Shown in pieces: positions 1 to 64,000 of a stretch of DNA of 64,000 nt. The first letter of the stretch is position 1. Each line of letters opens with the position of its first letter. A model generated the notes under the pieces. That model was not told where the DNA came from. It saw only the letters and a list, made by a program, of their open reading frames with translations, and made no database searches. The DNA is from an uncultured Colwellia sp. (GTDB lineage Bacteria > Pseudomonadota > Gammaproteobacteria > Enterobacterales > Alteromonadaceae): assembly GCA_913061475.1 (NCBI GenBank), contig CAJXUN010000001.1, positions 186,001-250,000 on the forward strand, in the 5' to 3' direction. A program made the translations under genes and the position numbers.

Positions 1-1421
1 TTTTGTTTATAGATGAAATTCATACGATCATTGGTGCAGGAGCTGCCTCTGGTGGCATGCTAGACGCATCTAATTTGATCAAACCTTTACTCTCTTCAGG
101 AAAACTCCGTTGTATCGGTTCAACGACCTACCAAGAGTACCAAAGTATTTTTGAGAAAGATCGAGCATTAGCCCGTCGTTTCCAAAAAATTGATGTCGTT
201 GAACCCAGTGTTGATGACACGACAAAAATTCTACATGGCTTGAAAGAAAAATATGAAGCGCATCACGGAGTTCGTTATTCTAATAAAGCCTTAAGAGCTG
301 CTGCGCAACTTTCCGCGAAATATATTAACGAGCGTTTTTTACCTGATAAAGCCATTGACGTTATTGATGAGGCGGGTGCAAGACAACAGTTGATTGCCGC
401 TGATAAACGCAAGAAAATCATTAGTAATACTGACATTGAAAACATCGTTGCTAAAATGGCGCGTATTCCTAAAAAATCAGTATCGTCAACGGAAGTTGAT
501 AGCTTAAAAACTCTTGATCGTAATTTAAAGCTCGTGGTGTTTGGCCAAGATCATGCTATTGATGAGTTAACATCGGTGATTCGCCTATCACGCGCTGGCT
601 TGGGTAATGAACACAAGCCAATTGGTTCATTTATCTTTGCAGGGCCAACAGGGGTGGGCAAGACAGAAGTTACCCAACAGTTAGCTAAAGTACTCGGCGT
701 TGAGTTACTTCGTTATGACATGTCGGAATACATGGAGAAGCATGCGGTAAGTCGACTTATTGGCGCACCTCCGGGTTATGTTGGTTATGAGCAGGGCGGT
801 TTACTCACCGATGCTGTGATTAAAAACCCTCACGCGGTGGTTTTACTCGATGAAATAGAAAAAGCCCATGAAGATGTTTACAACATTCTGCTTCAAGTTA
901 TGGACCACGGTACGTTAACAGACAACAATGGCCGTAAAGCAGACTTTAGAAACATCATTTTAGTCTTAACGACTAACGCTGGTGTTGCGCACACCGTTAA
1001 GCAATCTATCGGCTTTAAACAACAAGACAATAGTCTTGATGCGATGGACGAAATAAATAAAGTATTCTCTCCTGAATTTAGAAACCGTTTAGATAATATT
1101 GTCTGGTTTAATCATTTAGGGGATGAAGTTATTCAACAAGTGGTGGATAAGTTTATTGTTGAACTGCAAGTTCAATTGGATGAGAAAGGTGTTTCACTCG
1201 AGGTAACGAAAGATGCGAAAAGGTGGATGGCTACTAACGGTTACGATAAGTCGATGGGAGCGCGTCCTATGGCAAGGCTGATTCAAGAGCAATTGAAAAA
1301 ACCTTTGGCTAATGAACTACTCTTTGGTGAATTAACTCACGGTGGCGTAGCTAAAGTTGCTGTTAAGAAAGATAAATTAGTGATTAATTATGAATCGAAG
1401 AAAGAACTCGTGACCCACTAA
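1..1421 (+). CDS. clpA: ATP-dependent Clp protease ATP-binding subunit ClpA (partial, 5' end missing)
   Basis: C-terminal part of the AAA+ unfoldase that feeds substrates, including N-degron proteins delivered by ClpS, to the ClpP peptidase in the cytoplasm. The reading frame is open at the window edge: the first codons encode the Walker B region of the first AAA domain (FIDEIHT), so roughly the first 280 residues lie outside. The second AAA domain has Walker A GPTGVGKT at about residue 214 of the visible part and Walker B LLDEIEKAH near 280. The ClpP-docking loop is present as IGF near 336, which separates ClpA from ClpB. The C-terminal D2-small domain has the GARPMARLI motif. A strong terminator follows. 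clpS would be expected upstream, outside the window. Confidence 0.97.
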   Translation, partial: LFIDEIHTIIGAGAASGGMLDASNLIKPLLSSGKLRCIGSTTYQEYQSIFEKDRALARRFQKIDVVEPSVDDTTKILHGLKEKYEAHHGVRYSNKALRAAAQLSAKYINERFLPDKAIDVIDEAGARQQLIAADKRKKIISNTDIENIVAKMARIPKKSVSSTEVDSLKTLDRNLKLVVFGQDHAIDELTSVIRLSRAGLGNEHKPIGSFIFAGPTGVGKTEVTQQLAKVLGVELLRYDMSEYMEKHAVSRLIGAPPGYVGYEQGGLLTDAVIKNPHAVVLLDEIEKAHEDVYNILLQVMDHGTLTDNNGRKADFRNIILVLTTNAGVAHTVKQSIGFKQQDNSLDAMDEINKVFSPEFRNRLDNIVWFNHLGDEVIQQVVDKFIVELQVQLDEKGVSLEVTKDAKRWMATNGYDKSMGARPMARLIQEQLKKPLANELLFGELTHGGVAKVAVKKDKLVINYESKKELVTH

Positions 1422-1443
1422 TTTATTGCATTTTTCAGATAAT

Positions 1444-1475
1444 AAAAAAAACCGAGCCAAAGCTCGGTTTTTTGT
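1444..1475. terminator. Rho-independent terminator after clpA
   Basis: A 7-bp GC-rich stem, ACCGAGC/GCTCGGT, has a 4-nt loop and is flanked by an A-run on the left and a T-run on the right. It can therefore work in both directions, though the plus strand (clpA) is the obvious user. Confidence 0.9.
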
Positions 1476-1525
1476 TTTATTAAATGACATTACTTTTATG
1501 ACCATTAACTAAATTTTGGTTAAAA

Positions 1526-1562
1526 AAAAGCGCTTTATTAACTGCATTATTAAAGCGCTTTT
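1526..1562 (-). terminator. Terminator after infA
   Basis: Perfect 12-bp arms AAAAGCGCTTTA/TAAAGCGCTTTT are separated by 13 nt. The T-rich end lies just past the infA stop codon on the minus strand. A further A-run on the plus strand (1522-1529) gives the T-tract of the minus-strand transcript. Confidence 0.75.
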
Positions 1563-1578
1563 AAAACTGAATTAATTT

Positions 1579-1881
<303 letters not shown>

Positions 1882-2583
1882 TTATTTATTTACGGTTTGC
1901 CATTGATTTTCGACTAAAATCTGATGTGGATTGTAACGGTTTTTATAATTCATTTTGTTACATTCTTCAATTTGATAGCCAAGGTAGAGGTAACGACATT
2001 TCAGTTGTTGAGTAATTTCAATTTGTTTTAAAATAGAAAAAACACCTAGGCCGTATTGTCGATAATCTGGATGATAAAAAGTATAAACAGCCGATAAGCC
2101 GTCAGGGATTTTATCGGTGATAGCAACACTTATTAATGTCTCATCGTGCCATATTTCAATGAAGCACTGTTCAGTAATATCATTATCAGTAAAGCTTTGA
2201 AACTGTTCTTGTGTCGCGGGGAACATACTACCATCACTATGTATAGTATTAATATAACGCTCATAGAGCGGGTAATAGCATTTTTTGACGTTCTCACTCA
2301 AGATGACATTAAACGACTGATTGCGTTTTAGAGAACGAATCTGGCTCTTTGAGGGCATAAAATCGTGCACTAACACACGTAACGATTGACATGCTTGGCA
2401 GCCAATGCAATGAGGACGGTATATATCGTTGCCACTGCGTCTAAAACCTTGCTGCATTAACCAGCCATAATGTTCACTATTATGTAAGTTGCTCTCAATT
2501 GCCACTAACAAGCGTTCTTCTTGCCCTGGTAAGTAATTACACGGGAACGGTTTAGTCACACCTAACTTGTAGTTTAAATTCAT
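1882..2583 (-). CDS. bpt: Aspartate/glutamate leucyltransferase (Bpt/Ate family)
   Basis: Transfers leucine from Leu-tRNA to N-terminal Asp or Glu of proteins, making a primary N-degron for ClpS-ClpAP. The 233 residues match the family length. The N-terminal half carries the conserved CNYLPGQEE motif and the cysteine cluster [12 protein letters not shown]. The GNAT-like C-terminal half contains [18 protein letters not shown] and LYLGYQI. AAGGTAA gives a good ribosome site before the ATG. It sits upstream of infA on the same strand with an 84-bp gap. In bacteria this family usually leucylates rather than arginylates, so the name follows that. Confidence 0.93.
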
Positions 2584-2929
2584 GAATGGTTACCTTTAAC
2601 CTTAACTTTATCTTCAATGGTTAATCATAAAGCCAAATAACATAATAGCGTTATTCTAATCACGTTACTTTTATTTGATGGTAAATTAATTATCATATTA
2701 GTTTTCGTGGCGTGTTTTTCTTTAATCAAGGCTATTGAATATGATTAGTGTTACTGATTGTGAAAAGTTAGTGAATAGGTTTGATAAAGCGCGCATATCT
2801 TGAAGTAGGCTTTTGAATATTATCATAACGCTATGAGGTAAGATGAATTATTATAGCGACTACTTTATAGCCATTGTCGCTAGTTATACTAATAGTCAGA
2901 TTAGATTGTTGTTAATTTACATTCTAAAA
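2584..2929. other. Intergenic region between bpt and the broken TPR gene
   Basis: 346 bp of AT-rich sequence with no convincing reading frame on either strand. It should hold the bpt promoter. A 7-bp inverted repeat TAGCGAC/GTCGCTA (2854-2882, 15-nt loop) lies downstream of the TPR gene on the minus strand but has no T-run, so it is at best a weak terminator. Confidence 0.5.
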
Positions 2930-4064
2930 TTATTGCGATGCAACGTTATTCGCTGCTTTTAATGTTAAATAGGCTTGTTCAAACGAGCCTAGTAGATAAT
3001 ATGTTTCCGCGAGTATGTGCATTAGCTCTACTTGATCGAGCTGCATATTATAAGATTTTGCAAATGAAATGGTTTCTAAAAGTAGCGTTTTACATGCTTG
3101 TAATTCATTATTTTTACATAATATATTAGCCATATTCTTACGAACATGAATTTTTACCCGTTCTGAAGTACTAGCGTCAGCGGCAATGATAGCGTCATTT
3201 AAATATTTTTTCGCTAATTCATACTTACCTAAGTTATTTTGAAATTCAGATAGTCTAGATAACGAAAATGCCTGATTAAGTTTATTTTTGCTTTCTAAAG
3301 CCCAATGATAAGATTGCAGCATTAATTGGCTCGCTTGTTTCCAGTCTTCAATTTCTTGGTATATGCGACCAAGGTTATAATAACTAATTGATAAAAAATG
3401 AGAGCTGTTGCTTTCTCTATAAATATCTATAGCTAGATGTTGATAGTTTTTTGCTAACTCAATATGACCTAGCCTAGCATTAACAGTGCTAAAGCGTTCA
3501 AGTATGATTGCTTTATCAAAATTATTTGGGAGTAAATCAAGATACTTAATAGCAAGGTTTAAATCTGTGTTAGCTTTATTATTATCACCAATCATGTAGG
3601 AAGCATAAGCTCTTTCTACTAACGCGGATACCCTATAATTTGATAAGTTTGACCGCTCCGCCTTAAGAACTGCCATATTGGCTGTGGCAAAAAACTCTTT
3701 AAATTGCCCGCGTTGAAAATATCCTCTTGATTGACTAATGAGTACTCTAGTATCCCAGGGCTCAGTTAATAATCCTGAGGCTAGCGCCAATTTGGAGTAT
3801 TTAAGAATATATTCAGGTTGGTCAATAAAGTAAGCAATGTCAGATTGCATCACCATAAGTCTTGTTTTTAGAACCAACGACAATTCATTATCTGCTACTA
3901 ATGCTTCAATTCGGTAGAATACTTCTTCAGGATTTTTGATTATTTGATTATTTGATTATTTGATTATTGAGGTTTTGCTCTAGATTGGATGTGTTGAAAG
4001 CGAATGTTAAGTTAGCGTAAAAAGCAACAACAAATATACATAGTCCAAAAGATGTTTTTTTCAC
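2930..4064 (-). pseudogene. Secreted TPR-repeat protein, frame broken at an 8-bp tandem repeat (pseudogene or phase-off allele)
   Basis: The downstream open part (2930-3883, 317 codons) encodes helical TPR-like repeats such as LSISYYNLGRIYQEIEDWKQ and YELAKKYLNDAI. Upstream on the same strand a GTG at 4064, preceded by AAGG at 8-nt spacing, opens a typical signal peptide (KKTSFGLCIFVVAFYANLTF). That frame ends at TAA (3950-3948) inside a tandem array of GATTATTT units. The two parts are one base out of phase. Deleting exactly 16 bp (two units) would join them without a stop, giving about 372 residues: ...NNQIIKNPEEVFYRIEAL... The protein resembles TPR sensor regions found before GGDEF or histidine kinase domains, but no output domain is present. 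The function is unknown. It lies between bpt and aat, which are often closer neighbours. Confidence 0.7.
3932..3969. repeat. 8-bp tandem repeat (GATTATTT) inside the TPR gene
   Basis: Three perfect GATTATTT units (3938-3961) are followed by a 7/8 unit (3962-3969) and preceded by the partial unit GATTTTT. The unit length is not a multiple of three, so changes in copy number shift the reading frame of the surrounding gene. On the coding strand every frame meets a TAA once about three units are present. Confidence 0.9.
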
Positions 4065-4291
4065 GTATTCTGCCTTTTTTAATTATTTTTCATATGATTG
4101 TCTTACTTATTCTAAAACTTATATCAAACTTATGCCCCTAATCAATGTTAAATATGTAAGTTATTGTCGTTGATCTCATTATTCTAACATGAATCGATAG
4201 AAAGGGACGTACTCAGCAGACCACGATTTAACGAGATAGCACTTTAAATCAAATTTGAAGTAATAGGGAAGCTAGCGCGTAATTTTACCAA

Positions 4292-5002
4292 TCATGGCAA
4301 GGTTAATAATTGAGGCTGCCAAAATCCTTCAGGAGGAATGATATTTTTTGCCGTCGATTGTTGAGTGATAAAATCTTCTCTGCTTATTTCAATGCAGCCC
4401 ATGGACGCTAAAAACGGATTCAACATTTGGCAATCAATAAGTTCAACATCTATTGATTTAAGCAATCTAGCTAGATACACCAAAGCGACTTTTGACGCGT
4501 TGCTTTGTTGGTAAAACATTGACTCACCTGAAAAATATCCGTTCACCGCCACACCGTATAAACCGCCAACGAGTTTGTCATCTTGCCATACTTCAATTGA
4601 GTGTGCTTGGCCTTGCTGATGTAGCTTTTTATAAGCGGCGAGCATAGGGTCGACAATCCAAGTTTCCTCGCGACGAAAGGGCGCATCAGCACACTGCTCA
4701 ATCACTTGCTCGAAACTTTTATTAAGTGTAACGGTGAACGTTTCGCGTTTGAGTACTTTATGTAAGGTTTTGTTAATTTTAAGCTCGGAAATATTGATGA
4801 TCGCACGTGGATCTGGGCTCCACCACATGACGGGTTCACCATCGCTAAACCAAGGGAATATACCGAGTTGATAGGCTTGAATTATTCGTCGAGCTGATAA
4901 ATCGTCACCAAATGCGAGCAAACCATTGGGCTCTGCTAATGCGCTAGATAATTCAGGGAAAGTCGAGCTATTCGAAGATAACCAAGGAATAGCTCGGGTC
5001 AT
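4292..5002 (-). CDS. aat: Leucyl/phenylalanyl-tRNA--protein transferase
   Basis: Adds Leu or Phe from charged tRNA to N-terminal Lys or Arg of proteins, creating N-degrons for ClpS-ClpAP. The 236 residues match the family. Conserved motifs are GLLAFGDDLS, YQLGIFPWF, MWWSPDPRAI, YGVAVNGYFSGESMF and the C-terminal LIDCQMLNPFLASMG. It starts 3 nt after the trxB stop codon, so trxB-aat is one operon with aat second. The order trxB-aat-bpt-infA is common in gammaproteobacteria. Confidence 0.96.
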   Translation of the reverse strand: MTRAIPWLSSNSSTFPELSSALAEPNGLLAFGDDLSARRIIQAYQLGIFPWFSDGEPVMWWSPDPRAIINISELKINKTLHKVLKRETFTVTLNKSFEQVIEQCADAPFRREETWIVDPMLAAYKKLHQQGQAHSIEVWQDDKLVGGLYGVAVNGYFSGESMFYQQSNASKVALVYLARLLKSIDVELIDCQMLNPFLASMGCIEISREDFITQQSTAKNIIPPEGFWQPQLLTLP

Positions 5003-5005
5003 TGA

Positions 5006-6250
<1,245 letters not shown>

Positions 6251-6252
6251 GC

Positions 6253-6280
6253 AAAAAAAAGCCGCTATTTTATTAGCGGC
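6253..6280 (-). terminator. Terminator after ald
   Basis: A 7-bp stem GCCGCTA/TAGCGGC with a 6-nt loop is followed on the minus strand by eight T residues, 20 nt past the ald stop codon. Confidence 0.9.
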
Positions 6281-6300
6281 CTTTAGGTATCTAAAAGTGC

Positions 6301-7422
6301 TTATAAAGTTGCAATAGCATCTTCTGGTGCCACATACTCATAACCCAGTACATCAGCAACAGGTTTATAAGTAATTTTTCCACCTAAAACGTTTAAGCCA
6401 GCCATTAAGTGTGCATCGTCAAGCATTGCTTGTTTAGCGCCCTTGTTCGCTAAAGTAACGGTGAATGGCATAGTTGCATTGGTTAATGCCATCGTTGATG
6501 TTCTTGCAACACCGCCTGGCATATTTGCGACACAGTAATGCACAACACCGTCAACCACATATGTAGGATCTTGGTGTGTGGTAGCTTTAGATGTTTCAAA
6601 ACAACCGCCTTGGTCAATAGCAACATCAACGATAACAGCGCCTTTCTTCATCATTTTAATATGCTCTGCTGTCACTAACTTTGGAGCAGCGGCACCAGGA
6701 ATTAATACCGCGCCGATAACTAAATCCGCTTCGACAATTAATTGATCCATTGCATCAGCAGTTGAATAAACCGTTTTTAAGCGACCATCAAACTCGGTAT
6801 CCAATTGACGAAGGCGAGGTAAAGAACGATCCAAAATAGTAACGTCTGCGCCCATACCTACAGCCATGCGAGCTGCTTGAGTACCAACAACACCACCACC
6901 AATAATAAGTACTTTAGCTGGCGCAACACCCGGCACGCCACCTAATAATGCACCTAAACCACCTTGTGCTTTCTCTAATGCATGAGCACCGGCTTGAATC
7001 GACATACGACCCGCAACTTCAGACATAGGGGCAAGTAGTGGTAGGCCGCCACCATTTTGAGTAACGGTTTCATATGCAATACAAGTAGCACCAGAAGCAA
7101 CAAGTAACTCAGTTTGCTTTGGATCTGGGGCTAAATGTAAATAGGTAAATAGTACTTGGCCAGGGCGAAGCATTTTACATTCGATAGCTTGTGGCTCTTT
7201 TACTTTAATGATCATATCAGCAGTAGCAAAAATCTCGGCTGCTGAATCAATAATTTTTGCACCGGCTGCGAGGTATTGTTCATTCTCAAAGCCGATTGCT
7301 GCACCACCATTATTTTCAACGATAACGTCATGACCATGAACAGTTAATTCTTTAACGCCTGCTGGAGTTAAGCCAATACGGTATTCGTGGTTTTTTATTT
7401 CTTTAGGTACACCAATAATCAT
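6301..7422 (-). CDS. ald: Alanine dehydrogenase
   Basis: NAD-dependent enzyme that interconverts L-alanine and pyruvate plus ammonia. The 373 residues cover the whole family. The N-terminus MIIGVPKEIKNHEYRIG contains the substrate-binding Arg. The region VKVKEPQ-like KVKEPQAIE, the catalytic His region YLHLAPD, the NAD-binding GGGVVGTQAA and the C-terminal NMPGGVARTST all fit. AAGAGAG before the ATG is a good ribosome site. A divergent Lrp/AsnC regulator starts about 120 bp away, which is the usual arrangement for alanine- or leucine-responsive control. Confidence 0.97.
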   Translation of the reverse strand: MIIGVPKEIKNHEYRIGLTPAGVKELTVHGHDVIVENNGGAAIGFENEQYLAAGAKIIDSAAEIFATADMIIKVKEPQAIECKMLRPGQVLFTYLHLAPDPKQTELLVASGATCIAYETVTQNGGGLPLLAPMSEVAGRMSIQAGAHALEKAQGGLGALLGGVPGVAPAKVLIIGGGVVGTQAARMAVGMGADVTILDRSLPRLRQLDTEFDGRLKTVYSTADAMDQLIVEADLVIGAVLIPGAAAPKLVTAEHIKMMKKGAVIVDVAIDQGGCFETSKATTHQDPTYVVDGVVHYCVANMPGGVARTSTMALTNATMPFTVTLANKGAKQAMLDDAHLMAGLNVLGGKITYKPVADVLGYEYVAPEDAIATL

Positions 7423-7501
7423 AGTTATATCTCTCTTATAAAATATGCGACTAGTATAGTTACTTCTGGGCGGATTAACCTGTCGTTATTTCCATTAACT
7501 T

Positions 7502-7514
7502 AGGATATAATCCT
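7502..7514 (+). promoter_or_regulatory. lrp -10 box inside a 13-bp inverted repeat
   Basis: A perfect TATAAT (7506-7511) lies 33 nt before the lrp ATG, inside the inverted repeat AGGAT-ATA-ATCCT. No strong -35 hexamer is seen at 16-18 bp spacing. A palindrome over the -10 box suggests control by a dimeric regulator, perhaps Lrp itself. This is inference. Confidence 0.45.
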
Positions 7515-7544
7515 GTAAAGCAATTGTTTTTTAGTGAATTATAT

Positions 7545-8027
7545 ATGAGATCTGCCGCAGTTAAAAAAATAGATCGGATTGATAAAAACATTTTAGTTGA
7601 ACTACAAAAAAATGGTCGCTTATCGAATATTGAACTCTCAAAACGGGTCGGTTTAAGTGCAACACCGTGTTTAGAACGAGTGAAACGTTTAGAAAATGAT
7701 AACTTTATTACCGGTTACCAAGCGATTTTAAATCCACATAAATTAGAAGCTGCTTTGTTAGTTATTGTTGAAATTACCTTAACTAAAACTAGCCCTGATG
7801 TTTTTGATGACTTCTCTAAAGCCGTACATGAACTGGATGTGATACAAGAGTGTCATTTGGTTTCAGGTGATTTTGATTTTCTATTAAAAACCCGAGTTGC
7901 TGACATGGCGGCCTATCGTGAACTGCTTGGTAATACTTTATTGCGCTTGCCTGCGGTTAGTGAAAGTAGAACCTATGTGGTGATGGAAGAGGTTAAATCA
8001 TCTAATCTACTGGCAATAAAGCGCTAA
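7545..8027 (+). CDS. lrp: Lrp/AsnC-family transcriptional regulator
   Basis: 160-residue DNA-binding regulator with an N-terminal helix-turn-helix (KIDRIDKNILVELQKNGR...LSKRVGLSATPCLERVKRLE) and a C-terminal RAM ligand-binding domain with the GDFDFLLKTRV and EECHLV-type motifs. The length and the RTYVVMEEVK ending match the global regulator Lrp closely. The frame is open to a TTG seven codons earlier, but the ATG at 7545 gives the standard N-terminus. It is divergent from ald and is the likely regulator of that gene. It comes shortly before ftsK, as in E. coli. Confidence 0.93.
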   Translation: MRSAAVKKIDRIDKNILVELQKNGRLSNIELSKRVGLSATPCLERVKRLENDNFITGYQAILNPHKLEAALLVIVEITLTKTSPDVFDDFSKAVHELDVIQECHLVSGDFDFLLKTRVADMAAYRELLGNTLLRLPAVSESRTYVVMEEVKSSNLLAIKR

Positions 8028-8098
8028 AAGATTTAATTCGCCGCTAATGTTTGGTACTTTAGCAACATTATATTGATAATTTTCTCAAGAGTGTGCAT

Positions 8099-10642
8099 TT
8101 GTCTTCTCCGTCTCCTAAGTTAAATGGCGTTCAACGTCTTCTCGAAGCAGGGCTTTTAGTGTCCTGCGTTTTCGCCATGTTTATTATGATAGCACTTTTT
8201 AGTTTTGATCCCGCTGACCCGGGTTGGTCACAAACTGGCTATCAAACCCCTGTGCGTAATATGGGCGGAGCCGTCGGAGCATACCTGTCAGATTTATTGC
8301 TAAACTTATTTGGTTTAGTTGCTTATAGCTTGCCGTTCGTTATCGCTATTACCGGTTGGTTATTGTTTCAAAAATATCATCAATTAATTCGCCTTGATTA
8401 CCTAACGCTTGGCTTAAAGTTTATCGGTTTTATTTTGTTTTATATTGGTATTACTTCTATCGCCAGTATGAACTTTGATGATGTATTTTATTTTTCCGCT
8501 GGCGGAATTTTAGGTGACGTATTAAGTAACTCTTTATTACCCTATTTTTCTTTTGTCGGTAGCACCTTATTATTTGTCACTTTTTGTGGTTCAGGCTTTG
8601 TTTTGTTAACCGGCGTATCATTGATTAATGCCATAGACAGGGTAGGGGAGTACGCCATTCGAGTGATTGAATATCTATTAACTGTGCCAACATTAATCAA
8701 ACATCATTTAGGTACAAGGCCAGAAAACGCCAGTGTTACATCTACAGCTAAAAATACTGAGCAAACATTAGCAAGCGTAACTATTGAAGCTAATACCACC
8801 AGTGATGAAGATAAGAGTATTCCTGAACACTATATAGCATTTGAAAAAGAACCTGATGAGGTCAAACAAGCGTTAGAAACTATCAGTGATATTGAACACG
8901 AAAGTATCTTTGCGAAAAGTGTTGATGACAGTGCTTATAATACTCGTGAACAAGAGCCCTATGTTGATATCGACGAATTAATGGGTGAGCCACTGGCAAT
9001 GAATGTTCAAGAGCATGTCAGTGATGATGAAATAGCGGCAGCATTTGAACCTGTAGAAAAAATAACGGTTGAAGAGCCAACAACATTACATGATAAAATT
9101 TACCAGCAACTCGATAATGATAAACCGGTTGAGCCAAATTATAGTGATATGCCATCATTAGATTTATTAGACCGTCCAGACCGTGCCAAACACCCGATTG
9201 ATCAAGAACAACTCGACCGAGTTTCACGCTTAGTGGAAGCGAAATTGCTTGAATTTGGTATTAAGGCTGAAGTGGTTGGTGTTTTCCCAGGCCCAGTGAT
9301 CACCCGCTTTGAACTTAATTTAGCACCCGGTGTTAAAGCCAGTAAAATTACTAACTTATCGAAAGATTTAGCCCGTTCGCTATCAGCAAAAAGTGTTCGC
9401 GTTGTTGAGGTCATCGAAGGTAAGTCTGTTATCGGTATCGAATTACCGAATAAACACCGTGAAACCGTATTCTTTGCTGACGTTATTTCTTGCGATAAGT
9501 TTGCTAATTCTAAATCTAATTTAGCCATGGCAATCGGTAGCGATATATCCGGTGAACCGGTCATTGCTGATCTGGCTAAAATGCCTCACTTATTAGTTGC
9601 AGGTACCACCGGCTCAGGTAAATCAGTTGCGGTTAATACCATGATTGTCAGTATTTTATATAAATCTTCGCCAGAAGATGTCCGTATGATCATGATAGAT
9701 CCCAAGCAAGTAGAGTTATCGGTTTACGATGGTATTCCACATTTATTATCGGAGGTCGTTACTGACATGAAAGAGGCGGCAAATGCGCTGCGTTGGTGTG
9801 TTGGAGAAATGGAGCGACGTTATCAATTAATGTCAAAACTGGGCGTGAGAAACCTCAAAGGTTATAACGACAAAGTTGCTAAGGCAATAGCGGTCGGCGA
9901 GCCATTAATAGACCCTTTATGGCAACCCAGTGATGCTTTTACTCAAACACCGCCTTTGTTAACAAAACTGCCGTCAATTGTCATTATTGTTGATGAATTT
10001 GCTGACATGATGATGATTGTTGGTAAGAAGGTTGAAGAACTTATTGCCCGTATCGCACAAAAAGCACGTGCAGCCGGTATTCACTTAATTTTAGCCACGC
10101 AACGTCCATCTGCCGATGTTATTACCGGTTTAATTAAGGCTAACATTCCGACTCGTATGGCGCTTAGAGTACAATCTCGTATAGAGTCTCGCATCATTTT
10201 AGATCAACAAGGCGCTGACCAACTACTAGGCATGGGCGATATGTTTTATTTACCGCCAGGTGAAGCTGTACCTATTCGAGTGCATGGCGCTTTCGTAGAT
10301 GACCATGAAGTTCATGCCGTGGTCAGCGATTGGAAATCAAGAGCCGAGCCTAACTATATTGAAGAAATTCTGTCTGGCGACAGCGAGCAAGAAATTTTAT
10401 TGCCAGGTGAACAAGCTGATGGCAATGGCGACGAAGAGATCGATACATTATATGACGAGGCCTTAGCATTTATAAGCGAAACACGTCGTGTCTCTATTTC
10501 GAGTATCCAACGTAAATTTAGAATTGGTTACAATCGCTCAGCCCGTATTGTTGAACAAATGGAACAAAACGGTGTCGTAAGTCGACCAGGCAATAATGGC
10601 GCACGAGAAGTATTAGCGCCGCCGCCGATTAAGGAATCCTAA
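8099..10642 (+). CDS. ftsK: DNA translocase FtsK
   Basis: Septal DNA pump that clears chromosomes and activates XerCD/dif recombination. There are about four N-terminal membrane helices within the first 180 residues, a short acidic linker (to about 350), then the RecA-like motor with Walker A GTTGSGKS near residue 502 and Walker B IIVDEFADMM. The C-terminal gamma winged helix that reads KOPS sequences includes SISSIQRKFRIGYNRSARIVE. The frame opens at GTG 8093, but AAGAG (8087-8091) is better spaced to TTG 8099, so that start is preferred. lolA follows by 1 bp. The linker is much shorter than in E. coli. Confidence 0.95.
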   Translation: MSSPSPKLNGVQRLLEAGLLVSCVFAMFIMIALFSFDPADPGWSQTGYQTPVRNMGGAVGAYLSDLLLNLFGLVAYSLPFVIAITGWLLFQKYHQLIRLDYLTLGLKFIGFILFYIGITSIASMNFDDVFYFSAGGILGDVLSNSLLPYFSFVGSTLLFVTFCGSGFVLLTGVSLINAIDRVGEYAIRVIEYLLTVPTLIKHHLGTRPENASVTSTAKNTEQTLASVTIEANTTSDEDKSIPEHYIAFEKEPDEVKQALETISDIEHESIFAKSVDDSAYNTREQEPYVDIDELMGEPLAMNVQEHVSDDEIAAAFEPVEKITVEEPTTLHDKIYQQLDNDKPVEPNYSDMPSLDLLDRPDRAKHPIDQEQLDRVSRLVEAKLLEFGIKAEVVGVFPGPVITRFELNLAPGVKASKITNLSKDLARSLSAKSVRVVEVIEGKSVIGIELPNKHRETVFFADVISCDKFANSKSNLAMAIGSDISGEPVIADLAKMPHLLVAGTTGSGKSVAVNTMIVSILYKSSPEDVRMIMIDPKQVELSVYDGIPHLLSEVVTDMKEAANALRWCVGEMERRYQLMSKLGVRNLKGYNDKVAKAIAVGEPLIDPLWQPSDAFTQTPPLLTKLPSIVIIVDEFADMMMIVGKKVEELIARIAQKARAAGIHLILATQRPSADVITGLIKANIPTRMALRVQSRIESRIILDQQGADQLLGMGDMFYLPPGEAVPIRVHGAFVDDHEVHAVVSDWKSRAEPNYIEEILSGDSEQEILLPGEQADGNGDEEIDTLYDEALAFISETRRVSISSIQRKFRIGYNRSARIVEQMEQNGVVSRPGNNGAREVLAPPPIKES

Positions 10643-10643
10643 G

Positions 10644-11339
10644 ATGTTAAGAAAAATGAAATTGATAAAAAGTGCGGCTGTCATGGCAACATTATTTACT
10701 TCGGTACTTTCGACAAGTAGCTTAGCGGCGACTAACGATAAAACTGAGATGGTAAAGCCAAATGTAGTCACGCAAGAAATTGAACACAATAAAGCGGCAT
10801 TAATGGCAAAGTTAGCAAAAATTGAATTTTTCAGCGCTGAATTTAGCCAAAAAATATTTGATGAAGCAGGTAATGAATTACAGCAAGGCAGTGGCGTATT
10901 ATCGGTCAGCAAACCTAATTTAGTTAATTGGCAAACCATGATGCCAGATGAATCCTTGATTGTTTCTGATGGCAGTAATTTATGGTTTTACGATCCGTTT
11001 GTTGAACAAGTGAGTGTGTATTCGTTGGCCAATGCCATCGCCAATACTCCTATTCTATTGATCACCAGTAATGATGCTAACTTATGGCAAGATTATAATG
11101 TTAGCCAGCTCACCGATAATCGTTACTTGATCAGTGCTAAAAATGACAATGCCCGCGTTAAAAGTTTAGAGCTAACCTTTGCTGAAAATGTTAACAACGT
11201 TGAGCTTTCAGCTTTTAACATTCTTGATGCAACAGGGCAATTAAGTGTGATCACACTGTCAAATCATGACGAAAAGCCTGATACGAGCTTATTTACGTTT
11301 ACTGTTCCTGAAGGTGTTTATTTAGATGACCAACGCTAA
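10644..11339 (+). CDS. lolA: Outer-membrane lipoprotein carrier protein LolA
   Basis: Periplasmic chaperone that carries lipoproteins from LolCDE to LolB. The 231-residue precursor has a signal peptide ([19 protein letters not shown]) ending near SLAA. The mature part has the family patterns [24 protein letters not shown] and [18 protein letters not shown]. It follows ftsK by 1 bp and overlaps rarA by 14 bp, so ftsK-lolA-rarA-crcB form one unit, which is the conserved gammaproteobacterial order. Confidence 0.93.
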
Positions 11340-12681
11340 TGGCTCACTTGACTTAGCCTTTGCTGAAAATGACGCTTTTAAACCGCTAGCGGCAAAGCTA
11401 AGGCCGAAATCATTAGCAGAATATGAAGGTCAGGAGCATATTTTAGCTAAGGGCATGCCACTACCATTAGCTATTGAGCAAGGTAAAGTCCATTCACTAA
11501 TTTTTTGGGGACCACCTGGCACCGGTAAAACCACGATTGCAGAAATTATTGCTCATCATGCTAATGCCGATATAGAGCGTGTTTCCGCGGTTACTTCAGG
11601 CATAAAAGACATACGTCAAGCGATAGAGAATGCCAAAAGCCGTGCCATACACCAACAGCGTAGAACGGTACTGTTTGTTGATGAAGTACATCGCTTTAAT
11701 AAAAGTCAACAAGATGCCTTTTTACCGCATATTGAAGATGGCACCATTATATTTATTGGCGCAACCACTGAAAATCCAGCCTTTGAGCTCAATCAAGCGA
11801 TATTATCGCGAGCTCGGGTTTATACCCTTAAAAAACTCAGTGCTGAAAATTTAAATAATGTTTTGCAGCGCGCCATAAGTTACCAACAACAAAGCACAAA
11901 GTTTGAAATAATTATTGATGACGAAACTAAAAAGCAATTAATCGCCTTAGCCAACGGTGACGCGAGAAGATTACTGAATTTGTTGGAAAATTGTTTAGAA
12001 ATTGCTGATGTTGAAAATGACCAACAAATTCTCAATAAAGAGCAATTAATTCAAGTCGCCGGTAACAAAATTGCTTTGTATGATAAAGGTGGCGATGCCT
12101 TTTATGATCTGATCAGTGCTTTTCATAAATCGGTCAGGGGCTCAGACCCTGATGCTGCACTTTATTGGTATGCGCGTATCCTAACCGGTGGTGGCGATGC
12201 GTTGTACGTCGCTCGACGATTGTTAGCTATTGCCAGTGAAGATATTGGTAATGCCGATCCAAGGGCAATGCAGTTGGCGATTAACGCTTGGGACACTTTT
12301 CAACGTGTCGGGCCCAGTGAGGGTGAACGCGCGATAGCACAAGCAACGGTTTATATGGCGTTAGCACCTAAGAGTAATGCGGTTTATATGGCATTTTCTC
12401 AGGCAAAAGCGCTGGCAAAAGAAACCAGTGAACTTGATGTACCCTTACATTTAAAAAATTCAACTAGCGCCATCACCAAAGAGCTAGGACACGGCAGTGA
12501 ATATCGCTATGCGCACAACGAAGTAGGTGGTTTTGCCGCTGGCGAGAATTACTTTCCGCAAGAGTTAGCTCACACAACACTTTATCAACCCACTGACCGC
12601 GGGCTAGAAAAGCAACTGCGAGATAAGCTAAATTATTTAAACCAGTTAAATCAACAAAGTGACCAACGCCGATATGACTAA
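11326..12681 (+). CDS. rarA: Replication-associated recombination protein A (RarA/MgsA)
   Basis: AAA+ clamp-loader-like ATPase acting at stalled replication forks. The 451 residues show the N-terminal [21 protein letters not shown], Walker [10 protein letters not shown] near residue 62, Walker [16 protein letters not shown], sensor 1 IGATTENP, and the C-terminal tetramerisation region with [12 protein letters not shown] and [10 protein letters not shown]. It overlaps lolA by 14 bp and crcB by 8 bp. Confidence 0.96.
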
Positions 12682-13075
12682 TACCATTAGTAATTGGAGT
12701 TTATATTTATTAATCGCTTTAGGTGGTGCTTTTGGCGCGAGCTTTCGCTTTTATATTTCACAATTAATTTTAAATTGGCTCGGAAAAGGATTCCCTTTTG
12801 CGACGTTGGCGGTTAATATTTCCGGATCCCTGATCATGGGAGCACTTTATGGGTTAATTGAACAGAACGTAATTGAGGTTAGTGTTTATCGAACATTGAT
12901 CGGTATCGGCTTTTTAGGCGCATTTACCACCTTTTCAACCTTCTCATTAGACACCTTGTTATTAATACAACAGGGTGATGTATTAAAAGCGACAATAAAT
13001 ATTTTACTCAATGTTAGCTTATGCATTTTTGCAGCGGCATTAGGAATGTTTATCGTATCTATTTTTAACAAGTAA
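12674..13075 (+). CDS. crcB: Fluoride efflux channel CrcB/Fluc
   Basis: Small dual-topology inner-membrane fluoride channel of about 133 residues with four predicted helices. Family motifs are [22 protein letters not shown], and [13 protein letters not shown], which holds the pore Phe/Thr/Ser positions. The frame opens at GTG 12659, but the ATG at 12674 overlaps the rarA stop (ATGACTAA) and gives the normal N-terminus. No fluoride riboswitch is possible here because the gene starts inside rarA. Confidence 0.94.
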
Positions 13076-13095
13076 ATAACAAAGAAAACACGTGA

Positions 13096-14382
<1,287 letters not shown>

Positions 14383-14420
14383 GCCTACAATATTGAAAGG
14401 TATGGTTTAATGAGATAAAA

Positions 14421-14449
14421 AATCCAATACTAAGTATTGGATTTTTTTT
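14421..14449 (+). terminator. Terminator after serS
   Basis: Perfect 10-bp stem AATCCAATAC/GTATTGGATT, 3-nt loop, followed by eight T residues. Confidence 0.92.
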
Positions 14450-14909
14450 GTCTGAATATTGCATTTACTATCATTTATGAGGGTTAAAAAAACATCATGA
14501 TAATTTTTTTGCCTTACTTTATAGATTTTATCCCCATAATCGATAATCTATTGGTAACGCTGTTATTCACGTTACACTGCATTTTTGCTTAGTTTTATTG
14601 CTAATTATCTAATGAATAATGAAATCTGGATTAATTTCTGTCAGTGATTTCTTGTCTTAATCGTTACGCGCTTTTGAACTCTAGAACTGATAAGAGAAAA
14701 TCTTTGCACTATGATGGTGCTTTTGCCCTGATTTAGCAAAGTTAACGCGCATATAAACAGAAATCAATTATATTGCTTTCGTAACTAATTGAATTTAAGT
14801 TATTTATTTTCGATTGGTAGTAAGGCTTTCTGGTCTGTAATATGCATGATATTTAGCAAGTATATTTTAAATTACTGATGTAAATCATAAGGTTGACCTA
14901 AAGGATTGT
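14450..14909. other. Long intergenic region before the CPA2 antiporter
   Basis: 460 bp, very AT-rich, with no supported reading frame or RNA gene. It should hold the antiporter promoter; an AAGGATT ribosome site lies 5 nt before the ATG at 14910. No clear operator was recognised. Confidence 0.5.
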
Positions 14910-16511
14910 ATGGACTCTATACTTATTATTATTGCTGTATCCTTAGCGCTTGCGAGTGTGATAAATATCGCCTTAGCTAAATTCTCAATTTCGCATATCA
15001 TCGGTTATATTATTACCGGTACCATTGTCAGTAATTTCTTTGACTTTAATGGTAGTACAAGCCTTCATTCTCTTGATTTAATTGGTGAATTTGGCATTGT
15101 TTTTCTTATGTTTACCATCGGCTTAGAAATGTCTTTTGCTAAGCTAGGTAAAATGAAGGAATTAATATTTTTCAATGGTTTTATGCAAGTCGCTGTTAGC
15201 TCTATCGTTATTTTCCTTATGGCGTTCTATATTTTTAATATTGAACCGATCCCTTCAGTAATTATTGCACTTTCGTTCAGCTTATCGTCGACCGCAATCG
15301 TGTTACCTTACTTAAAAAAATCGAAAGATATTGTTACGCCATACGGAAAAAAATCAGTCGCTATCTTAGTTTTTCAAGACTTAGCGGTGATCCCTATTTT
15401 GTTATTAATGGGCTTTTTATCTAATAATGAATTATCACTCACCGAGATATTATTAAAAACGTTTTTGTATGCCAGTATCATCATCATTTTCATGTTTACC
15501 ATAGGTAAAAAAATAATTAGTTGGCTACTACATTTTTCGTCAAATGCTCGTATGGAAGAATTATTTTTAAGCTCGGTATTTACCATTGTTTTGGGAACAT
15601 CCCTTATTGCCCATGAAATGGGCTTTACCTATTCTTTAGGGGCATTTATTGCCGGTATGATTATTGCCGAAACTAAATTTCACATTAAAGTAGAGTCAGA
15701 TATTGCGTCATATAAAGATCTATTATTAGGGGCTTTTTTCTTTTCTATTGGCACAAAAATAGACATTTTTTATTTTATCAGTAATTTACATTGGGTATTA
15801 GGTGTATTAGCACTGGTGATGACGATAAAAGCTATTATCATTTATTTTCTGATGCGCATAAAAGCGAATAAAAGCGAATCTGTAAAATCTGCTATTGCAT
15901 TGTGTCAAATAGGCGAGTTTTCATTTGCTATTTTTGCATTGGCAATAAATCAAAACCTTTTATCAGAAAATTTGGCAAGCTTTCTAATATTAATCACTGT
16001 GTTATCTATGGTTTTAACGCCATTTATGGTGAGTAATATTTATAAGCTCGCTGCCATATTTGTTGTAGAGTTTTTTGAAGCTGACAAAATAGCCACCGTC
16101 AATGCTAGTAATCACATCATTGTTTGTGGTTTTGCTATTTTAGGCAGAATTGTTGCTAAAGAGCTGACCAATGGAGGTGTTAAATTTTTAATTATTTCAG
16201 ATAATCTGCAGCATGTATTACTGGCAAGAAAACGTGGCTATGATGCCTATTTTGGTCATTTAGATAAACAACCGGTATTAGAGTCATTAAAAGTTGAACA
16301 AACGAGCAGTATTATTGTTACGGTTAACACATTAAAAGATAAAAAAATTATTTGCCAAGCCGTACTGGATTATTATCCTAATGCTAACTTAATCGTGAAA
16401 GTTAACACCTTAGAAGAAAAAGCGGCAATGTCAGATATTAAAATCAATTCATTTGTTCATGCTCAACATGAAATAGCGATGTTATTAGTTAAACAAGGCA
16501 CCCGTTCATGA
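14910..16511 (+). CDS. CPA2-family monovalent cation:proton antiporter with C-terminal TrkA-N-like domain
   Basis: Inner-membrane antiporter of the KefB/KefC type. About 12 hydrophobic helices span residues 1-390; conserved stretches include GEFGIVFLMFTIGLEMSF, LSSTAIVLPYL, VLVFQDLAVIPIL and the ALCQIGEFSFAIFAL helix. The C-terminal 130 residues form a Rossmann domain starting IIVCGFAILGRIVAKEL. The usual GxGxxG nucleotide loop reads GFAILG here, with Ala in place of the second Gly. The ion (K+ or Na+) cannot be told from sequence. At 533 residues it is shorter than the KefB/C paralogue at 47604-49451. It stands alone in its transcription unit. Confidence 0.85.
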   Translation: MDSILIIIAVSLALASVINIALAKFSISHIIGYIITGTIVSNFFDFNGSTSLHSLDLIGEFGIVFLMFTIGLEMSFAKLGKMKELIFFNGFMQVAVSSIVIFLMAFYIFNIEPIPSVIIALSFSLSSTAIVLPYLKKSKDIVTPYGKKSVAILVFQDLAVIPILLLMGFLSNNELSLTEILLKTFLYASIIIIFMFTIGKKIISWLLHFSSNARMEELFLSSVFTIVLGTSLIAHEMGFTYSLGAFIAGMIIAETKFHIKVESDIASYKDLLLGAFFFSIGTKIDIFYFISNLHWVLGVLALVMTIKAIIIYFLMRIKANKSESVKSAIALCQIGEFSFAIFALAINQNLLSENLASFLILITVLSMVLTPFMVSNIYKLAAIFVVEFFEADKIATVNASNHIIVCGFAILGRIVAKELTNGGVKFLIISDNLQHVLLARKRGYDAYFGHLDKQPVLESLKVEQTSSIIVTVNTLKDKKIICQAVLDYYPNANLIVKVNTLEEKAAMSDIKINSFVHAQHEIAMLLVKQGTRS

Positions 16512-16711
16512 CGTAAATGCTTACCTTATTAGGGTATATCTTTGTTACGCGTTAAACTCAAATAGATAAAATATTCTGCTGTTGAGTGCTCATAATCAAA
16601 AAATTAGTCCGCTAAGGCTATTATTTACAAGATTTTACGTTTTTGATGAACAATAAAATAACTTATCAGGTCTTAATAACTACCAGGTGATTTTATTAGG
16701 ACGCTTTTATT

Positions 16712-17197
16712 TTGTTGCGCAGTATTTTAATACAAACCGTAGTCTTTTTGCTTATATTTAATGGCGTCGCTATGCTGCGAGAAACCAGTATGCTTTCCGC
16801 TAGTGACGATGTTGTGCCGGTATCACATCAATTAAAAACCATTATGGACAAAGATATAGTGCTACACGCGGACGGTAAAAAAACGATTCTTTACTTCTTC
16901 GCGCCTTGGTGTCAGGTCTGTAATCTCAGTATTGAAAATTTACAAAATGTTTATCAGAAAACGCCAAACCTTAATGTTATTGCTGTTGCATTAGACTTTG
17001 TTGACGCAGACGAAGTTAAAAATTTCACGATGAATCATCAATTAACCTTTCCTGTTGCCTTAGGTAACGAGCTAGTCAAAGCGGATTATAAAGTCATGGG
17101 TTACCCAAGCTATTATGTTTTAGATGAAGAAAATACTATTATTGCACGTTCTCTTGGCTATTCTTCGGAAATAGGCCTGTATTTAAGGAGTTTTTAG
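16712..17197 (+). CDS. Membrane-anchored thioredoxin-fold protein (TlpA/redoxin type)
   Basis: 161 residues: an N-terminal hydrophobic anchor (ILIQTVVFLLIFNGVAML) followed by a thioredoxin fold with active site FFAPWCQVCNLS and a later cis-Pro region GYPSYYVLD. It probably faces the periplasm and handles thiol-disulphide exchange, but the partner is unknown. The start is TTG, with AGGA about 10 nt upstream; a second TTG follows directly. It lies 65 bp before the carboxypeptidase gene. Confidence 0.8.
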   Translation: MLRSILIQTVVFLLIFNGVAMLRETSMLSASDDVVPVSHQLKTIMDKDIVLHADGKKTILYFFAPWCQVCNLSIENLQNVYQKTPNLNVIAVALDFVDADEVKNFTMNHQLTFPVALGNELVKADYKVMGYPSYYVLDEENTIIARSLGYSSEIGLYLRSF

Positions 17198-17262
17198 TCT
17201 TCTGATCTTTTACTGCTTTGTGTACACTAAGGCAATCATAAAAATAATGAGCAATAATCCGT

Positions 17263-18390
17263 ATGCAAATTTCAGCAAACTTTGACTCTGGTAATATCGA
17301 TGTTATCTCAGCACAAGACCCTAGTAACATTGAACTAGCAATAAAAAAAGATCACCAATCAGACTTCTACCAATGGTTTCACTTCAAACTGCACAACACT
17401 GAGCATGTTGAACATGTTATGCATTTGAACAATGCGGGTAAGTCAGCTTATGTAGAAGGATGGGAGAACTATCAAGCGGTAGCATCTCATGACCGTCAAC
17501 ATTGGTTTCGTGTACCAACAACATTCGATGGTGAAAAGCTTACGATTACTTTCACGCCAGAATTTGACGCGACTTATTTTGCTTATTTTGCCCCTTACAG
17601 TTACGAGCGTCATCAAGACTTGATTCACAGCGCACAGTTAGATATTGATTGCCAATTACAAGTGTTAGGTCAAACACTTGATGGCCGTGATATGTCGGTA
17701 TTAAAAGTGGGTGAAGAGGGCGAAGGCAAAAAAACTATCTGGATAACAGCGCGTCAGCATCCTGGTGAGTCAATGGCCGAGTGGTTTATGGAAGGCTTTA
17801 TTGATCGTTTATTGGACGAAGATGACGGTGTCGCACGTTCATTACTCAATAGTGCAGTATTTTATCTCGTACCAAATATGAATCCTGATGGTTCAGTTCG
17901 TGGCCATCTTCGTACTAATGCTAAAGGGGTTAACTTAAATCGTGAATGGCAAAATCCATCAATGGAAAATAGCCCTGAAGTTTACCTTGTGCGTGAAAAA
18001 ATGCTCGCTACAGGCGTAGACATGCATTTAGATATTCATGGTGATGAAGCGTTACCGTTTAATTTTGTTGCTGGTAGTGAAGGCGTACCTTCTTATGATG
18101 ATCGTATTAAAAGCCTTGAAGAAAAATTCAAAAATGTGCTGTTAGCGATCACACCAGAATTTCAAGACGACAAAGGCTACGATAAAGACGAACCTGGTCA
18201 AGCAAACTTAACCGTGGCGGCGAACTGGGTGGGTGAACAATTTAAATGTTTAGCTTATACCGTGGAAATGCCATTTAAAGATAACGACTTACTACCTGAT
18301 TTTAGCGTTGGTTGGTCAGATGAGCGTAGTAGCTTATTTGGACGCGATTTTCTCACCGCTATTTATCACGTCGTTGGCGACTTACGCTAG
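17263..18390 (+). CDS. M14-family zinc carboxypeptidase, cytosolic carboxypeptidase (CCP)-like
   Basis: 375 residues. A beta-rich N-terminal domain (about 1-125, YQWFHFKLHN...) of the kind found in cytosolic carboxypeptidases precedes the M14 catalytic domain. Zinc ligands are visible as H and E in ARQHPGESMAEWF and a later His in MHLDIHGDEALP. The Asn-Arg pair binding the C-terminal carboxylate is in VNLNREWQ, and the catalytic Glu in YTVEMPFKD. There is no signal peptide, so it is cytoplasmic. Bacterial substrates of this subfamily are poorly known; eukaryotic relatives remove glutamates from tubulin tails. Confidence 0.88.
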   Translation: MQISANFDSGNIDVISAQDPSNIELAIKKDHQSDFYQWFHFKLHNTEHVEHVMHLNNAGKSAYVEGWENYQAVASHDRQHWFRVPTTFDGEKLTITFTPEFDATYFAYFAPYSYERHQDLIHSAQLDIDCQLQVLGQTLDGRDMSVLKVGEEGEGKKTIWITARQHPGESMAEWFMEGFIDRLLDEDDGVARSLLNSAVFYLVPNMNPDGSVRGHLRTNAKGVNLNREWQNPSMENSPEVYLVREKMLATGVDMHLDIHGDEALPFNFVAGSEGVPSYDDRIKSLEEKFKNVLLAITPEFQDDKGYDKDEPGQANLTVAANWVGEQFKCLAYTVEMPFKDNDLLPDFSVGWSDERSSLFGRDFLTAIYHVVGDLR

Positions 18391-18463
18391 TCTTTGACAA
18401 AAATTAGCAATGATTTACAAAGCAAATTAACTTTAAAAAAATAATAATTATTAGGAGTATAGA

Positions 18464-19960
18464 GTGCAAGAAATTGTAAATAACATTAACGGTTATATAT
18501 GGAGTCCATATTTAATTTATCTGTGTTTAGGGGCCGGTGTTTTTTTCTCTGTTGTTACGCGTTTCGTCCAAATACGTCATTTTAGAGAAATGTTCCGTTT
18601 ACTCTTATCAGGTAAAAGCTCCGAGAAAGGTATTTCGTCGTTTCAAGCGTTAGCGGTGTCGTTATCTGGTCGCGTTGGTACGGGTAATATCGCTGGAGTT
18701 GCTGCAGCCATTGGTTTTGGTGGTCCAGGTGCGGTATTTTGGATGTGGGTAGTTGCATTCTTAGGTGCTGCAACCGCTTATATCGAATCAACTAATGCCC
18801 AGATATACAAGGAAGAGGAAGACGGTGTATATCGTGGTGGCCCAGCGTATTATATTGAAAAAGCGCTTGGACAAAAATGGTATGCCTGGATATTCGCGTT
18901 ATCGACAATATTAGCATGTGGGGTACTTTTACCTGTTGTGCAATCAAACGGTATTGGCGATGCAATGGTAAACGTTTTTGGTGTTGGCGGCTCGGTTAAC
19001 TCTTTCATGGGTGAGTTGCCGTTAACGAAAGTTTATTCTGCGGTGTTTATTGTTTTACTGCTTGGATTTATTATTTTTGGTGGTGTTAAACGTATCGCGA
19101 GTTTTACTCAAGTAGTGGTACCGTTTATGGCATTAGCCTACATTATTATTGCTTGTGCCATCATAGCGTTACACATTGACCGATTGCCTGATATTTTCAT
19201 GTTAATAATCTCCGATGCATTTACACCTATGGCAGGTTTTGGTGCTGCAATTGGTTGGGGTGTTAAACGTGGTGTTTATTCTAATGAAGCGGGTCAGGGT
19301 ACCGGTCCTCATGCTGCAGCTGCAGCCGAAGTTGAACATCCTGCGCAACAGGGTTTAGTACAAGCATTCTCAGTTTATATTGATACCTTGTTTGTTTGTT
19401 CTGCGACTGCATTTATGATTTTAATCACTCAGTCATACAATGTAATGCCTGAAGGTGCAACGAGCTTTGTAGTAAAGAACTTAGCAAGTGACGTAGTCAT
19501 GAATGGCCCTGCGTTTACGCAAATTGCCGTTGACAGTGTATTAACGGGCTTTGGTAAACCATTTATTGCTATCGCATTGTTTTTCTTTGCATTTACGACA
19601 GTGTTGGCATATTACTTTATTGCAGAGAACAATGTTTCATATATTAATAAAACCATTAAAATGCCGATACTTAGGTTTGTTCTAAAACTGGTCCTTATGT
19701 CCGCGGTTTTTTATGGGACCGTTGCAGAGCCAAGCGCCGCTTGGGGTTTAGGTGATATTGGTGTTGGTTTGATGGCGTGGTTAAATATCATTGGTATTAT
19801 TGCTATCTTCTTTATGGCTAAACCCGCTATAAAAGCGTTAAAGGATTACGAGAGACAGCAAAAAGCCGGCGTAGAAAAGTACAGCTTTGATCCGAAAAGT
19901 CTGGAAATAGAAAACGCAGACTTCTGGGAAAAGCGCTTAGCTAAGCAAAATAAAAAATAA
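18464..19960 (+). CDS. Sodium:alanine/glycine symporter (AGCS family)
   Basis: 498-residue inner-membrane transporter with about 11 helices. The family signatures are GRVGTGNIAGVAAAIGFGGPG, FGAAIGWGVKRGVYSNEAGQG and the N-terminal YLCLGAGVFFSVVTRFVQIRHF. It imports alanine or glycine with Na+. The start is GTG with AGGAG at 7-nt spacing. The substrate links it loosely to ald at 6301-7422, but the two are 11 kb apart. A strong terminator follows. Confidence 0.93.
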   Translation: MQEIVNNINGYIWSPYLIYLCLGAGVFFSVVTRFVQIRHFREMFRLLLSGKSSEKGISSFQALAVSLSGRVGTGNIAGVAAAIGFGGPGAVFWMWVVAFLGAATAYIESTNAQIYKEEEDGVYRGGPAYYIEKALGQKWYAWIFALSTILACGVLLPVVQSNGIGDAMVNVFGVGGSVNSFMGELPLTKVYSAVFIVLLLGFIIFGGVKRIASFTQVVVPFMALAYIIIACAIIALHIDRLPDIFMLIISDAFTPMAGFGAAIGWGVKRGVYSNEAGQGTGPHAAAAAEVEHPAQQGLVQAFSVYIDTLFVCSATAFMILITQSYNVMPEGATSFVVKNLASDVVMNGPAFTQIAVDSVLTGFGKPFIAIALFFFAFTTVLAYYFIAENNVSYINKTIKMPILRFVLKLVLMSAVFYGTVAEPSAAWGLGDIGVGLMAWLNIIGIIAIFFMAKPAIKALKDYERQQKAGVEKYSFDPKSLEIENADFWEKRLAKQNKK

Positions 19961-19974
19961 ATCATATTTATGAT

Positions 19975-20003
19975 AAAAAAACGCCCGCAAGGGCGTTTTT
20001 TTT
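19975..20003 (+). terminator. Terminator after the AGCS symporter
   Basis: Stem ACGCCC/GGGCGT with a GCAA tetraloop, preceded by an A-run and followed by eight T residues. It could also act on the minus strand. Confidence 0.93.
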
Positions 20004-20037
20004 AGGTAAAATATAGCATCTTAAAAGAGGTATAAAT

Positions 20038-20367
20038 ATGGCTGTTATAAATTGTCCCGGTTGTAAGAAAAAAATATCAGATAAAGCAAAAATATGTCAG
20101 CATTGTCAGTTAGATTTAACCGTATTGGACGCAGATAAAATAGCGAGTTTGAAACGTGTTAGCGCCGTGGCAAAGTCACAGCAATTAATGAATCATTCGT
20201 TTATCGCCATGTTACTATTTTGTGGTGGTTTTCTTTTTCTATATTGGCAAGACGCTCAACCAGGTACTTGGCAATATGTTGTTGCAATCACCAGTGCTAT
20301 TTTAGGCTTTATTCTATATCTTGTGACTCGCGTCAGACTTATATTAACCAAGCGTAGCAGCTCATAA
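20038..20367 (+). CDS. Zinc-ribbon membrane protein of unknown function
   Basis: 109 residues. An N-terminal zinc ribbon with two CxxC pairs (NCPGCKKK and ICQHCQLD, about residues 5-26) is followed by two membrane helices (about 58-73 and 80-97). AGAGG gives a good ribosome site. It starts just after the symporter terminator and 24 bp before yeaC, so it may be first in a zinc-ribbon/yeaC/DUF349 unit. The function is not known. Confidence 0.8.
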   Translation: MAVINCPGCKKKISDKAKICQHCQLDLTVLDADKIASLKRVSAVAKSQQLMNHSFIAMLLFCGGFLFLYWQDAQPGTWQYVVAITSAILGFILYLVTRVRLILTKRSSS

Positions 20368-20391
20368 TTAACATTATTTAAAGAGATTTTC

Positions 20392-20676
20392 ATGGATCTA
20401 ATTCAGTTAGTCGACACTATGTCAGAAGAAATGTACTTACGTTTAAAGTGTGCCGCAGAAACCGGCAAATGGCCTGAAGGTACACAGGTTGATAAAGAAC
20501 AGCAACTTAGTGCGGTACAAATTACCATGGCTTATCAAGCTAAACATTTAAATTCAGATCAAACCCTGTCTATTAGTCCTAAAGGCGAAATGATCATTAA
20601 GACAAAAAGTGAATTACGTTCAGATTTTCCGCCAGCGTTAGATAGCAATGATATTGCTAGGTTTTCAAATTTATGA
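20392..20676 (+). CDS. YeaC-like DUF1315 protein
   Basis: 94 residues with the family pattern: N-terminal MSEEMYLRLKCAAETGKWPEG, central QMTMAYQ-like VQITMAYQAKHL, and a short acidic end. This is a conserved small cytoplasmic protein of unknown function in gammaproteobacteria. Its stop codon overlaps the ATG of the DUF349 gene by 4 bp (ATGA), so the two are translationally coupled. Confidence 0.85.
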   Translation: MDLIQLVDTMSEEMYLRLKCAAETGKWPEGTQVDKEQQLSAVQITMAYQAKHLNSDQTLSISPKGEMIIKTKSELRSDFPPALDSNDIARFSNL

Positions 20677-23534
20677 TTTTTACTAAATTTTTAAAAAAGA
20701 AGTGGCAGCATAAAAATAGCACCGTACGAGTTGAAGCAATAAATAATGACTTGTCGCTTGAGCAGCCAGAGCAACGAGAAATTATCGCTGAACTTGCTTT
20801 AAATGACGATAGTGAAAATGTTCGTCGGGCTGCATTAATCAAGCTAGCAAGTTATCAAGCTTGGTTATTACATAGCCAAGAAAATTCTATGGTGAAAATA
20901 AAGCAGTATGCCAGTAAAAAAGTTGCCGCTATATTAACAGAACAAGATGAAATTAAGCTGTCTGAGCAAGAGAAATTGCACTATATAGCTAGCTATAATC
21001 ATTATAGTTTGTATGAAGAGTGGTTAAAGATCACCGATGATAGCCATTTAACAATTGCACTATTTGAAAAGTTAGCGCAAAAAACTAATACGAATAATCA
21101 ACATAGCAAGCTAGCATTTAAGCCACAGTTATTAATTAATTTATTCAGCCAAAAGCAAAACATCGATGTTCAACAATATATTATTGATAAAGTCGAAGAT
21201 TTAGATACTTTAGAAAAACTTAAAAAGAAGTCTGTGCAAGTAGAGATAACACAGCAGCTGGTTGATAAAATTGCTCAGTTACAACATGCTATTGAGCAAC
21301 CGATAATATTGCGTAAAAAAGTTAACTTAGTGCTTGCTAAACTTCAAGCACTAAAAGATCAATATGTCTACCCGTTATATCTACAAATGCGTGAAGCACT
21401 AAGCGATGAGTGGCAGACTTTAGCCGCTGACTTTTATTACCTAGAAGCTGCTGAAGTTGTCGCGCTTAATGAAAAAAAATCTACCATATTATTACAGCTT
21501 GATAAGCTATTTGCTGTAAAAGCCGAACAATATATACAGGCTGAATTAGCACGAGAGCTTGAAGAAGAAAAACAGCAATCTCGTATTCATTTTGATAAAA
21601 CACTGGTTATTATCGACCAAACATTAACCACCAGTATTTTTGAAAATGACATCATAGATGAGCGCCAGTACCAAACGCTATTTGATAAATTAACCAGTGA
21701 AATTATTGCTTCAAGACTTAGTAAAGATGAGCAGAATAGTTTTATTGCTAAAATATGTCAGCAACAACAAAAGCTACAACAACTGCCGGAAATTGCGCAA
21801 TCGGTTAGCGATGCGACACATTTAATTTCAAAAATTTCACAGTTAGGTTTACCGACTAGTGTTTTAGAAATGAACGAACGATTACCCATTTACCAAGAAT
21901 GGTTAGGTAACTGGAAAAGTGCTGAGAAAAAATCGTCCGGCACATTACCTGATTCAATAAAGAATGCAGCACAAGAAATCCAGGGTAATTGGCGACAAGC
22001 GCTAAAGCCGCTGCAAATTAAACAAAAACAGGAATTTGCTGCGACACAAAAAAAATTGCATGACGTAAGACGATTAATTGCCGCCGGGAAATTTAATGCG
22101 GCGTTTGGTGTGTTCAAAAAGGCAAAGCAACTGTTTAATGCATTATCAGAATATCAACAACATCGTATTCAAAAAGATTACGACGCGATCAATGAAAAAA
22201 TTACCGAGTTAGTCGACTGGGAGCATTACATAGCGACACCTCGCAAGCAACAACTGTTAGCTGACATTAAACTACTGGTTGACACACCGCTTGATAATCC
22301 CAATGAACAAGCTGAAAAGGTTAAGCAATATCGCAAAACCTGGAATAGTTTAGGCCATGCTGATGATGACGCTGAAAAAGAGTTAAATAATGAGTTTAAT
22401 CACTTATGTGAAGTAGCATTTACTCCTTGTCGTTTATACTTTGCTGAGCAAGAAAAATTAAGAGCACAGCATTTGAATACCCGTCAAGGTTTTGTTTTAA
22501 AAGCGCAAAAGCTCGCTGAACAGCTAGTAGCCGTTAGCGATATGACTGATGATAGTATCAAGCTAGATTTTAAAACCTTAGAAATAGAATTAAACCAGCT
22601 CGTAAAGCAATGGCAAAATGCAGGACAAGTGGATCGTGGGGTTTATCAAGAAATTAATCATCAATTTAATTTAATATTGCAACCAGTGAAATCTGCAATC
22701 AAGGCTTTCCATCAAGAAAATAGAACAGCAAAACAAGCATTGATCAGTAGAGCGGAAAAACTGCTTAATGATGAAGATGTTTTTTCTGCGGTTAAAGAAG
22801 TAAAGGCCCTACAAACACAATGGCGTAACATTGGCTATGCCGGTCAAAAAATTGAAAATAAATTGTGGCAAAGTTTTAGAAAAATTAATGATGATATTTT
22901 TGCTAAGCGAGAGCAACAAAGTGTTTTGGAAAAATCATTATCAACGGCGAAAGTTGCTGAGTTAGAAGCTGCTTTAAAAACACTTGAAGAAAATTTTTCT
23001 CAAGCAACACAATTAAACGATCTACAACAATATGCTCAAGCGCTACAAACTCTTCATCAAGAGGTAGTGCAACAAAAACCGAAAATGCCTGCGCTTGAAA
23101 AACAAATCATTGCAAAAGACAAGACAGTAGCTAATAAAATTGTTGATTGCAAAACGGCCATTGAAAAACAGCAATGGAATTATCTATTTGCCACGCTTGA
23201 ACAAGCGACAACAACGCAGCAAGATTTCACTGAACAGGTTGATTATCAACAATTAAGTGTTTATTGGCAGAAAAAATTAAAAGAGCTAACTAATAAAACG
23301 CGACACGTAAATAGAGAAGAAGCGACATTAGAACTTGAAATTTTATCCGGGCTACCGTCACCGAGTGATTTGCAGCAACGTCGTATGGCAGTGCAAGTGA
23401 AATTGATGCAAGCGCAAATGTCATCTGGTGTGTCGATAGATTTACCAGCTAAATTTTCTCAGTGGCTAATGCTTGGACAATTTACCCAACAAGATGTTGA
23501 CTTATTAGCGCGTATTAAGCCTGTTTTTCAATAA
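20673..23534 (+). CDS. Large DUF349-repeat protein
   Basis: 953 residues, soluble and strongly helical, with no signal peptide or membrane helix. Several DUF349-type repeats of about 75 residues are recognisable by their W/R/G pattern, for example KQYRKTWNSLGHAD, LVKQWQNAGQVDRGVYQEIN and KALQTQWRNIGYAGQKIENKLW, each followed by a helix. The middle is coiled-coil-like and rich in Gln, Lys and Glu. The N-terminus (about 15-90) looks like a HEAT-like helical segment. Its function is unknown. Overlap with yeaC suggests a shared role. A bidirectional terminator separates it from ansA. Confidence 0.85.
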   Translation: MIFTKFLKKKWQHKNSTVRVEAINNDLSLEQPEQREIIAELALNDDSENVRRAALIKLASYQAWLLHSQENSMVKIKQYASKKVAAILTEQDEIKLSEQEKLHYIASYNHYSLYEEWLKITDDSHLTIALFEKLAQKTNTNNQHSKLAFKPQLLINLFSQKQNIDVQQYIIDKVEDLDTLEKLKKKSVQVEITQQLVDKIAQLQHAIEQPIILRKKVNLVLAKLQALKDQYVYPLYLQMREALSDEWQTLAADFYYLEAAEVVALNEKKSTILLQLDKLFAVKAEQYIQAELARELEEEKQQSRIHFDKTLVIIDQTLTTSIFENDIIDERQYQTLFDKLTSEIIASRLSKDEQNSFIAKICQQQQKLQQLPEIAQSVSDATHLISKISQLGLPTSVLEMNERLPIYQEWLGNWKSAEKKSSGTLPDSIKNAAQEIQGNWRQALKPLQIKQKQEFAATQKKLHDVRRLIAAGKFNAAFGVFKKAKQLFNALSEYQQHRIQKDYDAINEKITELVDWEHYIATPRKQQLLADIKLLVDTPLDNPNEQAEKVKQYRKTWNSLGHADDDAEKELNNEFNHLCEVAFTPCRLYFAEQEKLRAQHLNTRQGFVLKAQKLAEQLVAVSDMTDDSIKLDFKTLEIELNQLVKQWQNAGQVDRGVYQEINHQFNLILQPVKSAIKAFHQENRTAKQALISRAEKLLNDEDVFSAVKEVKALQTQWRNIGYAGQKIENKLWQSFRKINDDIFAKREQQSVLEKSLSTAKVAELEAALKTLEENFSQATQLNDLQQYAQALQTLHQEVVQQKPKMPALEKQIIAKDKTVANKIVDCKTAIEKQQWNYLFATLEQATTTQQDFTEQVDYQQLSVYWQKKLKELTNKTRHVNREEATLELEILSGLPSPSDLQQRRMAVQVKLMQAQMSSGVSIDLPAKFSQWLMLGQFTQQDVDLLARIKPVFQ

Positions 23535-23574
23535 CATATGATAATTCAATCGGAGTAGGGTTAAGCCAATATAA

Positions 23575-23603
23575 AAAAGTCAGCAATAATGTTGCTGACT
23601 TTT
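23575..23603. terminator. Bidirectional terminator between the DUF349 gene and ansA
   Basis: Perfect 12-bp arms AAAAGTCAGCAA/TTGCTGACTTTT with a 5-nt loop, an A-run on the left and Ts on the right. The convergent genes on both sides can share it. Confidence 0.9.
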
Positions 23604-23634
23604 CTATGATTTAATCTTTATTTATTGAGTGCTT

Positions 23635-23670
23635 AGTTTAATTGTTAGTTTAATTGTTAGTTTAATTGTT
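23635..23670. repeat. Three perfect 12-bp tandem repeats (AGTTTAATTGTT)
   Basis: Three identical units lie between the terminator and the ansA stop codon. A partly similar stretch (AGCTTAATTATC) continues towards the stop. It is non-coding 3' sequence of ansA; no role is evident. Confidence 0.9.
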
Positions 23671-23690
23671 AGCTAACTCTAGCTTAATTA

Positions 23691-24695
23691 TCAGCTTAGC
23701 TCTCCACGTAAGCTCACTTCAAGCAGTTGGCAGATTTTTTCATGGCTATAACCTTTGCTAAGTAGATAATGCAATTTGGTTAGTGTCGCTTCTAATGTCA
23801 TATCATTACCACTGATCACGCCAATTTTACTCAAGGCATTACCCGTTGCGTAACCTTTCATATTTACCGTACCTTTAATGCACTGGCTACAATTAACGAT
23901 CACTATGCCATCATCATTGGCTTGTTTTAAACAATCGAGCAGAGCTTGATCTTGTGGTGCATTACCGACACCATAACTTCGAATGATTAACGCTTTAACC
24001 GGTTGCTTAATAATATTTTTAATTAGCTCTACCGATATACCTGGATATAAATGCACGACACCAATAGGCTGAGGTGTAATTTTTGCAAGCGTTAAAGGTA
24101 ACGAAACTGGTTCGGAAACTTTTCCTTGGATCAATTTAATATTAATACCGGCTTCTAGCAAAGGTGGTAAATTTGGTGAGTCAAAGGCATTGAAGCCATC
24201 AGCATAGGCTTTGATACTGCGATTACCGCGAAAAAGTTTATTGTTAAAATATAAGCCGACTTCGTGGATCGGGTAATTAGCGGCAATAAATAGTGAATTT
24301 AGTAAGTTCTCTTTGCCATCTGAGCGTAATTGACTAAAGGGTATTTGTGAGCCGGTTACAATGACAGGTTTGCTCAAGTTTTCTAACATAAATGATAATG
24401 CAGAACTGGTGTAAGCCATGGTATCTGTACCATGTAAAACCACAAAGCCATCATATTCGTCGTAATGCAATTTGATATCATCAGCAATATGTTGCCAATC
24501 AGCAGGAGACATATTCGATGAGTCAATTAACGGATCGTATTCATTAATAGTAAACTCTGGCATTTCTTCACGATGAAAATCAGGCATTTTCATAATCGCA
24601 TCAGTCAAATGTTGTTTTTGCGGAATATAACCATTTTCACTTGGCTTCATACCGATTGTGCCACCAGTATAAGCGATATATATGCGTTTTCTCAT
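23691..24695 (-). CDS. ansA: Type I (cytoplasmic) L-asparaginase
   Basis: Hydrolyses L-asparagine to aspartate and ammonia. The 334 residues have no signal peptide. The first catalytic Thr is in YTGGTIGMKPS, and the second in VLHGTDTMAYTSSALSFML. VTGSQIPFSQLRSDGKENL is the usual linker, and ASVGNAPQ-like YGVGNAPQDQALL follows later. The type I length and lack of export signal point to AnsA rather than AnsB. It is transcribed after sppA on the same strand, but a terminator lies between them. Confidence 0.94.
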   Translation of the reverse strand: MRKRIYIAYTGGTIGMKPSENGYIPQKQHLTDAIMKMPDFHREEMPEFTINEYDPLIDSSNMSPADWQHIADDIKLHYDEYDGFVVLHGTDTMAYTSSALSFMLENLSKPVIVTGSQIPFSQLRSDGKENLLNSLFIAANYPIHEVGLYFNNKLFRGNRSIKAYADGFNAFDSPNLPPLLEAGINIKLIQGKVSEPVSLPLTLAKITPQPIGVVHLYPGISVELIKNIIKQPVKALIIRSYGVGNAPQDQALLDCLKQANDDGIVIVNCSQCIKGTVNMKGYATGNALSKIGVISGNDMTLEATLTKLHYLLSKGYSHEKICQLLEVSLRGELS

Positions 24696-24806
24696 AACTA
24701 AAGTCTTAATATAAAATGGCTAAGAAACAGCCGGAGTAGTGAAGAAATTGCGCAAGATTGTAACACAAAGGGAAAGATATACGAGTGGAGAAAATATTAA
24801 TATCGA

Positions 24807-24835
24807 CGAAAAAAAGCCCCGAACGATCGAGGCTT
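24807..24835 (-). terminator. Terminator after sppA
   Basis: 9-bp stem with one mismatch (AAGCCTCGA/TCGGGGCTT read on the minus strand), 4-nt loop, followed by a run of seven T residues. Confidence 0.85.
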
Positions 24836-24862
24836 AATTTCGGAAAAAACTACTACTTGCCG

Positions 24863-26725
24863 TTATTCAATTTCGCAGGCTAAACAGAATGAATAAATCC
24901 CTTGAGGATCATTTAACTGCGCTAGCTGCTTAAGCTCAAGTGATAAGGTCTTAATTATTTGCGTAAGACTGTTTGCAGATATGTGTTGCTCAGCTGGCTG
25001 ACCTAACATTACTGAAGCTTGTCCGAGTAAATTTTGTAAAAATAATGCTCGCGAACTCTTTTCTTTTTCGATTAATAAGGTGTCATAATTATCTAAGCTA
25101 GCAAGCTCAGCCGCCGCTTCAATCGCACTATTTATATCACCTAGCGCGTCGACCAAACCTAATTCTAATGCCTTTGCGCCAGACCATACTCGACCTTGTG
25201 CAATAGCGTCAACTTGCTCAGTGCTCATTTGACGATTCTTCGCGACTAGCTCGATAAAGTCACGATAGCCGCGTTCGATATTTAATTGCACAATGCTTGC
25301 CATGCCAGGGGTTAATGCGCGTGTTATACCAAAACCTGCAATATCAGTGGTGCCCACACCATCAGTATGAATGCCTAAATTACTCAAGGTATTTTCAAAG
25401 GTCATAAAAAAACCAAATATGCCGATAGAGCCAGTAATTGTAGTCGGGGATGCATAAATTTTATCAGCTGATGCTGATATCCAATAACCTCCTGATGCGG
25501 CATAGGTACCCATTGACGCAATAACGGGTTTACCAGCTGCTTTGAGTAATTCAACTTCTTGGCGAATAACTTCAGAAGCGTATGCGCTGCCACCTGGGCT
25601 ATCTACACGAAGTACAACGGCTTTAACGGCTTTATTTTCACGCGCTTCGCGCAGCAGCGCAGCAGTACTTTCACCGCCAATAGTACCGGGCTTTTGCTTG
25701 CCATCTAAAATTGTCCCCTTAGCAACGATAACTGCTATTTTATCGCTGTCCTTATTTTCTATATTAATAATCGAATTCATCACGCTCAGGTAGTCATTAA
25801 AGGTAATGTTTTTAAAGCTTTTATCGCCATCACTGCCAACGAGTTCAATTAAATCTTGGTTGACTTGCTCACGAGTTTTTAGGGCATCAACCCAATCATT
25901 TGCTAAAGCGTATTCAGCAACGTTACCGTTGGCAGCTTTGAGTTTAGTCACTAATACATCTACATCTTCATCAAAGTTGCTAATGGCAAAATTACGCTGC
26001 CTTGCCACATCAATTTTATATTGCTGCCAGAGATCATTTAACCATAATTGATTAGCTTCTTTAGCTGCGTCTGACATATCGTCACGAATATAAGGCTCTA
26101 CTGCAGATTTATAGGTACCAACGCGAAAAACGTGTTGGCTAATCGCAAGCTTTTCAAGCGCTGATTTAAAGTAGATTTGATAACGACCATAACCATCTAA
26201 TAGCATCCAACCTTTAGGGTTAAGCCATACTTCGTCCGCATGGCTCGCGAGGTAATATTGATTTTGGCTGTATTGCTCGCCGACAGAGATCACTTTTTTA
26301 CCACTAGCTTTGAACTTTTCTAAGGCCTTAGCTATATTCGCTAACTTGGTGATACCAGAGCCTTGCATATGCTTCAAATCTAGTACGATCATACTAATGC
26401 GTTCATCAGTTTCAGCATTTTTTATCACCGATAAAATGTCAGCCAGTAGCACTTCAGGTGCTGTATCCGGTTGCTCTAGTGCCTCACTTATAAAAGCATC
26501 CATTGGATCAATATCATGCTTTTGTTCAACAATATCACCACGTATATTTAATATCAGTGCCGAACCAGGTCTGACATTAATATTTTCTTCATCATTATTA
26601 ATGGCAATAAATAAAATTAGTAATACGGTAAAAAATACTAAATTGATAATGATTTTTCGTGATGTATTGAGCAAACTAAATAACCCTAAGGTTATTTTAG
26701 TTAATATATGCTTGTTTTCTTTCAT
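24863..26725 (-). CDS. sppA: Signal peptide peptidase SppA (protease IV)
   Basis: Inner-membrane serine protease that degrades cleaved signal peptides. About 620 residues form the long, tandem-domain type. An N-terminal membrane anchor (IIINLVFFTVLLILFIAI) is followed by two ClpP-like domains. The catalytic Lys lies in VFRVGTYKSAVEPYIRDDM and the Ser in SMGTYAASGGYW of the second domain, the Lys/Ser dyad known from E. coli. The frame opens 14 codons upstream; the ATG at 26725 gives the typical short N-terminus, although neither start has a strong ribosome site. Confidence 0.94.
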   Translation of the reverse strand: MKENKHILTKITLGLFSLLNTSRKIIINLVFFTVLLILFIAINNDEENINVRPGSALILNIRGDIVEQKHDIDPMDAFISEALEQPDTAPEVLLADILSVIKNAETDERISMIVLDLKHMQGSGITKLANIAKALEKFKASGKKVISVGEQYSQNQYYLASHADEVWLNPKGWMLLDGYGRYQIYFKSALEKLAISQHVFRVGTYKSAVEPYIRDDMSDAAKEANQLWLNDLWQQYKIDVARQRNFAISNFDEDVDVLVTKLKAANGNVAEYALANDWVDALKTREQVNQDLIELVGSDGDKSFKNITFNDYLSVMNSIINIENKDSDKIAVIVAKGTILDGKQKPGTIGGESTAALLREARENKAVKAVVLRVDSPGGSAYASEVIRQEVELLKAAGKPVIASMGTYAASGGYWISASADKIYASPTTITGSIGIFGFFMTFENTLSNLGIHTDGVGTTDIAGFGITRALTPGMASIVQLNIERGYRDFIELVAKNRQMSTEQVDAIAQGRVWSGAKALELGLVDALGDINSAIEAAAELASLDNYDTLLIEKEKSSRALFLQNLLGQASVMLGQPAEQHISANSLTQIIKTLSLELKQLAQLNDPQGIYSFCLACEIE

Positions 26726-27074
26726 ATAACGTTGTCTATGGGTTACTTTTGCATTTGATAACCACATGCTACTGAAAATCTTCCTGTTTAAGTAGTCGAA
26801 AATGTAAATATTTTTGTCAGAGCAAGCATTGGGCTAATAAGCTCTGAATAATTGTGAAGGCTTTGTTGCTTGATCTATTTATACAATGTTTACGTATAAT
26901 AAATAACTCGCTTGTTTAACTTGTGCAATGTTAATGAAAATTATATATTTATCTGCATGATAATAAACAAATAGTCAGATACTATTAATATTAAAGTAGT
27001 GTTCAAATTTAATTGCACAGACCGCTAGACGCATCAGTTAATTAAAGGATTACACCAGAGGAAGTTGCAGTTTT
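26726..27074. other. Divergent intergenic region sppA / nitroreductase gene
   Basis: 349 bp holding both promoters. It is AT-rich, and no gene or clear operator was recognised. AGAGGAAG lies before the nitroreductase ATG at a rather long spacing of about 12 nt. Confidence 0.5.
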
Positions 27075-27623
27075 ATGAATATCTTGGAGTTTTTACACAC
27101 ACGCCAATCTAATCCTCATTTACAAGGTAATGCACCAGATGAGGCGACGATTAATAATATCCTTAAAGCGGGCATGAGAGTACCTGATCATGCAGGTTTG
27201 ACCCCGTGGCACTTCACTGTCGTAAAAGAAGAAGGGCTGACCAAGCTAAGTAAGGCATTTAAGTCAGCTATTATCAGTGACGGTGGCGATGAAGCTAAAG
27301 TTGAAAAAGCGACTAAAATGCCATTTCGCGCCCCTTTGATTATTGTGGTGAGCACCAGATTTCATCAACATGTTAAAGTTCCCAAACAGGAACAGTTGAT
27401 AGCCGCAGGCTGTGCCGCTCATGCAATACAAATGGCCGCGACAAGTTTAGGACTTGGTGCCATGTGGCGTACCGGTGAAATGAGTTATCATCCACTCGTG
27501 AAAGAACGTTTAGCGATTGAATTACATGAAGAGATTATTGGCTTTATTTATATTGGCGACAAGGCCAAAGAATTACCGTTAAAAAACAGCAAAGACCTTA
27601 ACGACTACGTTAAGTATTTTTAA
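27075..27623 (+). CDS. ydjA: Nitroreductase-family protein, YdjA-like
   Basis: 182 residues, the compact FMN-dependent nitroreductase subfamily of E. coli YdjA. Motifs are LHTRQSNPHLQGNAPD, AGMRVPDHAGLTPWHF, ECAAHAIQMAA-like GCAAHAIQMAATSLGLGAMWRTG, and GFIYIGDKA. It probably reduces nitro or quinone-like compounds with NAD(P)H; the natural substrate is unknown. It is a monocistronic gene ending at a bidirectional terminator shared with asnS. Confidence 0.9.
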   Translation: MNILEFLHTRQSNPHLQGNAPDEATINNILKAGMRVPDHAGLTPWHFTVVKEEGLTKLSKAFKSAIISDGGDEAKVEKATKMPFRAPLIIVVSTRFHQHVKVPKQEQLIAAGCAAHAIQMAATSLGLGAMWRTGEMSYHPLVKERLAIELHEEIIGFIYIGDKAKELPLKNSKDLNDYVKYF

Positions 27624-27704
27624 TGACAAAAGGGGTTTTACTCGCAATTTTAGGCTATATCGACTATCGCGAAAAATGACTTTATATCTTAAGACTGATA
27701 AACC

Positions 27705-27731
27705 AAAAAGCCCTCAAATGAGGGCTTTTTT
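27705..27731. terminator. Bidirectional terminator between ydjA and asnS
   Basis: 11-bp stem AAAAAGCCCTC/GAGGGCTTTTT with an AAAT loop between convergent genes. Confidence 0.93.
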
Positions 27732-27767
27732 AGTGCTGAATTATTTACCTAATCGCTATTTTTTCGA

Positions 27768-29168
27768 TTAGAATGCTGCATTGTTTGGCGTTCTTGGGAA
27801 AGGAATTACGTCACGGACGTTTTGCATGCCGGTAGCATAAGCAACTAAACGTTCGAAACCTAAACCAAAACCAGAATGAGGTACGGTGCCGTAGCGACGT
27901 AAATCGCGATACCAGCTGTAATCAGCCGGATCTAAATTCATTTCAGCTAAACGTTTATCTAAAACATCTAAACGTTCTTCACGTTGGCTGCCACCAATGA
28001 TTTCGCCAATGCCAGGCGCTAAAATATCCATGGCTGCAACCGTTTTTCCATCATCATTTAAGCGCATGTAGAAAGATTTAATATCTTTCGGGTAGTTCTG
28101 TAAAACTACCGGGCCATTGAAATGCTCTTCAGCTAAATAACGTTCGTGCTCTGAATTTAAATCTACACCCCATGCCACTTTGTTTTCAAACTTCTTACCA
28201 CAGTTTTCTAAAATAGTGATGGCATCAGTGTAATCTAAACGCACAAAGTCATTGTTAATGACAGAATTCAAACGATCGACAACCGTTTTATCAACACGCT
28301 GCTGGAAGAAAGCCATGTCATCTGCACGTTCATCAAGTACCGCTTGGAAGACATATTTCAACATTTCTTCAGCAAGATCAGCTGCGTCTGCTAAATCAGC
28401 AAAGGCAATCTCCGGTTCGATCATCCAAAACTCCGCTAAATGGCGGGTAGTATTTGAATTTTCTGCACGGAAGGTTGGACCAAAAGTATAAACTTTAGAA
28501 AGGGCACAACAATAGGTTTCAACGTTCAACTGGCCTGAAACCGTTAAGAAAGTTTCTTTGCCAAAAAAGTCTTGGTCGTAATCAACCTTACCTTGATCAT
28601 TTAACGGCAAGTTTTCCATATCAAGTGTACTAACACGGAACATTTCACCCGCGCCTTCACAGTCACTACCGGTGATCAGTGGTGTACTGATCCAAAAGTA
28701 ACCTTTGCTATGCAAAAAGCGATGTACCGCTTGTGCTAACGTATTTCGAACTCGTGTTACCGCGCCACCGATATTGGTGCGTGGGCGCAAATGAGCTTGT
28801 TCACGTAAAAATTCAATACTATGACGTTTTGCAGCCATAGGGTAAGTATCCGGGTCTTCAACTAAGCCGAGTACTTCAACTTTTTCTGCTTGTAGCTCAA
28901 ACGACTGACCTTTACCTGGAGATTCAACTAGAATACCAGTAACTTTTACTGCAGCACCAGTAGTAAGTTTTAATACATCAGTCTGATAATTATCCAAATT
29001 ACTCGGAGCAATTGCTTGAATAGCGTCAAAACATGAACCGTCATGTATCGCTAAAAATGAAATACCTGCTTTGGAATCACGACGTGTGCGGATCCAACCG
29101 TGAATAGTAATTGATTCATTGACCGGATATTTTCCTGCCAAGATATCAGTAATTGCGATGACTGACAT
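27768..29168 (-). CDS. asnS: Asparaginyl-tRNA synthetase
   Basis: Class IIb synthetase charging tRNA-Asn. The 466 residues contain the N-terminal OB-fold anticodon domain ([26 protein letters not shown]), motif 2 in [26 protein letters not shown], and motif 3 in [21 protein letters not shown] before the ATG is a good ribosome site. Its presence means that tRNA-Asn can be charged directly. Confidence 0.98.
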
Positions 29169-29314
29169 TTAAAAGCCTCTTTTCTGTCAAAATTGTACTC
29201 AAATTTTAAGGATTGATATGTTACCTTGCTTGTAAGGTTTAACAAGTAAAAGTTGCTAAATCCGGTCTATATAAAAAGAAAAATTAGAAATTAGCGAAAA
29301 AAGGCGGTGCTAGT

Positions 29315-29692
29315 ATGAAAATATCGATAAATGAGCGAAGGAATGCTGCAGATATATGGACTTATATTGTTAGGGCCTTGGCTATTATTGGTTGGATATT
29401 ATTTGTCTTTGCGTTGATTGTCTCATACTACGCAGCGCCAGATTCCGATTATGGTATTTTGCGTTATCATAATATTGAAATTAGAAAGTTTTGGCTAACA
29501 CCATTAACCGGCTATTTATATATCGTTTTATGGCTAAGTGCGTTAAGCAGTTACTTTTGCTTAATACTCGACAAATATCGTAGCCGACGTAAAAGCGATG
29601 GTAAGCATTTTAATATTTTATTGCTGCTGGTTATTACCATCGCATGGGTCAGTTTTATCTTAGTTCAAATTTCTGAAGCCAATGTCGGTTAA
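29315..29692 (+). CDS. Small three-helix membrane protein of unknown function
   Basis: 125 residues with three clear hydrophobic helices (about 17-40, 63-84 and 99-118) and basic loops such as DKYRSRRKSDGKH. There is no signal peptide cleavage site or known motif. AGGCGG stands before the ATG at good spacing, which supports the gene being real. It lies between asnS and bioA and converges with bioA. No function is proposed. Confidence 0.65.
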   Translation: MKISINERRNAADIWTYIVRALAIIGWILFVFALIVSYYAAPDSDYGILRYHNIEIRKFWLTPLTGYLYIVLWLSALSSYFCLILDKYRSRRKSDGKHFNILLLLVITIAWVSFILVQISEANVG

Positions 29693-29711
29693 TATTAGCT
29701 ACTGAAACGTT

Positions 29712-31016
29712 TTAAGAAGCTTTAAAACAGTTATCATCATTTAATACCATCGCGATTGCATTGATCAGCAAAGTGACTTGCTCAGTATTGCTGATAAATG
29801 GTGGCATGATATAGATTAACTTACCAAAAGGGCGTATCCATGCGCCCAATTCGACAAAACGTTTTTGTATTTCTGCCATCTCTACATTTTCTGTCACTTC
29901 TACAACACCTATAGCACCTAAAACTCTGACGTCATTAACTCTCGTGTGATTTTTTAATGGCAATAGCTGTTGTTTAAAAACGGCTTCAATATTTGCTACT
30001 TGTTGCTGCCATTCATTACGTTTTAGAATGTTGAGGCTAGCATTGGCAACCGCACAGGCTAATGGATTACCCATAAATGTTGGTCCGTGCATAAAGCAAC
30101 CTGCTTCACCGTTGCTAATCGTATTAGCAATTTCGTCTGTACATAATGTCGCGGCTAACGTCATGTAACCACCAGTCAATGTTTTACCTAGGCAGATAAT
30201 GTCAGGGCTAATGTCAGCCCATTCACAGGCAAACAATTTCCCTGTTCGCCCTAAACCGGTCGCGATTTCATCGGCGATCATCAAAATATTATACTGATCA
30301 CACAATTCACGACAGGCTTTTAAATAGCTTGGGTGGTAAATACGCATGCCACCAGCGCCTTGGACAATGGGTTCAATAATAAAGGCAGCAATATCATGAT
30401 GTCGCTGCGCGAACATAGTGGCTAATATTTCAATGTCAGATGCATCCCACTCCTGATTAAAGCCAGTCACCGGCGCGGGAGCAAAGAGGTTTTTCATGAG
30501 CACAGGTTCAAATAGCTGATGCATACCGTTAACAGGATCACACACTGACATAGCAGCAAAGGTATCGCCGTGGTAACCATTTTTTACGGTCAATATTTTG
30601 TGCTTTTGTGGTTTATTTTTACTGTGCCAGTATTGTATTGCCATTTTTAATGCGACTTCCACCGCTACCGAGCCACTATCACTTAAAAAGACTTTGTTTA
30701 AACCTTTTGGTGTTATCTCAATCAGAGACTTTGATAATTCAACCGCGGGTTCATGAGTTAAACCACCAAACATGACATGAGAAAACTTCTCACTTTGCTT
30801 TATTAAGGCTTGGTTGAGTTCAGGATGATTGTAACCGTGCAGCACAGACCACCAAGACGACATGCCGTCGATAACTTTTTCACCACTCGCTAAGGTAATA
30901 TAAACCCCATCAGCTGATTCTACCAAGTAAGAAGGCAAAGGGTTGGACATAGAAGTGTAGGGATGCCAAACATGGTTTTTATCAAATTCAAGTATTTCTG
31001 ATTGTTTATTGTTCAT
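29712..31016 (-). CDS. bioA: Adenosylmethionine-8-amino-7-oxononanoate aminotransferase
   Basis: PLP enzyme that turns KAPA into DAPA using S-adenosylmethionine as amino donor. About 434 residues. Signatures are HVWHPYTSM near the N-terminus, DGMSSWWSVLHGYNHPE, the PLP-binding IADEIATGLGRTGK, and the catalytic Lys in CLGKTLTGGYM. The frame stays open 26 codons further, but MNNKQSEIL at 31016 gives the usual distance to WHPYTSM. It diverges from bioBFCD, as in E. coli. Confidence 0.95.
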   Translation of the reverse strand: MNNKQSEILEFDKNHVWHPYTSMSNPLPSYLVESADGVYITLASGEKVIDGMSSWWSVLHGYNHPELNQALIKQSEKFSHVMFGGLTHEPAVELSKSLIEITPKGLNKVFLSDSGSVAVEVALKMAIQYWHSKNKPQKHKILTVKNGYHGDTFAAMSVCDPVNGMHQLFEPVLMKNLFAPAPVTGFNQEWDASDIEILATMFAQRHHDIAAFIIEPIVQGAGGMRIYHPSYLKACRELCDQYNILMIADEIATGLGRTGKLFACEWADISPDIICLGKTLTGGYMTLAATLCTDEIANTISNGEAGCFMHGPTFMGNPLACAVANASLNILKRNEWQQQVANIEAVFKQQLLPLKNHTRVNDVRVLGAIGVVEVTENVEMAEIQKRFVELGAWIRPFGKLIYIMPPFISNTEQVTLLINAIAMVLNDDNCFKAS

Positions 31017-31042
31017 ATGTAAAGCTTGCTTAGGTAAATTAG

Positions 31043-31070
31043 TTGACATATTGATATTGGCGCATAGACT
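31043..31070 (+). promoter_or_regulatory. Candidate bioB promoter
   Basis: TTGACA (31043-31048) and TAGACT (31065-31070) are 16 bp apart, about 48 bp before the bioB ATG. It lies in the divergent gap with bioA. A recognisable BirA operator was looked for and not seen. Confidence 0.4.
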
Positions 31071-31117
31071 ACCCGTTAATATTACGATATGCAATTTTCA
31101 AAAACGAGTGAATACCT

Positions 31118-32221
31118 ATGACACAGCAAACATCAGCAGTAAATGAATCTATGCTTGATACCGGCGCGAATAATAGCAAACAAGCTAATAGTGAAATTCG
31201 TCATAATTGGCAAGCGCATGAAGTTAAAGCGTTGTTTGATATGCCATTTAATGATTTGATGTTTAAAGCACAAGTTATCCACCGCGAAAACTTTAATCCT
31301 AATGAAGTGCAAGTAAGTACATTATTGTCAATTAAAACCGGTGCATGCCCAGAAGATTGTAAGTATTGTTCGCAAAGTTCACGTTATAAAACTGACATTG
31401 ATAAAGAACGTTTAATGGCTGTTGAAAAAGTACTTGAAGCTGCACAAGTGGCGAAGGACCAAGGTTCAACGCGTTTTTGTATGGGCGCAGGCTGGCGTAA
31501 CCCAAAACCACGAGATATGCCATTAGTGGTGGAAATGGTTAAAGGTGTAAAAGCACTCGGGCTTGAAACCTGTATGACATTAGGCATGTTATCTGCCGAC
31601 CAAGCCGATGAATTGCAAGGTGCAGGTTTAGATTACTACAACCACAACTTAGATACCTCGCCAGAGCATTATAATCAAATTATTACCACACGTACCTATC
31701 AAGACCGATTAGACACTTTAACTAATGTCCGCAGTTCAGGCATGAAAGTGTGTAGTGGTGGTATTGTTGGCTTAGGTGAAGAAAGCAAAGACAGAGCATC
31801 ATTATTAGCCCAGTTGGCAAACCTTTCACCACAACCAGAAAGTGTTCCTATCAATATGTTAGTGAAAATTGAAGGTACGCCGTTATCAGATGTTGCTGAC
31901 TTAGATCATTTTGAATTTATTCGTTGTATTGCTGTGGCACGTATCATGATGCCTAAGAGCCATGTTCGTCTATCGGCAGGGCGTGACGCAATGAACGAGC
32001 AAATGCAAGCTATGTGCTTTTTAGCGGGTGCAAACTCAATATTTTACGGCTGTAAATTGTTGACCACAGGCAACCCTGAAGCAAACAAAGACATGATGCT
32101 ATTTGACCGTTTAGGAATTAACACGGAAACGATTGCAAGCTCAGAGATTGACGAAGCAAAAATTAAAACCGCCGTTGTTGATCAGCAACATAGCGATTTG
32201 TTCTATAACGCCGTTAATTAA
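31118..32221 (+). CDS. bioB: Biotin synthase
   Basis: Radical SAM enzyme inserting sulphur into dethiobiotin. The 367 residues hold the cluster motif [10 protein letters not shown] near residue 73, followed by [10 protein letters not shown], the substrate loop [11 protein letters not shown], and the [2Fe-2S] ligand Arg region RLSAGRD. The first 35 residues are a variable extension relative to E. coli. It is first gene of the bioBFCD run, with bioF starting 5 bp after its stop. Confidence 0.98.
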
Positions 32222-32226
32222 ACACA

Positions 32227-33390
32227 ATGGCGTTTGATTTTTTAACTGCAGATGTTGAGCAACAAAAGCAGCGTACACGCTATCGTGCGCGCCAATGTGT
32301 TGCTGAGCAAAATGGTCGTCATGTCAAAATTAACGATGAAAATTACTTAAATTTTTCATCAAATGATTACCTCGGTTTAAATCATCATCCAGAAATAAAT
32401 CTCGCTTTACTTGAAGGTGCTCAGCGCTTTGGTACCTGCGCTAGCGGGTCTAGCTTAATTACTGGCTATTCTTATGCACACCAAGCCTTGGAAAATGACA
32501 TTTGTGATTGGCTCAACAAAGCCAATTGTTTGTTATTTGCTAGCGGCTTCTCGGCAAATAACGCCTTGATGCAGGCGCTAGGGCATAAAAGTTGTCAGCT
32601 TTATTTAGATAAACTTAGTCATGCCTCGCTCATTGATGGTGCGCTTAGCAGTGATGCAAAAGTAAAGCGCTTTTTACATAACGATATGAACCAGCTGCAA
32701 AAATTTTTAACCCAATGCCAGCAACACTCAGTCGACCAAGTTAATGCGACAAATAACGTTATTGTTTCTGAAGGCGTTTTTAGTATGGATGGTGATCAGG
32801 CCGATGTAGCTAATTTGGCCAAAATTTCGCAACAGCATCAAGCATTGTTATATTTAGATGACGCTCATAGTATTGGTGTTATCGGCGAATCTGGTGAAGG
32901 AAGTAGCAGTGTCGCTGATGTAGATATTGTTATGGCAACATTCGGTAAAAGCATTGCCACCAGTGGTGCATTTGTCGCTTGTGATAACGGGCTTGCAGAA
33001 TACTTGATCAATTTTTCTCGCCATTATATTTATTCTACCGCGATATCACCGGCGTTAGCTTGGGCGACTAAAAAAAGTATTAGCATTATTCAAAACGAAC
33101 ATTGGCGTCGTGAAAAAATTGCAGAGCTTAGCCAATTACTCGCATCAAAGTTAACTGGCAACATACCATTATTAAAAAACGCATCATCAATACACGCGAT
33201 TGTTATAGGCGACGAAACAGCAACGCTCAATGTTTGTCAAAAATTACGGAATAAGGGCATTTGGCTCACTGCTATTCGCCCACCGACCGTTCCAAATAAC
33301 AGCTCGAGGTTACGTGTTACCATAACAGCGAGTCATGAAGTTAAAGATATCAATTACTTAGCTAATTGTATCAATGAGGTTATAGAATAA
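32227..33390 (+). CDS. bioF: 8-amino-7-oxononanoate synthase
   Basis: PLP enzyme condensing pimeloyl-ACP with alanine to make KAPA. The 387 residues show SNDYLGLNHHPEI, GTCASGSSLITGYS, the PLP-site YLDDAHSIGVIGESGEG, and the Schiff-base Lys in TFGKSIATSGAFV. It lies 5 bp after bioB and shares TAATG with bioC (1-bp overlap). Confidence 0.96.
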   Translation: MAFDFLTADVEQQKQRTRYRARQCVAEQNGRHVKINDENYLNFSSNDYLGLNHHPEINLALLEGAQRFGTCASGSSLITGYSYAHQALENDICDWLNKANCLLFASGFSANNALMQALGHKSCQLYLDKLSHASLIDGALSSDAKVKRFLHNDMNQLQKFLTQCQQHSVDQVNATNNVIVSEGVFSMDGDQADVANLAKISQQHQALLYLDDAHSIGVIGESGEGSSSVADVDIVMATFGKSIATSGAFVACDNGLAEYLINFSRHYIYSTAISPALAWATKKSISIIQNEHWRREKIAELSQLLASKLTGNIPLLKNASSIHAIVIGDETATLNVCQKLRNKGIWLTAIRPPTVPNNSSRLRVTITASHEVKDINYLANCINEVIE

Positions 33391-34175
33391 TGGCCAAAAT
33401 TACGAGCCGCCATAAAATAGCGAAATCTTTTGGCTCAGCCAGTGATTCTTATGATATATCAGCGCGTTTACAGCGTTATTGTGGTAAGCATTTAATGCCA
33501 TGGCTACCCAATCGTAATGATTTAACCGTCTTAGACTTAGGCTCAGGCACAGGTTTTTTTACCGAGATTTTAGCCAGTCGATATCAACAAGTGATCGGCT
33601 TAGATATATCTAAAAACATGCTGAAATTTGCCCAAGAAAATCGTCACCAAGCGATTTCTTGGTTAGAAGCCGACGCTTATAAAATACCGTTACAGAATAA
33701 CAGTGTTGATTTTGTCTATTCAAATCTGATGATCCAATGGTGTGACCCATTAAACTTAGTATTGGACGAAGTGATGCGAGTTTTAAAGCCGGGTGGGCTG
33801 TTTGTCTTTAGCACGCTCGTTGAGGGTACTTTGTTTGAATTAAAATCTTCTTGGGCGCAAGTTGATGATGATCAGCACGTGGTTGACTTTAAACCCGAGC
33901 AGCACATCAGGTCATTTCTTGATGGTGTAGATCGTAAGTTATTGAATGCTAAGCAACAAGACATTATTTTAGAATATGAAAACGTTCTACATTTAGCCCA
34001 TGAACTAAAAAGCCTTGGTGCAAATCATGTACCTAACAAAAAGAGCAAAGGTTTAGCAGGCAAAGATAAATGGCAGAAAATGACCACAAGTTATCAAGAT
34101 TTTATCGAGCCTAATAATATCTATCCTGCTACTTATAAAGTGTTTTCTGGTTTAGTCGTTAAACTAAGCGATTAA
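33390..34175 (+). CDS. bioC: Malonyl-ACP O-methyltransferase
   Basis: SAM-dependent methyltransferase that methylates malonyl-ACP to start pimeloyl chain assembly. The 261 residues have motif I VLDLGSGTGFFTEIL near residue 50, LEADAYKIPLQNNSVDFVYSNLMIQWC, and LKPGGLFVFSTL. The N-terminal IAKSFGSASDSYDISARLQRYCG is typical of BioC. It is coupled to bioF. The demethylating partner BioH is not seen in this window. Confidence 0.94.
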   Translation: MAKITSRHKIAKSFGSASDSYDISARLQRYCGKHLMPWLPNRNDLTVLDLGSGTGFFTEILASRYQQVIGLDISKNMLKFAQENRHQAISWLEADAYKIPLQNNSVDFVYSNLMIQWCDPLNLVLDEVMRVLKPGGLFVFSTLVEGTLFELKSSWAQVDDDQHVVDFKPEQHIRSFLDGVDRKLLNAKQQDIILEYENVLHLAHELKSLGANHVPNKKSKGLAGKDKWQKMTTSYQDFIEPNNIYPATYKVFSGLVVKLSD

Positions 34176-34224
34176 ATTTTAACTAAATTATAGCTATTTG
34201 CTCCCTTATAAAGAGTTAAGAAAA

Positions 34225-34902
34225 ATGTTGAAAATATTCGTTACTGCCACCGATACCGATGCGGGGAAAACCTACGCTGCACAAGCTTTGGTCAAGGCTT
34301 TTGTTGCTGAAAATAAAAAAGTAGCTGTTTATAAGCCTATCTCGGCGGGCTGTATGCGTGTTAACAATGAGTTAGTAAACGAAGATGCGCTGTTATTACT
34401 AAAACAGTCAAATTGCCAACAAGAAATTTCACAGGTAAACCCTATTGCATTTGAACCGCCTATTGCGCCTCATATTGCTGCCGCTGAAATGCAAAAAGTG
34501 ATAAGTTTAACGGATATAAAAAAAGGCTATGACGAAGTTATAACTGCAGATGCAGATGTTGTTATTTGTGAGGGCGCTGGTGGTTGGCGACTGCCTTTAG
34601 GCCAAGGGCAATACTTGTCTGAATTTGTGCAAGAAAGTTGTCAGAATGTGCTACTTGTAGTCAATATGAAACTTGGCTGTTTAAATCATGCAATATTAAC
34701 CTATGAGTCAATTGTCGCAGATGGCCTTAATTGTGTAGGTTGGATAGCGAATTGCCCTGAAAATATGCCTTATTTAACAGAAAACATTCAAGAGCTAACA
34801 GCACTATTGCCGATACCTAAACTCGCAGAGTTGCCTTTTGAACTCGATATTAGCATCGCAGCAAAGAAAATAGACCTTTCGCCATTAACCATGCTGCGAT
34901 AA
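34225..34902 (+). CDS. bioD: Dethiobiotin synthetase
   Basis: ATP-dependent carboxylase closing the ureido ring of DAPA. About 225 residues. The P-loop TATDTDAGKTYAAQAL begins right after the start; VAVYKPISAGC, VICEGAGGWRLPL and GWIANCPEN follow. The frame opens nine codons earlier, but ATG 34225 gives the standard N-terminus with AAGAG upstream. It is last gene of the bioBFCD run. Confidence 0.95.
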   Translation: MLKIFVTATDTDAGKTYAAQALVKAFVAENKKVAVYKPISAGCMRVNNELVNEDALLLLKQSNCQQEISQVNPIAFEPPIAPHIAAAEMQKVISLTDIKKGYDEVITADADVVICEGAGGWRLPLGQGQYLSEFVQESCQNVLLVVNMKLGCLNHAILTYESIVADGLNCVGWIANCPENMPYLTENIQELTALLPIPKLAELPFELDISIAAKKIDLSPLTMLR

Positions 34903-34916
34903 ATTATTTAACTTAA

Positions 34917-34949
34917 AGGCTGATACTGCAAAAATAATAACATCAGCCT
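34917..34949 (+). terminator. Possible weak terminator after bioD
   Basis: 8-bp inverted repeat AGGCTGAT/ATCAGCCT with a 17-nt loop just past the bioD stop. No T-run follows, so it may be only a stabilising hairpin. Confidence 0.35.
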
Positions 34950-35060
34950 ATAAAGTTTATCTATGCTTCAGGCTATTTAAGCTAGAGCCTTCAAAACCTC
35001 TAATCTACAGTCTTTTTTTTTCATCAATAATACAGATTTATGCTAATCGTTTAGTGAAAT

Positions 35061-35786
35061 TTACAATAAGTAGGCTAAGTTGTCATCTGAACTAATCACC
35101 GCTTTTTCACCGGCTTTAAATAAATAACCAGAAGCTTTATCTGTTACGCCTGATGCTAAGGTCATGGTATTTTTTTTGATATCTAATGCCGTACCTTCAA
35201 CAATAGCGACTATCGGCGTTGTCGGATTAAGTATCATGAATTCTGCTAAACGCTGTGCACGTGTTTCTCCATTATGGCCCGGTGGATTATGATCGGTGTA
35301 ATGAGGATTAAGTTGAAAATCTACCAATTGAACGGCATTGAAGCTTTCTGGCTCTATAATTGGCATATCATTAGTGGTGCGAATAGAAAGTCCAGCGACA
35401 TTAGAGCCCGCACTCCAGCCGATGTAAGGCATGCCTTGAGCAACTTTATGCTGAATGGGCGCAATTAAGTTGTTTTGATACAGCTGGTGTAATAAGTGAA
35501 ATGTGTTACCGCCACCAACGGCGATGGCTTTCGCCTGATTAATTGCGCTGATCGGGTCATCATATTGATGTATGCCGCGAACTTTAACGTCAATTTTGCT
35601 CAGCGCATTTTGTACCATGGCGGTATAGTCATCATAATTTACCGTAACACCGGCATAAGGAATAAATAGCAGTTCGGTAACCCCATTAAGCTTGGCCTTT
35701 ATCATGGTTAAAGCATGATCTAAATATGCTGTTTCACCAACACGTGAACTGCTCAGCAGTAGTAGGTTTGCATTTTCAATGGTCAA
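35061..35786 (-). CDS. pepE: Peptidase E (alpha-aspartyl dipeptidase, S51 family)
   Basis: Cytoplasmic serine peptidase that cleaves dipeptides with N-terminal Asp. The 241 residues show [25 protein letters not shown], the nucleophile motif [12 protein letters not shown], and the [18 protein letters not shown] segment typical of PepE. The TTG start is supported by AAGGGG about 8 nt upstream. It is a single gene. Confidence 0.93.
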
Positions 35787-35855
35787 ATTTTTCCCCTTAT
35801 TTCATTTCGTTAACTTGTGGCATTTTACCCGATTTATAATTTGAAAGTTATGCCT

Positions 35856-36260
35856 TTAATGTTTTAATTCAGCCGAGCAGGCTAATGCGATAAAGCCAGA
35901 GCGGGTTTTGTATTTTGAAGATTTAGCCACCCGATCATCAATTTGCTTTATTAATAGCTCTGGTAAGGTCACATTTATTTTATGACTTTTCCCCATGTAA
36001 GGAATAATGTCAAAATCGAGTATTGCCCAAATAGGTGATGCGACTGAAGATAGTAACATATGCTCTTCAATCGTCTTTGCATGTGGCACTTTCTCACCAT
36101 ACTCAACCAATACTTTCAAGTGTGAGGCCGTCGCTTCATTTAACAGCAACAGCCCCTCATCCATGGTCAGGGCTTTAACCTGACAACCGGGTAAATCTAC
36201 TACTGAAAATAGGTAATTATTTTCTTCTGGATTACGTACAACTAAAACCGGGTATTTCAT
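35856..36260 (-). CDS. HicB-like antitoxin-family protein (no HicA partner seen)
   Basis: 134 residues. The N-terminal part (YPVLVVRNPEENNYLFSVVDLPGCQVKALTMDEGL) is the HicB partial RNase H-like fold. The C-terminal INVTLPELLIKQIDDRVAKSSK...RSGFIALAC is a ribbon-helix-helix DNA-binding segment. ATG 36260 has AAGGTG at good spacing; an in-frame GTG lies three codons earlier. HicB normally pairs with the toxin HicA encoded next to it; none was found on either side. It may be a solitary regulator or the remains of a toxin-antitoxin pair. Confidence 0.8.
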   Translation of the reverse strand: MKYPVLVVRNPEENNYLFSVVDLPGCQVKALTMDEGLLLLNEATASHLKVLVEYGEKVPHAKTIEEHMLLSSVASPIWAILDFDIIPYMGKSHKINVTLPELLIKQIDDRVAKSSKYKTRSGFIALACSAELKH

Positions 36261-36865
36261 GTCTTTCACCTTTATTTCAACAATAAACCACTATAACCCC
36301 GCTAACCTCAAATGTCCACGCCGAAACAACCCTAAGGGTTATTTGTTGATTGTCGATTATAACCCTGAAAACCCCTTGAAGGCTTTAAATTGCAACCCCT
36401 GTAACTCCACTCTTGTTTGGAGTGACTGTTCACTTACTCTTTATGACTTTATTTATATTTAAATTGATAATCTTTTTGGCTTTTGTCTCTGTAAATAAAA
36501 TATTAAGAAAACAATTAGAAAATAGGGTTGCTAGAGTGCTCATAAACGATATTATTGAATTATATGGCAGCGTCGAAAAAGCTTTATATAGGAATGCACA
36601 CCTGACGTTTTAAGTCGGGAATCGTATCAATATCAAGAAAAAAACATGACGTTTATCATGTTAAATATCAGCATCCATACGGATAACTGTGAAGGTAAAA
36701 TTTAAAAATTTGGCCGCTTGTTTATTATAAATAACCAGCATGGTTAGCACTAAGAATAGGGTAACTTATGGTATCTAAAAATTTGTAAGTTTCCGATTAG
36801 CTATGGCACGCGACGCTGATTAATTTCCGAAAATAATTTTGTTTTATAAAGCTAGTAAGGTGGAA
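36261..36865. other. Intergenic region upstream of hicB-like gene and downstream of fpr
   Basis: About 605 bp. It holds the 33-bp periodic array, an inverted repeat AACATGA/TCATGTT (36643-36662), and a 66-codon plus-strand frame from TTG 36413 with one hydrophobic helix. That frame has no ribosome site and is not called as a gene. No HicA-like or other recognisable product was found. Confidence 0.5.
36295..36426. repeat. Degenerate 33-bp periodic array (AACCC motif)
   Basis: AACCC occurs at 36295, 36328, 36361 and 36394, exactly 33 bp apart. In units 1, 3 and 4 a second AACC/AACT follows 9 bp later (36304, 36370, 36403). The second unit begins with the perfect inverted repeat AACCCT-A-AGGGTT (36328-36340). 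It lies directly upstream of the hicB-like gene. Confidence 0.65.
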
Positions 36866-37639
36866 TTACCAATAATTTTCAAAACTAAAATGTCCAGATG
36901 AACGTCTTAAGTGTTTTTTAAAACCAAGGGCTAATAGCATATCTCGAGTGTCATGCACCATGGCCGGGTTGCCACATAAGTAAAAAAAACTACTTTCTGT
37001 ATTGGCTGATAGTTTAACCGCTGCTATTAAGCGACCATCTTGAAGTAATTCAGGGATACGACCTGAAAGTATGTCGTGGTGTTTTTCGCGAGATACTATC
37101 GGTAGGTAAATGAGTTTGCCGTTATATTCTGCTTGTAAATTTACGATCCGCTCTTGATAGACTAATTCTTGGCGCGTACGCACCGCATGAACTAGAACCA
37201 GGTTTTTAAAGCGCGTTTTAGTTTCATTTTCTGCTAGCAAGGAAAGAAAAGGGCCAATTGCTGTCCCTGTCGATAATAGCCAAAGATCGCTAACAGGGTC
37301 AGGGATCTCGTTTAATGTCATAAAGCCACTTGGCTTCTCACCAACGTAAATCTCATCTCCAATAGCTAAATGGGCAAGCTTAGGGCTTAAATCACCGTCA
37401 GGTACATCAATAATTAGAAACTCCATTTGATTTTTGCCAAGGTGATGATTTGGCGAATTAACAAATGAATAGGCACGCCTAAGCCAGTTACCATTTTCGT
37501 CTTTTAAGGCCAACTTGGTGAATTGTCCAGCGAGGTAGTCGCCAATGTCAGCTTTTACCGTGATAGAGAATTCATTTTCAGTCCATTGTTGGTGACGAAC
37601 GACTGCTCCCTTGGTAAAGCCCGTTAAGTTGGTAGTCAT
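36866..37639 (-). CDS. fpr: Ferredoxin--NADP(+) reductase
   Basis: FAD flavoprotein moving electrons between NADPH and ferredoxin or flavodoxin. The 257 residues match E. coli Fpr in length. Motifs are LAGQFTKLAL, FAD-binding LRRAYSFVNSP, PDGDLSPKLAHL, NADP-binding LLSTGTAIGPFLSLL, CGNPAMVHDTRDML, and the C-terminal LRRSSGHFSFENYW ending in Trp. AGGAGC before the ATG is a good ribosome site. It is a single gene. Confidence 0.95.
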   Translation of the reverse strand: MTTNLTGFTKGAVVRHQQWTENEFSITVKADIGDYLAGQFTKLALKDENGNWLRRAYSFVNSPNHHLGKNQMEFLIIDVPDGDLSPKLAHLAIGDEIYVGEKPSGFMTLNEIPDPVSDLWLLSTGTAIGPFLSLLAENETKTRFKNLVLVHAVRTRQELVYQERIVNLQAEYNGKLIYLPIVSREKHHDILSGRIPELLQDGRLIAAVKLSANTESSFFYLCGNPAMVHDTRDMLLALGFKKHLRRSSGHFSFENYW

Positions 37640-37737
37640 AGCGTGCTCCTATCGAACTCATTGTTATTGTTATATGCTTAACTATAGAACTACCGTATTA
37701 TTTTATGTGAAATTATTTATCAAAGTGGGATCACAAT

Positions 37738-38337
37738 TTGAAAGTCTATGGTGATAATCAATCAGGAAATTGCTATAAAGTACAACTTACTTGTGCTTTG
37801 CTTAATATTGAGTATCAATGGTTACCCATTGACATTCTAAAGGGCGATAATGCGACCGCTTCTTTTCTCAGCAAAAGCCCTAATGGAAAAATTCCATTAC
37901 TGGAGTTAGACGATGGCCGTTGCTTGATTGAATCGAATGCCATTATTAATTATTTAGCTAAGGGAAGTCATTTATTACCCAATGACGCTTTTGCATTAGC
38001 AAAAGTTCAACAGTGGCAGTTTTTCGAACAATACAGCCATGAGCCGTATATTGCTGTTGCCCGATTTATAGCTAAGTACCTAGGTTTACCAGAAAGTAAG
38101 AAAGCGGAATATGAATCTAAGCAAGAAGGGGGTTATAAAGCCCTTAAAATAATGGATAAACAATTACAGTACAGTGACTTCTTAACCGGAGCGCAATTGA
38201 CAACTGCTGATATTGCCTTGTTTGCGTACACACATGTTGCCGATGAAGGTGGATTTGATTTGTCACAGTTTTCTGCGCTCAATGATTGGCTAGAGCGCGT
38301 AAAAATGCAAGCGCACTTTATCTCAATGCCTAGCTAA
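37738..38337 (+). CDS. Glutathione S-transferase family protein
   Basis: 199 residues with an N-terminal thioredoxin-like domain (GDNQSGNCYKVQLTCALL, cis-Pro region NGKIPLLELDDG, and the GSH-contacting LIESNAIINYLA) and a helical C-terminal domain (GAQLTTADIALFAYTHVA). The start is TTG. Its 3' end overlaps the convergent gene by 4 bp. The substrate is unknown. Confidence 0.88.
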   Translation: MKVYGDNQSGNCYKVQLTCALLNIEYQWLPIDILKGDNATASFLSKSPNGKIPLLELDDGRCLIESNAIINYLAKGSHLLPNDAFALAKVQQWQFFEQYSHEPYIAVARFIAKYLGLPESKKAEYESKQEGGYKALKIMDKQLQYSDFLTGAQLTTADIALFAYTHVADEGGFDLSQFSALNDWLERVKMQAHFISMPS

Positions 38338-39230
38338 AGCTTGTGCTTTTCAACCTCTTCAAGGTTGATCATGTAAGCGTTTCTACCAATACCGTGAAAC
38401 TCTTCATCAGTAAAAACAAGGGTATTTTCATCCAGAAAAGTTATTGCTTCTTTTTGGGTTACTAAACCTAGATCAATGCGATATTTATCACCAGAGAAAA
38501 AATCATCGCCATGCCAATTTTCAAATAACCAAATGCGCTGAGAATCAAGTAGCGCAAGTCGCTTTCTGTTTGGACTTAATGCAGCAGATGTTACCCAACA
38601 AAGTTTTTCAGCGAAAGTGCAGGTTTCAAACTTACTGATCTTTTTTGCATCATAATTAGCAGCGTGATCACCAATCTTATATAAAGTTGTTATACCGTTA
38701 AACGGCTCTGTACGATTTTTAGTAAAAAGATAAAGATGTCTTTTGTAGAAAATGAACGCCTCAACATCGAACTCCATTTCATCTGCTTTAGGAGGAAAGC
38801 TAGTATGCTCAGGGTATCTGAACTTAATTATTTCTGCCTGTGTAGTTTCACCCTTGATATCAATAGGGTTCTCTATCTTGTATATAGTTAGCCATTTGCG
38901 CAGATTGTCATTATTACCAAAATCTCCCAAAAAGAAGTGCCCAAAATCATCTTGAGTCATATCTTCCCAATCAATATTTTTAGCGTTTGAGACCCTGATT
39001 TCTTTATCAATACCACCGGTTTTGTTAAGTTGATACAACTTAGCTTGATCACCGCCATCATTAATGGCCCAAAGCTTTAAATCCTTATCAAATTCAATGC
39101 CCGATATTTCCTTTAACTGTTCGTCAATAGTGGCATATTTATTTTTATATAGCTGGTAGGTTGCGCCCGCTATAATGATGAACACCGCAATGGCACATCC
39201 GGTAAAAAATCCAGCCAGCGTTTTTTTCAT
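38334..39230 (-). CDS. Signal-anchored periplasmic protein, beta-propeller-like, unknown function
   Basis: 298 residues with an N-terminal membrane anchor (LAGFFTGCAIAVFIIIAGATY), so it is likely periplasmic. The rest is beta-rich with patterns such as KEISGIEFDKDLKLWAINDGG, WEDMTQDDFGHFFLGDFGNN and VEAFIFYKRHLYLFTKNR. These recall esterase-like or SdiA-regulated propeller domains, but the match is from memory and weak. The frame opens five codons earlier; ATG 39230 gives a standard signal anchor. It is a single gene converging on the GST gene. Confidence 0.6.
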   Translation of the reverse strand: MKKTLAGFFTGCAIAVFIIIAGATYQLYKNKYATIDEQLKEISGIEFDKDLKLWAINDGGDQAKLYQLNKTGGIDKEIRVSNAKNIDWEDMTQDDFGHFFLGDFGNNDNLRKWLTIYKIENPIDIKGETTQAEIIKFRYPEHTSFPPKADEMEFDVEAFIFYKRHLYLFTKNRTEPFNGITTLYKIGDHAANYDAKKISKFETCTFAEKLCWVTSAALSPNRKRLALLDSQRIWLFENWHGDDFFSGDKYRIDLGLVTQKEAITFLDENTLVFTDEEFHGIGRNAYMINLEEVEKHKL

Positions 39231-39682
39231 AGATATTAAAACCAATAAAGTGTAGCAAATTTAATAGCGCGCAAGCATAGCAAGGAAATGGCACTATTAC
39301 TTGTCTCAATTTGTAAAAAGCAGTAGCAGTTCATCTTTAATGCAATTAACGCGGCAACAAGATAGTTTGTAATTGTTTATTAATGGATGGCGAAAAGTAC
39401 GCTGCATTATAGAAATAACACTATGCTTAAAAATAAGTAACCTGAATACCATATAAATTATATACGCTAATACCACTATTTTTAATGCTATCTACGTTGC
39501 ATTCAAAGGTGTTTACTCGGTACTCATCTGGAACTGATAACCATAAGTTTACCACTAACAATGGGGTGTTCAGCACGTAAATTTGATTTGATTCATTTAA
39601 TATTTATAACGTTATAGCGTTGGTATATCAGCAATTATTTCGATTTCAGGTTAAATAAACTCGATATTTTATTGGAGTGCAT
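39231..39682. other. Divergent intergenic region
   Basis: 452 bp with promoters for the divergent genes on both sides. A perfect 12-bp palindrome TATAACGTTATA (39605-39616) lies about 67 bp before the TPR lipoprotein ATG. No gene or RNA was recognised. Confidence 0.45.
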
Positions 39683-40861
39683 ATGAAAAAGTTAATAATC
39701 CACTCATTTTTAATCATGACATTGTTTTTGCTCGCAGCCTGTCAATCTATGAATGCACCACAAAATAATTACAGTAATGCCGCAAAAACTAACCTCTTCT
39801 TAGATGATGAATTTAGCGGTTATGAAAATATTGTTATAGAGAGTGAAAATGAAATATTCGCTTTAAGTGAAGAAATGAAAACAATGGCGAAAAGAGTCGG
39901 TTTGGAGCGTGGGGCTCGTAACAAAGCGACAACGCTAATCAATCATTTTTTTAACCCCGAAAATATCAACCTAACCTACCGTACAGGCGCTAATGTGATT
40001 GCGACTGAAGCGTTTAAAAATAGAGAAGCTAACTGCTTGTCATTAACCATTATGGCGTACGCAATTGCTAAAGAAGCCAAGTTAGATGTTGCTTTTCAAA
40101 GTGTTGATATTCCTGAGTATTGGGTGCGTAATGGTGATGTTAATATGTTAACCGGCCATATAAACTTAACTGTGTTAGAGCAAAAAACAGCTCAAACGCT
40201 ATTGTTTTTTGAGCGTTCGCAAATTGAAATTGATTTTGATCCCTTTGTATTGAAAAAGTCATTCCCTAAGCAAAGGATCAATAAACATACTGTTCTTGCG
40301 ATGTTTTATAATAATAAAGGCGCTAACGCTCTCATCAAAAGAGATTATCTTAAGGCATATGCTTATTTGAAATCCGCCGTTAGCGTTGACCCTGATTTTT
40401 CTTCTGCGTGGGGCAATTTAGGTATTTTATATCGCTTCAAAGGCTATGAGCAAAGCGCGATGGAAATCTATCGTTATGCTATAAATTTAAATCACAGCAA
40501 CTTAACCGCTATGGCAAATTTAAGCATGCTATTACATGTAAACGGCGCTTATGACGAAGCAAAGCAACTAGACTCACATATTATGCGTAGACGTGCGAAC
40601 AATCCATATTATTACTCACTACTGGCTGATGAAAAGTTTCATCAAGGTGCATATTCTGCCGCAATAAACCATTATAAAAAAGCAATAAAACTCAATAATA
40701 ACATCCATGAGTTCTATTTTGGTTTAGCCAGAGTTTATTATATGTTGAAGGATATAGATAAAGCAGAAAGTTACATGCGTAAAGCAATAAGAAAAAATCG
40801 CGTAGCTCATTTTGAAGAACAATACTTAGCAAAATTAAGTATTTTACAGAAAATGAACTAA
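39683..40861 (+). CDS. TPR-repeat lipoprotein with transglutaminase-like N-terminal region
   Basis: 392 residues. The lipoprotein signal ends in LFLLAAC, so the protein should be lipid-anchored. Residues about 85-200 (GANVIATEAFKNREANCLSLTIMAYAIAKEA...LTGHINLTV) resemble a transglutaminase-like fold, with Cys in NCLS and His in GHINL. The C-terminal half has TPR repeats, e.g. SSAWGNLGILYRFKGYEQSA and HEFYFGLARVYYMLKDIDKA. GGAG precedes the ATG at 5 nt. The M28 peptidase lipoprotein gene follows 8 bp later. The role is unknown. Confidence 0.78.
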   Translation: MKKLIIHSFLIMTLFLLAACQSMNAPQNNYSNAAKTNLFLDDEFSGYENIVIESENEIFALSEEMKTMAKRVGLERGARNKATTLINHFFNPENINLTYRTGANVIATEAFKNREANCLSLTIMAYAIAKEAKLDVAFQSVDIPEYWVRNGDVNMLTGHINLTVLEQKTAQTLLFFERSQIEIDFDPFVLKKSFPKQRINKHTVLAMFYNNKGANALIKRDYLKAYAYLKSAVSVDPDFSSAWGNLGILYRFKGYEQSAMEIYRYAINLNHSNLTAMANLSMLLHVNGAYDEAKQLDSHIMRRRANNPYYYSLLADEKFHQGAYSAAINHYKKAIKLNNNIHEFYFGLARVYYMLKDIDKAESYMRKAIRKNRVAHFEEQYLAKLSILQKMN

Positions 40862-40869
40862 GTATCGAT

Positions 40870-41814
40870 ATGACAACAATGCCTTTAAAGTCTTACTTCT
40901 TACTTATTGTTATAAGTTTATCTAATGCCTGTAGCGTTGAAAATTCGGGTGTTAGTCACACGGTTAACGTGCCAAAAGAAGCCGTGTTACAGCACTTATA
41001 TTATTTATCTTCTGATGCCTTAAAGGGGCGAAAAATTGGTACGAAAGGCGGAAAGTTAGCGCAAAACTATATTGTAAGTCAGCTCGAACAACACAATATA
41101 GCGCCATTGTCGGAAAATTATTTTGCAACATTTACCATTAAAAATCGCTTTAAGTACATCAGGGGAAAAAACGTTATTGGCGTCATTAAGGGCACACAAT
41201 TTCCAAATCGCTTTATTGTTTTGTCCGCACATTTTGACCATATCGGTAGTAAAGGTCGTCAAATTTATAATGGCGCTGATGACAATGCTTCTGGTACCTC
41301 AGCGTTACTTCACTACGCAAAGCTTATCAAGCAAACGCCATTGCGACACAGTGTCATCGTTTTATTTACTGATGGTGAAGAGGAAAACTTAACTGGGGCA
41401 AAAGCTTTTATCCGTGAAAACACAGAATTACTGCCTGATATTTTGTTAAATATTAACCTCGATATGCTGGCTGGCACAGGGTCTACTAAAAAATTGCATT
41501 ATATAAGCCGAGGGCTAAAGCAGGTATTAACACCAGATAAGATAATCGCGTTGCGACAACAAAACTATGCGCTCCCTTTAAAAAAAGGCTTTAGGCAGCA
41601 AAGCCGCGGGGTAGAAAAATTTATACGCTGGGAATTAGCAAGTGACCATGGTGCTTTTTATAAACAAAAAATACCCTTTATCTATTATGGCGTTGGCCTT
41701 CATAAGCACTACCATCAAACGACTGACATTTATGAAAATATAAACCAAGCGTTTTTTTTACTGGCTGTCGCTACGATATACCAGCAAATTAGCTTTATTG
41801 ATCAAAATCTATAA
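40870..41814 (+). CDS. M28-family zinc aminopeptidase, lipoprotein
   Basis: 314 residues with a short lipoprotein-type signal (FLLIVISLSNAC). The M28 metal sites are visible: AHFDHIG, NGADDNASGTSALL, FTDGEEENLTGA with the catalytic Glu pair, NINLDMLAG, and the late His in HKHYHQTTDIYEN. It therefore hydrolyses peptides on the cell envelope, probably as an aminopeptidase. It is paired closely with the TPR lipoprotein upstream, which suggests a shared complex. Confidence 0.85.
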   Translation: MTTMPLKSYFLLIVISLSNACSVENSGVSHTVNVPKEAVLQHLYYLSSDALKGRKIGTKGGKLAQNYIVSQLEQHNIAPLSENYFATFTIKNRFKYIRGKNVIGVIKGTQFPNRFIVLSAHFDHIGSKGRQIYNGADDNASGTSALLHYAKLIKQTPLRHSVIVLFTDGEEENLTGAKAFIRENTELLPDILLNINLDMLAGTGSTKKLHYISRGLKQVLTPDKIIALRQQNYALPLKKGFRQQSRGVEKFIRWELASDHGAFYKQKIPFIYYGVGLHKHYHQTTDIYENINQAFFLLAVATIYQQISFIDQNL

Positions 41815-41902
41815 ATTATTAAACGGGGCTACTCAGCTGAGTCAAAAACACGTTATAATGCTGATTACTCTTAAAATTAATTAAAATGAGGTTAACTCAT
41901 CA

Positions 41903-42460
41903 ATGGAAAAGCGATTTATAACAGCGCAAGAGTTACTTGAAGATTCATTTCGTGTTGCTGCAAAAGTTTATGAAGACGGTTTTAGACCGCAGTTTATTGT
42001 GGGTATTTGGCGTGGCGGTGCACCGATTGGTATTGCAGTACAAGAATACTTTGACTTTAAAAAAGTGGAAACTGACCACATTGCCGTTCGAACTTCTTCT
42101 TATTATGGTATTAACCAGCAAAGTAAAGAGATAAAGGTGCACGGTTTACACTATATCATTGAGAACGCAAATGCTGATGATGGCTTGTTAATTGTTGATG
42201 ATGTTTTTGATTCTGGTCGCAGTATTGAAGCCTTAATAAGTCAAATGAAAAAGTTAACACGTAATAATATGCCGAAAGACGTCAGAATTGCCTGTCCTTG
42301 GTATAAACCAAAAAATTCAAAAGTTGATTTAGTACCTGACTACTATGTGCATGAGTCAACCGAATGGTTGGTTTTTCCGCATGAATTATCAGGATTAACC
42401 CCTGAAGAAATATCACACGGTAAAAAAGATTTAGCCAATATTCTAGATTTATTCGAATAG
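41903..42460 (+). CDS. Purine phosphoribosyltransferase family protein
   Basis: 185 residues with the PRPP-binding motif LLIVDDVFDSGRSIEAL near residue 97, a GIWRGGAPIGIAV loop, and the late segment PDYYVHESTEWLVFPHEL, typical of hypoxanthine/xanthine-guanine phosphoribosyltransferases of marine gammaproteobacteria. It likely salvages purine bases; the base preference is not clear. It ends at a perfect hairpin terminator. Confidence 0.85.
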   Translation: MEKRFITAQELLEDSFRVAAKVYEDGFRPQFIVGIWRGGAPIGIAVQEYFDFKKVETDHIAVRTSSYYGINQQSKEIKVHGLHYIIENANADDGLLIVDDVFDSGRSIEALISQMKKLTRNNMPKDVRIACPWYKPKNSKVDLVPDYYVHESTEWLVFPHELSGLTPEEISHGKKDLANILDLFE

Positions 42461-42482
42461 CTTTTATGGTCTTACTCGTCTT

Positions 42483-42520
42483 CAACTAACGCAAAAGCAT
42501 TTTCTTGCGTTAGTTGTTTT
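42483..42520 (+). terminator. Terminator after the phosphoribosyltransferase gene
   Basis: Perfect 12-bp stem CAACTAACGCAA/TTGCGTTAGTTG with a 10-nt loop, followed by four T residues. Confidence 0.82.
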
Positions 42521-42636
42521 AGTGTCAGCCCCGCGGTAGCGAAAAATAACTGGCAGATGAAATTACAAACTTGTTCAATACTGGCTAATGCATTATGTTA
42601 CTTGATATAAAGCGTATTTTTACTTGGTCGTAACGC

Positions 42637-43842
42637 ATGAATATAAAAATAACTCTACTATTTAGCTGCCTTTTCTCGGTAACTAGTACTAGTTGGGCAA
42701 AAACACCACTGGTTTTATTGTCTATTGATGGCTTTGCTCAACGCTACATTGAGCAATATCAACCCGACACTTTAATCTCACTCATTGAAAATGGCACGAG
42801 CGCAAAAGCATTATTACCGGTGTATCCAAGTAAAACCTTTCCTAATCATCTCAGCATTATTACCGGTCGCTATCCAGCAAATCACGGTATTATTCATAAT
42901 GATTTTTATCACCGCGATATTGATAAAGCGTATCAACTTGGTGATGGAAAAAACGATGCCCGTTGGTTAACCGCTGATCCGCTTTGGCATATTAATGAAA
43001 TGCAAAGTAATAAGTCAGCAGTTTATTTTTGGCCCGAATCGGAAACCCCTAGAGATAATAAAACAGCAAGTTACTATTACCCCTACAAACATTTTACGCC
43101 AAATAGCGAAAGGTTAGCACAAATACTTGCCTGGTTGCGCTTACCTGAGGCAGAACGACCAAGCTTTATTGCCGGCTATTTTGCCAGTGTAGATGACGCC
43201 GGTCATGACTATGGTGAAAACTCACCAGAACTGATTAATGCGATTAGTCAACTCGATAAGTTACTGGGGAATTTTATTCAGCAAATAAATCAAGAGTTTA
43301 ATGGTAATGTAAATGTCGTCATTGTTTCCGATCATGGTATGACTACAATAGATAAACGTCATGTTATCGACTGGAATAAAAATAACGTTGAGGGGGTAAA
43401 GGTAATTAACGGCTCTACTCAATTGTATTTATATAGTGATAACAAGACTAAATTACAACAAAGTATCGCGCTATTTAAAAGTAGTCAACGCACGGATAAA
43501 CAGTTGAATTATCGCATATTCGAATATCCAAATTTCCCCAAGCATTGGCATCTAAATAGTGAAAGTTCTGTGGTGCCTAATGCTATTATTGATGCCTCGC
43601 CATCATATATTTTTAGCAAAGGCGACTCGCATATCGATCCTGAAACACATGGTTATGATCCTAAATTTCAACGTGATCTTGACGCGATTTTTATTGCGGT
43701 AGGGCCATCATTTAGCAAGAATAAACAAATAAACGCGTTTGAAAATATTCATATTTTACCAATATTGACCAGAGCGCTTGGATTAAATGACGTTAGTAAT
43801 ATTGATGGTAATTATCGAATTGCCGAGCAGATAGTAAAATAA
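42637..43842 (+). CDS. Exported nucleotide pyrophosphatase/phosphodiesterase (NPP, alkaline phosphatase superfamily)
   Basis: 401 residues with an N-terminal signal peptide (KITLLFSCLFSVTSTSWA). Metal and catalytic sites are LLSIDGFAQRY, the nucleophile Thr in YPSKTFPNHLSIITGRYP, GYFASVDDAGHDYG, VVIVSDHGM and the last His in DPETHGYDP. These match the NPP/autotaxin-type phosphodiesterases. It should hydrolyse nucleotides or phosphodiesters in the periplasm. A small conserved-type gene follows 15 bp later. Confidence 0.92.
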   Translation: MNIKITLLFSCLFSVTSTSWAKTPLVLLSIDGFAQRYIEQYQPDTLISLIENGTSAKALLPVYPSKTFPNHLSIITGRYPANHGIIHNDFYHRDIDKAYQLGDGKNDARWLTADPLWHINEMQSNKSAVYFWPESETPRDNKTASYYYPYKHFTPNSERLAQILAWLRLPEAERPSFIAGYFASVDDAGHDYGENSPELINAISQLDKLLGNFIQQINQEFNGNVNVVIVSDHGMTTIDKRHVIDWNKNNVEGVKVINGSTQLYLYSDNKTKLQQSIALFKSSQRTDKQLNYRIFEYPNFPKHWHLNSESSVVPNAIIDASPSYIFSKGDSHIDPETHGYDPKFQRDLDAIFIAVGPSFSKNKQINAFENIHILPILTRALGLNDVSNIDGNYRIAEQIVK

Positions 43843-43857
43843 GATGATGAGTCGGTG

Positions 43858-44304
43858 ATGCTATTTACGTTTACCCTCGTTAAAGGGCATCAAGTTGCGT
43901 CAGGAAGGGCCAATGATCCACGCTTTGTCGATGGTACTATTGCTGCACAATTACCATTTTTTAATGATCTAGGTTTATCGCTTAGACATTATCATCGAGC
44001 AACGTTAAACGCTGAATTTGATTGTAAGTCTATTACATTAAAACAATGCGATTACCATTTTAAGCAAGTGAAGTGGCATCCGAAAATGCCTGCAGAAGAC
44101 TTTAAGTTTTGTCGTTGCCATATTTGGCTAGATAAAAAATCGTATTCTGCACTAATTTATCAACCACAAGTAGTGACTAAAACAGAGCATTTTCAGCCCC
44201 AAAATCAATTAGAAATACTGGCACCATTTATTAAAGATGTTAGGTATGGTGATACGCTAACGTTAGATGTTTTACCTTCAGCTATCACAATGGTTGAGGG
44301 GTAA
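43858..44304 (+). CDS. Hypothetical protein, 148 residues
   Basis: A soluble protein without signal peptide or membrane helix. The start FTFTLVKGHQVASGRANDPRF and LSLRHYHRATLN, with an ILAPFIKDVRYGDTLTLDVLP ending, suggest a small beta-barrel. There is a faint resemblance to CTP-dependent riboflavin kinase folds (G..VASG, .TLN patterns), which I could not test. The gene follows the NPP gene by 15 bp and is likely co-transcribed. ATG 43858 directly follows a GTG. Confidence 0.6.
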   Translation: MLFTFTLVKGHQVASGRANDPRFVDGTIAAQLPFFNDLGLSLRHYHRATLNAEFDCKSITLKQCDYHFKQVKWHPKMPAEDFKFCRCHIWLDKKSYSALIYQPQVVTKTEHFQPQNQLEILAPFIKDVRYGDTLTLDVLPSAITMVEG

Positions 44305-44475
44305 TGTCCATTAATCAAGTTACATTATTACCGATGCTTTGTGGGTTGTGATCCACTTGCCATCATTTCCGACAAAAAATATCGTCCACATCGAAGGTTT
44401 TCACTAAAATTACTTTTCATTAACATGCATAATAAGGTATGTTTTATCTACATCGAATCTTTAAATAATTACCCT

Positions 44476-45687
44476 ATGCAAATAAGTTATATTGCTCGTC
44501 AAGCTATTCTAGACCGAAATAATCAAACTGTTGGTTATGAACTTTTATTTAGAGATAGTCCTGAAAACAAATTTCCTGAAATTGATCAGGATATTGCGAG
44601 TTCTAAGCTCATCATACAAAACCATTTCCAGGGTGATATTCAATCGGTTAGTTTAGGTAAATTAGCCTTTATTAACTTCACAGAAAAATGCCTAATTGAT
44701 AAATATCCGTTGATGTTTGATAAAGCGACAATTGTCATTGAATTGGTAGGGCATCAGTCAGCCAGTGAGCGATTATTAAAGATTGTTAAATATTACCATG
44801 ACAAAGGCTATAAAATAGCGCTTACGGAATACGACTTAAACGAAAAGTGGGATGTGTTATTTCCTTATATCGCGATGATAAAGGTTGATGTTGAAGTCAT
44901 CAATGCCAAGCGTTTGCGCCCAGTTATTGAACGTCTTAAGTCGTTCGACATTAAATTAATTGCCGAAAAAGTTGAAACCAACTTTCAGCTCCAGTCTTTA
45001 GCAGAAGTAGGCTTTAATTATTATCAAGGTTTTTTCTATCATGAGCCTGAAATTATTGAGGGGCAAACCTTAGTTCCCATTAAGTCACAGATGCTACATT
45101 TGATCAGTGAAACCTTTAATATGCCATTAGATTTTGACCATATCGCTGAAATTATTGGCCATGATGTCAATTTAACCGTAGGTTTGCTTAAATTAGTCAA
45201 CAATGTGTCAACCGGAACACGCGTTGAAATAACGTCATTAAAGCAAGCGGCAGCTTATTTAGGCGAAGAAAAGCTCAAGCAATTTGTTACGATTTTAGCG
45301 CTATCAAAACTTACTTCTGATAAAACCAGTGAAGTATCAAGACAGTCATTGATAACCGCAAAGCTGATGTCAAATCTGGCGAAAGAAAGTGCTTTTATCG
45401 AAATTAGCGACTTTGCCTTTATTACCGGTTTATTAAGTGCTATTGAAGTTATTTTGAGTATGCCAATGGACGAAATATTAAAGACAATGCCATTAGCCAA
45501 ACCCATTGAAGAAGCACTAGTCAATCATAGTGGCTTATTAGGGAAGTTATTAGAGTTAACCACAAATTATATTACCGGTAGTGGTGAAAATATTCAGCAA
45601 TTGACTGACTTGTATGGCCTTGATGGCAATTTTATTCATAAAGAATTTGTTAGTGCCAGTAACTGGTGTAAGTCATTGGGTGTCTAG
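44476..45687 (+). CDS. EAL-HDOD signalling protein
   Basis: 403 residues. The N-terminal EAL-type domain is degenerate: the signature reads GYELLFRD instead of EALLR, though AEKVET and YQGFFY remain. So it probably does not hydrolyse c-di-GMP. The C-terminal HDOD domain (about 200-395) carries LLKLVNNVSTG and ITSLKQAAAYLGEEKLKQFVTI. This YuxH-type arrangement is common in motile gammaproteobacteria and acts in signalling. The frame opens 45 codons earlier, but MQISYIARQAIL at 44476 is the family start. Confidence 0.9.
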   Translation: MQISYIARQAILDRNNQTVGYELLFRDSPENKFPEIDQDIASSKLIIQNHFQGDIQSVSLGKLAFINFTEKCLIDKYPLMFDKATIVIELVGHQSASERLLKIVKYYHDKGYKIALTEYDLNEKWDVLFPYIAMIKVDVEVINAKRLRPVIERLKSFDIKLIAEKVETNFQLQSLAEVGFNYYQGFFYHEPEIIEGQTLVPIKSQMLHLISETFNMPLDFDHIAEIIGHDVNLTVGLLKLVNNVSTGTRVEITSLKQAAAYLGEEKLKQFVTILALSKLTSDKTSEVSRQSLITAKLMSNLAKESAFIEISDFAFITGLLSAIEVILSMPMDEILKTMPLAKPIEEALVNHSGLLGKLLELTTNYITGSGENIQQLTDLYGLDGNFIHKEFVSASNWCKSLGV

Positions 45688-45702
45688 TATTATTTATCAG
45701 AT

Positions 45703-45730
45703 AAAAAAAGAGCGTATGTTAGTACGCTCT
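45703..45730 (-). terminator. Terminator after the YghU-type GST gene
   Basis: 8-bp stem AGAGCGTA/TACGCTCT, 6-nt loop, followed on the minus strand by seven T residues. On the plus strand it is poorer in T. Confidence 0.85.
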
Positions 45731-45755
45731 CTTAAATTTCAATCGTTAGTGTAAA

Positions 45756-46628
45756 TCATTCGTTTTCGGTAAGCTTATCTTGCGTACGTTCTAAAAAGTC
45801 ACTTGCATCATGGCGTTCATGCAATTGAGTTGACAACTCACCCCATGTTTTATTAACCACAACACCACGTTTTACCGCAGGGCGTTGATCAATTTCTTTC
45901 GCCCAACGCATAACATTTTTATAAGATGCTAGATCTAAGAATTCGGCAGCTTCATATAGGCGATTTAATGCAAGGGCACCATACCAAGGCCAAATTGCAA
46001 TATCGGCAATGGTATATTCATCGCCACACATATAATGATTATTTTCAAGATGCTTATCTAATACGTCAAGTTGACGCTTAACTTCCATTGAAAATCTGTC
46101 AATGCAATATTCGATTTTTTCAGGTGCATACGCATAAAAATGACCGAAACCACCACCTAGATAAGGTGCACTGCCCATTTGCCAGAATAACCAAGACATA
46201 CACTCGGCGCGTTTTTCTTCACCTGGCATAAAGGCATTAAACTTTTCCGCTAAGTAAAATAAAATCGAGCCAGACTCAAATAAACGAATAGATTGCTCAC
46301 TACTTTGATCTAGCAAAGCCGGTATTTTAGAATTTGGATTAATCTCAACAAAACCGCTACCAAATTGATCACCTTGGCTAATATCAATGAGGAAAGCATC
46401 GTATTCTGCTTCTTTTATACCCAGTGCTAGCAACTCTTCAAACATAATGGTTACTTTAACGCCATTAGGTGTTGCTAAAGAATAAAGCTGAAAAGGGTGC
46501 TTGCCTTTGGCTAACACTTTATCATGTGTTGCCCCTGAAATAGGGCGATTAATGCTTGCCCAATTACCACCGTTATCAGTATTCCATTGCCAAACTTTCG
46601 GTGGAATATAGGAATTTTCGTCGCTCAT
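45756..46628 (-). CDS. yghU: Glutathione S-transferase, YghU/disulfide-bond oxidoreductase type
   Basis: 290 residues, the long YghU subfamily that uses glutathione disulphide. The N-terminal PPKVWQWNTDNGGNWASINRP is characteristic; the thioredoxin-like part has LYSLATPNGVKVTIMFEEL, NPNSKIPALLD and LFESGSILFYLAEKF. The helical domain holds GDEYTIADIAIWPWYG. GGAGATG gives a good ribosome site. A single gene with its own terminator. Confidence 0.93.
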   Translation of the reverse strand: MSDENSYIPPKVWQWNTDNGGNWASINRPISGATHDKVLAKGKHPFQLYSLATPNGVKVTIMFEELLALGIKEAEYDAFLIDISQGDQFGSGFVEINPNSKIPALLDQSSEQSIRLFESGSILFYLAEKFNAFMPGEEKRAECMSWLFWQMGSAPYLGGGFGHFYAYAPEKIEYCIDRFSMEVKRQLDVLDKHLENNHYMCGDEYTIADIAIWPWYGALALNRLYEAAEFLDLASYKNVMRWAKEIDQRPAVKRGVVVNKTWGELSTQLHERHDASDFLERTQDKLTENE

Positions 46629-46919
46629 GCCATCTCCAAATAGTTGTTAAATGATACGATTACTACGTTAAGCGCAATACTTTACAAATACTAGTACTTC
46701 CCTTGATATTTTAATACCTTATTGCTATCAGTTAGACAATAAAGAACGATTCTTTTGTTTCCAGATAACATTTTTTTCTGATAATAATCCTAGTATTAAC
46801 CTTGTTGCTAAGGCTTGGAGCTTAATCGCAATAATATAAACTTTGTAGATGATGAACTTTTAAACTAAAAGCCGCTATATGAAAACAGGAACAAAAAGCA
46901 TATATTAGCAAAAAATATA

Positions 46920-47534
46920 ATGATAATAATCACTGATGGTATTAGCGTGACCAACTTAAGTATCAACATAAGCAAAAAAATATTATTCACTGTTGCACTG
47001 GCAAGTGTATTAGCGGGTTGTGCAAATATTGTCGAGCATAAAACAAGGATATTTAAAGGTGAAAATCTTATCACGCCTTATTCTGGGTTTTTATCCGGTT
47101 GGCGTTTGTTGATTGAAGATAAAGAAAACTACCACTCTAGAATGTGGCAACATCCTGTTCATGGTTTTAATGACGCCTATGTCGTTAGTGTTAGCACACC
47201 AGAACGTAAGGCACTGTCTCAGATCCGTAGCGTTATAGACATGCCTGGCTATAATAGCTGTGTAAAATTCTCAACATTAACATTATCGTCAACTTCAAAT
47301 AGCAGCTATCCAAGCGAGTTATGGCAAACATATTGTAAAAAAAAGGATGGCAGTGAAGCAAAAATTTTACATCTTATTTTACAAGGGCAAGATAGTTTTT
47401 ATCATGTTCAGAAAATTTGGCAGGGCTACATTGTTGCCCAAGAAATAACTGAGTGGCAAGAACGTTTTCAAAAAATTTATCTTTGTGACAGCAGAGTCGA
47501 TAAGTCGAATTGTCCTGAAATATCCAGTGAGTAA
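46920..47534 (+). CDS. Lipoprotein of unknown function
   Basis: 204 residues. The hydrophobic segment ILFTVALASVLAGC ends in a lipobox, so the mature protein begins at that Cys. An in-frame GTG nine codons later (46947) would give a shorter and more usual lipoprotein signal and may be the real start. The rest is mixed alpha/beta with two further Cys pairs and no known motif. Single gene, no function proposed. Confidence 0.6.
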   Translation: MIIITDGISVTNLSINISKKILFTVALASVLAGCANIVEHKTRIFKGENLITPYSGFLSGWRLLIEDKENYHSRMWQHPVHGFNDAYVVSVSTPERKALSQIRSVIDMPGYNSCVKFSTLTLSSTSNSSYPSELWQTYCKKKDGSEAKILHLILQGQDSFYHVQKIWQGYIVAQEITEWQERFQKIYLCDSRVDKSNCPEISSE

Positions 47535-47548
47535 AACTTTTACGTTAA

Positions 47549-47580
47549 AAGGGTAGCAATCTTGTTACCCTTGTTAACTT
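47549..47580. terminator. Probable terminator between the lipoprotein gene and kefB/C-type gene
   Basis: 11-bp arms AAGGGTAGCAA/TTGTTACCCTT with one G-T pair sit between the convergent genes. The closing loop is very short and the T-run is weak. Confidence 0.5.
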
Positions 47581-47603
47581 TTGCTCAATGTCGGGAATAA
47601 TAA

Positions 47604-49451
47604 CTATTTTTTATCGTCACATTCTTCGCCATGACAGGTATTAAGCTTTGCTAATTCGGCTTTATCTTTTGCTAAGACTTGTTGCAAATCTTCTTTTCGT
47701 TGCTTAACCGCAACACCATAACTATGATCGTCACCCCATAAGTTTGCCAATAAACGTAGTGATTCATGATCATGATCTGAAAATAGTTTGCCCGCACGCT
47801 GAGCGGTTTTATCATCATTGCCAAGTAATTTAAGCGCTTCAATCCCCAGATTAAGTGCAGAATCAAAGGTTTCGCGTTTAAATATCGTAATACCTATGTT
47901 CATCAATTCATAGGCATGTCGTCTATCTCTGGCGCGGGCGACAACTTTTAAATTAGGAAAATGCTTGGCTGCTAACTTCGCTAATTCAATGATTTTATCC
48001 GCATCATCAATAGCAATAACCAGAAGTTGCGCTTCGTTTGCACCCGCTGCTTCCAATAAATCTTGTCTTGATGCATCGCCGTAATACACTTTATTACCAA
48101 AGCGTTTTAGCAGCTCTATTTGGCTTGGGCTATGGTCCAAAATTGACAAGTGGTAGCCTTGTGCTGATAATAAACGTCCAACTATTTGTCCGAATCGACC
48201 ATAGCCTGCAACTATAACTTGAGTGGTTGGCTCTATTTCTTCAGTTGATTCATAAGCATGATCTGAAATTGCCTTTTTATCGATAACTTTATCGTAAAAG
48301 ATTAACAATAAAGGTGCTAACAGCATCGATATGGCGACAACTAATGTCGTAAACTTGGTTTGTGTTACATCTAGTATTTGCAATGATGAAGTGAGCGAAA
48401 GTAAGACAAAAGCAAATTCACCACCTTGCGCTAGCGCTAAGGTAAATAGATACTTTTGTTTTCCTGATAATTTAAACATTACGCTTAAAAAGTAAAGCAC
48501 CAAGGCTTTAATCACAATGAGGCCGAAAACTAACGCTAAAATCGTACCAAACTGTTGTCCGAACAATTCAAAATCAATTGAAGCTCCAACAGTAATAAAA
48601 AACAAGCCCAGTAATAAGCCTTTAAATGGCTCTATATCTGCTTCCAATTCATGTCTAAAGTCACTTTCCGCTAAAACCACTCCTGCTAAAAATGTGCCTA
48701 AGGCTGGAGACAAACCTATTTTTTGCATTAAAACGGCAATGGTAATCACCAAAAATAACGCAAAAATGGTAAACAATTCACGTAACTGCGTATTGGCGAT
48801 ATATCTAAATACCGGCGCTGAAATATATTTACCGGCAAAAATTATCGCTGCAATAACCGTTATAGAAATTAGCACCTGGCCATAAACTGGGAAATGCTCA
48901 ATTAAATTACCATGCGATTGCACACTTGTAACACCTGATAAGTCAGCAAACGCCAATAAAGGTAATAGGGCTAATATGGGAATAACGGCAATATCTTGAA
49001 AAAGTAACACCGAAAAAGCATTTTGTCCGGCCTCTTGTTTAATCCAACCTTTTTCCGCAAGTGTTTGTAATACAATGGCTGTAGAAGAAAGTGCTAGCAT
49101 TAGGCCAATAGCCATAGCGGTTTGCCAGCGTAATTCCAAAATATAAAAACATCCGGCAAATAAAATTAATGTTGAAAGGGTGACTTGCAGTCCACCTAAA
49201 CCAATGATCGAATGCCTAAGTTTCCAGAGTCTAGAAGGCTGTAGCTCTAAGCCGACTAAAAAAAGCATCATAACAACACCAAATTCAGCAAAGTGCATAA
49301 CATCAGTTTGGTCGCCAACTATGCCTAGCAGAAAAGGCCCAATCAAAATGCCGGCTAATAAGTAGCCCAGAACAGAGCCTAAGCCTAAGCGTTTCGCAAT
49401 GGGCACGGCAACTATCGCAGCAGCAAGGTAGATCAAAGCAATTTCTAACAT
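47604..49451 (-). CDS. KefB/KefC-type potassium:proton antiporter (CPA2 family)
   Basis: 615 residues. The membrane part has about 12 helices, with GFGVVMMLFLVGLEL-like FGVVMMLFLVGLELQPS, ALSSTAIVLQTL, VLLFQDIAVIPILALLPLL and ALAQGGEFAFVLL. The C-terminal TrkA-N domain has an intact nucleotide loop, VIVAGYGRFGQIVGRLL, and VYYGDASRQDLLEAAGA. This matches glutathione-gated KefB/C. The C-terminus ends in a Cys- and His-containing tail. No KefF/G ancillary gene is adjacent. Confidence 0.9.
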   Translation of the reverse strand: MLEIALIYLAAAIVAVPIAKRLGLGSVLGYLLAGILIGPFLLGIVGDQTDVMHFAEFGVVMMLFLVGLELQPSRLWKLRHSIIGLGGLQVTLSTLILFAGCFYILELRWQTAMAIGLMLALSSTAIVLQTLAEKGWIKQEAGQNAFSVLLFQDIAVIPILALLPLLAFADLSGVTSVQSHGNLIEHFPVYGQVLISITVIAAIIFAGKYISAPVFRYIANTQLRELFTIFALFLVITIAVLMQKIGLSPALGTFLAGVVLAESDFRHELEADIEPFKGLLLGLFFITVGASIDFELFGQQFGTILALVFGLIVIKALVLYFLSVMFKLSGKQKYLFTLALAQGGEFAFVLLSLTSSLQILDVTQTKFTTLVVAISMLLAPLLLIFYDKVIDKKAISDHAYESTEEIEPTTQVIVAGYGRFGQIVGRLLSAQGYHLSILDHSPSQIELLKRFGNKVYYGDASRQDLLEAAGANEAQLLVIAIDDADKIIELAKLAAKHFPNLKVVARARDRRHAYELMNIGITIFKRETFDSALNLGIEALKLLGNDDKTAQRAGKLFSDHDHESLRLLANLWGDDHSYGVAVKQRKEDLQQVLAKDKAELAKLNTCHGEECDDKK

Positions 49452-49517
49452 AATTTATCCATTTTGATATTTTTGTTGTAATTTTCGTAACTTGTTTATA
49501 AATGTAGTTTTTAATTA

Positions 49518-50771
49518 TTAATCGACTTTACGGCGCTTACCACTCTCTGCACGCTTCTTATTCTCACTTTGAACGTAAACCGTATCAGTTGTTGCCATGC
49601 TTGCATGACCTAGATCTTCTGAAATATCTTTGAGAGGGCGCCCACGTTCAATTTCCATACTTGCACCTGTATGTCTTAACCAGTGTGAAGATGCTTCTTT
49701 TAGCTTTAATGCCTTATTAGCACTTTCCGATCGGCGCATATTTTCATAAGCGTGGTCGAAAACACTTTGTACTAATCGTCGTAAATGCCGAGAAGTCATG
49801 CCGCCTTGACCTCGTACTTTTTCAACAAGGATCGTATTTTCATTACTAGATGGCAAACCTAATAAGCCGCGTGATGCACGATAACGCTCTAAAAAGGGCA
49901 GAAAATCAATAGGAACGGTTATATCGCGGAGTTTTCTACTTTTGCCAAATACTTTAAGCCACCAGTTTTCATCCTCATCTTGCCAAAAATGGCTCATAAC
50001 AGGAGACCAATTCGGCCGTTCAGATAACTCAGAAATCCTTAAAAACAGGGTTTTTAAGGCAGCAATAACGAATAAATTTCGTTCAAAAATAGGGTTTTCA
50101 TTAGCCATGTCTACAGCAGTATCTAAAACATATTGCCATTGGCTAGCGGTTAAACGTTTGATTTCTTTAACTTGTGAGTCAATGATAAAGTGACGGCAAT
50201 CTTTTTTAGCAATTTGTGCGGGGTTACCAATACAGAAATCTTCGGACATTAAGTAATTATAAAAAGCGATAACCGCGGTAAACATTGATGTCAGTGTTTG
50301 TTGTGATGGACGATATTTTTTCTTATCAACAACATATTGAGATTTGAGACTTTTAGGCGCTTGTATTTTAAATGGAAACCAATGTTCATTAGCTGACGAA
50401 TAACCATTGGTGATCCTAAAGCGTTCTTGATTTGACGTACCGATCCACGTTACCGGTGGCTGCCAACAAAAGTCAGCATATTCAAGAAAGTCAGACTTAC
50501 GCAATTGGTCAATCGGTTTTTTCTTCTCGATAAAAGACCAAAGAAGAAAACGTTCTACGTCATTTCTAAATCTGTCATAGGTATGTGCAGATTTGTTTCT
50601 GCCAATGTAAGTCAGAAAAACTTTGCCCCAATTAAATTGCTCAAGCCACCAGGGTTCATTTGAAGAGAATATTTTATCTAGCTCAGGATAGTCATCAAAA
50701 TCGAAATCGCATAAATCTAGATATGGCGGATATAAAGGAACAGGTTTAGTTAATAACATTTTATTTTGCAT
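49518..50771 (-). CDS. Stand-alone tyrosine recombinase (phage integrase family)
   Basis: About 417 residues. A SAM-like core-binding region (about 60-210) is followed by a complete catalytic domain: Arg in FLRISELSERPNW, Lys in VFGKSRKLRDI, HxxR in SSHWLRHTGAS, His in LGHASMATTD, and the nucleophile Tyr in TDTVYVQ. It should cut and rejoin DNA. The frame opens four codons upstream at TTG. No phage, transposon, or cargo genes are adjacent, and a 36-bp inverted repeat lies 46 bp upstream. The substrate is unknown. Confidence 0.88.
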   Translation of the reverse strand: MQNKMLLTKPVPLYPPYLDLCDFDFDDYPELDKIFSSNEPWWLEQFNWGKVFLTYIGRNKSAHTYDRFRNDVERFLLWSFIEKKKPIDQLRKSDFLEYADFCWQPPVTWIGTSNQERFRITNGYSSANEHWFPFKIQAPKSLKSQYVVDKKKYRPSQQTLTSMFTAVIAFYNYLMSEDFCIGNPAQIAKKDCRHFIIDSQVKEIKRLTASQWQYVLDTAVDMANENPIFERNLFVIAALKTLFLRISELSERPNWSPVMSHFWQDEDENWWLKVFGKSRKLRDITVPIDFLPFLERYRASRGLLGLPSSNENTILVEKVRGQGGMTSRHLRRLVQSVFDHAYENMRRSESANKALKLKEASSHWLRHTGASMEIERGRPLKDISEDLGHASMATTDTVYVQSENKKRAESGKRRKVD

Positions 50772-50816
50772 TCTAGCTATCAAGAATCAGATGAAGCCAG
50801 TCTAATGCATTATATG

Positions 50817-50852
50817 CACTATGTCCAATACTGAAGAGTATCGGACATAGTG
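50817..50852. repeat. 36-bp near-perfect inverted repeat upstream of the recombinase gene
   Basis: Arms CACTATGTCCAATACT and AGTATCGGACATAGTG (16 bp, one mismatch) are separated by GAAG. It lies 46 bp before the recombinase ATG. It could be a recombination core site, an operator, or a promoter-proximal hairpin. Confidence 0.85.
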
Positions 50853-51092
50853 GGGTGTTTGTTTGATGTGAGTGTCTGTCTTGTGATTACCGTCAGATTT
50901 TAAAATCTGAAATTGGCTTATAACACCGTTTATAACGCTTTTTTGCTATGTACATTATTTTACTAAAAAGTTAGCTGTTTTGCTCCAGGCATTAAAAACT
51001 TGTTCACGTTATTCAGTTACTAGGGAAAGTTTATTAATACACCCGATCACCAAATACTCACGGCCTTAAAAAATATACTTGTTCTTTAAAAC
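50853..51092. other. Intergenic region, recombinase gene to RNase gene
   Basis: Non-coding. A perfect 18-bp palindrome TCAGATTTTAAAATCTGA occupies 50893-50910. The rest shows no gene, RNA or clear terminator. Confidence 0.5.
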
Positions 51093-52448
51093 CTATAATC
51101 TCAATATATCGTGGTAACTGGCGACTTCAGCATCGAACTTAGTATTTTGTTTTAGGTGATCGCGCATCGCTTCACTGGCTTCAGGCTCACCATGGACTAA
51201 GCGAATTTTAGTTTTTGCTTTTAATTGCGATGATTGTAACCATTGGGTAATTTCTTGATAATCACTATGACCCGACAAGCCATGCAATACCTCAACTTCG
51301 GCTTTAACCGGCCACCATTTGCCATGTATTTTTACCGCCTTCTGTCCTGCTATCATTTTTGCTCCGCGTGTACCGCCTGATAGGTATCCGGTGAATAATA
51401 TTGTGGTTCTATAATCGCCTAACAAACGTTTCATGTGATGCAAAATTCTCCCTCCTGTTGCCATGCCGCTGCCGGCAATAATAATATGAGGCAGTGTTAA
51501 TTCAGCAAGTGCCTTAGATTCATCAACGGTTTTAGTGAAGCTTGCCACATGGCACATATCATAACATTGTTCTTTACTGAGCCTGTTTAAGTCACAATGT
51601 TGCTGGTAAATATCGAAGACATTTATCGCCATGGGACTATCGAGATATATGGGTAACTTAGGGATGCTATCTGCCTTAATTAAGGTCGCTAACATATGTA
51701 ATATTGATTCAGTTCTTCCCACCGCAAAGCTTGGTATTAGTAGCACCCCTCCTTTTTTAGCCATTGCGTTTACCACTTTAGCAAGCTGGTCTAAAGATGA
51801 TTCTTTGTCGTGCAGTCGATTACCGTAAGTCGACTCTAGCATTAATAAATCAAGTGGAGGAAGCGTTTTTGGTGGCAACATAATACTGTCATTACTACGA
51901 CCCACGTCACCTGAAAAACCAACGCGCTTGCCATCCGCTTGAAGAATGATGCTCGCAGCGCCTAATATGTGGCCAACACTTTGCAGTGTGACCTCAATAT
52001 CTCCAATTGTGAACGTTTCATCAAAATCGACTGGCTGAAAAAGTGACAAACAAGCTTGGGCAGTTGCTTTGTCATATAAAGGATCAGGATTTTTATGTCG
52101 ACTTATCTTATGCTTACCATAAAACTTAGCGTCATCTTCTTGAATATGCCCACTGTCGACTAATATTATTGAACATAAACTGATTGTTGCAGGATGCGCA
52201 TAAACCGGTCCGCGGAAACCTTGTTTATATAAAGCAGGTATAAAACCGGAATGATCTAAATGTGCATGAGTAAGCACTATCGCATCCAACTTTTGCAAAT
52301 CTAACGGCAATGGCTCTCTGTTCCGTGCTCGTAACCATTTATAACCTTGATATAGTCCACAATCGATCAAAACTTTACTTGCACTTTTTTCTACCAAGTA
52401 TTTTGACCCAGTTACTGTTCCTGTTCCGCCGAGAAAGGTAATGTTCAT
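51093..52448 (-). CDS. MBL-fold/beta-CASP RNA-processing exonuclease-type protein
   Basis: 451 residues. The metallo-beta-lactamase core has TFLGGTGTVTGS, the metal motif LTHAHLDHSGFIPAL, SVGHILGAASI and GFSGDVGRSND. The beta-CASP cap has LLMLESTYGNR, LLIPSFAVGRTE, GSGMATGGRILHH, and the late HSDYQEI. These are RNA/DNA nucleases of the CPSF-73/RNase J superfamily. AAGGA precedes the ATG. It is third gene of a cytochrome c/universal stress protein/RNase run, 123 bp after the stress gene. Confidence 0.92.
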   Translation of the reverse strand: MNITFLGGTGTVTGSKYLVEKSASKVLIDCGLYQGYKWLRARNREPLPLDLQKLDAIVLTHAHLDHSGFIPALYKQGFRGPVYAHPATISLCSIILVDSGHIQEDDAKFYGKHKISRHKNPDPLYDKATAQACLSLFQPVDFDETFTIGDIEVTLQSVGHILGAASIILQADGKRVGFSGDVGRSNDSIMLPPKTLPPLDLLMLESTYGNRLHDKESSLDQLAKVVNAMAKKGGVLLIPSFAVGRTESILHMLATLIKADSIPKLPIYLDSPMAINVFDIYQQHCDLNRLSKEQCYDMCHVASFTKTVDESKALAELTLPHIIIAGSGMATGGRILHHMKRLLGDYRTTILFTGYLSGGTRGAKMIAGQKAVKIHGKWWPVKAEVEVLHGLSGHSDYQEITQWLQSSQLKAKTKIRLVHGEPEASEAMRDHLKQNTKFDAEVASYHDILRL

Positions 52449-52571
52449 TGAAAATCCTTACAATCTATTGAAAGTGTTAGATTATTACTGTCGATGGCGA
52501 TAAAGTTATTGAGTGAGAAGTCAGGGGGACGCACTTGATACATCCAACCAACGCCTATTGTTTTTCTCAAA

Positions 52572-53015
52572 TCATGGCACTAATACGATGGGGATACCTA
52601 CAGTATGAGCCAGTTTATTCGCTACACTGCCCAACAACATATCAACAATACGTGACCTCCCCTGACGACCGACAAATAACATATTGGCATGAGTTTTTTT
52701 TACGTGTTCATTTATTTCATCAACCGGGTCTCCCCATATTAATTCGGCAGTTAGACCGACATCCGAATGCTTATATTTCTCAAGTAACGGTACTAATACG
52801 CTATTTGTGATATTTTTTTCTTCAGTTGTTTTATCTAATATCGGAAGATTTACCCCTCCTTCCATTATCATAGGTTGTTGTAAATATGACCAATCGACCA
52901 CGGTGATTAACTTAACGCTAGCATTGACTTTTTCAGCTAAAGTTATTGCCCTATCGGCTGCTCGATCGCCCCAATCGCTGCCGTCAACTGCAACAACATA
53001 CAATATTTTACTCAT
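52572..53015 (-). CDS. Universal stress protein (UspA family)
   Basis: 147 residues with the Usp fold. VVAVDGSDWGDRAADRAITLA is the N-terminal strand and helix. The ATP-binding pattern appears as VGRQGRSRIVDMLLGSVANK, followed by IPIVLVP. It probably binds ATP and acts in stress adaptation. GGAG is 9 nt before the ATG. It lies between a lipid-anchored cytochrome c and the beta-CASP RNase gene on the same strand. Confidence 0.93.
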   Translation of the reverse strand: MSKILYVVAVDGSDWGDRAADRAITLAEKVNASVKLITVVDWSYLQQPMIMEGGVNLPILDKTTEEKNITNSVLVPLLEKYKHSDVGLTAELIWGDPVDEINEHVKKTHANMLFVGRQGRSRIVDMLLGSVANKLAHTVGIPIVLVP

Positions 53016-53054
53016 GATAGTTTCTCCAAAATTTATCTTTTAAAACAAGATGGT

Positions 53055-53513
53055 TTAATAGCCATAAGATTGATAATCATTTCTTTTATATGGAATAAGT
53101 TGATAATTTGATTGTAAAAAAGTCACCAAATTTATCAATTCAGTTACGGTCATTACATCATTATAAATGGTCATTTTAGATACGCCATCAGTTTGAATAG
53201 AATCTAACTTATATCCTCGAGCAAACTTATGAGACGGATTTATTACCGAGGTTAGTAGGTCAGCATAGGTTTTTACTTGGCTAGATTTTCCGCCGAGCAC
53301 AATCGAAAAATCAGCATTGTCTATTAAATCACTTGCTGGCTCTAAGCCATTTATAGTGTGGCATGCCAAACATTTGTACTTTACCAGTACAAGCTTACCT
53401 TCATCATTATTTCCTGCGGGTAAATTAAAACCTTGCGGAGATTCAGCCCCTAAATCACAACCAATTAAGCCATTAGCAATGAGCACAATTATCAATAACA
53501 TTAAATATTTCAT
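53055..53513 (-). CDS. Lipid-anchored c-type cytochrome
   Basis: 152 residues. A lipoprotein signal (LLIIVLIANGLIGC) is followed by one haem-c site, YKCLACHTING, near residue 50. A Met in VSKMTIYNDVMTV may be the second axial ligand. The fold looks like a small cytochrome c. It should sit at the outer face of a membrane and pass electrons, but the partner is unknown. It is first gene of the run with usp and the RNase gene (39-bp gap to usp). Confidence 0.85.
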   Translation of the reverse strand: MKYLMLLIIVLIANGLIGCDLGAESPQGFNLPAGNNDEGKLVLVKYKCLACHTINGLEPASDLIDNADFSIVLGGKSSQVKTYADLLTSVINPSHKFARGYKLDSIQTDGVSKMTIYNDVMTVTELINLVTFLQSNYQLIPYKRNDYQSYGY

Positions 53514-53878
53514 ATTTACGCCTAAATAAATATTTGAAGAGAATATAAGAAGTTTAGTTTATCGCTAACTTACCAGAGAAGTTATTGCTGTATATTATGA
53601 CCTAGCTCAAGTTTTGAGACTTATTTATCGGCATTAAAGCTAACTCGATTTGTTCTTGCTATGTGAATATTGGTTTATTGGTGGCTTGCATCTACAAGGT
53701 GATTTTTTATTGGACAGTTATTAAATATAAGTGTTAACGGCTTGCATGAATGGATATATAATTTCAATATGATGTGTTGATTGTGTTGTAAGTTGCCTAT
53801 TTCATTAGCGATTCTTTATTCATTAACCATTTTCTATAAGTAGCTCTTAATGCTCCATTTTTAATAAGGTCTTTATTC
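53514..53878. other. Divergent intergenic region, cytochrome operon / EamA gene
   Basis: 365 bp holding both promoters. A short inverted repeat CTCAA-GTT-TTGAG (53606-53618) lies about 95 bp before the cytochrome start. It does not match the FNR consensus. No gene recognised. Confidence 0.5.
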
Positions 53879-54769
53879 TTGACTATCAACCACATAAAAA
53901 TTATAGCAAGCACGATATTTGCACTTTTGGCTTTTGCAGCAAATTCAGTATTATGCCGAATGGCACTCGGTGAAAATGCTATCGATGCTAGCAGTTTTAC
54001 GGTTATACGCCTGTTTTCGGGTATTATTATTTTATTAGTGTTAGTAACCTTGACGAATAAACTCAATAAAGTGGAAGCGGTTAATACCTCTAAAGGCAGC
54101 TGGTTAGCAGGGTGTATGTTGTTTATTTATGCGGTGGCATTTTCATTTGGTTATATTTCTTTGGATACCGGCACCGGCGCTTTGATCTTATTTGGTGCTG
54201 TGCAAATAACCATGATCATCAGCAGTGTCATTTCAGGTAATAAACTTCATATTTCTGAATGGCTAGGCTTAGCGACTGCCTTTGCCGGTTTTGTATATTT
54301 AGTTTTTCCGAGTTTGACTACACCTTCACTTATGGGTTTTATACTGATGAGTATTTCAGGTATGGCTTGGGCATTTTATACCTTGCTAGGTAGAAGCTCT
54401 AAGAACCCATTACGTGACACCAGCTATAATTTTTTACGTACTAGCCCTTTCATATTAGTACTCATGATATTGGCTTATAACAGCGCACATATTACATCGA
54501 CAGGACTTATTCTAGCGGTACTATCGGGTGCAATAGCTTCAGGTGTTGGTTATTTTATTTGGTATATTGCGTTGACTGGACTATCCGTTACTCAAGGGAC
54601 TGTTGTGCAACTATTTGTGCCAATAATCGCCGCTATTGGCGGTGTAATATTCACCAGTGAACTGATCACACTACGCTTAATCGAGTCATCGGCTTTAGTC
54701 CTTGGCGGGATTTTAATCGTTATACTAGGCAGATATTACTTTGTTCAGTTAGCAGCTAAAAAAATATAA
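53879..54769 (+). CDS. EamA/DMT-family transporter
   Basis: 296 residues with ten predicted membrane helices in two repeated EamA halves (ANSVLCRMALGENAIDASSFTVIRLFSG, and later SGAIASGVGYFIWYIALTGLSVTQGT). This is an inner-membrane metabolite exporter of the drug/metabolite superfamily; the substrate is unknown. The start is TTG, with AAGG upstream at a longish spacing. Single gene. Confidence 0.9.
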   Translation: MTINHIKIIASTIFALLAFAANSVLCRMALGENAIDASSFTVIRLFSGIIILLVLVTLTNKLNKVEAVNTSKGSWLAGCMLFIYAVAFSFGYISLDTGTGALILFGAVQITMIISSVISGNKLHISEWLGLATAFAGFVYLVFPSLTTPSLMGFILMSISGMAWAFYTLLGRSSKNPLRDTSYNFLRTSPFILVLMILAYNSAHITSTGLILAVLSGAIASGVGYFIWYIALTGLSVTQGTVVQLFVPIIAAIGGVIFTSELITLRLIESSALVLGGILIVILGRYYFVQLAAKKI

Positions 54770-54818
54770 TATTAATAATATCATGCAGATAATAGATTTA
54801 CCCGCCCTACTATAAAAT

Positions 54819-56600
54819 TCAATTTATTATATTTTTCTCTGTGGCCGACATTGGGTGAATAAGCGCTTTGGTTATTTTACCGTGTTGGTGCTTAACTATT
54901 GCTCTGTTAATATAGCCGTTAAATTTACCTGATTGCCATTGCGCTAATAAAGCTGAATTACTGGTTAAATTGGCAATAAGGCCAGTTGATTTTTGTGTCT
55001 TGATCTTTTTATTATTTTGGTTAGCACTAAGACTTTTTTCATTACTAGATTGCTGAATGGCAAAACTCTTTTCCCTGCTTGCGGCAACAATACAAATGCT
55101 ATTTTCCGCAGCTTTCGCGACTAAATTATATTCTACTTCCTGTGGTTCTTGAATATCAAAAGGCACGAGCAACAGATGAATATCATTTAGGGCGAGTACA
55201 TTGACCGTTTCAGCTATATTTGCATCGTCAGCGGTTAACATCACAAGGTTAATATTACCTTGCTCTAAAGGTAATTCGATAATTTTTATCCTATCAGCTA
55301 AGGCAGTCCACTGATATCGTTGGCAAAAATGTAATTGTTGTTGTGTCGCAAAGATCCCATGTTGGCTTATTAATACCGCATGATGGTTGCCATTAAGTAC
55401 TAAACTGGTACAAACATATTGAAAAGGCCGTAATACCGCGCTGACTTGTTGAATAAGTTCAGTGCTCATACGCTCGATGTGCTTTAACGTTTCGCTGTTC
55501 TGAGTGACGGTTTTATCGCCGATAAAAAACAACTCAGGTAATTGAATGATGTCACTGAGGTTATTTTCAATATAATGACAAACGTCTTCAACGGCTTGCT
55601 CGTTTGCTTTATAAGTGGCAAATATAGCGACATTAGCGCTTTCTGGAACCTTATCACCATATTCGTCATCGCGCGTTGTTGGCTGTTTAACCAAGGTTTT
55701 TTCGATATAGAGCTCTGGTCGTTGCTGTTGATTAAAGCGAGTACCATCAGGACGAAGCTTCTTTTTTAGCCCTGCTTCAGCTAAGTTAATATCTGCAAAG
55801 GTATAACCTTCTTTATTGTTCGCTATTTTTGCTAATGTCTTGCCATCTGGTGCTACGATCTGGCTTTGACCGGCACCGACATGATAGTTTTTATCAATAG
55901 TACTGAATGCTAAAAAGCTATCGATAATTTTCGCGCTGTCTCGAACATCTTCGCTGTCTGTGATGGCAAGCAATGCCCCAACTTTATTGGCCGTAGCGGT
56001 AAATACGTTATTTTCAGTGGCTCGAGCGAAGTCGTGTATCTTGCTTTGATCCAACGCGAATGAGTGCTCAGAATTACACAATAACTGGGCGCCATTTAGC
56101 GCTAAATCACGAGATGGCTGAGAAGTATGACCATCACCTATTAACATTCCAAACTCACCAAAAACGGTTGATACCGTTGTTGAAGCTTCATGTGAACAAG
56201 TAAAATAAATATTGTCCTGCTCACTCAAGTTTTTCTTATCGACCTGCTGAACAAGCTCGCCAAGAGGCGAAAATAAACAAGAAGTGATACTAATATTTGA
56301 TTTAATCGAGGCGTTTTGATGATCGCGCGTCATATCTCGACGTAGTGTCAAGTTAAGTACGATGTAACAACCATGTTGTTTAGCTTGCAGTGCTACTTGT
56401 TGTAAAAATTCACTATCAGTTGCCAACGCTTGATGCCAGGCCTCGTTATGATCCGCATAACAAGGTTGTGTATTACAAAACTCTGGCAGTACAATAATCG
56501 CGGGTTTACACGCTGCTGTTTCATTGATCATTCTAAGGCAAGTTGCTAGGTTTTCTTGGCAATTAATAGTTGTGGCAAATTGAGCAACGGCTACTCGCAT
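54819..56600 (-). CDS. Tandem nitrilase-fold protein lacking catalytic cysteines
   Basis: 593 residues with two carbon-nitrogen hydrolase-like domains (about 1-300 and 320-575). In domain 1 the Glu (IIVLPEFCN) and Lys (VDKKNLSEQD) of the E-K-C triad are present, but the Cys position reads LIGDGHTSQPSRDLALNGA, where active enzymes have ICYD. The ending PDGTRFNQQQRPELY is typical. In domain 2 the Glu remains (IIQLPELFF), but Lys (HFCQRYQW) and Cys (LVMLTADDAN) are both replaced. It therefore looks catalytically dead or changed. No signal peptide. Single gene. Confidence 0.82.
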   Translation of the reverse strand: MRVAVAQFATTINCQENLATCLRMINETAACKPAIIVLPEFCNTQPCYADHNEAWHQALATDSEFLQQVALQAKQHGCYIVLNLTLRRDMTRDHQNASIKSNISITSCLFSPLGELVQQVDKKNLSEQDNIYFTCSHEASTTVSTVFGEFGMLIGDGHTSQPSRDLALNGAQLLCNSEHSFALDQSKIHDFARATENNVFTATANKVGALLAITDSEDVRDSAKIIDSFLAFSTIDKNYHVGAGQSQIVAPDGKTLAKIANNKEGYTFADINLAEAGLKKKLRPDGTRFNQQQRPELYIEKTLVKQPTTRDDEYGDKVPESANVAIFATYKANEQAVEDVCHYIENNLSDIIQLPELFFIGDKTVTQNSETLKHIERMSTELIQQVSAVLRPFQYVCTSLVLNGNHHAVLISQHGIFATQQQLHFCQRYQWTALADRIKIIELPLEQGNINLVMLTADDANIAETVNVLALNDIHLLLVPFDIQEPQEVEYNLVAKAAENSICIVAASREKSFAIQQSSNEKSLSANQNNKKIKTQKSTGLIANLTSNSALLAQWQSGKFNGYINRAIVKHQHGKITKALIHPMSATEKNIIN

Positions 56601-56852
56601 GATTTATATATTCCAGATAGTTAGTAATAGATCACACGTTGTAATGTGAATGCATAACATGGTTTTTTGGAGATTATACCTTGTTAATTATATTTGTGGT
56701 CTTGTTCACTATCATAATTGCAAAAATATACAGTGTAATGCGCTGGGTACGACTTATGTTCACAATGTTGAGAAAGTAACTCGTTATCAAGTTTTATTGT
56801 TTGGCACTCTTTGGTTATACTAAATTTTAATATCTCTTTAATAGTTATTTCT

Positions 56853-57599
56853 ATGTTAAAAGCTTTAAATTACTTTGTTTTTATCGTGCTATTAGGATGT
56901 TCTGCAGCTTCAACAGCAGAGCAAACACTAAAAGTTGGCGTGGGGAACTTTCCGCCTTTTTTTATTGAAGAAGGAGAAAGAGGTATATTTATTGAAATAA
57001 TCGATGAAATATTTAAACAACTTCCGCAATACAAAGTTGAATATATATTTATGAGCAATCATCGAATATTGCATGAAATTAATTACGGCCAATCAATTGA
57101 TGTTGCGTGTAATATTTTTCCTAGTTCAAAACTTAAAGCACATTTATCAGAGCCTATATTTCGCTATATAGATGTAGCTATTTCAAAGAAGTCTGCTCAT
57201 TTAACAGTAGCGACCACGGCAGACTTAAAGGGCAAACATATTGCTGCATATCAAGGGGCAACGGAGATGTTAGGCGATGAATTTCAACAAATGGCTAATG
57301 ATAACGCTAATTATTCTGAACACGCTCATCCTAATGAAACAACCTTGCTAATGCTGAGCGGAAAAAAGGATATTCGAGTCGGTGACCTCAACATTTTTTG
57401 GTATGATTTAGGCCATAAATATTATAGTAAGCAAAAAAATCTAACGTCTGACGAATTTAACATTCATTATTTATGGCCTAGCCTTTATTCACATATGGCT
57501 TTTAAAGATCCACAATTGAAAAATGTTGTAGATGATGTGATCAAAGCATTAAAGCTTAATGGTACGATTGAGAAAATCTATGCAAAATATAATATTTAG
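56853..57599 (+). CDS. Periplasmic solute-binding protein, family 3 type
   Basis: About 248 residues. A signal sequence (NYFVFIVLLGCSAAS) may be cut either as a lipoprotein (LLGC) or after SAASTA. The mature part starts with the family-3 pattern LKVGVGNFPPFFIEE and has GIFIEIIDEIFKQLP, DLKGKHIAAYQGATEMLG and a C-terminal IKALKLNGTIEKIYAKY. These proteins bind amino acids or act as sensors. No transporter permease is adjacent, so it may serve a distant partner. The frame opens 14 codons earlier, but ATG 56853 gives the signal peptide. Confidence 0.83.
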   Translation: MLKALNYFVFIVLLGCSAASTAEQTLKVGVGNFPPFFIEEGERGIFIEIIDEIFKQLPQYKVEYIFMSNHRILHEINYGQSIDVACNIFPSSKLKAHLSEPIFRYIDVAISKKSAHLTVATTADLKGKHIAAYQGATEMLGDEFQQMANDNANYSEHAHPNETTLLMLSGKKDIRVGDLNIFWYDLGHKYYSKQKNLTSDEFNIHYLWPSLYSHMAFKDPQLKNVVDDVIKALKLNGTIEKIYAKYNI

Positions 57600-57722
57600 T
57601 CCGTTGTAAATAACCGCTCAGCCATGAACATCGCTTACTAGGTAACGAGTGTTTGACGCTTTACTGGCACACATATTAAATTACGACAATAATTGCTGTA
57701 CGCCTATAGTGCTTAAAACAGA

Positions 57723-59039
57723 TTAATCATCAGGGCTATTTAACCAGATATCGGCATTTATTGATGGTGGCTTCTTTTTACGCTTTTTCTTGCCTGTGCC
57801 TTCTGGCGCAGCCATTGGTTTTTCTGCGGTTAATAATGTCTCAATGGCATCGTTATCAACTTCAAAGCCTTCAACTTGCTCTCGATCTAGCCAGATTTTG
57901 TGCTTCTTTTCGATAACCTTAAAATGATGATAATCTTCATGATCTATAAGTGATAATGCTAAACCAACCTCGCCTGCTCGACCACTTCGGCCAATACGGT
58001 GCATGTAATCTGAGGGGCTTCTCGGTAAATCAAAATTGATCACTACGGGTAATTTTTCAATATCAAGACCACGAGCCGCAATATCGGTCGCTATCAATAC
58101 TTCAATTTCACCATTTTTAAAGCCGTCAAGCACCCGACTACGAGCGCCTTGACCTTTATCACCATGAAATACTTCGGCGGTAATACCGCGCTTTAAAAGC
58201 TTTTCAGCTAGGTGATTGCAGCTATTTTTAGCATTAACGAATATCAGTGCTTGTCGCCATGAATGTTGTATGATCAAATGCGCTAATACTGCTGTTTTCT
58301 CGCCCTTATTGACGGTGAAAACCCGTTGTACCAAGGTACTGGCATCGCTACTTTGCAGTTGAATCTCAATAGCATTATTCAATAACTTTTCAGTTAGGGC
58401 TTTTACTTGTTCGGGAAAGGTTGCTGAAAATAATAAGGTTTGCTTGTTCTTTGGTAATAAAGCTAATAAAGCCGTTAGCTCTTCGGTAAAGCCTAAGCTC
58501 AACATTCGGTCAGCTTCATCGAGCACTAAGGTGTTAACTTTATCGAGTTTAATAGCATTGCTTGAAATGAGATCAAGTAATCGACCGGGTGTGGCCACTA
58601 AAATATCAGTGCCGCCGCGCAAAGCTAGCATTTGAGTGTTTGCCGATACACCGCCAAAAACTGCTACGGTTTTAATTTCGCCGTTAAAATGTGCCGCATA
58701 GGATTTAATACTATCGGCGACTTGCTTCGCTAACTCTCGGGTTGGCACCAATATCAAACCTGAAACATAGTTGCCTTTATTTTTGTTTACTGACTTTCCA
58801 GTGTCTTTTACTTGCGCTAGGTATTGCAGCATGGGTAGTGCAAAAGTTGCGGTTTTACCTGAGCCGGTATTTGCCCCAGCAATTAAGTCACGTCCTGCTA
58901 ACACACTCGGAATAGCTTGCGCTTGAATAGGCGTTGGCTGTTGATATTCCAGCTCAACTAATCGAGCTAATAATGGTGTAATAAGGCCAAGCTCTGAAAA
59001 GCTGGCAGGTGTAGTAAGCGTAGTGGTATCAGACGTCAT
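57723..59039 (-). CDS. DEAD-box RNA helicase, RhlE type
   Basis: 438 residues. Q motif YQQPTPIQAQAIP, motif I AGANTGSGKTA, Ia PTRELAKQ, II VLDEADRM, III SATFP, and VI HRIGRSGRAG are all intact. The basic C-terminal tail (KKKRKKKPPS) is typical of RhlE-like helicases that remodel ribosomal or mRNA structure. Marine cold-adapted bacteria usually carry several of these. Single gene. Confidence 0.94.
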   Translation of the reverse strand: MTSDTTTLTTPASFSELGLITPLLARLVELEYQQPTPIQAQAIPSVLAGRDLIAGANTGSGKTATFALPMLQYLAQVKDTGKSVNKNKGNYVSGLILVPTRELAKQVADSIKSYAAHFNGEIKTVAVFGGVSANTQMLALRGGTDILVATPGRLLDLISSNAIKLDKVNTLVLDEADRMLSLGFTEELTALLALLPKNKQTLLFSATFPEQVKALTEKLLNNAIEIQLQSSDASTLVQRVFTVNKGEKTAVLAHLIIQHSWRQALIFVNAKNSCNHLAEKLLKRGITAEVFHGDKGQGARSRVLDGFKNGEIEVLIATDIAARGLDIEKLPVVINFDLPRSPSDYMHRIGRSGRAGEVGLALSLIDHEDYHHFKVIEKKHKIWLDREQVEGFEVDNDAIETLLTAEKPMAAPEGTGKKKRKKKPPSINADIWLNSPDD

Positions 59040-59223
59040 TAATATAAAGGGCTCAAAGCTAAAATAATTGCCGCTATTTTAGCGTATTTATGGCGCTATA
59101 AGTTAGTAAAAAACCGTTTTTATCAGAATAATACTTCGTCGCGTTAGTTTCGCTAAGCTAGCGCTGAGTTGGTACATTTCATGTAAGCTGTGGTTTAACT
59201 CGCGCATCAAGGTATGTCATTCG

Positions 59224-62200
59224 TTATTTCATCTGGCCTTTGATTAAATTAGCACTATTAGCAAAGCCGGCTAAGGTTGTAGCCATGGCAGCTAAAGAGC
59301 CAAATATGATGAAGAGTGACTCGCCAGAGGTGAGTGCAATTGCCGCTATCCCTAGAAAAATCATCAAGGTTAGCGGTAATTTATAGTTACGCCAAGGACC
59401 TTGATCGGCACTTTTAACAATCATATTTAATGTTGTTTGTGACTCAGCGTTAAGAACAAATTCAGCAAAACTCTGGTTAATTATTTTCAAATGGTCATTA
59501 TCAACTTTGATTAAACCATTAATGGCCAAATGCTCGATAACGATATTATTCATAGGATTTAGTCTGTTGCCCTTTGCTAAATGATATAGGGCAAGCTTCT
59601 CTTCGTTCGAGCACAGCTCCCATTTAAAGCGGAATAAAGCTTCTGAGCACAAATGAATGTAATGCAATGTCGCCCAATGTGGCTTATCACTCGCTTCTAC
59701 ATCAGTGTTTTGTGCGACTTGATTTTTTAAATAACTAAGCTCAGGAAAGTATTCAAGCTCTTCATCTAATACACTTTTATTTACTGACAAGGTTAATTCC
59801 ACTGGCACTTTAACGCTAAAATCTTTTAAACATTCTGACCAGCTTATATATTCAATGTTTTGATTTATGTCCACGTTAACCTCAGGCAATAGCGCTTTCA
59901 TTTCGACTTTTTGCAGACTATTAAAGCCGACTACAACGGTAAAAGACGCGAGGAGTTGAGTATCTACTAAGGTCTTTAGATCGGTTATTAGTGTCAATAG
60001 CGCTAACCTTGAATTGCGATAATTTAAGCATGTTTCAATTTCACAGAGATAAATATTAAGCAACCCGCATTCTTTATCACGGGTAATGCTAATACATAAA
60101 TTTTTCAACTGCTTGCGGTTAGCTTTTAACTCTTGTAAACATGGACTTAATGAGTATAGTTTGGGAAAGTATTTTAGTGTTTCATTTTCATCAAAGTTGG
60201 CTCTATTAATAGAGATAAGCCAGTCGACATTTATCCCCTGTGTTTGTGGCCTATTCATATCTATTTCAAGTTTTGGACTAATAGTGGGCCTGCTGTTTGA
60301 GCTCTGACTGTTGGTCAGCTTTGCTGCTACTATACTCTGAATATATTTTAAAAAGTCTTCTTGGCAGTAAACTCTACCAATTAACACTTTGCGTTGGAAA
60401 TACTCCCAAGCTACCACAAGTAGTGCAAATAGCAGGATATATTTAAAGATGATAAAACCACTAATCGCAACCACTTGACCCTTGGTACTTTCTGGTTTCA
60501 TGCCGCCATCAACTTGTTGATAAAATAAATACATTTGCGCCCATCGCCAAAAATATCTGGTGCCTTCTAGGCTAGATAGACTTGGTAAATCGTCAGGAGT
60601 CACTTCACTGGAGTATCCTTCACAGCGTTCTAAATCCTCAATTTTTATCAACTTATCAGGTGTAACATTGTGTTGCGTTACCGTGTTTGGATACAACATT
60701 AGTGCTATCTTATTAAGTTCGGTCAGTTCAAGATTAGTTTGACTGCATTGATAATTGTGATAATAAGCATTTAAGCTTTTGATCGGTAATAACGCCGTAA
60801 TATGAAAATAAATAATGTGGGTCATGCAAATCAGCAATAAGACTTGCCATAATCTTCTATTTTCTTTGATTTTATATTTAAGCGCGTGAAAAAATACGAT
60901 TAAAACTTCCGATATCACAACCGCGTAAAACACGTGATATATACCTAGTTCACTATCGGTACATAATAGATAAACCTGATTCAATAAAAAAAACAGCATA
61001 TAACCACAAGCGATATAAATACTGAACACTTTCGCCCACTTTTTAAGTTTTGATTTTTTGATTTTCTTCAATTCAGGATACGTATTCAATTTATCTAATA
61101 GCAATTTTAACCTTTGTAGAATAGGGTTATTATTTCGAATCGGTAGATTAAAATTATAGATAATGTAATTAACGCTAAATAAAAAACAAACAATGAAAAG
61201 CATGATAAGACTGAAGCAAATAACGATGTAAAGAAATTCATTGGTCATTAAAGTATCTAAGCTATCATCAGGGTAAAAAATCACGATTGACCACTTATCA
61301 AATGTACTGGCATTAATAAAAAAACGCCCTTCTTTACCATGATAAAAGCCTTTGATCGCCGCTAGGCTTACATCAAGACTATTGTCCAAGCCCGCCTTTA
61401 TCCAATGTTCAACGTTAGAAGTCTCATGACTTGAGTAAAATATATTTTCAACCATCGAACGGTCTTCGTTACTATGAAAAAGTACATCGCCGTCATTTCG
61501 ATTGATGATCATATAAGTAAAATCAAGTGTACTCGGCTTCGCTAGACTTAAGCTTTTAAACAATACATCTGCGCCTAAGACATAACTTTTCAGCTCATTA
61601 GTATCTGTGGTTGTACATTCATTGATATTGCACATCGGCATAGAGATTGTGGTGCCAAGCGTGCCATCTGCAACATTTAACAAACGTTGGATATGGACGT
61701 TTTTATAGCGAGATTTTTTATCGCTATCAGGTGAATCGTTATCTTTTTTAAATGCTATTGTGCTACCCTGCTGATCTCTGACCAATTGATAATAGGCACG
61801 ATGAGAAAGGTTATCTGCTGTTGGAAGATTATTTATTTCACTGAATGAAATAGAAGGCATTGAGGTAATACCTTCGCTGTTGACGGTAAATATAGACAGC
61901 AGTCCATTAGGCAATACGGGCAGATCAGGAAATACCCGCGGATCAGGCAAATTAAGATGGCTTTGAAAGGGCTCTATACTTACTGCTAAGTTGTCTTTAT
62001 AAAAACTTGCTGCTTTGGCCCCACCTTTAGCGTTTTTGTTAAGCTTGTGTAATATAATACTAAGCTCATCAATGTTGATATTTTGTTTTATTTCGTTATC
62101 TTCGTCTTTTAACGCAGCGCTTTGGTTGATTAATATTTTATCTATCCCTAACGCTTTATCGACTAAGTCGCTGGGTAATTTATAAGTCAGAGACTCATCC

Positions 62201-63444
62201 TTATCTCCAACATTATCCTGACATTTATCTTTTGTTTGACATACATCTGGTAAATTTATATTTGCGTTTTTTAAGTTTGAGTAAACATTGTGATAAAAGC
62301 CTCGATATTTTTCTAGTGTGCTAAAAGCCGCGTCGATCTCTTTTGCTAATTTACTATCAATTGCCGTCAAATAATCAATAGCTTGTTGATCTTTATCCGA
62401 TTGAAGAATGGCTTTTTGCATATTAGCCAAGAGCAAAGCGACTAAAACAATAAATAAAAAGTAACTGATTAACTGAATACTATACCTATGGGTTCGACTG
62501 ACAACATGATTTTTAGGTAACATAAATAACCTTAAAATCACCCAACAAAATAACACACAGGCGATAGTGACAACTAACAGCGTTAAATCCCAGTAACCGG
62601 TACCATTAATGGCCAGCTTTTGTTTCGGCAGTAAACCAACCAAGTACAAATGCTGGTTATCAGCCAGCGCTCCTGCCTGATCAAAGATGCCAATATTGAC
62701 TTTAAATGGAAACATAAACACACGAAAATCACCACTAGACAAGGTTAAATCGATATCGGTACTCATATTGGATAACGCTTGATTTTGTTCATTATTCTTA
62801 GTTTTTTCTTTAGAGAAATTCCATCGTGATTGCGCTTTGTTTTTTGCAATAGCTTCTTGAATTGACGCAATATCGACAATTGAAATGCGTTTGTCTTTAC
62901 CGACACTTGATAACACTTTTTTGTCAGCATTAACCAGTAAGTACTGGCTAAAACCTTGTGTTGTTGCTGGCATAATCGATGTTAATGACAAGTAGGCGTA
63001 TTCGGTGCGGGGAATGCTATCAGTCTTGGAATTATCGGTTTTAATACTCTTCGAATTATTGCTATCTGCGTTGCTCTTTTCATCACCCGCATTAGCTTTA
63101 CAAAAAACCACGACTTGATCGTGGGCCAACTTGTATTCAAATTTTTTGCTCAAACACTTAGAGCCGTTGTCCCGATAGCTTGGTAAAATTGCTCGTATGG
63201 CGTTGAAATTGGCATTTTTATTTACCGAGCTTTTGAGTTGATTTAATGAAATGTTAAGTTTATTAGAGGCTTCATACAATACACGATAGTAGTCTTGATT
63301 GAGTGCACTATCTTTGACTGTTGAAAATTTGTGATAAATAAATGTTAATACCATCAAACTAATAACAACGACAACATTACCGAGAGCTATTTTTTTTGGT
63401 TGATTAACTGCTTTATTACTTTCAGTGGTTGCTTTAGAAGACAT
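59224..63444 (-). CDS. Giant ten-helix membrane protein with extracytoplasmic sensor-like regions, unknown function
   Basis: 1,406 residues. About ten membrane helices lie near residues 22-42, 285-308, 320-345, 735-765, 808-830, 838-855, 865-888, 988-1013, 1355-1373 and 1380-1398. Two large outside regions follow: 43-285, and 346-730, whose end (DFTYMIINRNDGDVLFHSN, KWSIVIFYPDD) is Cache/PAS-like. A cytoplasmic part (1014-1350) has a degenerate NTPase-like stretch (IYLCEIETCL, SFTVVVGFNSL) and a winged-helix-like segment (SNEEKLALYHLAKGNRLNP...EHLAINGLIKV) before the last helical hairpin. No kinase, GGDEF or Walker A motif was seen. AAGGATG precedes the ATG. Its function is not known. Confidence 0.75.
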   Translation of the reverse strand: MSSKATTESNKAVNQPKKIALGNVVVVISLMVLTFIYHKFSTVKDSALNQDYYRVLYEASNKLNISLNQLKSSVNKNANFNAIRAILPSYRDNGSKCLSKKFEYKLAHDQVVVFCKANAGDEKSNADSNNSKSIKTDNSKTDSIPRTEYAYLSLTSIMPATTQGFSQYLLVNADKKVLSSVGKDKRISIVDIASIQEAIAKNKAQSRWNFSKEKTKNNEQNQALSNMSTDIDLTLSSGDFRVFMFPFKVNIGIFDQAGALADNQHLYLVGLLPKQKLAINGTGYWDLTLLVVTIACVLFCWVILRLFMLPKNHVVSRTHRYSIQLISYFLFIVLVALLLANMQKAILQSDKDQQAIDYLTAIDSKLAKEIDAAFSTLEKYRGFYHNVYSNLKNANINLPDVCQTKDKCQDNVGDKDESLTYKLPSDLVDKALGIDKILINQSAALKDEDNEIKQNINIDELSIILHKLNKNAKGGAKAASFYKDNLAVSIEPFQSHLNLPDPRVFPDLPVLPNGLLSIFTVNSEGITSMPSISFSEINNLPTADNLSHRAYYQLVRDQQGSTIAFKKDNDSPDSDKKSRYKNVHIQRLLNVADGTLGTTISMPMCNINECTTTDTNELKSYVLGADVLFKSLSLAKPSTLDFTYMIINRNDGDVLFHSNEDRSMVENIFYSSHETSNVEHWIKAGLDNSLDVSLAAIKGFYHGKEGRFFINASTFDKWSIVIFYPDDSLDTLMTNEFLYIVICFSLIMLFIVCFLFSVNYIIYNFNLPIRNNNPILQRLKLLLDKLNTYPELKKIKKSKLKKWAKVFSIYIACGYMLFFLLNQVYLLCTDSELGIYHVFYAVVISEVLIVFFHALKYKIKENRRLWQVLLLICMTHIIYFHITALLPIKSLNAYYHNYQCSQTNLELTELNKIALMLYPNTVTQHNVTPDKLIKIEDLERCEGYSSEVTPDDLPSLSSLEGTRYFWRWAQMYLFYQQVDGGMKPESTKGQVVAISGFIIFKYILLFALLVVAWEYFQRKVLIGRVYCQEDFLKYIQSIVAAKLTNSQSSNSRPTISPKLEIDMNRPQTQGINVDWLISINRANFDENETLKYFPKLYSLSPCLQELKANRKQLKNLCISITRDKECGLLNIYLCEIETCLNYRNSRLALLTLITDLKTLVDTQLLASFTVVVGFNSLQKVEMKALLPEVNVDINQNIEYISWSECLKDFSVKVPVELTLSVNKSVLDEELEYFPELSYLKNQVAQNTDVEASDKPHWATLHYIHLCSEALFRFKWELCSNEEKLALYHLAKGNRLNPMNNIVIEHLAINGLIKVDNDHLKIINQSFAEFVLNAESQTTLNMIVKSADQGPWRNYKLPLTLMIFLGIAAIALTSGESLFIIFGSLAAMATTLAGFANSANLIKGQMK

Positions 63445-63578
63445 CGACGCATCCTTGTGGTCTTTTTTTGCACCTGCTTAATAATCGTACAACAGGGTAA
63501 AAAGTCAAGTTATGCCGTTAAATGGGATTTCTGTGTAGACATTATGTCATAAGCGCTTAAGCAAATTTATGCGGTCTT

Positions 63579-63609
63579 TTATTGATCTGCTTATTGATTG
63601 CTTATTGAT
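63579..63609. promoter_or_regulatory. Three TTATTGAT direct repeats at helical spacing
   Basis: TTATTGAT occurs at 63579, 63591 and 63602, 12 and 11 bp apart, so all three face the same side of the helix. They lie about 135-165 bp upstream of the giant membrane protein start. A regulator-binding site is possible but not shown. Confidence 0.4.
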
Positions 63610-63640
63610 GTAATTTGTCGATATCCAAGCCTAATGAAAG

Positions 63641-63671
63641 CAAAATCCAGTTAATTCCTAACTGGATTTTG
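63641..63671 (-). terminator. Terminator after the iron-containing alcohol dehydrogenase gene
   Basis: Perfect 13-bp stem CAAAATCCAGTTA/TAACTGGATTTTG with a 5-nt loop. The minus-strand side ends in TTTTG, so the T-run is short. Confidence 0.75.
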
Positions 63672-63736
63672 TCAAGATGATATAACGAAACATAACGTTA
63701 AGCATCGTCAACACGTGTTCTGTCTTATGCTATTTA

Positions 63737-64000
63737 TTACATAGCAGAAATAAATATCTGGCAAATTTCCTCATGGCTTGCTTGTTTAGGGTTAGTTAAA
63801 CCACAAACATCTTTTAAAGCGTTATCCGCTAACATAGCGATATCGCTTGCCTTTGCACCGAGTATTGCTAACCCTGCGGGGATCCCAACTTTGCTTGCTA
63901 AGTCTTCAATCGCATTAATTGCAGCACTTGCGCCTTGCTCTGCTGACATGGCACTAACATCTACGCCCATACTATGGGCAATATCTTTTAAACGCTCTGC
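63737..64000 (-). CDS. Iron-containing alcohol dehydrogenase (partial, C-terminal end only)
   Basis: 88 codons, open at the window edge. The visible end AERLKDIAHSMGVDVSAMS...KVGIPAGLAILGAKASDI...DNALKDVCGLTNPKQASHEEICQIFISAM is the C-terminus of class III Fe-dependent alcohol dehydrogenases such as YiaY, FucO and AdhB. The catalytic and metal-binding parts are outside the window, so the substrate cannot be inferred. A hairpin terminator follows. Confidence 0.92.
   Translation of the reverse strand, partial: AERLKDIAHSMGVDVSAMSAEQGASAAINAIEDLASKVGIPAGLAILGAKASDIAMLADNALKDVCGLTNPKQASHEEICQIFISAM

Follow-up and report, generated by a model that had tools for sequence, protein, structure and literature searches.

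We propose, with a probability of roughly 0.55, that P0001, a large protein encoded in a window of 64,000 nucleotides (the whole stretch of DNA analysed) from an uncultured Colwellia sp., is a transmembrane receptor in which a Cache domain outside the membrane governs a STAND-like switch that needs no nucleotide, a winged helix and a membrane hairpin forming its output. The open reading frame delimited in the initial annotation (59224..63444, 1,406 residues) was confirmed exactly and the strand, which had not been given, was added. The parts of the gene and its protein are:

59224..63444, minus strand: P0001 gene for a polytopic membrane protein of 1,406 residues (ATG start, 1,406 codons, intact open reading frame)
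63316..63399, minus strand: TM1, residues 16-43 (hydropathy)
62590..63315, minus strand: first extracytoplasmic region, residues 44-285 (hydropathy; without credible profile match)
62398..62589, minus strand: TM2-TM3, residues 286-349 (hydropathy)
61240..62397, minus strand: second extracytoplasmic region, residues 350-735, of which 510-735 are a probable distant dCache_1 relative (profiles, conservation)
60781..61239, minus strand: TM4-TM7 block, residues 736-888 (hydropathy; model helices alike, low to middling pLDDT)
60475..60780, minus strand: third extracytoplasmic region, residues 889-990 (hydropathy, column conservation)
60394..60474, minus strand: TM8, residues 991-1017 (hydropathy and model)
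59782..60282, minus strand: NTPase-like alpha/beta domain lacking Walker A, residues 1055-1221 (model, structure comparison)
59401..59781, minus strand: helical part and winged helix, residues 1222-1348, core about 1280-1333 (model, structure comparison)
59230..59397, minus strand: C-terminal membrane hairpin, residues 1350-1405 (hydropathy; two model helices, pLDDT 35-59)

The tree of 35 distinct full-length proteins, built by a quick method without bootstrap and with long branches flagged in clade B, divided the family into clade A (23 rows, the window protein included) and clade B (12 rows). Relatives of P0001 in clade A share about 27-41% identity in their best segments and align over most of the protein length, and those in clade B share 15-18%. 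Because relatives from both clades align and dN/dS is low (0.04-0.27 for four close pairs, a fifth giving no computable value; dS was near or at saturation in most comparisons), the reading frame is not a chance one. Saturation of dS in many comparisons makes dN the more trustworthy measure; four of the five pairs have their lowest dN in the winged helix, the remaining one in the hairpin. The genome itself holds one copy (E up to 0.01). Searches of P0001 against Pfam, NCBIfam and PADLOC gave zero matches at E up to 1, which bore out the earlier observation that the common output domains are missing and left the whole chain without assignment to a described family; none of the families in these libraries accounts for the protein. 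The single NCBIfam match among 13 family members (one member, E 0.048) was taken as chance. Sequence searches of the PDB with alignments A1, A5 and A10 yielded no credible relative, viral contigs yielded none, and plasmids and phages gave zero matches at 1e-3, a match at E 10 between the C-terminus of a relative and this last set being taken as chance. A limited search of the open literature for this architecture found nothing, which is no proof of absence.

Hydropathy indicates about ten membrane helices (TM1 at 16-43, TM2-3 at 281-349, TM4 at 731-767, TM5-7 at 803-888, TM8 at 988-1017 and the final hairpin at 1353-1396), and the AlphaFold model places helices near these positions, its membrane part having mostly low to middling pLDDT. 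Three extracytoplasmic regions result (44-288, 350-730 and 889-990 by hydropathy), rather than the two big ones originally described, and their sidedness is presumed. The description of such regions as Cache-like found profile support for the second and did not hold for the first and third. When the first region of 23 members was searched against Pfam, every family matched at most one member, and the best single match, GxGYxYP_N (2.6e-4), was taken as chance; this region is longer by some hundred residues, coiled-coil-like by eye, in several clade B proteins (L065, L069 and L036). In the third region C900 and C941 are each shared by 20 of the 23 clade A proteins.

The relation of the second region to dCache_1 (PF02743) is supported but modest. 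Ten of 25 Cache2 regions match this family (E up to 1, best E 4.5e-8), other families matching at most three of the 25 each, and in the best member the end of the region aligns along positions 69-238 of the 240 in the profile. With whole proteins dCache_1 matched two of 13 members, and among ten regions tested singly it matched three of six from clade A and none of four from clade B; its curated cut-off was reached by none of ten (best 33.4 of 45 bits), and the window protein's own second region gave no dCache_1 match. Residues R549, Y551, N590, G652, H657, Y701 and W718 are conserved within the dCache-like part. The amino-acid motif of dCache_1AA domains, as quoted from PMC10104139, consists of Y121, R126, W128, Y129 and D173 (PctA numbering), and by eye R549, Y551 and D626, conserved in clade A, may sit at R126, W128 and D173 of the motif so quoted, with Y here in place of W128 and with no conserved counterpart of Y121 recognised in the family. 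The Cache profile also scored against PDB 7k5n (E 2.5e-5 with A7, 0.0064 with A9). The 7k5n score is partly an artefact: LVENLY, a motif of the family, resembles ENLYFQG, the TEV tag carried by PDB constructs, and this inflates the score. Weaker matches were 3lic (0.12) and 6pxy (0.38). A 1,874-residue reading frame of the same genome with a weak dCache match appeared by eye to be a hybrid of substrate-binding protein and sensor and was not considered a relative. The output part of P0001 differs from those of kinases, chemoreceptors and cyclases.

The STAND-like fold of the cytoplasmic part is likewise supported but modest, and it depends on the model. The AlphaFold pLDDT is 88-93 in the winged helix and mostly 77-94 in the alpha/beta part, and 13 of the 50 listed VIA rows of the structure comparison align within residues 314-621 of the model, all 13 being what we take to be STAND proteins, in a listing where the absence of a fold proves nothing. 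Together these results support the winged helix well and the degenerate NTPase-like assignment modestly; the final helical hairpin that had also been described is a hydrophobic hairpin by hydropathy, modelled with low confidence. In the model an alpha/beta part, a probable helical part and the winged helix succeed one another as in STAND NTPases (CED-4, plant NLRs, the archaeal 2qen and 2fna), and the winged helix comes after the NTPase-like part in P0001 as it does after the NTPase part there. P0001 differs from these proteins in that its module lies between membrane helices and is joined to an extracytoplasmic sensor, in that their repeat sensor domain was not seen, and in that Walker A ([AG]x4GK[ST]) occurs in none of the 35 distinct full-length members. 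A putative Walker B, an acidic residue after the strand, is visible by eye in most members. MalT of E. coli is a soluble STAND regulator with an active nucleotide site and a DNA-binding output. The best hhalign segment of alignment A8 falls on MalT 297-362, presumably its winged-helix end, and A5, A6 and A8 against MalT and seven neighbouring E. coli proteins gave nothing clearly above shuffles. Similar ends made of a winged helix and a hairpin may occur in large Bacteroidota proteins with intact P-loops, which serves as a lead only.

Conservation is concentrated at the C-terminal end. Counting the clade A columns conserved in 22 or more of the 23 members, the winged helix has 28 of 83 and the hairpin 14 of 61; the TM4-TM7 block, with 2 of 153, is the least conserved part by columns. 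Half of these winged-helix columns (14 of 28), and just one from the hairpin, stay conserved in clade B as well (11 or more of its 12 members).

In a set of 98 genomes that includes its own, 13 match at E 0.001: the own genome, five with full-length relatives (G006, G009, G020, G024 and G052) and, in seven (G016, G029, G037, G045, G058, G071 and G077), a distant form matching best over about the last 150 residues. Scanning genome contigs with P0001 as single query found none, and the 13-member alignment recovered 32 loci from 39 pattern matches, from Paraglaciecola, Aliiglaciecola, Agaribacter, Aestuariibacter, Lacimicrobium, Neptunicella, Arsukibacterium and Nitrosomonas, and for the distant branch from Colwellia, Aliikangiella, Rheinheimera and others. 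Two loci, deacetylase-like (L075) and NhaC-like (L086), proved on reading by eye to be chance matches; a further match, L096, had E 0.003. The family is rare in wider samples: the C-terminal profile matched five of 398 genomes of the phylum (three real, the remnant in G018 and one by chance) and 12 of 295 of the order (nine intact, remnants in G018 and G559, and one by chance), the clade B C-terminus matched the own genome plus one weak match among 369 of the class, the Cache profile at E 1e-8 found the own genome alone among 274 of the class, and the L037 protein found itself and G077 among 59 genomes. The suggested recurrence of SNEEKLALYHLAKG followed by a hairpin in other large membrane proteins holds inside the family; outside it, the samples of 398, 295 and 369 genomes yielded only remnants, chance matches and one weak match. 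Three Nitrosomonas rows fall inside a seven-row group with Aliiglaciecola and Agaribacter (97 SH-aLRT), and this nesting among Alteromonadaceae copies suggests gene transfer between distant bacteria. Nitrosomonas copies are L043, L047, L063 and L064, of which L047 is split in two reading frames and stands outside the tree.

The gene has 35-38% G+C, inside the range of its flanks, and lies, reading its neighbours by eye, between an iron-type alcohol dehydrogenase upstream and a DEAD-box helicase downstream. Further upstream features and the extent of the variable segment are:

63481..63508, minus strand: promoter-like site TTGACT-16-GATTAT before the gene (consensus match only)
approx. 59130..63632, no strand: stretch that this genome has and that two sister species with matching neighbours lack (flank alignment)

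Promoter-like sites numbered 11 in the scan vs a mean of 18.8 in shuffles, that is, they are rarer than in shuffled sequence; the site, together with a terminator-like hairpin after the dehydrogenase, fits a single-gene unit. Within the genus the helicase was found in 14 of 17 genomes, own included. In two of them, G002 (L113) and G004 (L112), the dehydrogenase, the peptidase and one more neighbour are shared at 83-88% identity of the proteins; the gene is absent, and only about 260-275 bp separate dehydrogenase and helicase. On the dehydrogenase side the flanks can be aligned as far as the terminator, on the helicase side over the roughly 100 bp that precede the helicase, and the two ends of the gene (600 bases each) gave no match above shuffles in this gap, which is a clean empty site. 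In the other eleven the helicase is flanked by different neighbours. Decayed copies also occur: in G559 (L091, G559:C91, 5242-7456) pieces of residues 43-385 and about 1023-1402 persist, the part between them is lost, and the orthologue of the same helicase lies about 4 kb away; G029, a genome that also has an intact clade B gene, retains the C-terminal remnant of a clade A copy (L038, G029:C23, 7710-8054), most similar to those of Paraglaciecola arctica and Neptunicella (44-45%); and G018 keeps a clade B remnant of 41 residues. The survey of conserved neighbours suggested earlier disclosed none consistently beside the gene at 44 family-bearing loci, and no operon partner was seen there. A small divergent gene occurs at 14 of these loci and recD with recB (by eye) at 14, both together at 12 (nine distinct, three contigs being counted twice), and because they do not always adjoin the gene they mark a shared place and not an operon. 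Elsewhere in the window (54819-56600) a 593-residue reading frame joins two nitrilase-like halves in one chain, by eye.

The order of parts, the absence of Walker A and the conservation pattern come directly from computation; for sensing, signal transfer and output we infer the following course. The dCache-type domain, probably with the other two extracytoplasmic regions, would sense something beyond the inner membrane, and the membrane helices would pass the change on to the STAND-like module. Having lost the nucleotide-binding loop, this module may switch its conformation or oligomeric state when driven by ligand, with no turnover of ATP. The best conserved parts, winged helix and two-helix hairpin, would form the output surface, most likely acting through self-association or recruitment of a partner encoded elsewhere.

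Three rival readings were weighed. ToxR and CadC provide the model for regulators that bind DNA at the membrane, and P0001 might be such a tethered transcription regulator whose winged helix binds DNA on a Cache signal, as the winged helix is both the most conserved part and confidently modelled. We regard this as unlikely: the domain is anchored by membrane segments at either end (TM8 and the hairpin), the helix that precedes the wing in clade A (about NxxMIEHLALNG) is by eye poor in basic residues, no gene consistently adjoins, and the winged helix is a structural part in STAND proteins. Quite unlikely is an NLR-like immune or self-killing device, in which the activated STAND-like part would oligomerise and the hairpin perturb the membrane. 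Structural similarity to resistosome and apoptosome proteins, the hairpin predicted by hydropathy, the presence and absence among sister species with decayed copies, and the suggested transfer to Nitrosomonas would fit it; however, PADLOC gives no match for the protein, no defence genes were recognised by eye among its neighbours, Walker A is absent, and Cache sensing outside the cell is an unusual trigger. As for a transporter or channel with sensory ectodomains and a merely structural cytoplasmic part, the ten predicted helices with their TM4-TM7 block speak for it, but that block is the least conserved part (2 of 153 clade A columns) and Pfam and NCBIfam give no transporter family match, so that this reading is very improbable.

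The receptor reading, with its Cache-controlled STAND-like switch, agrees with the earlier suggestion of a new type of sensor, which is plausible. A bolder extension, which we consider speculative and improbable, is that the family consists of transmembrane NLR-like receptors in which Cache drives a nucleotide-free pseudo-STAND with a hairpin effector, a cell-surface counterpart of the resistosome type that would have evolved ATP independence. If the receptor reading is right, Cache sensors and STAND switches, two widespread building blocks, would be united in one membrane protein, and a STAND-like switch would operate without its nucleotide loop in all 35 members compared. Direct drive of STAND-type switching by an outside ligand would then become testable, the presence and absence of this single gene in sister species making a clean comparison possible, and Cache receptors would gain a new output class.
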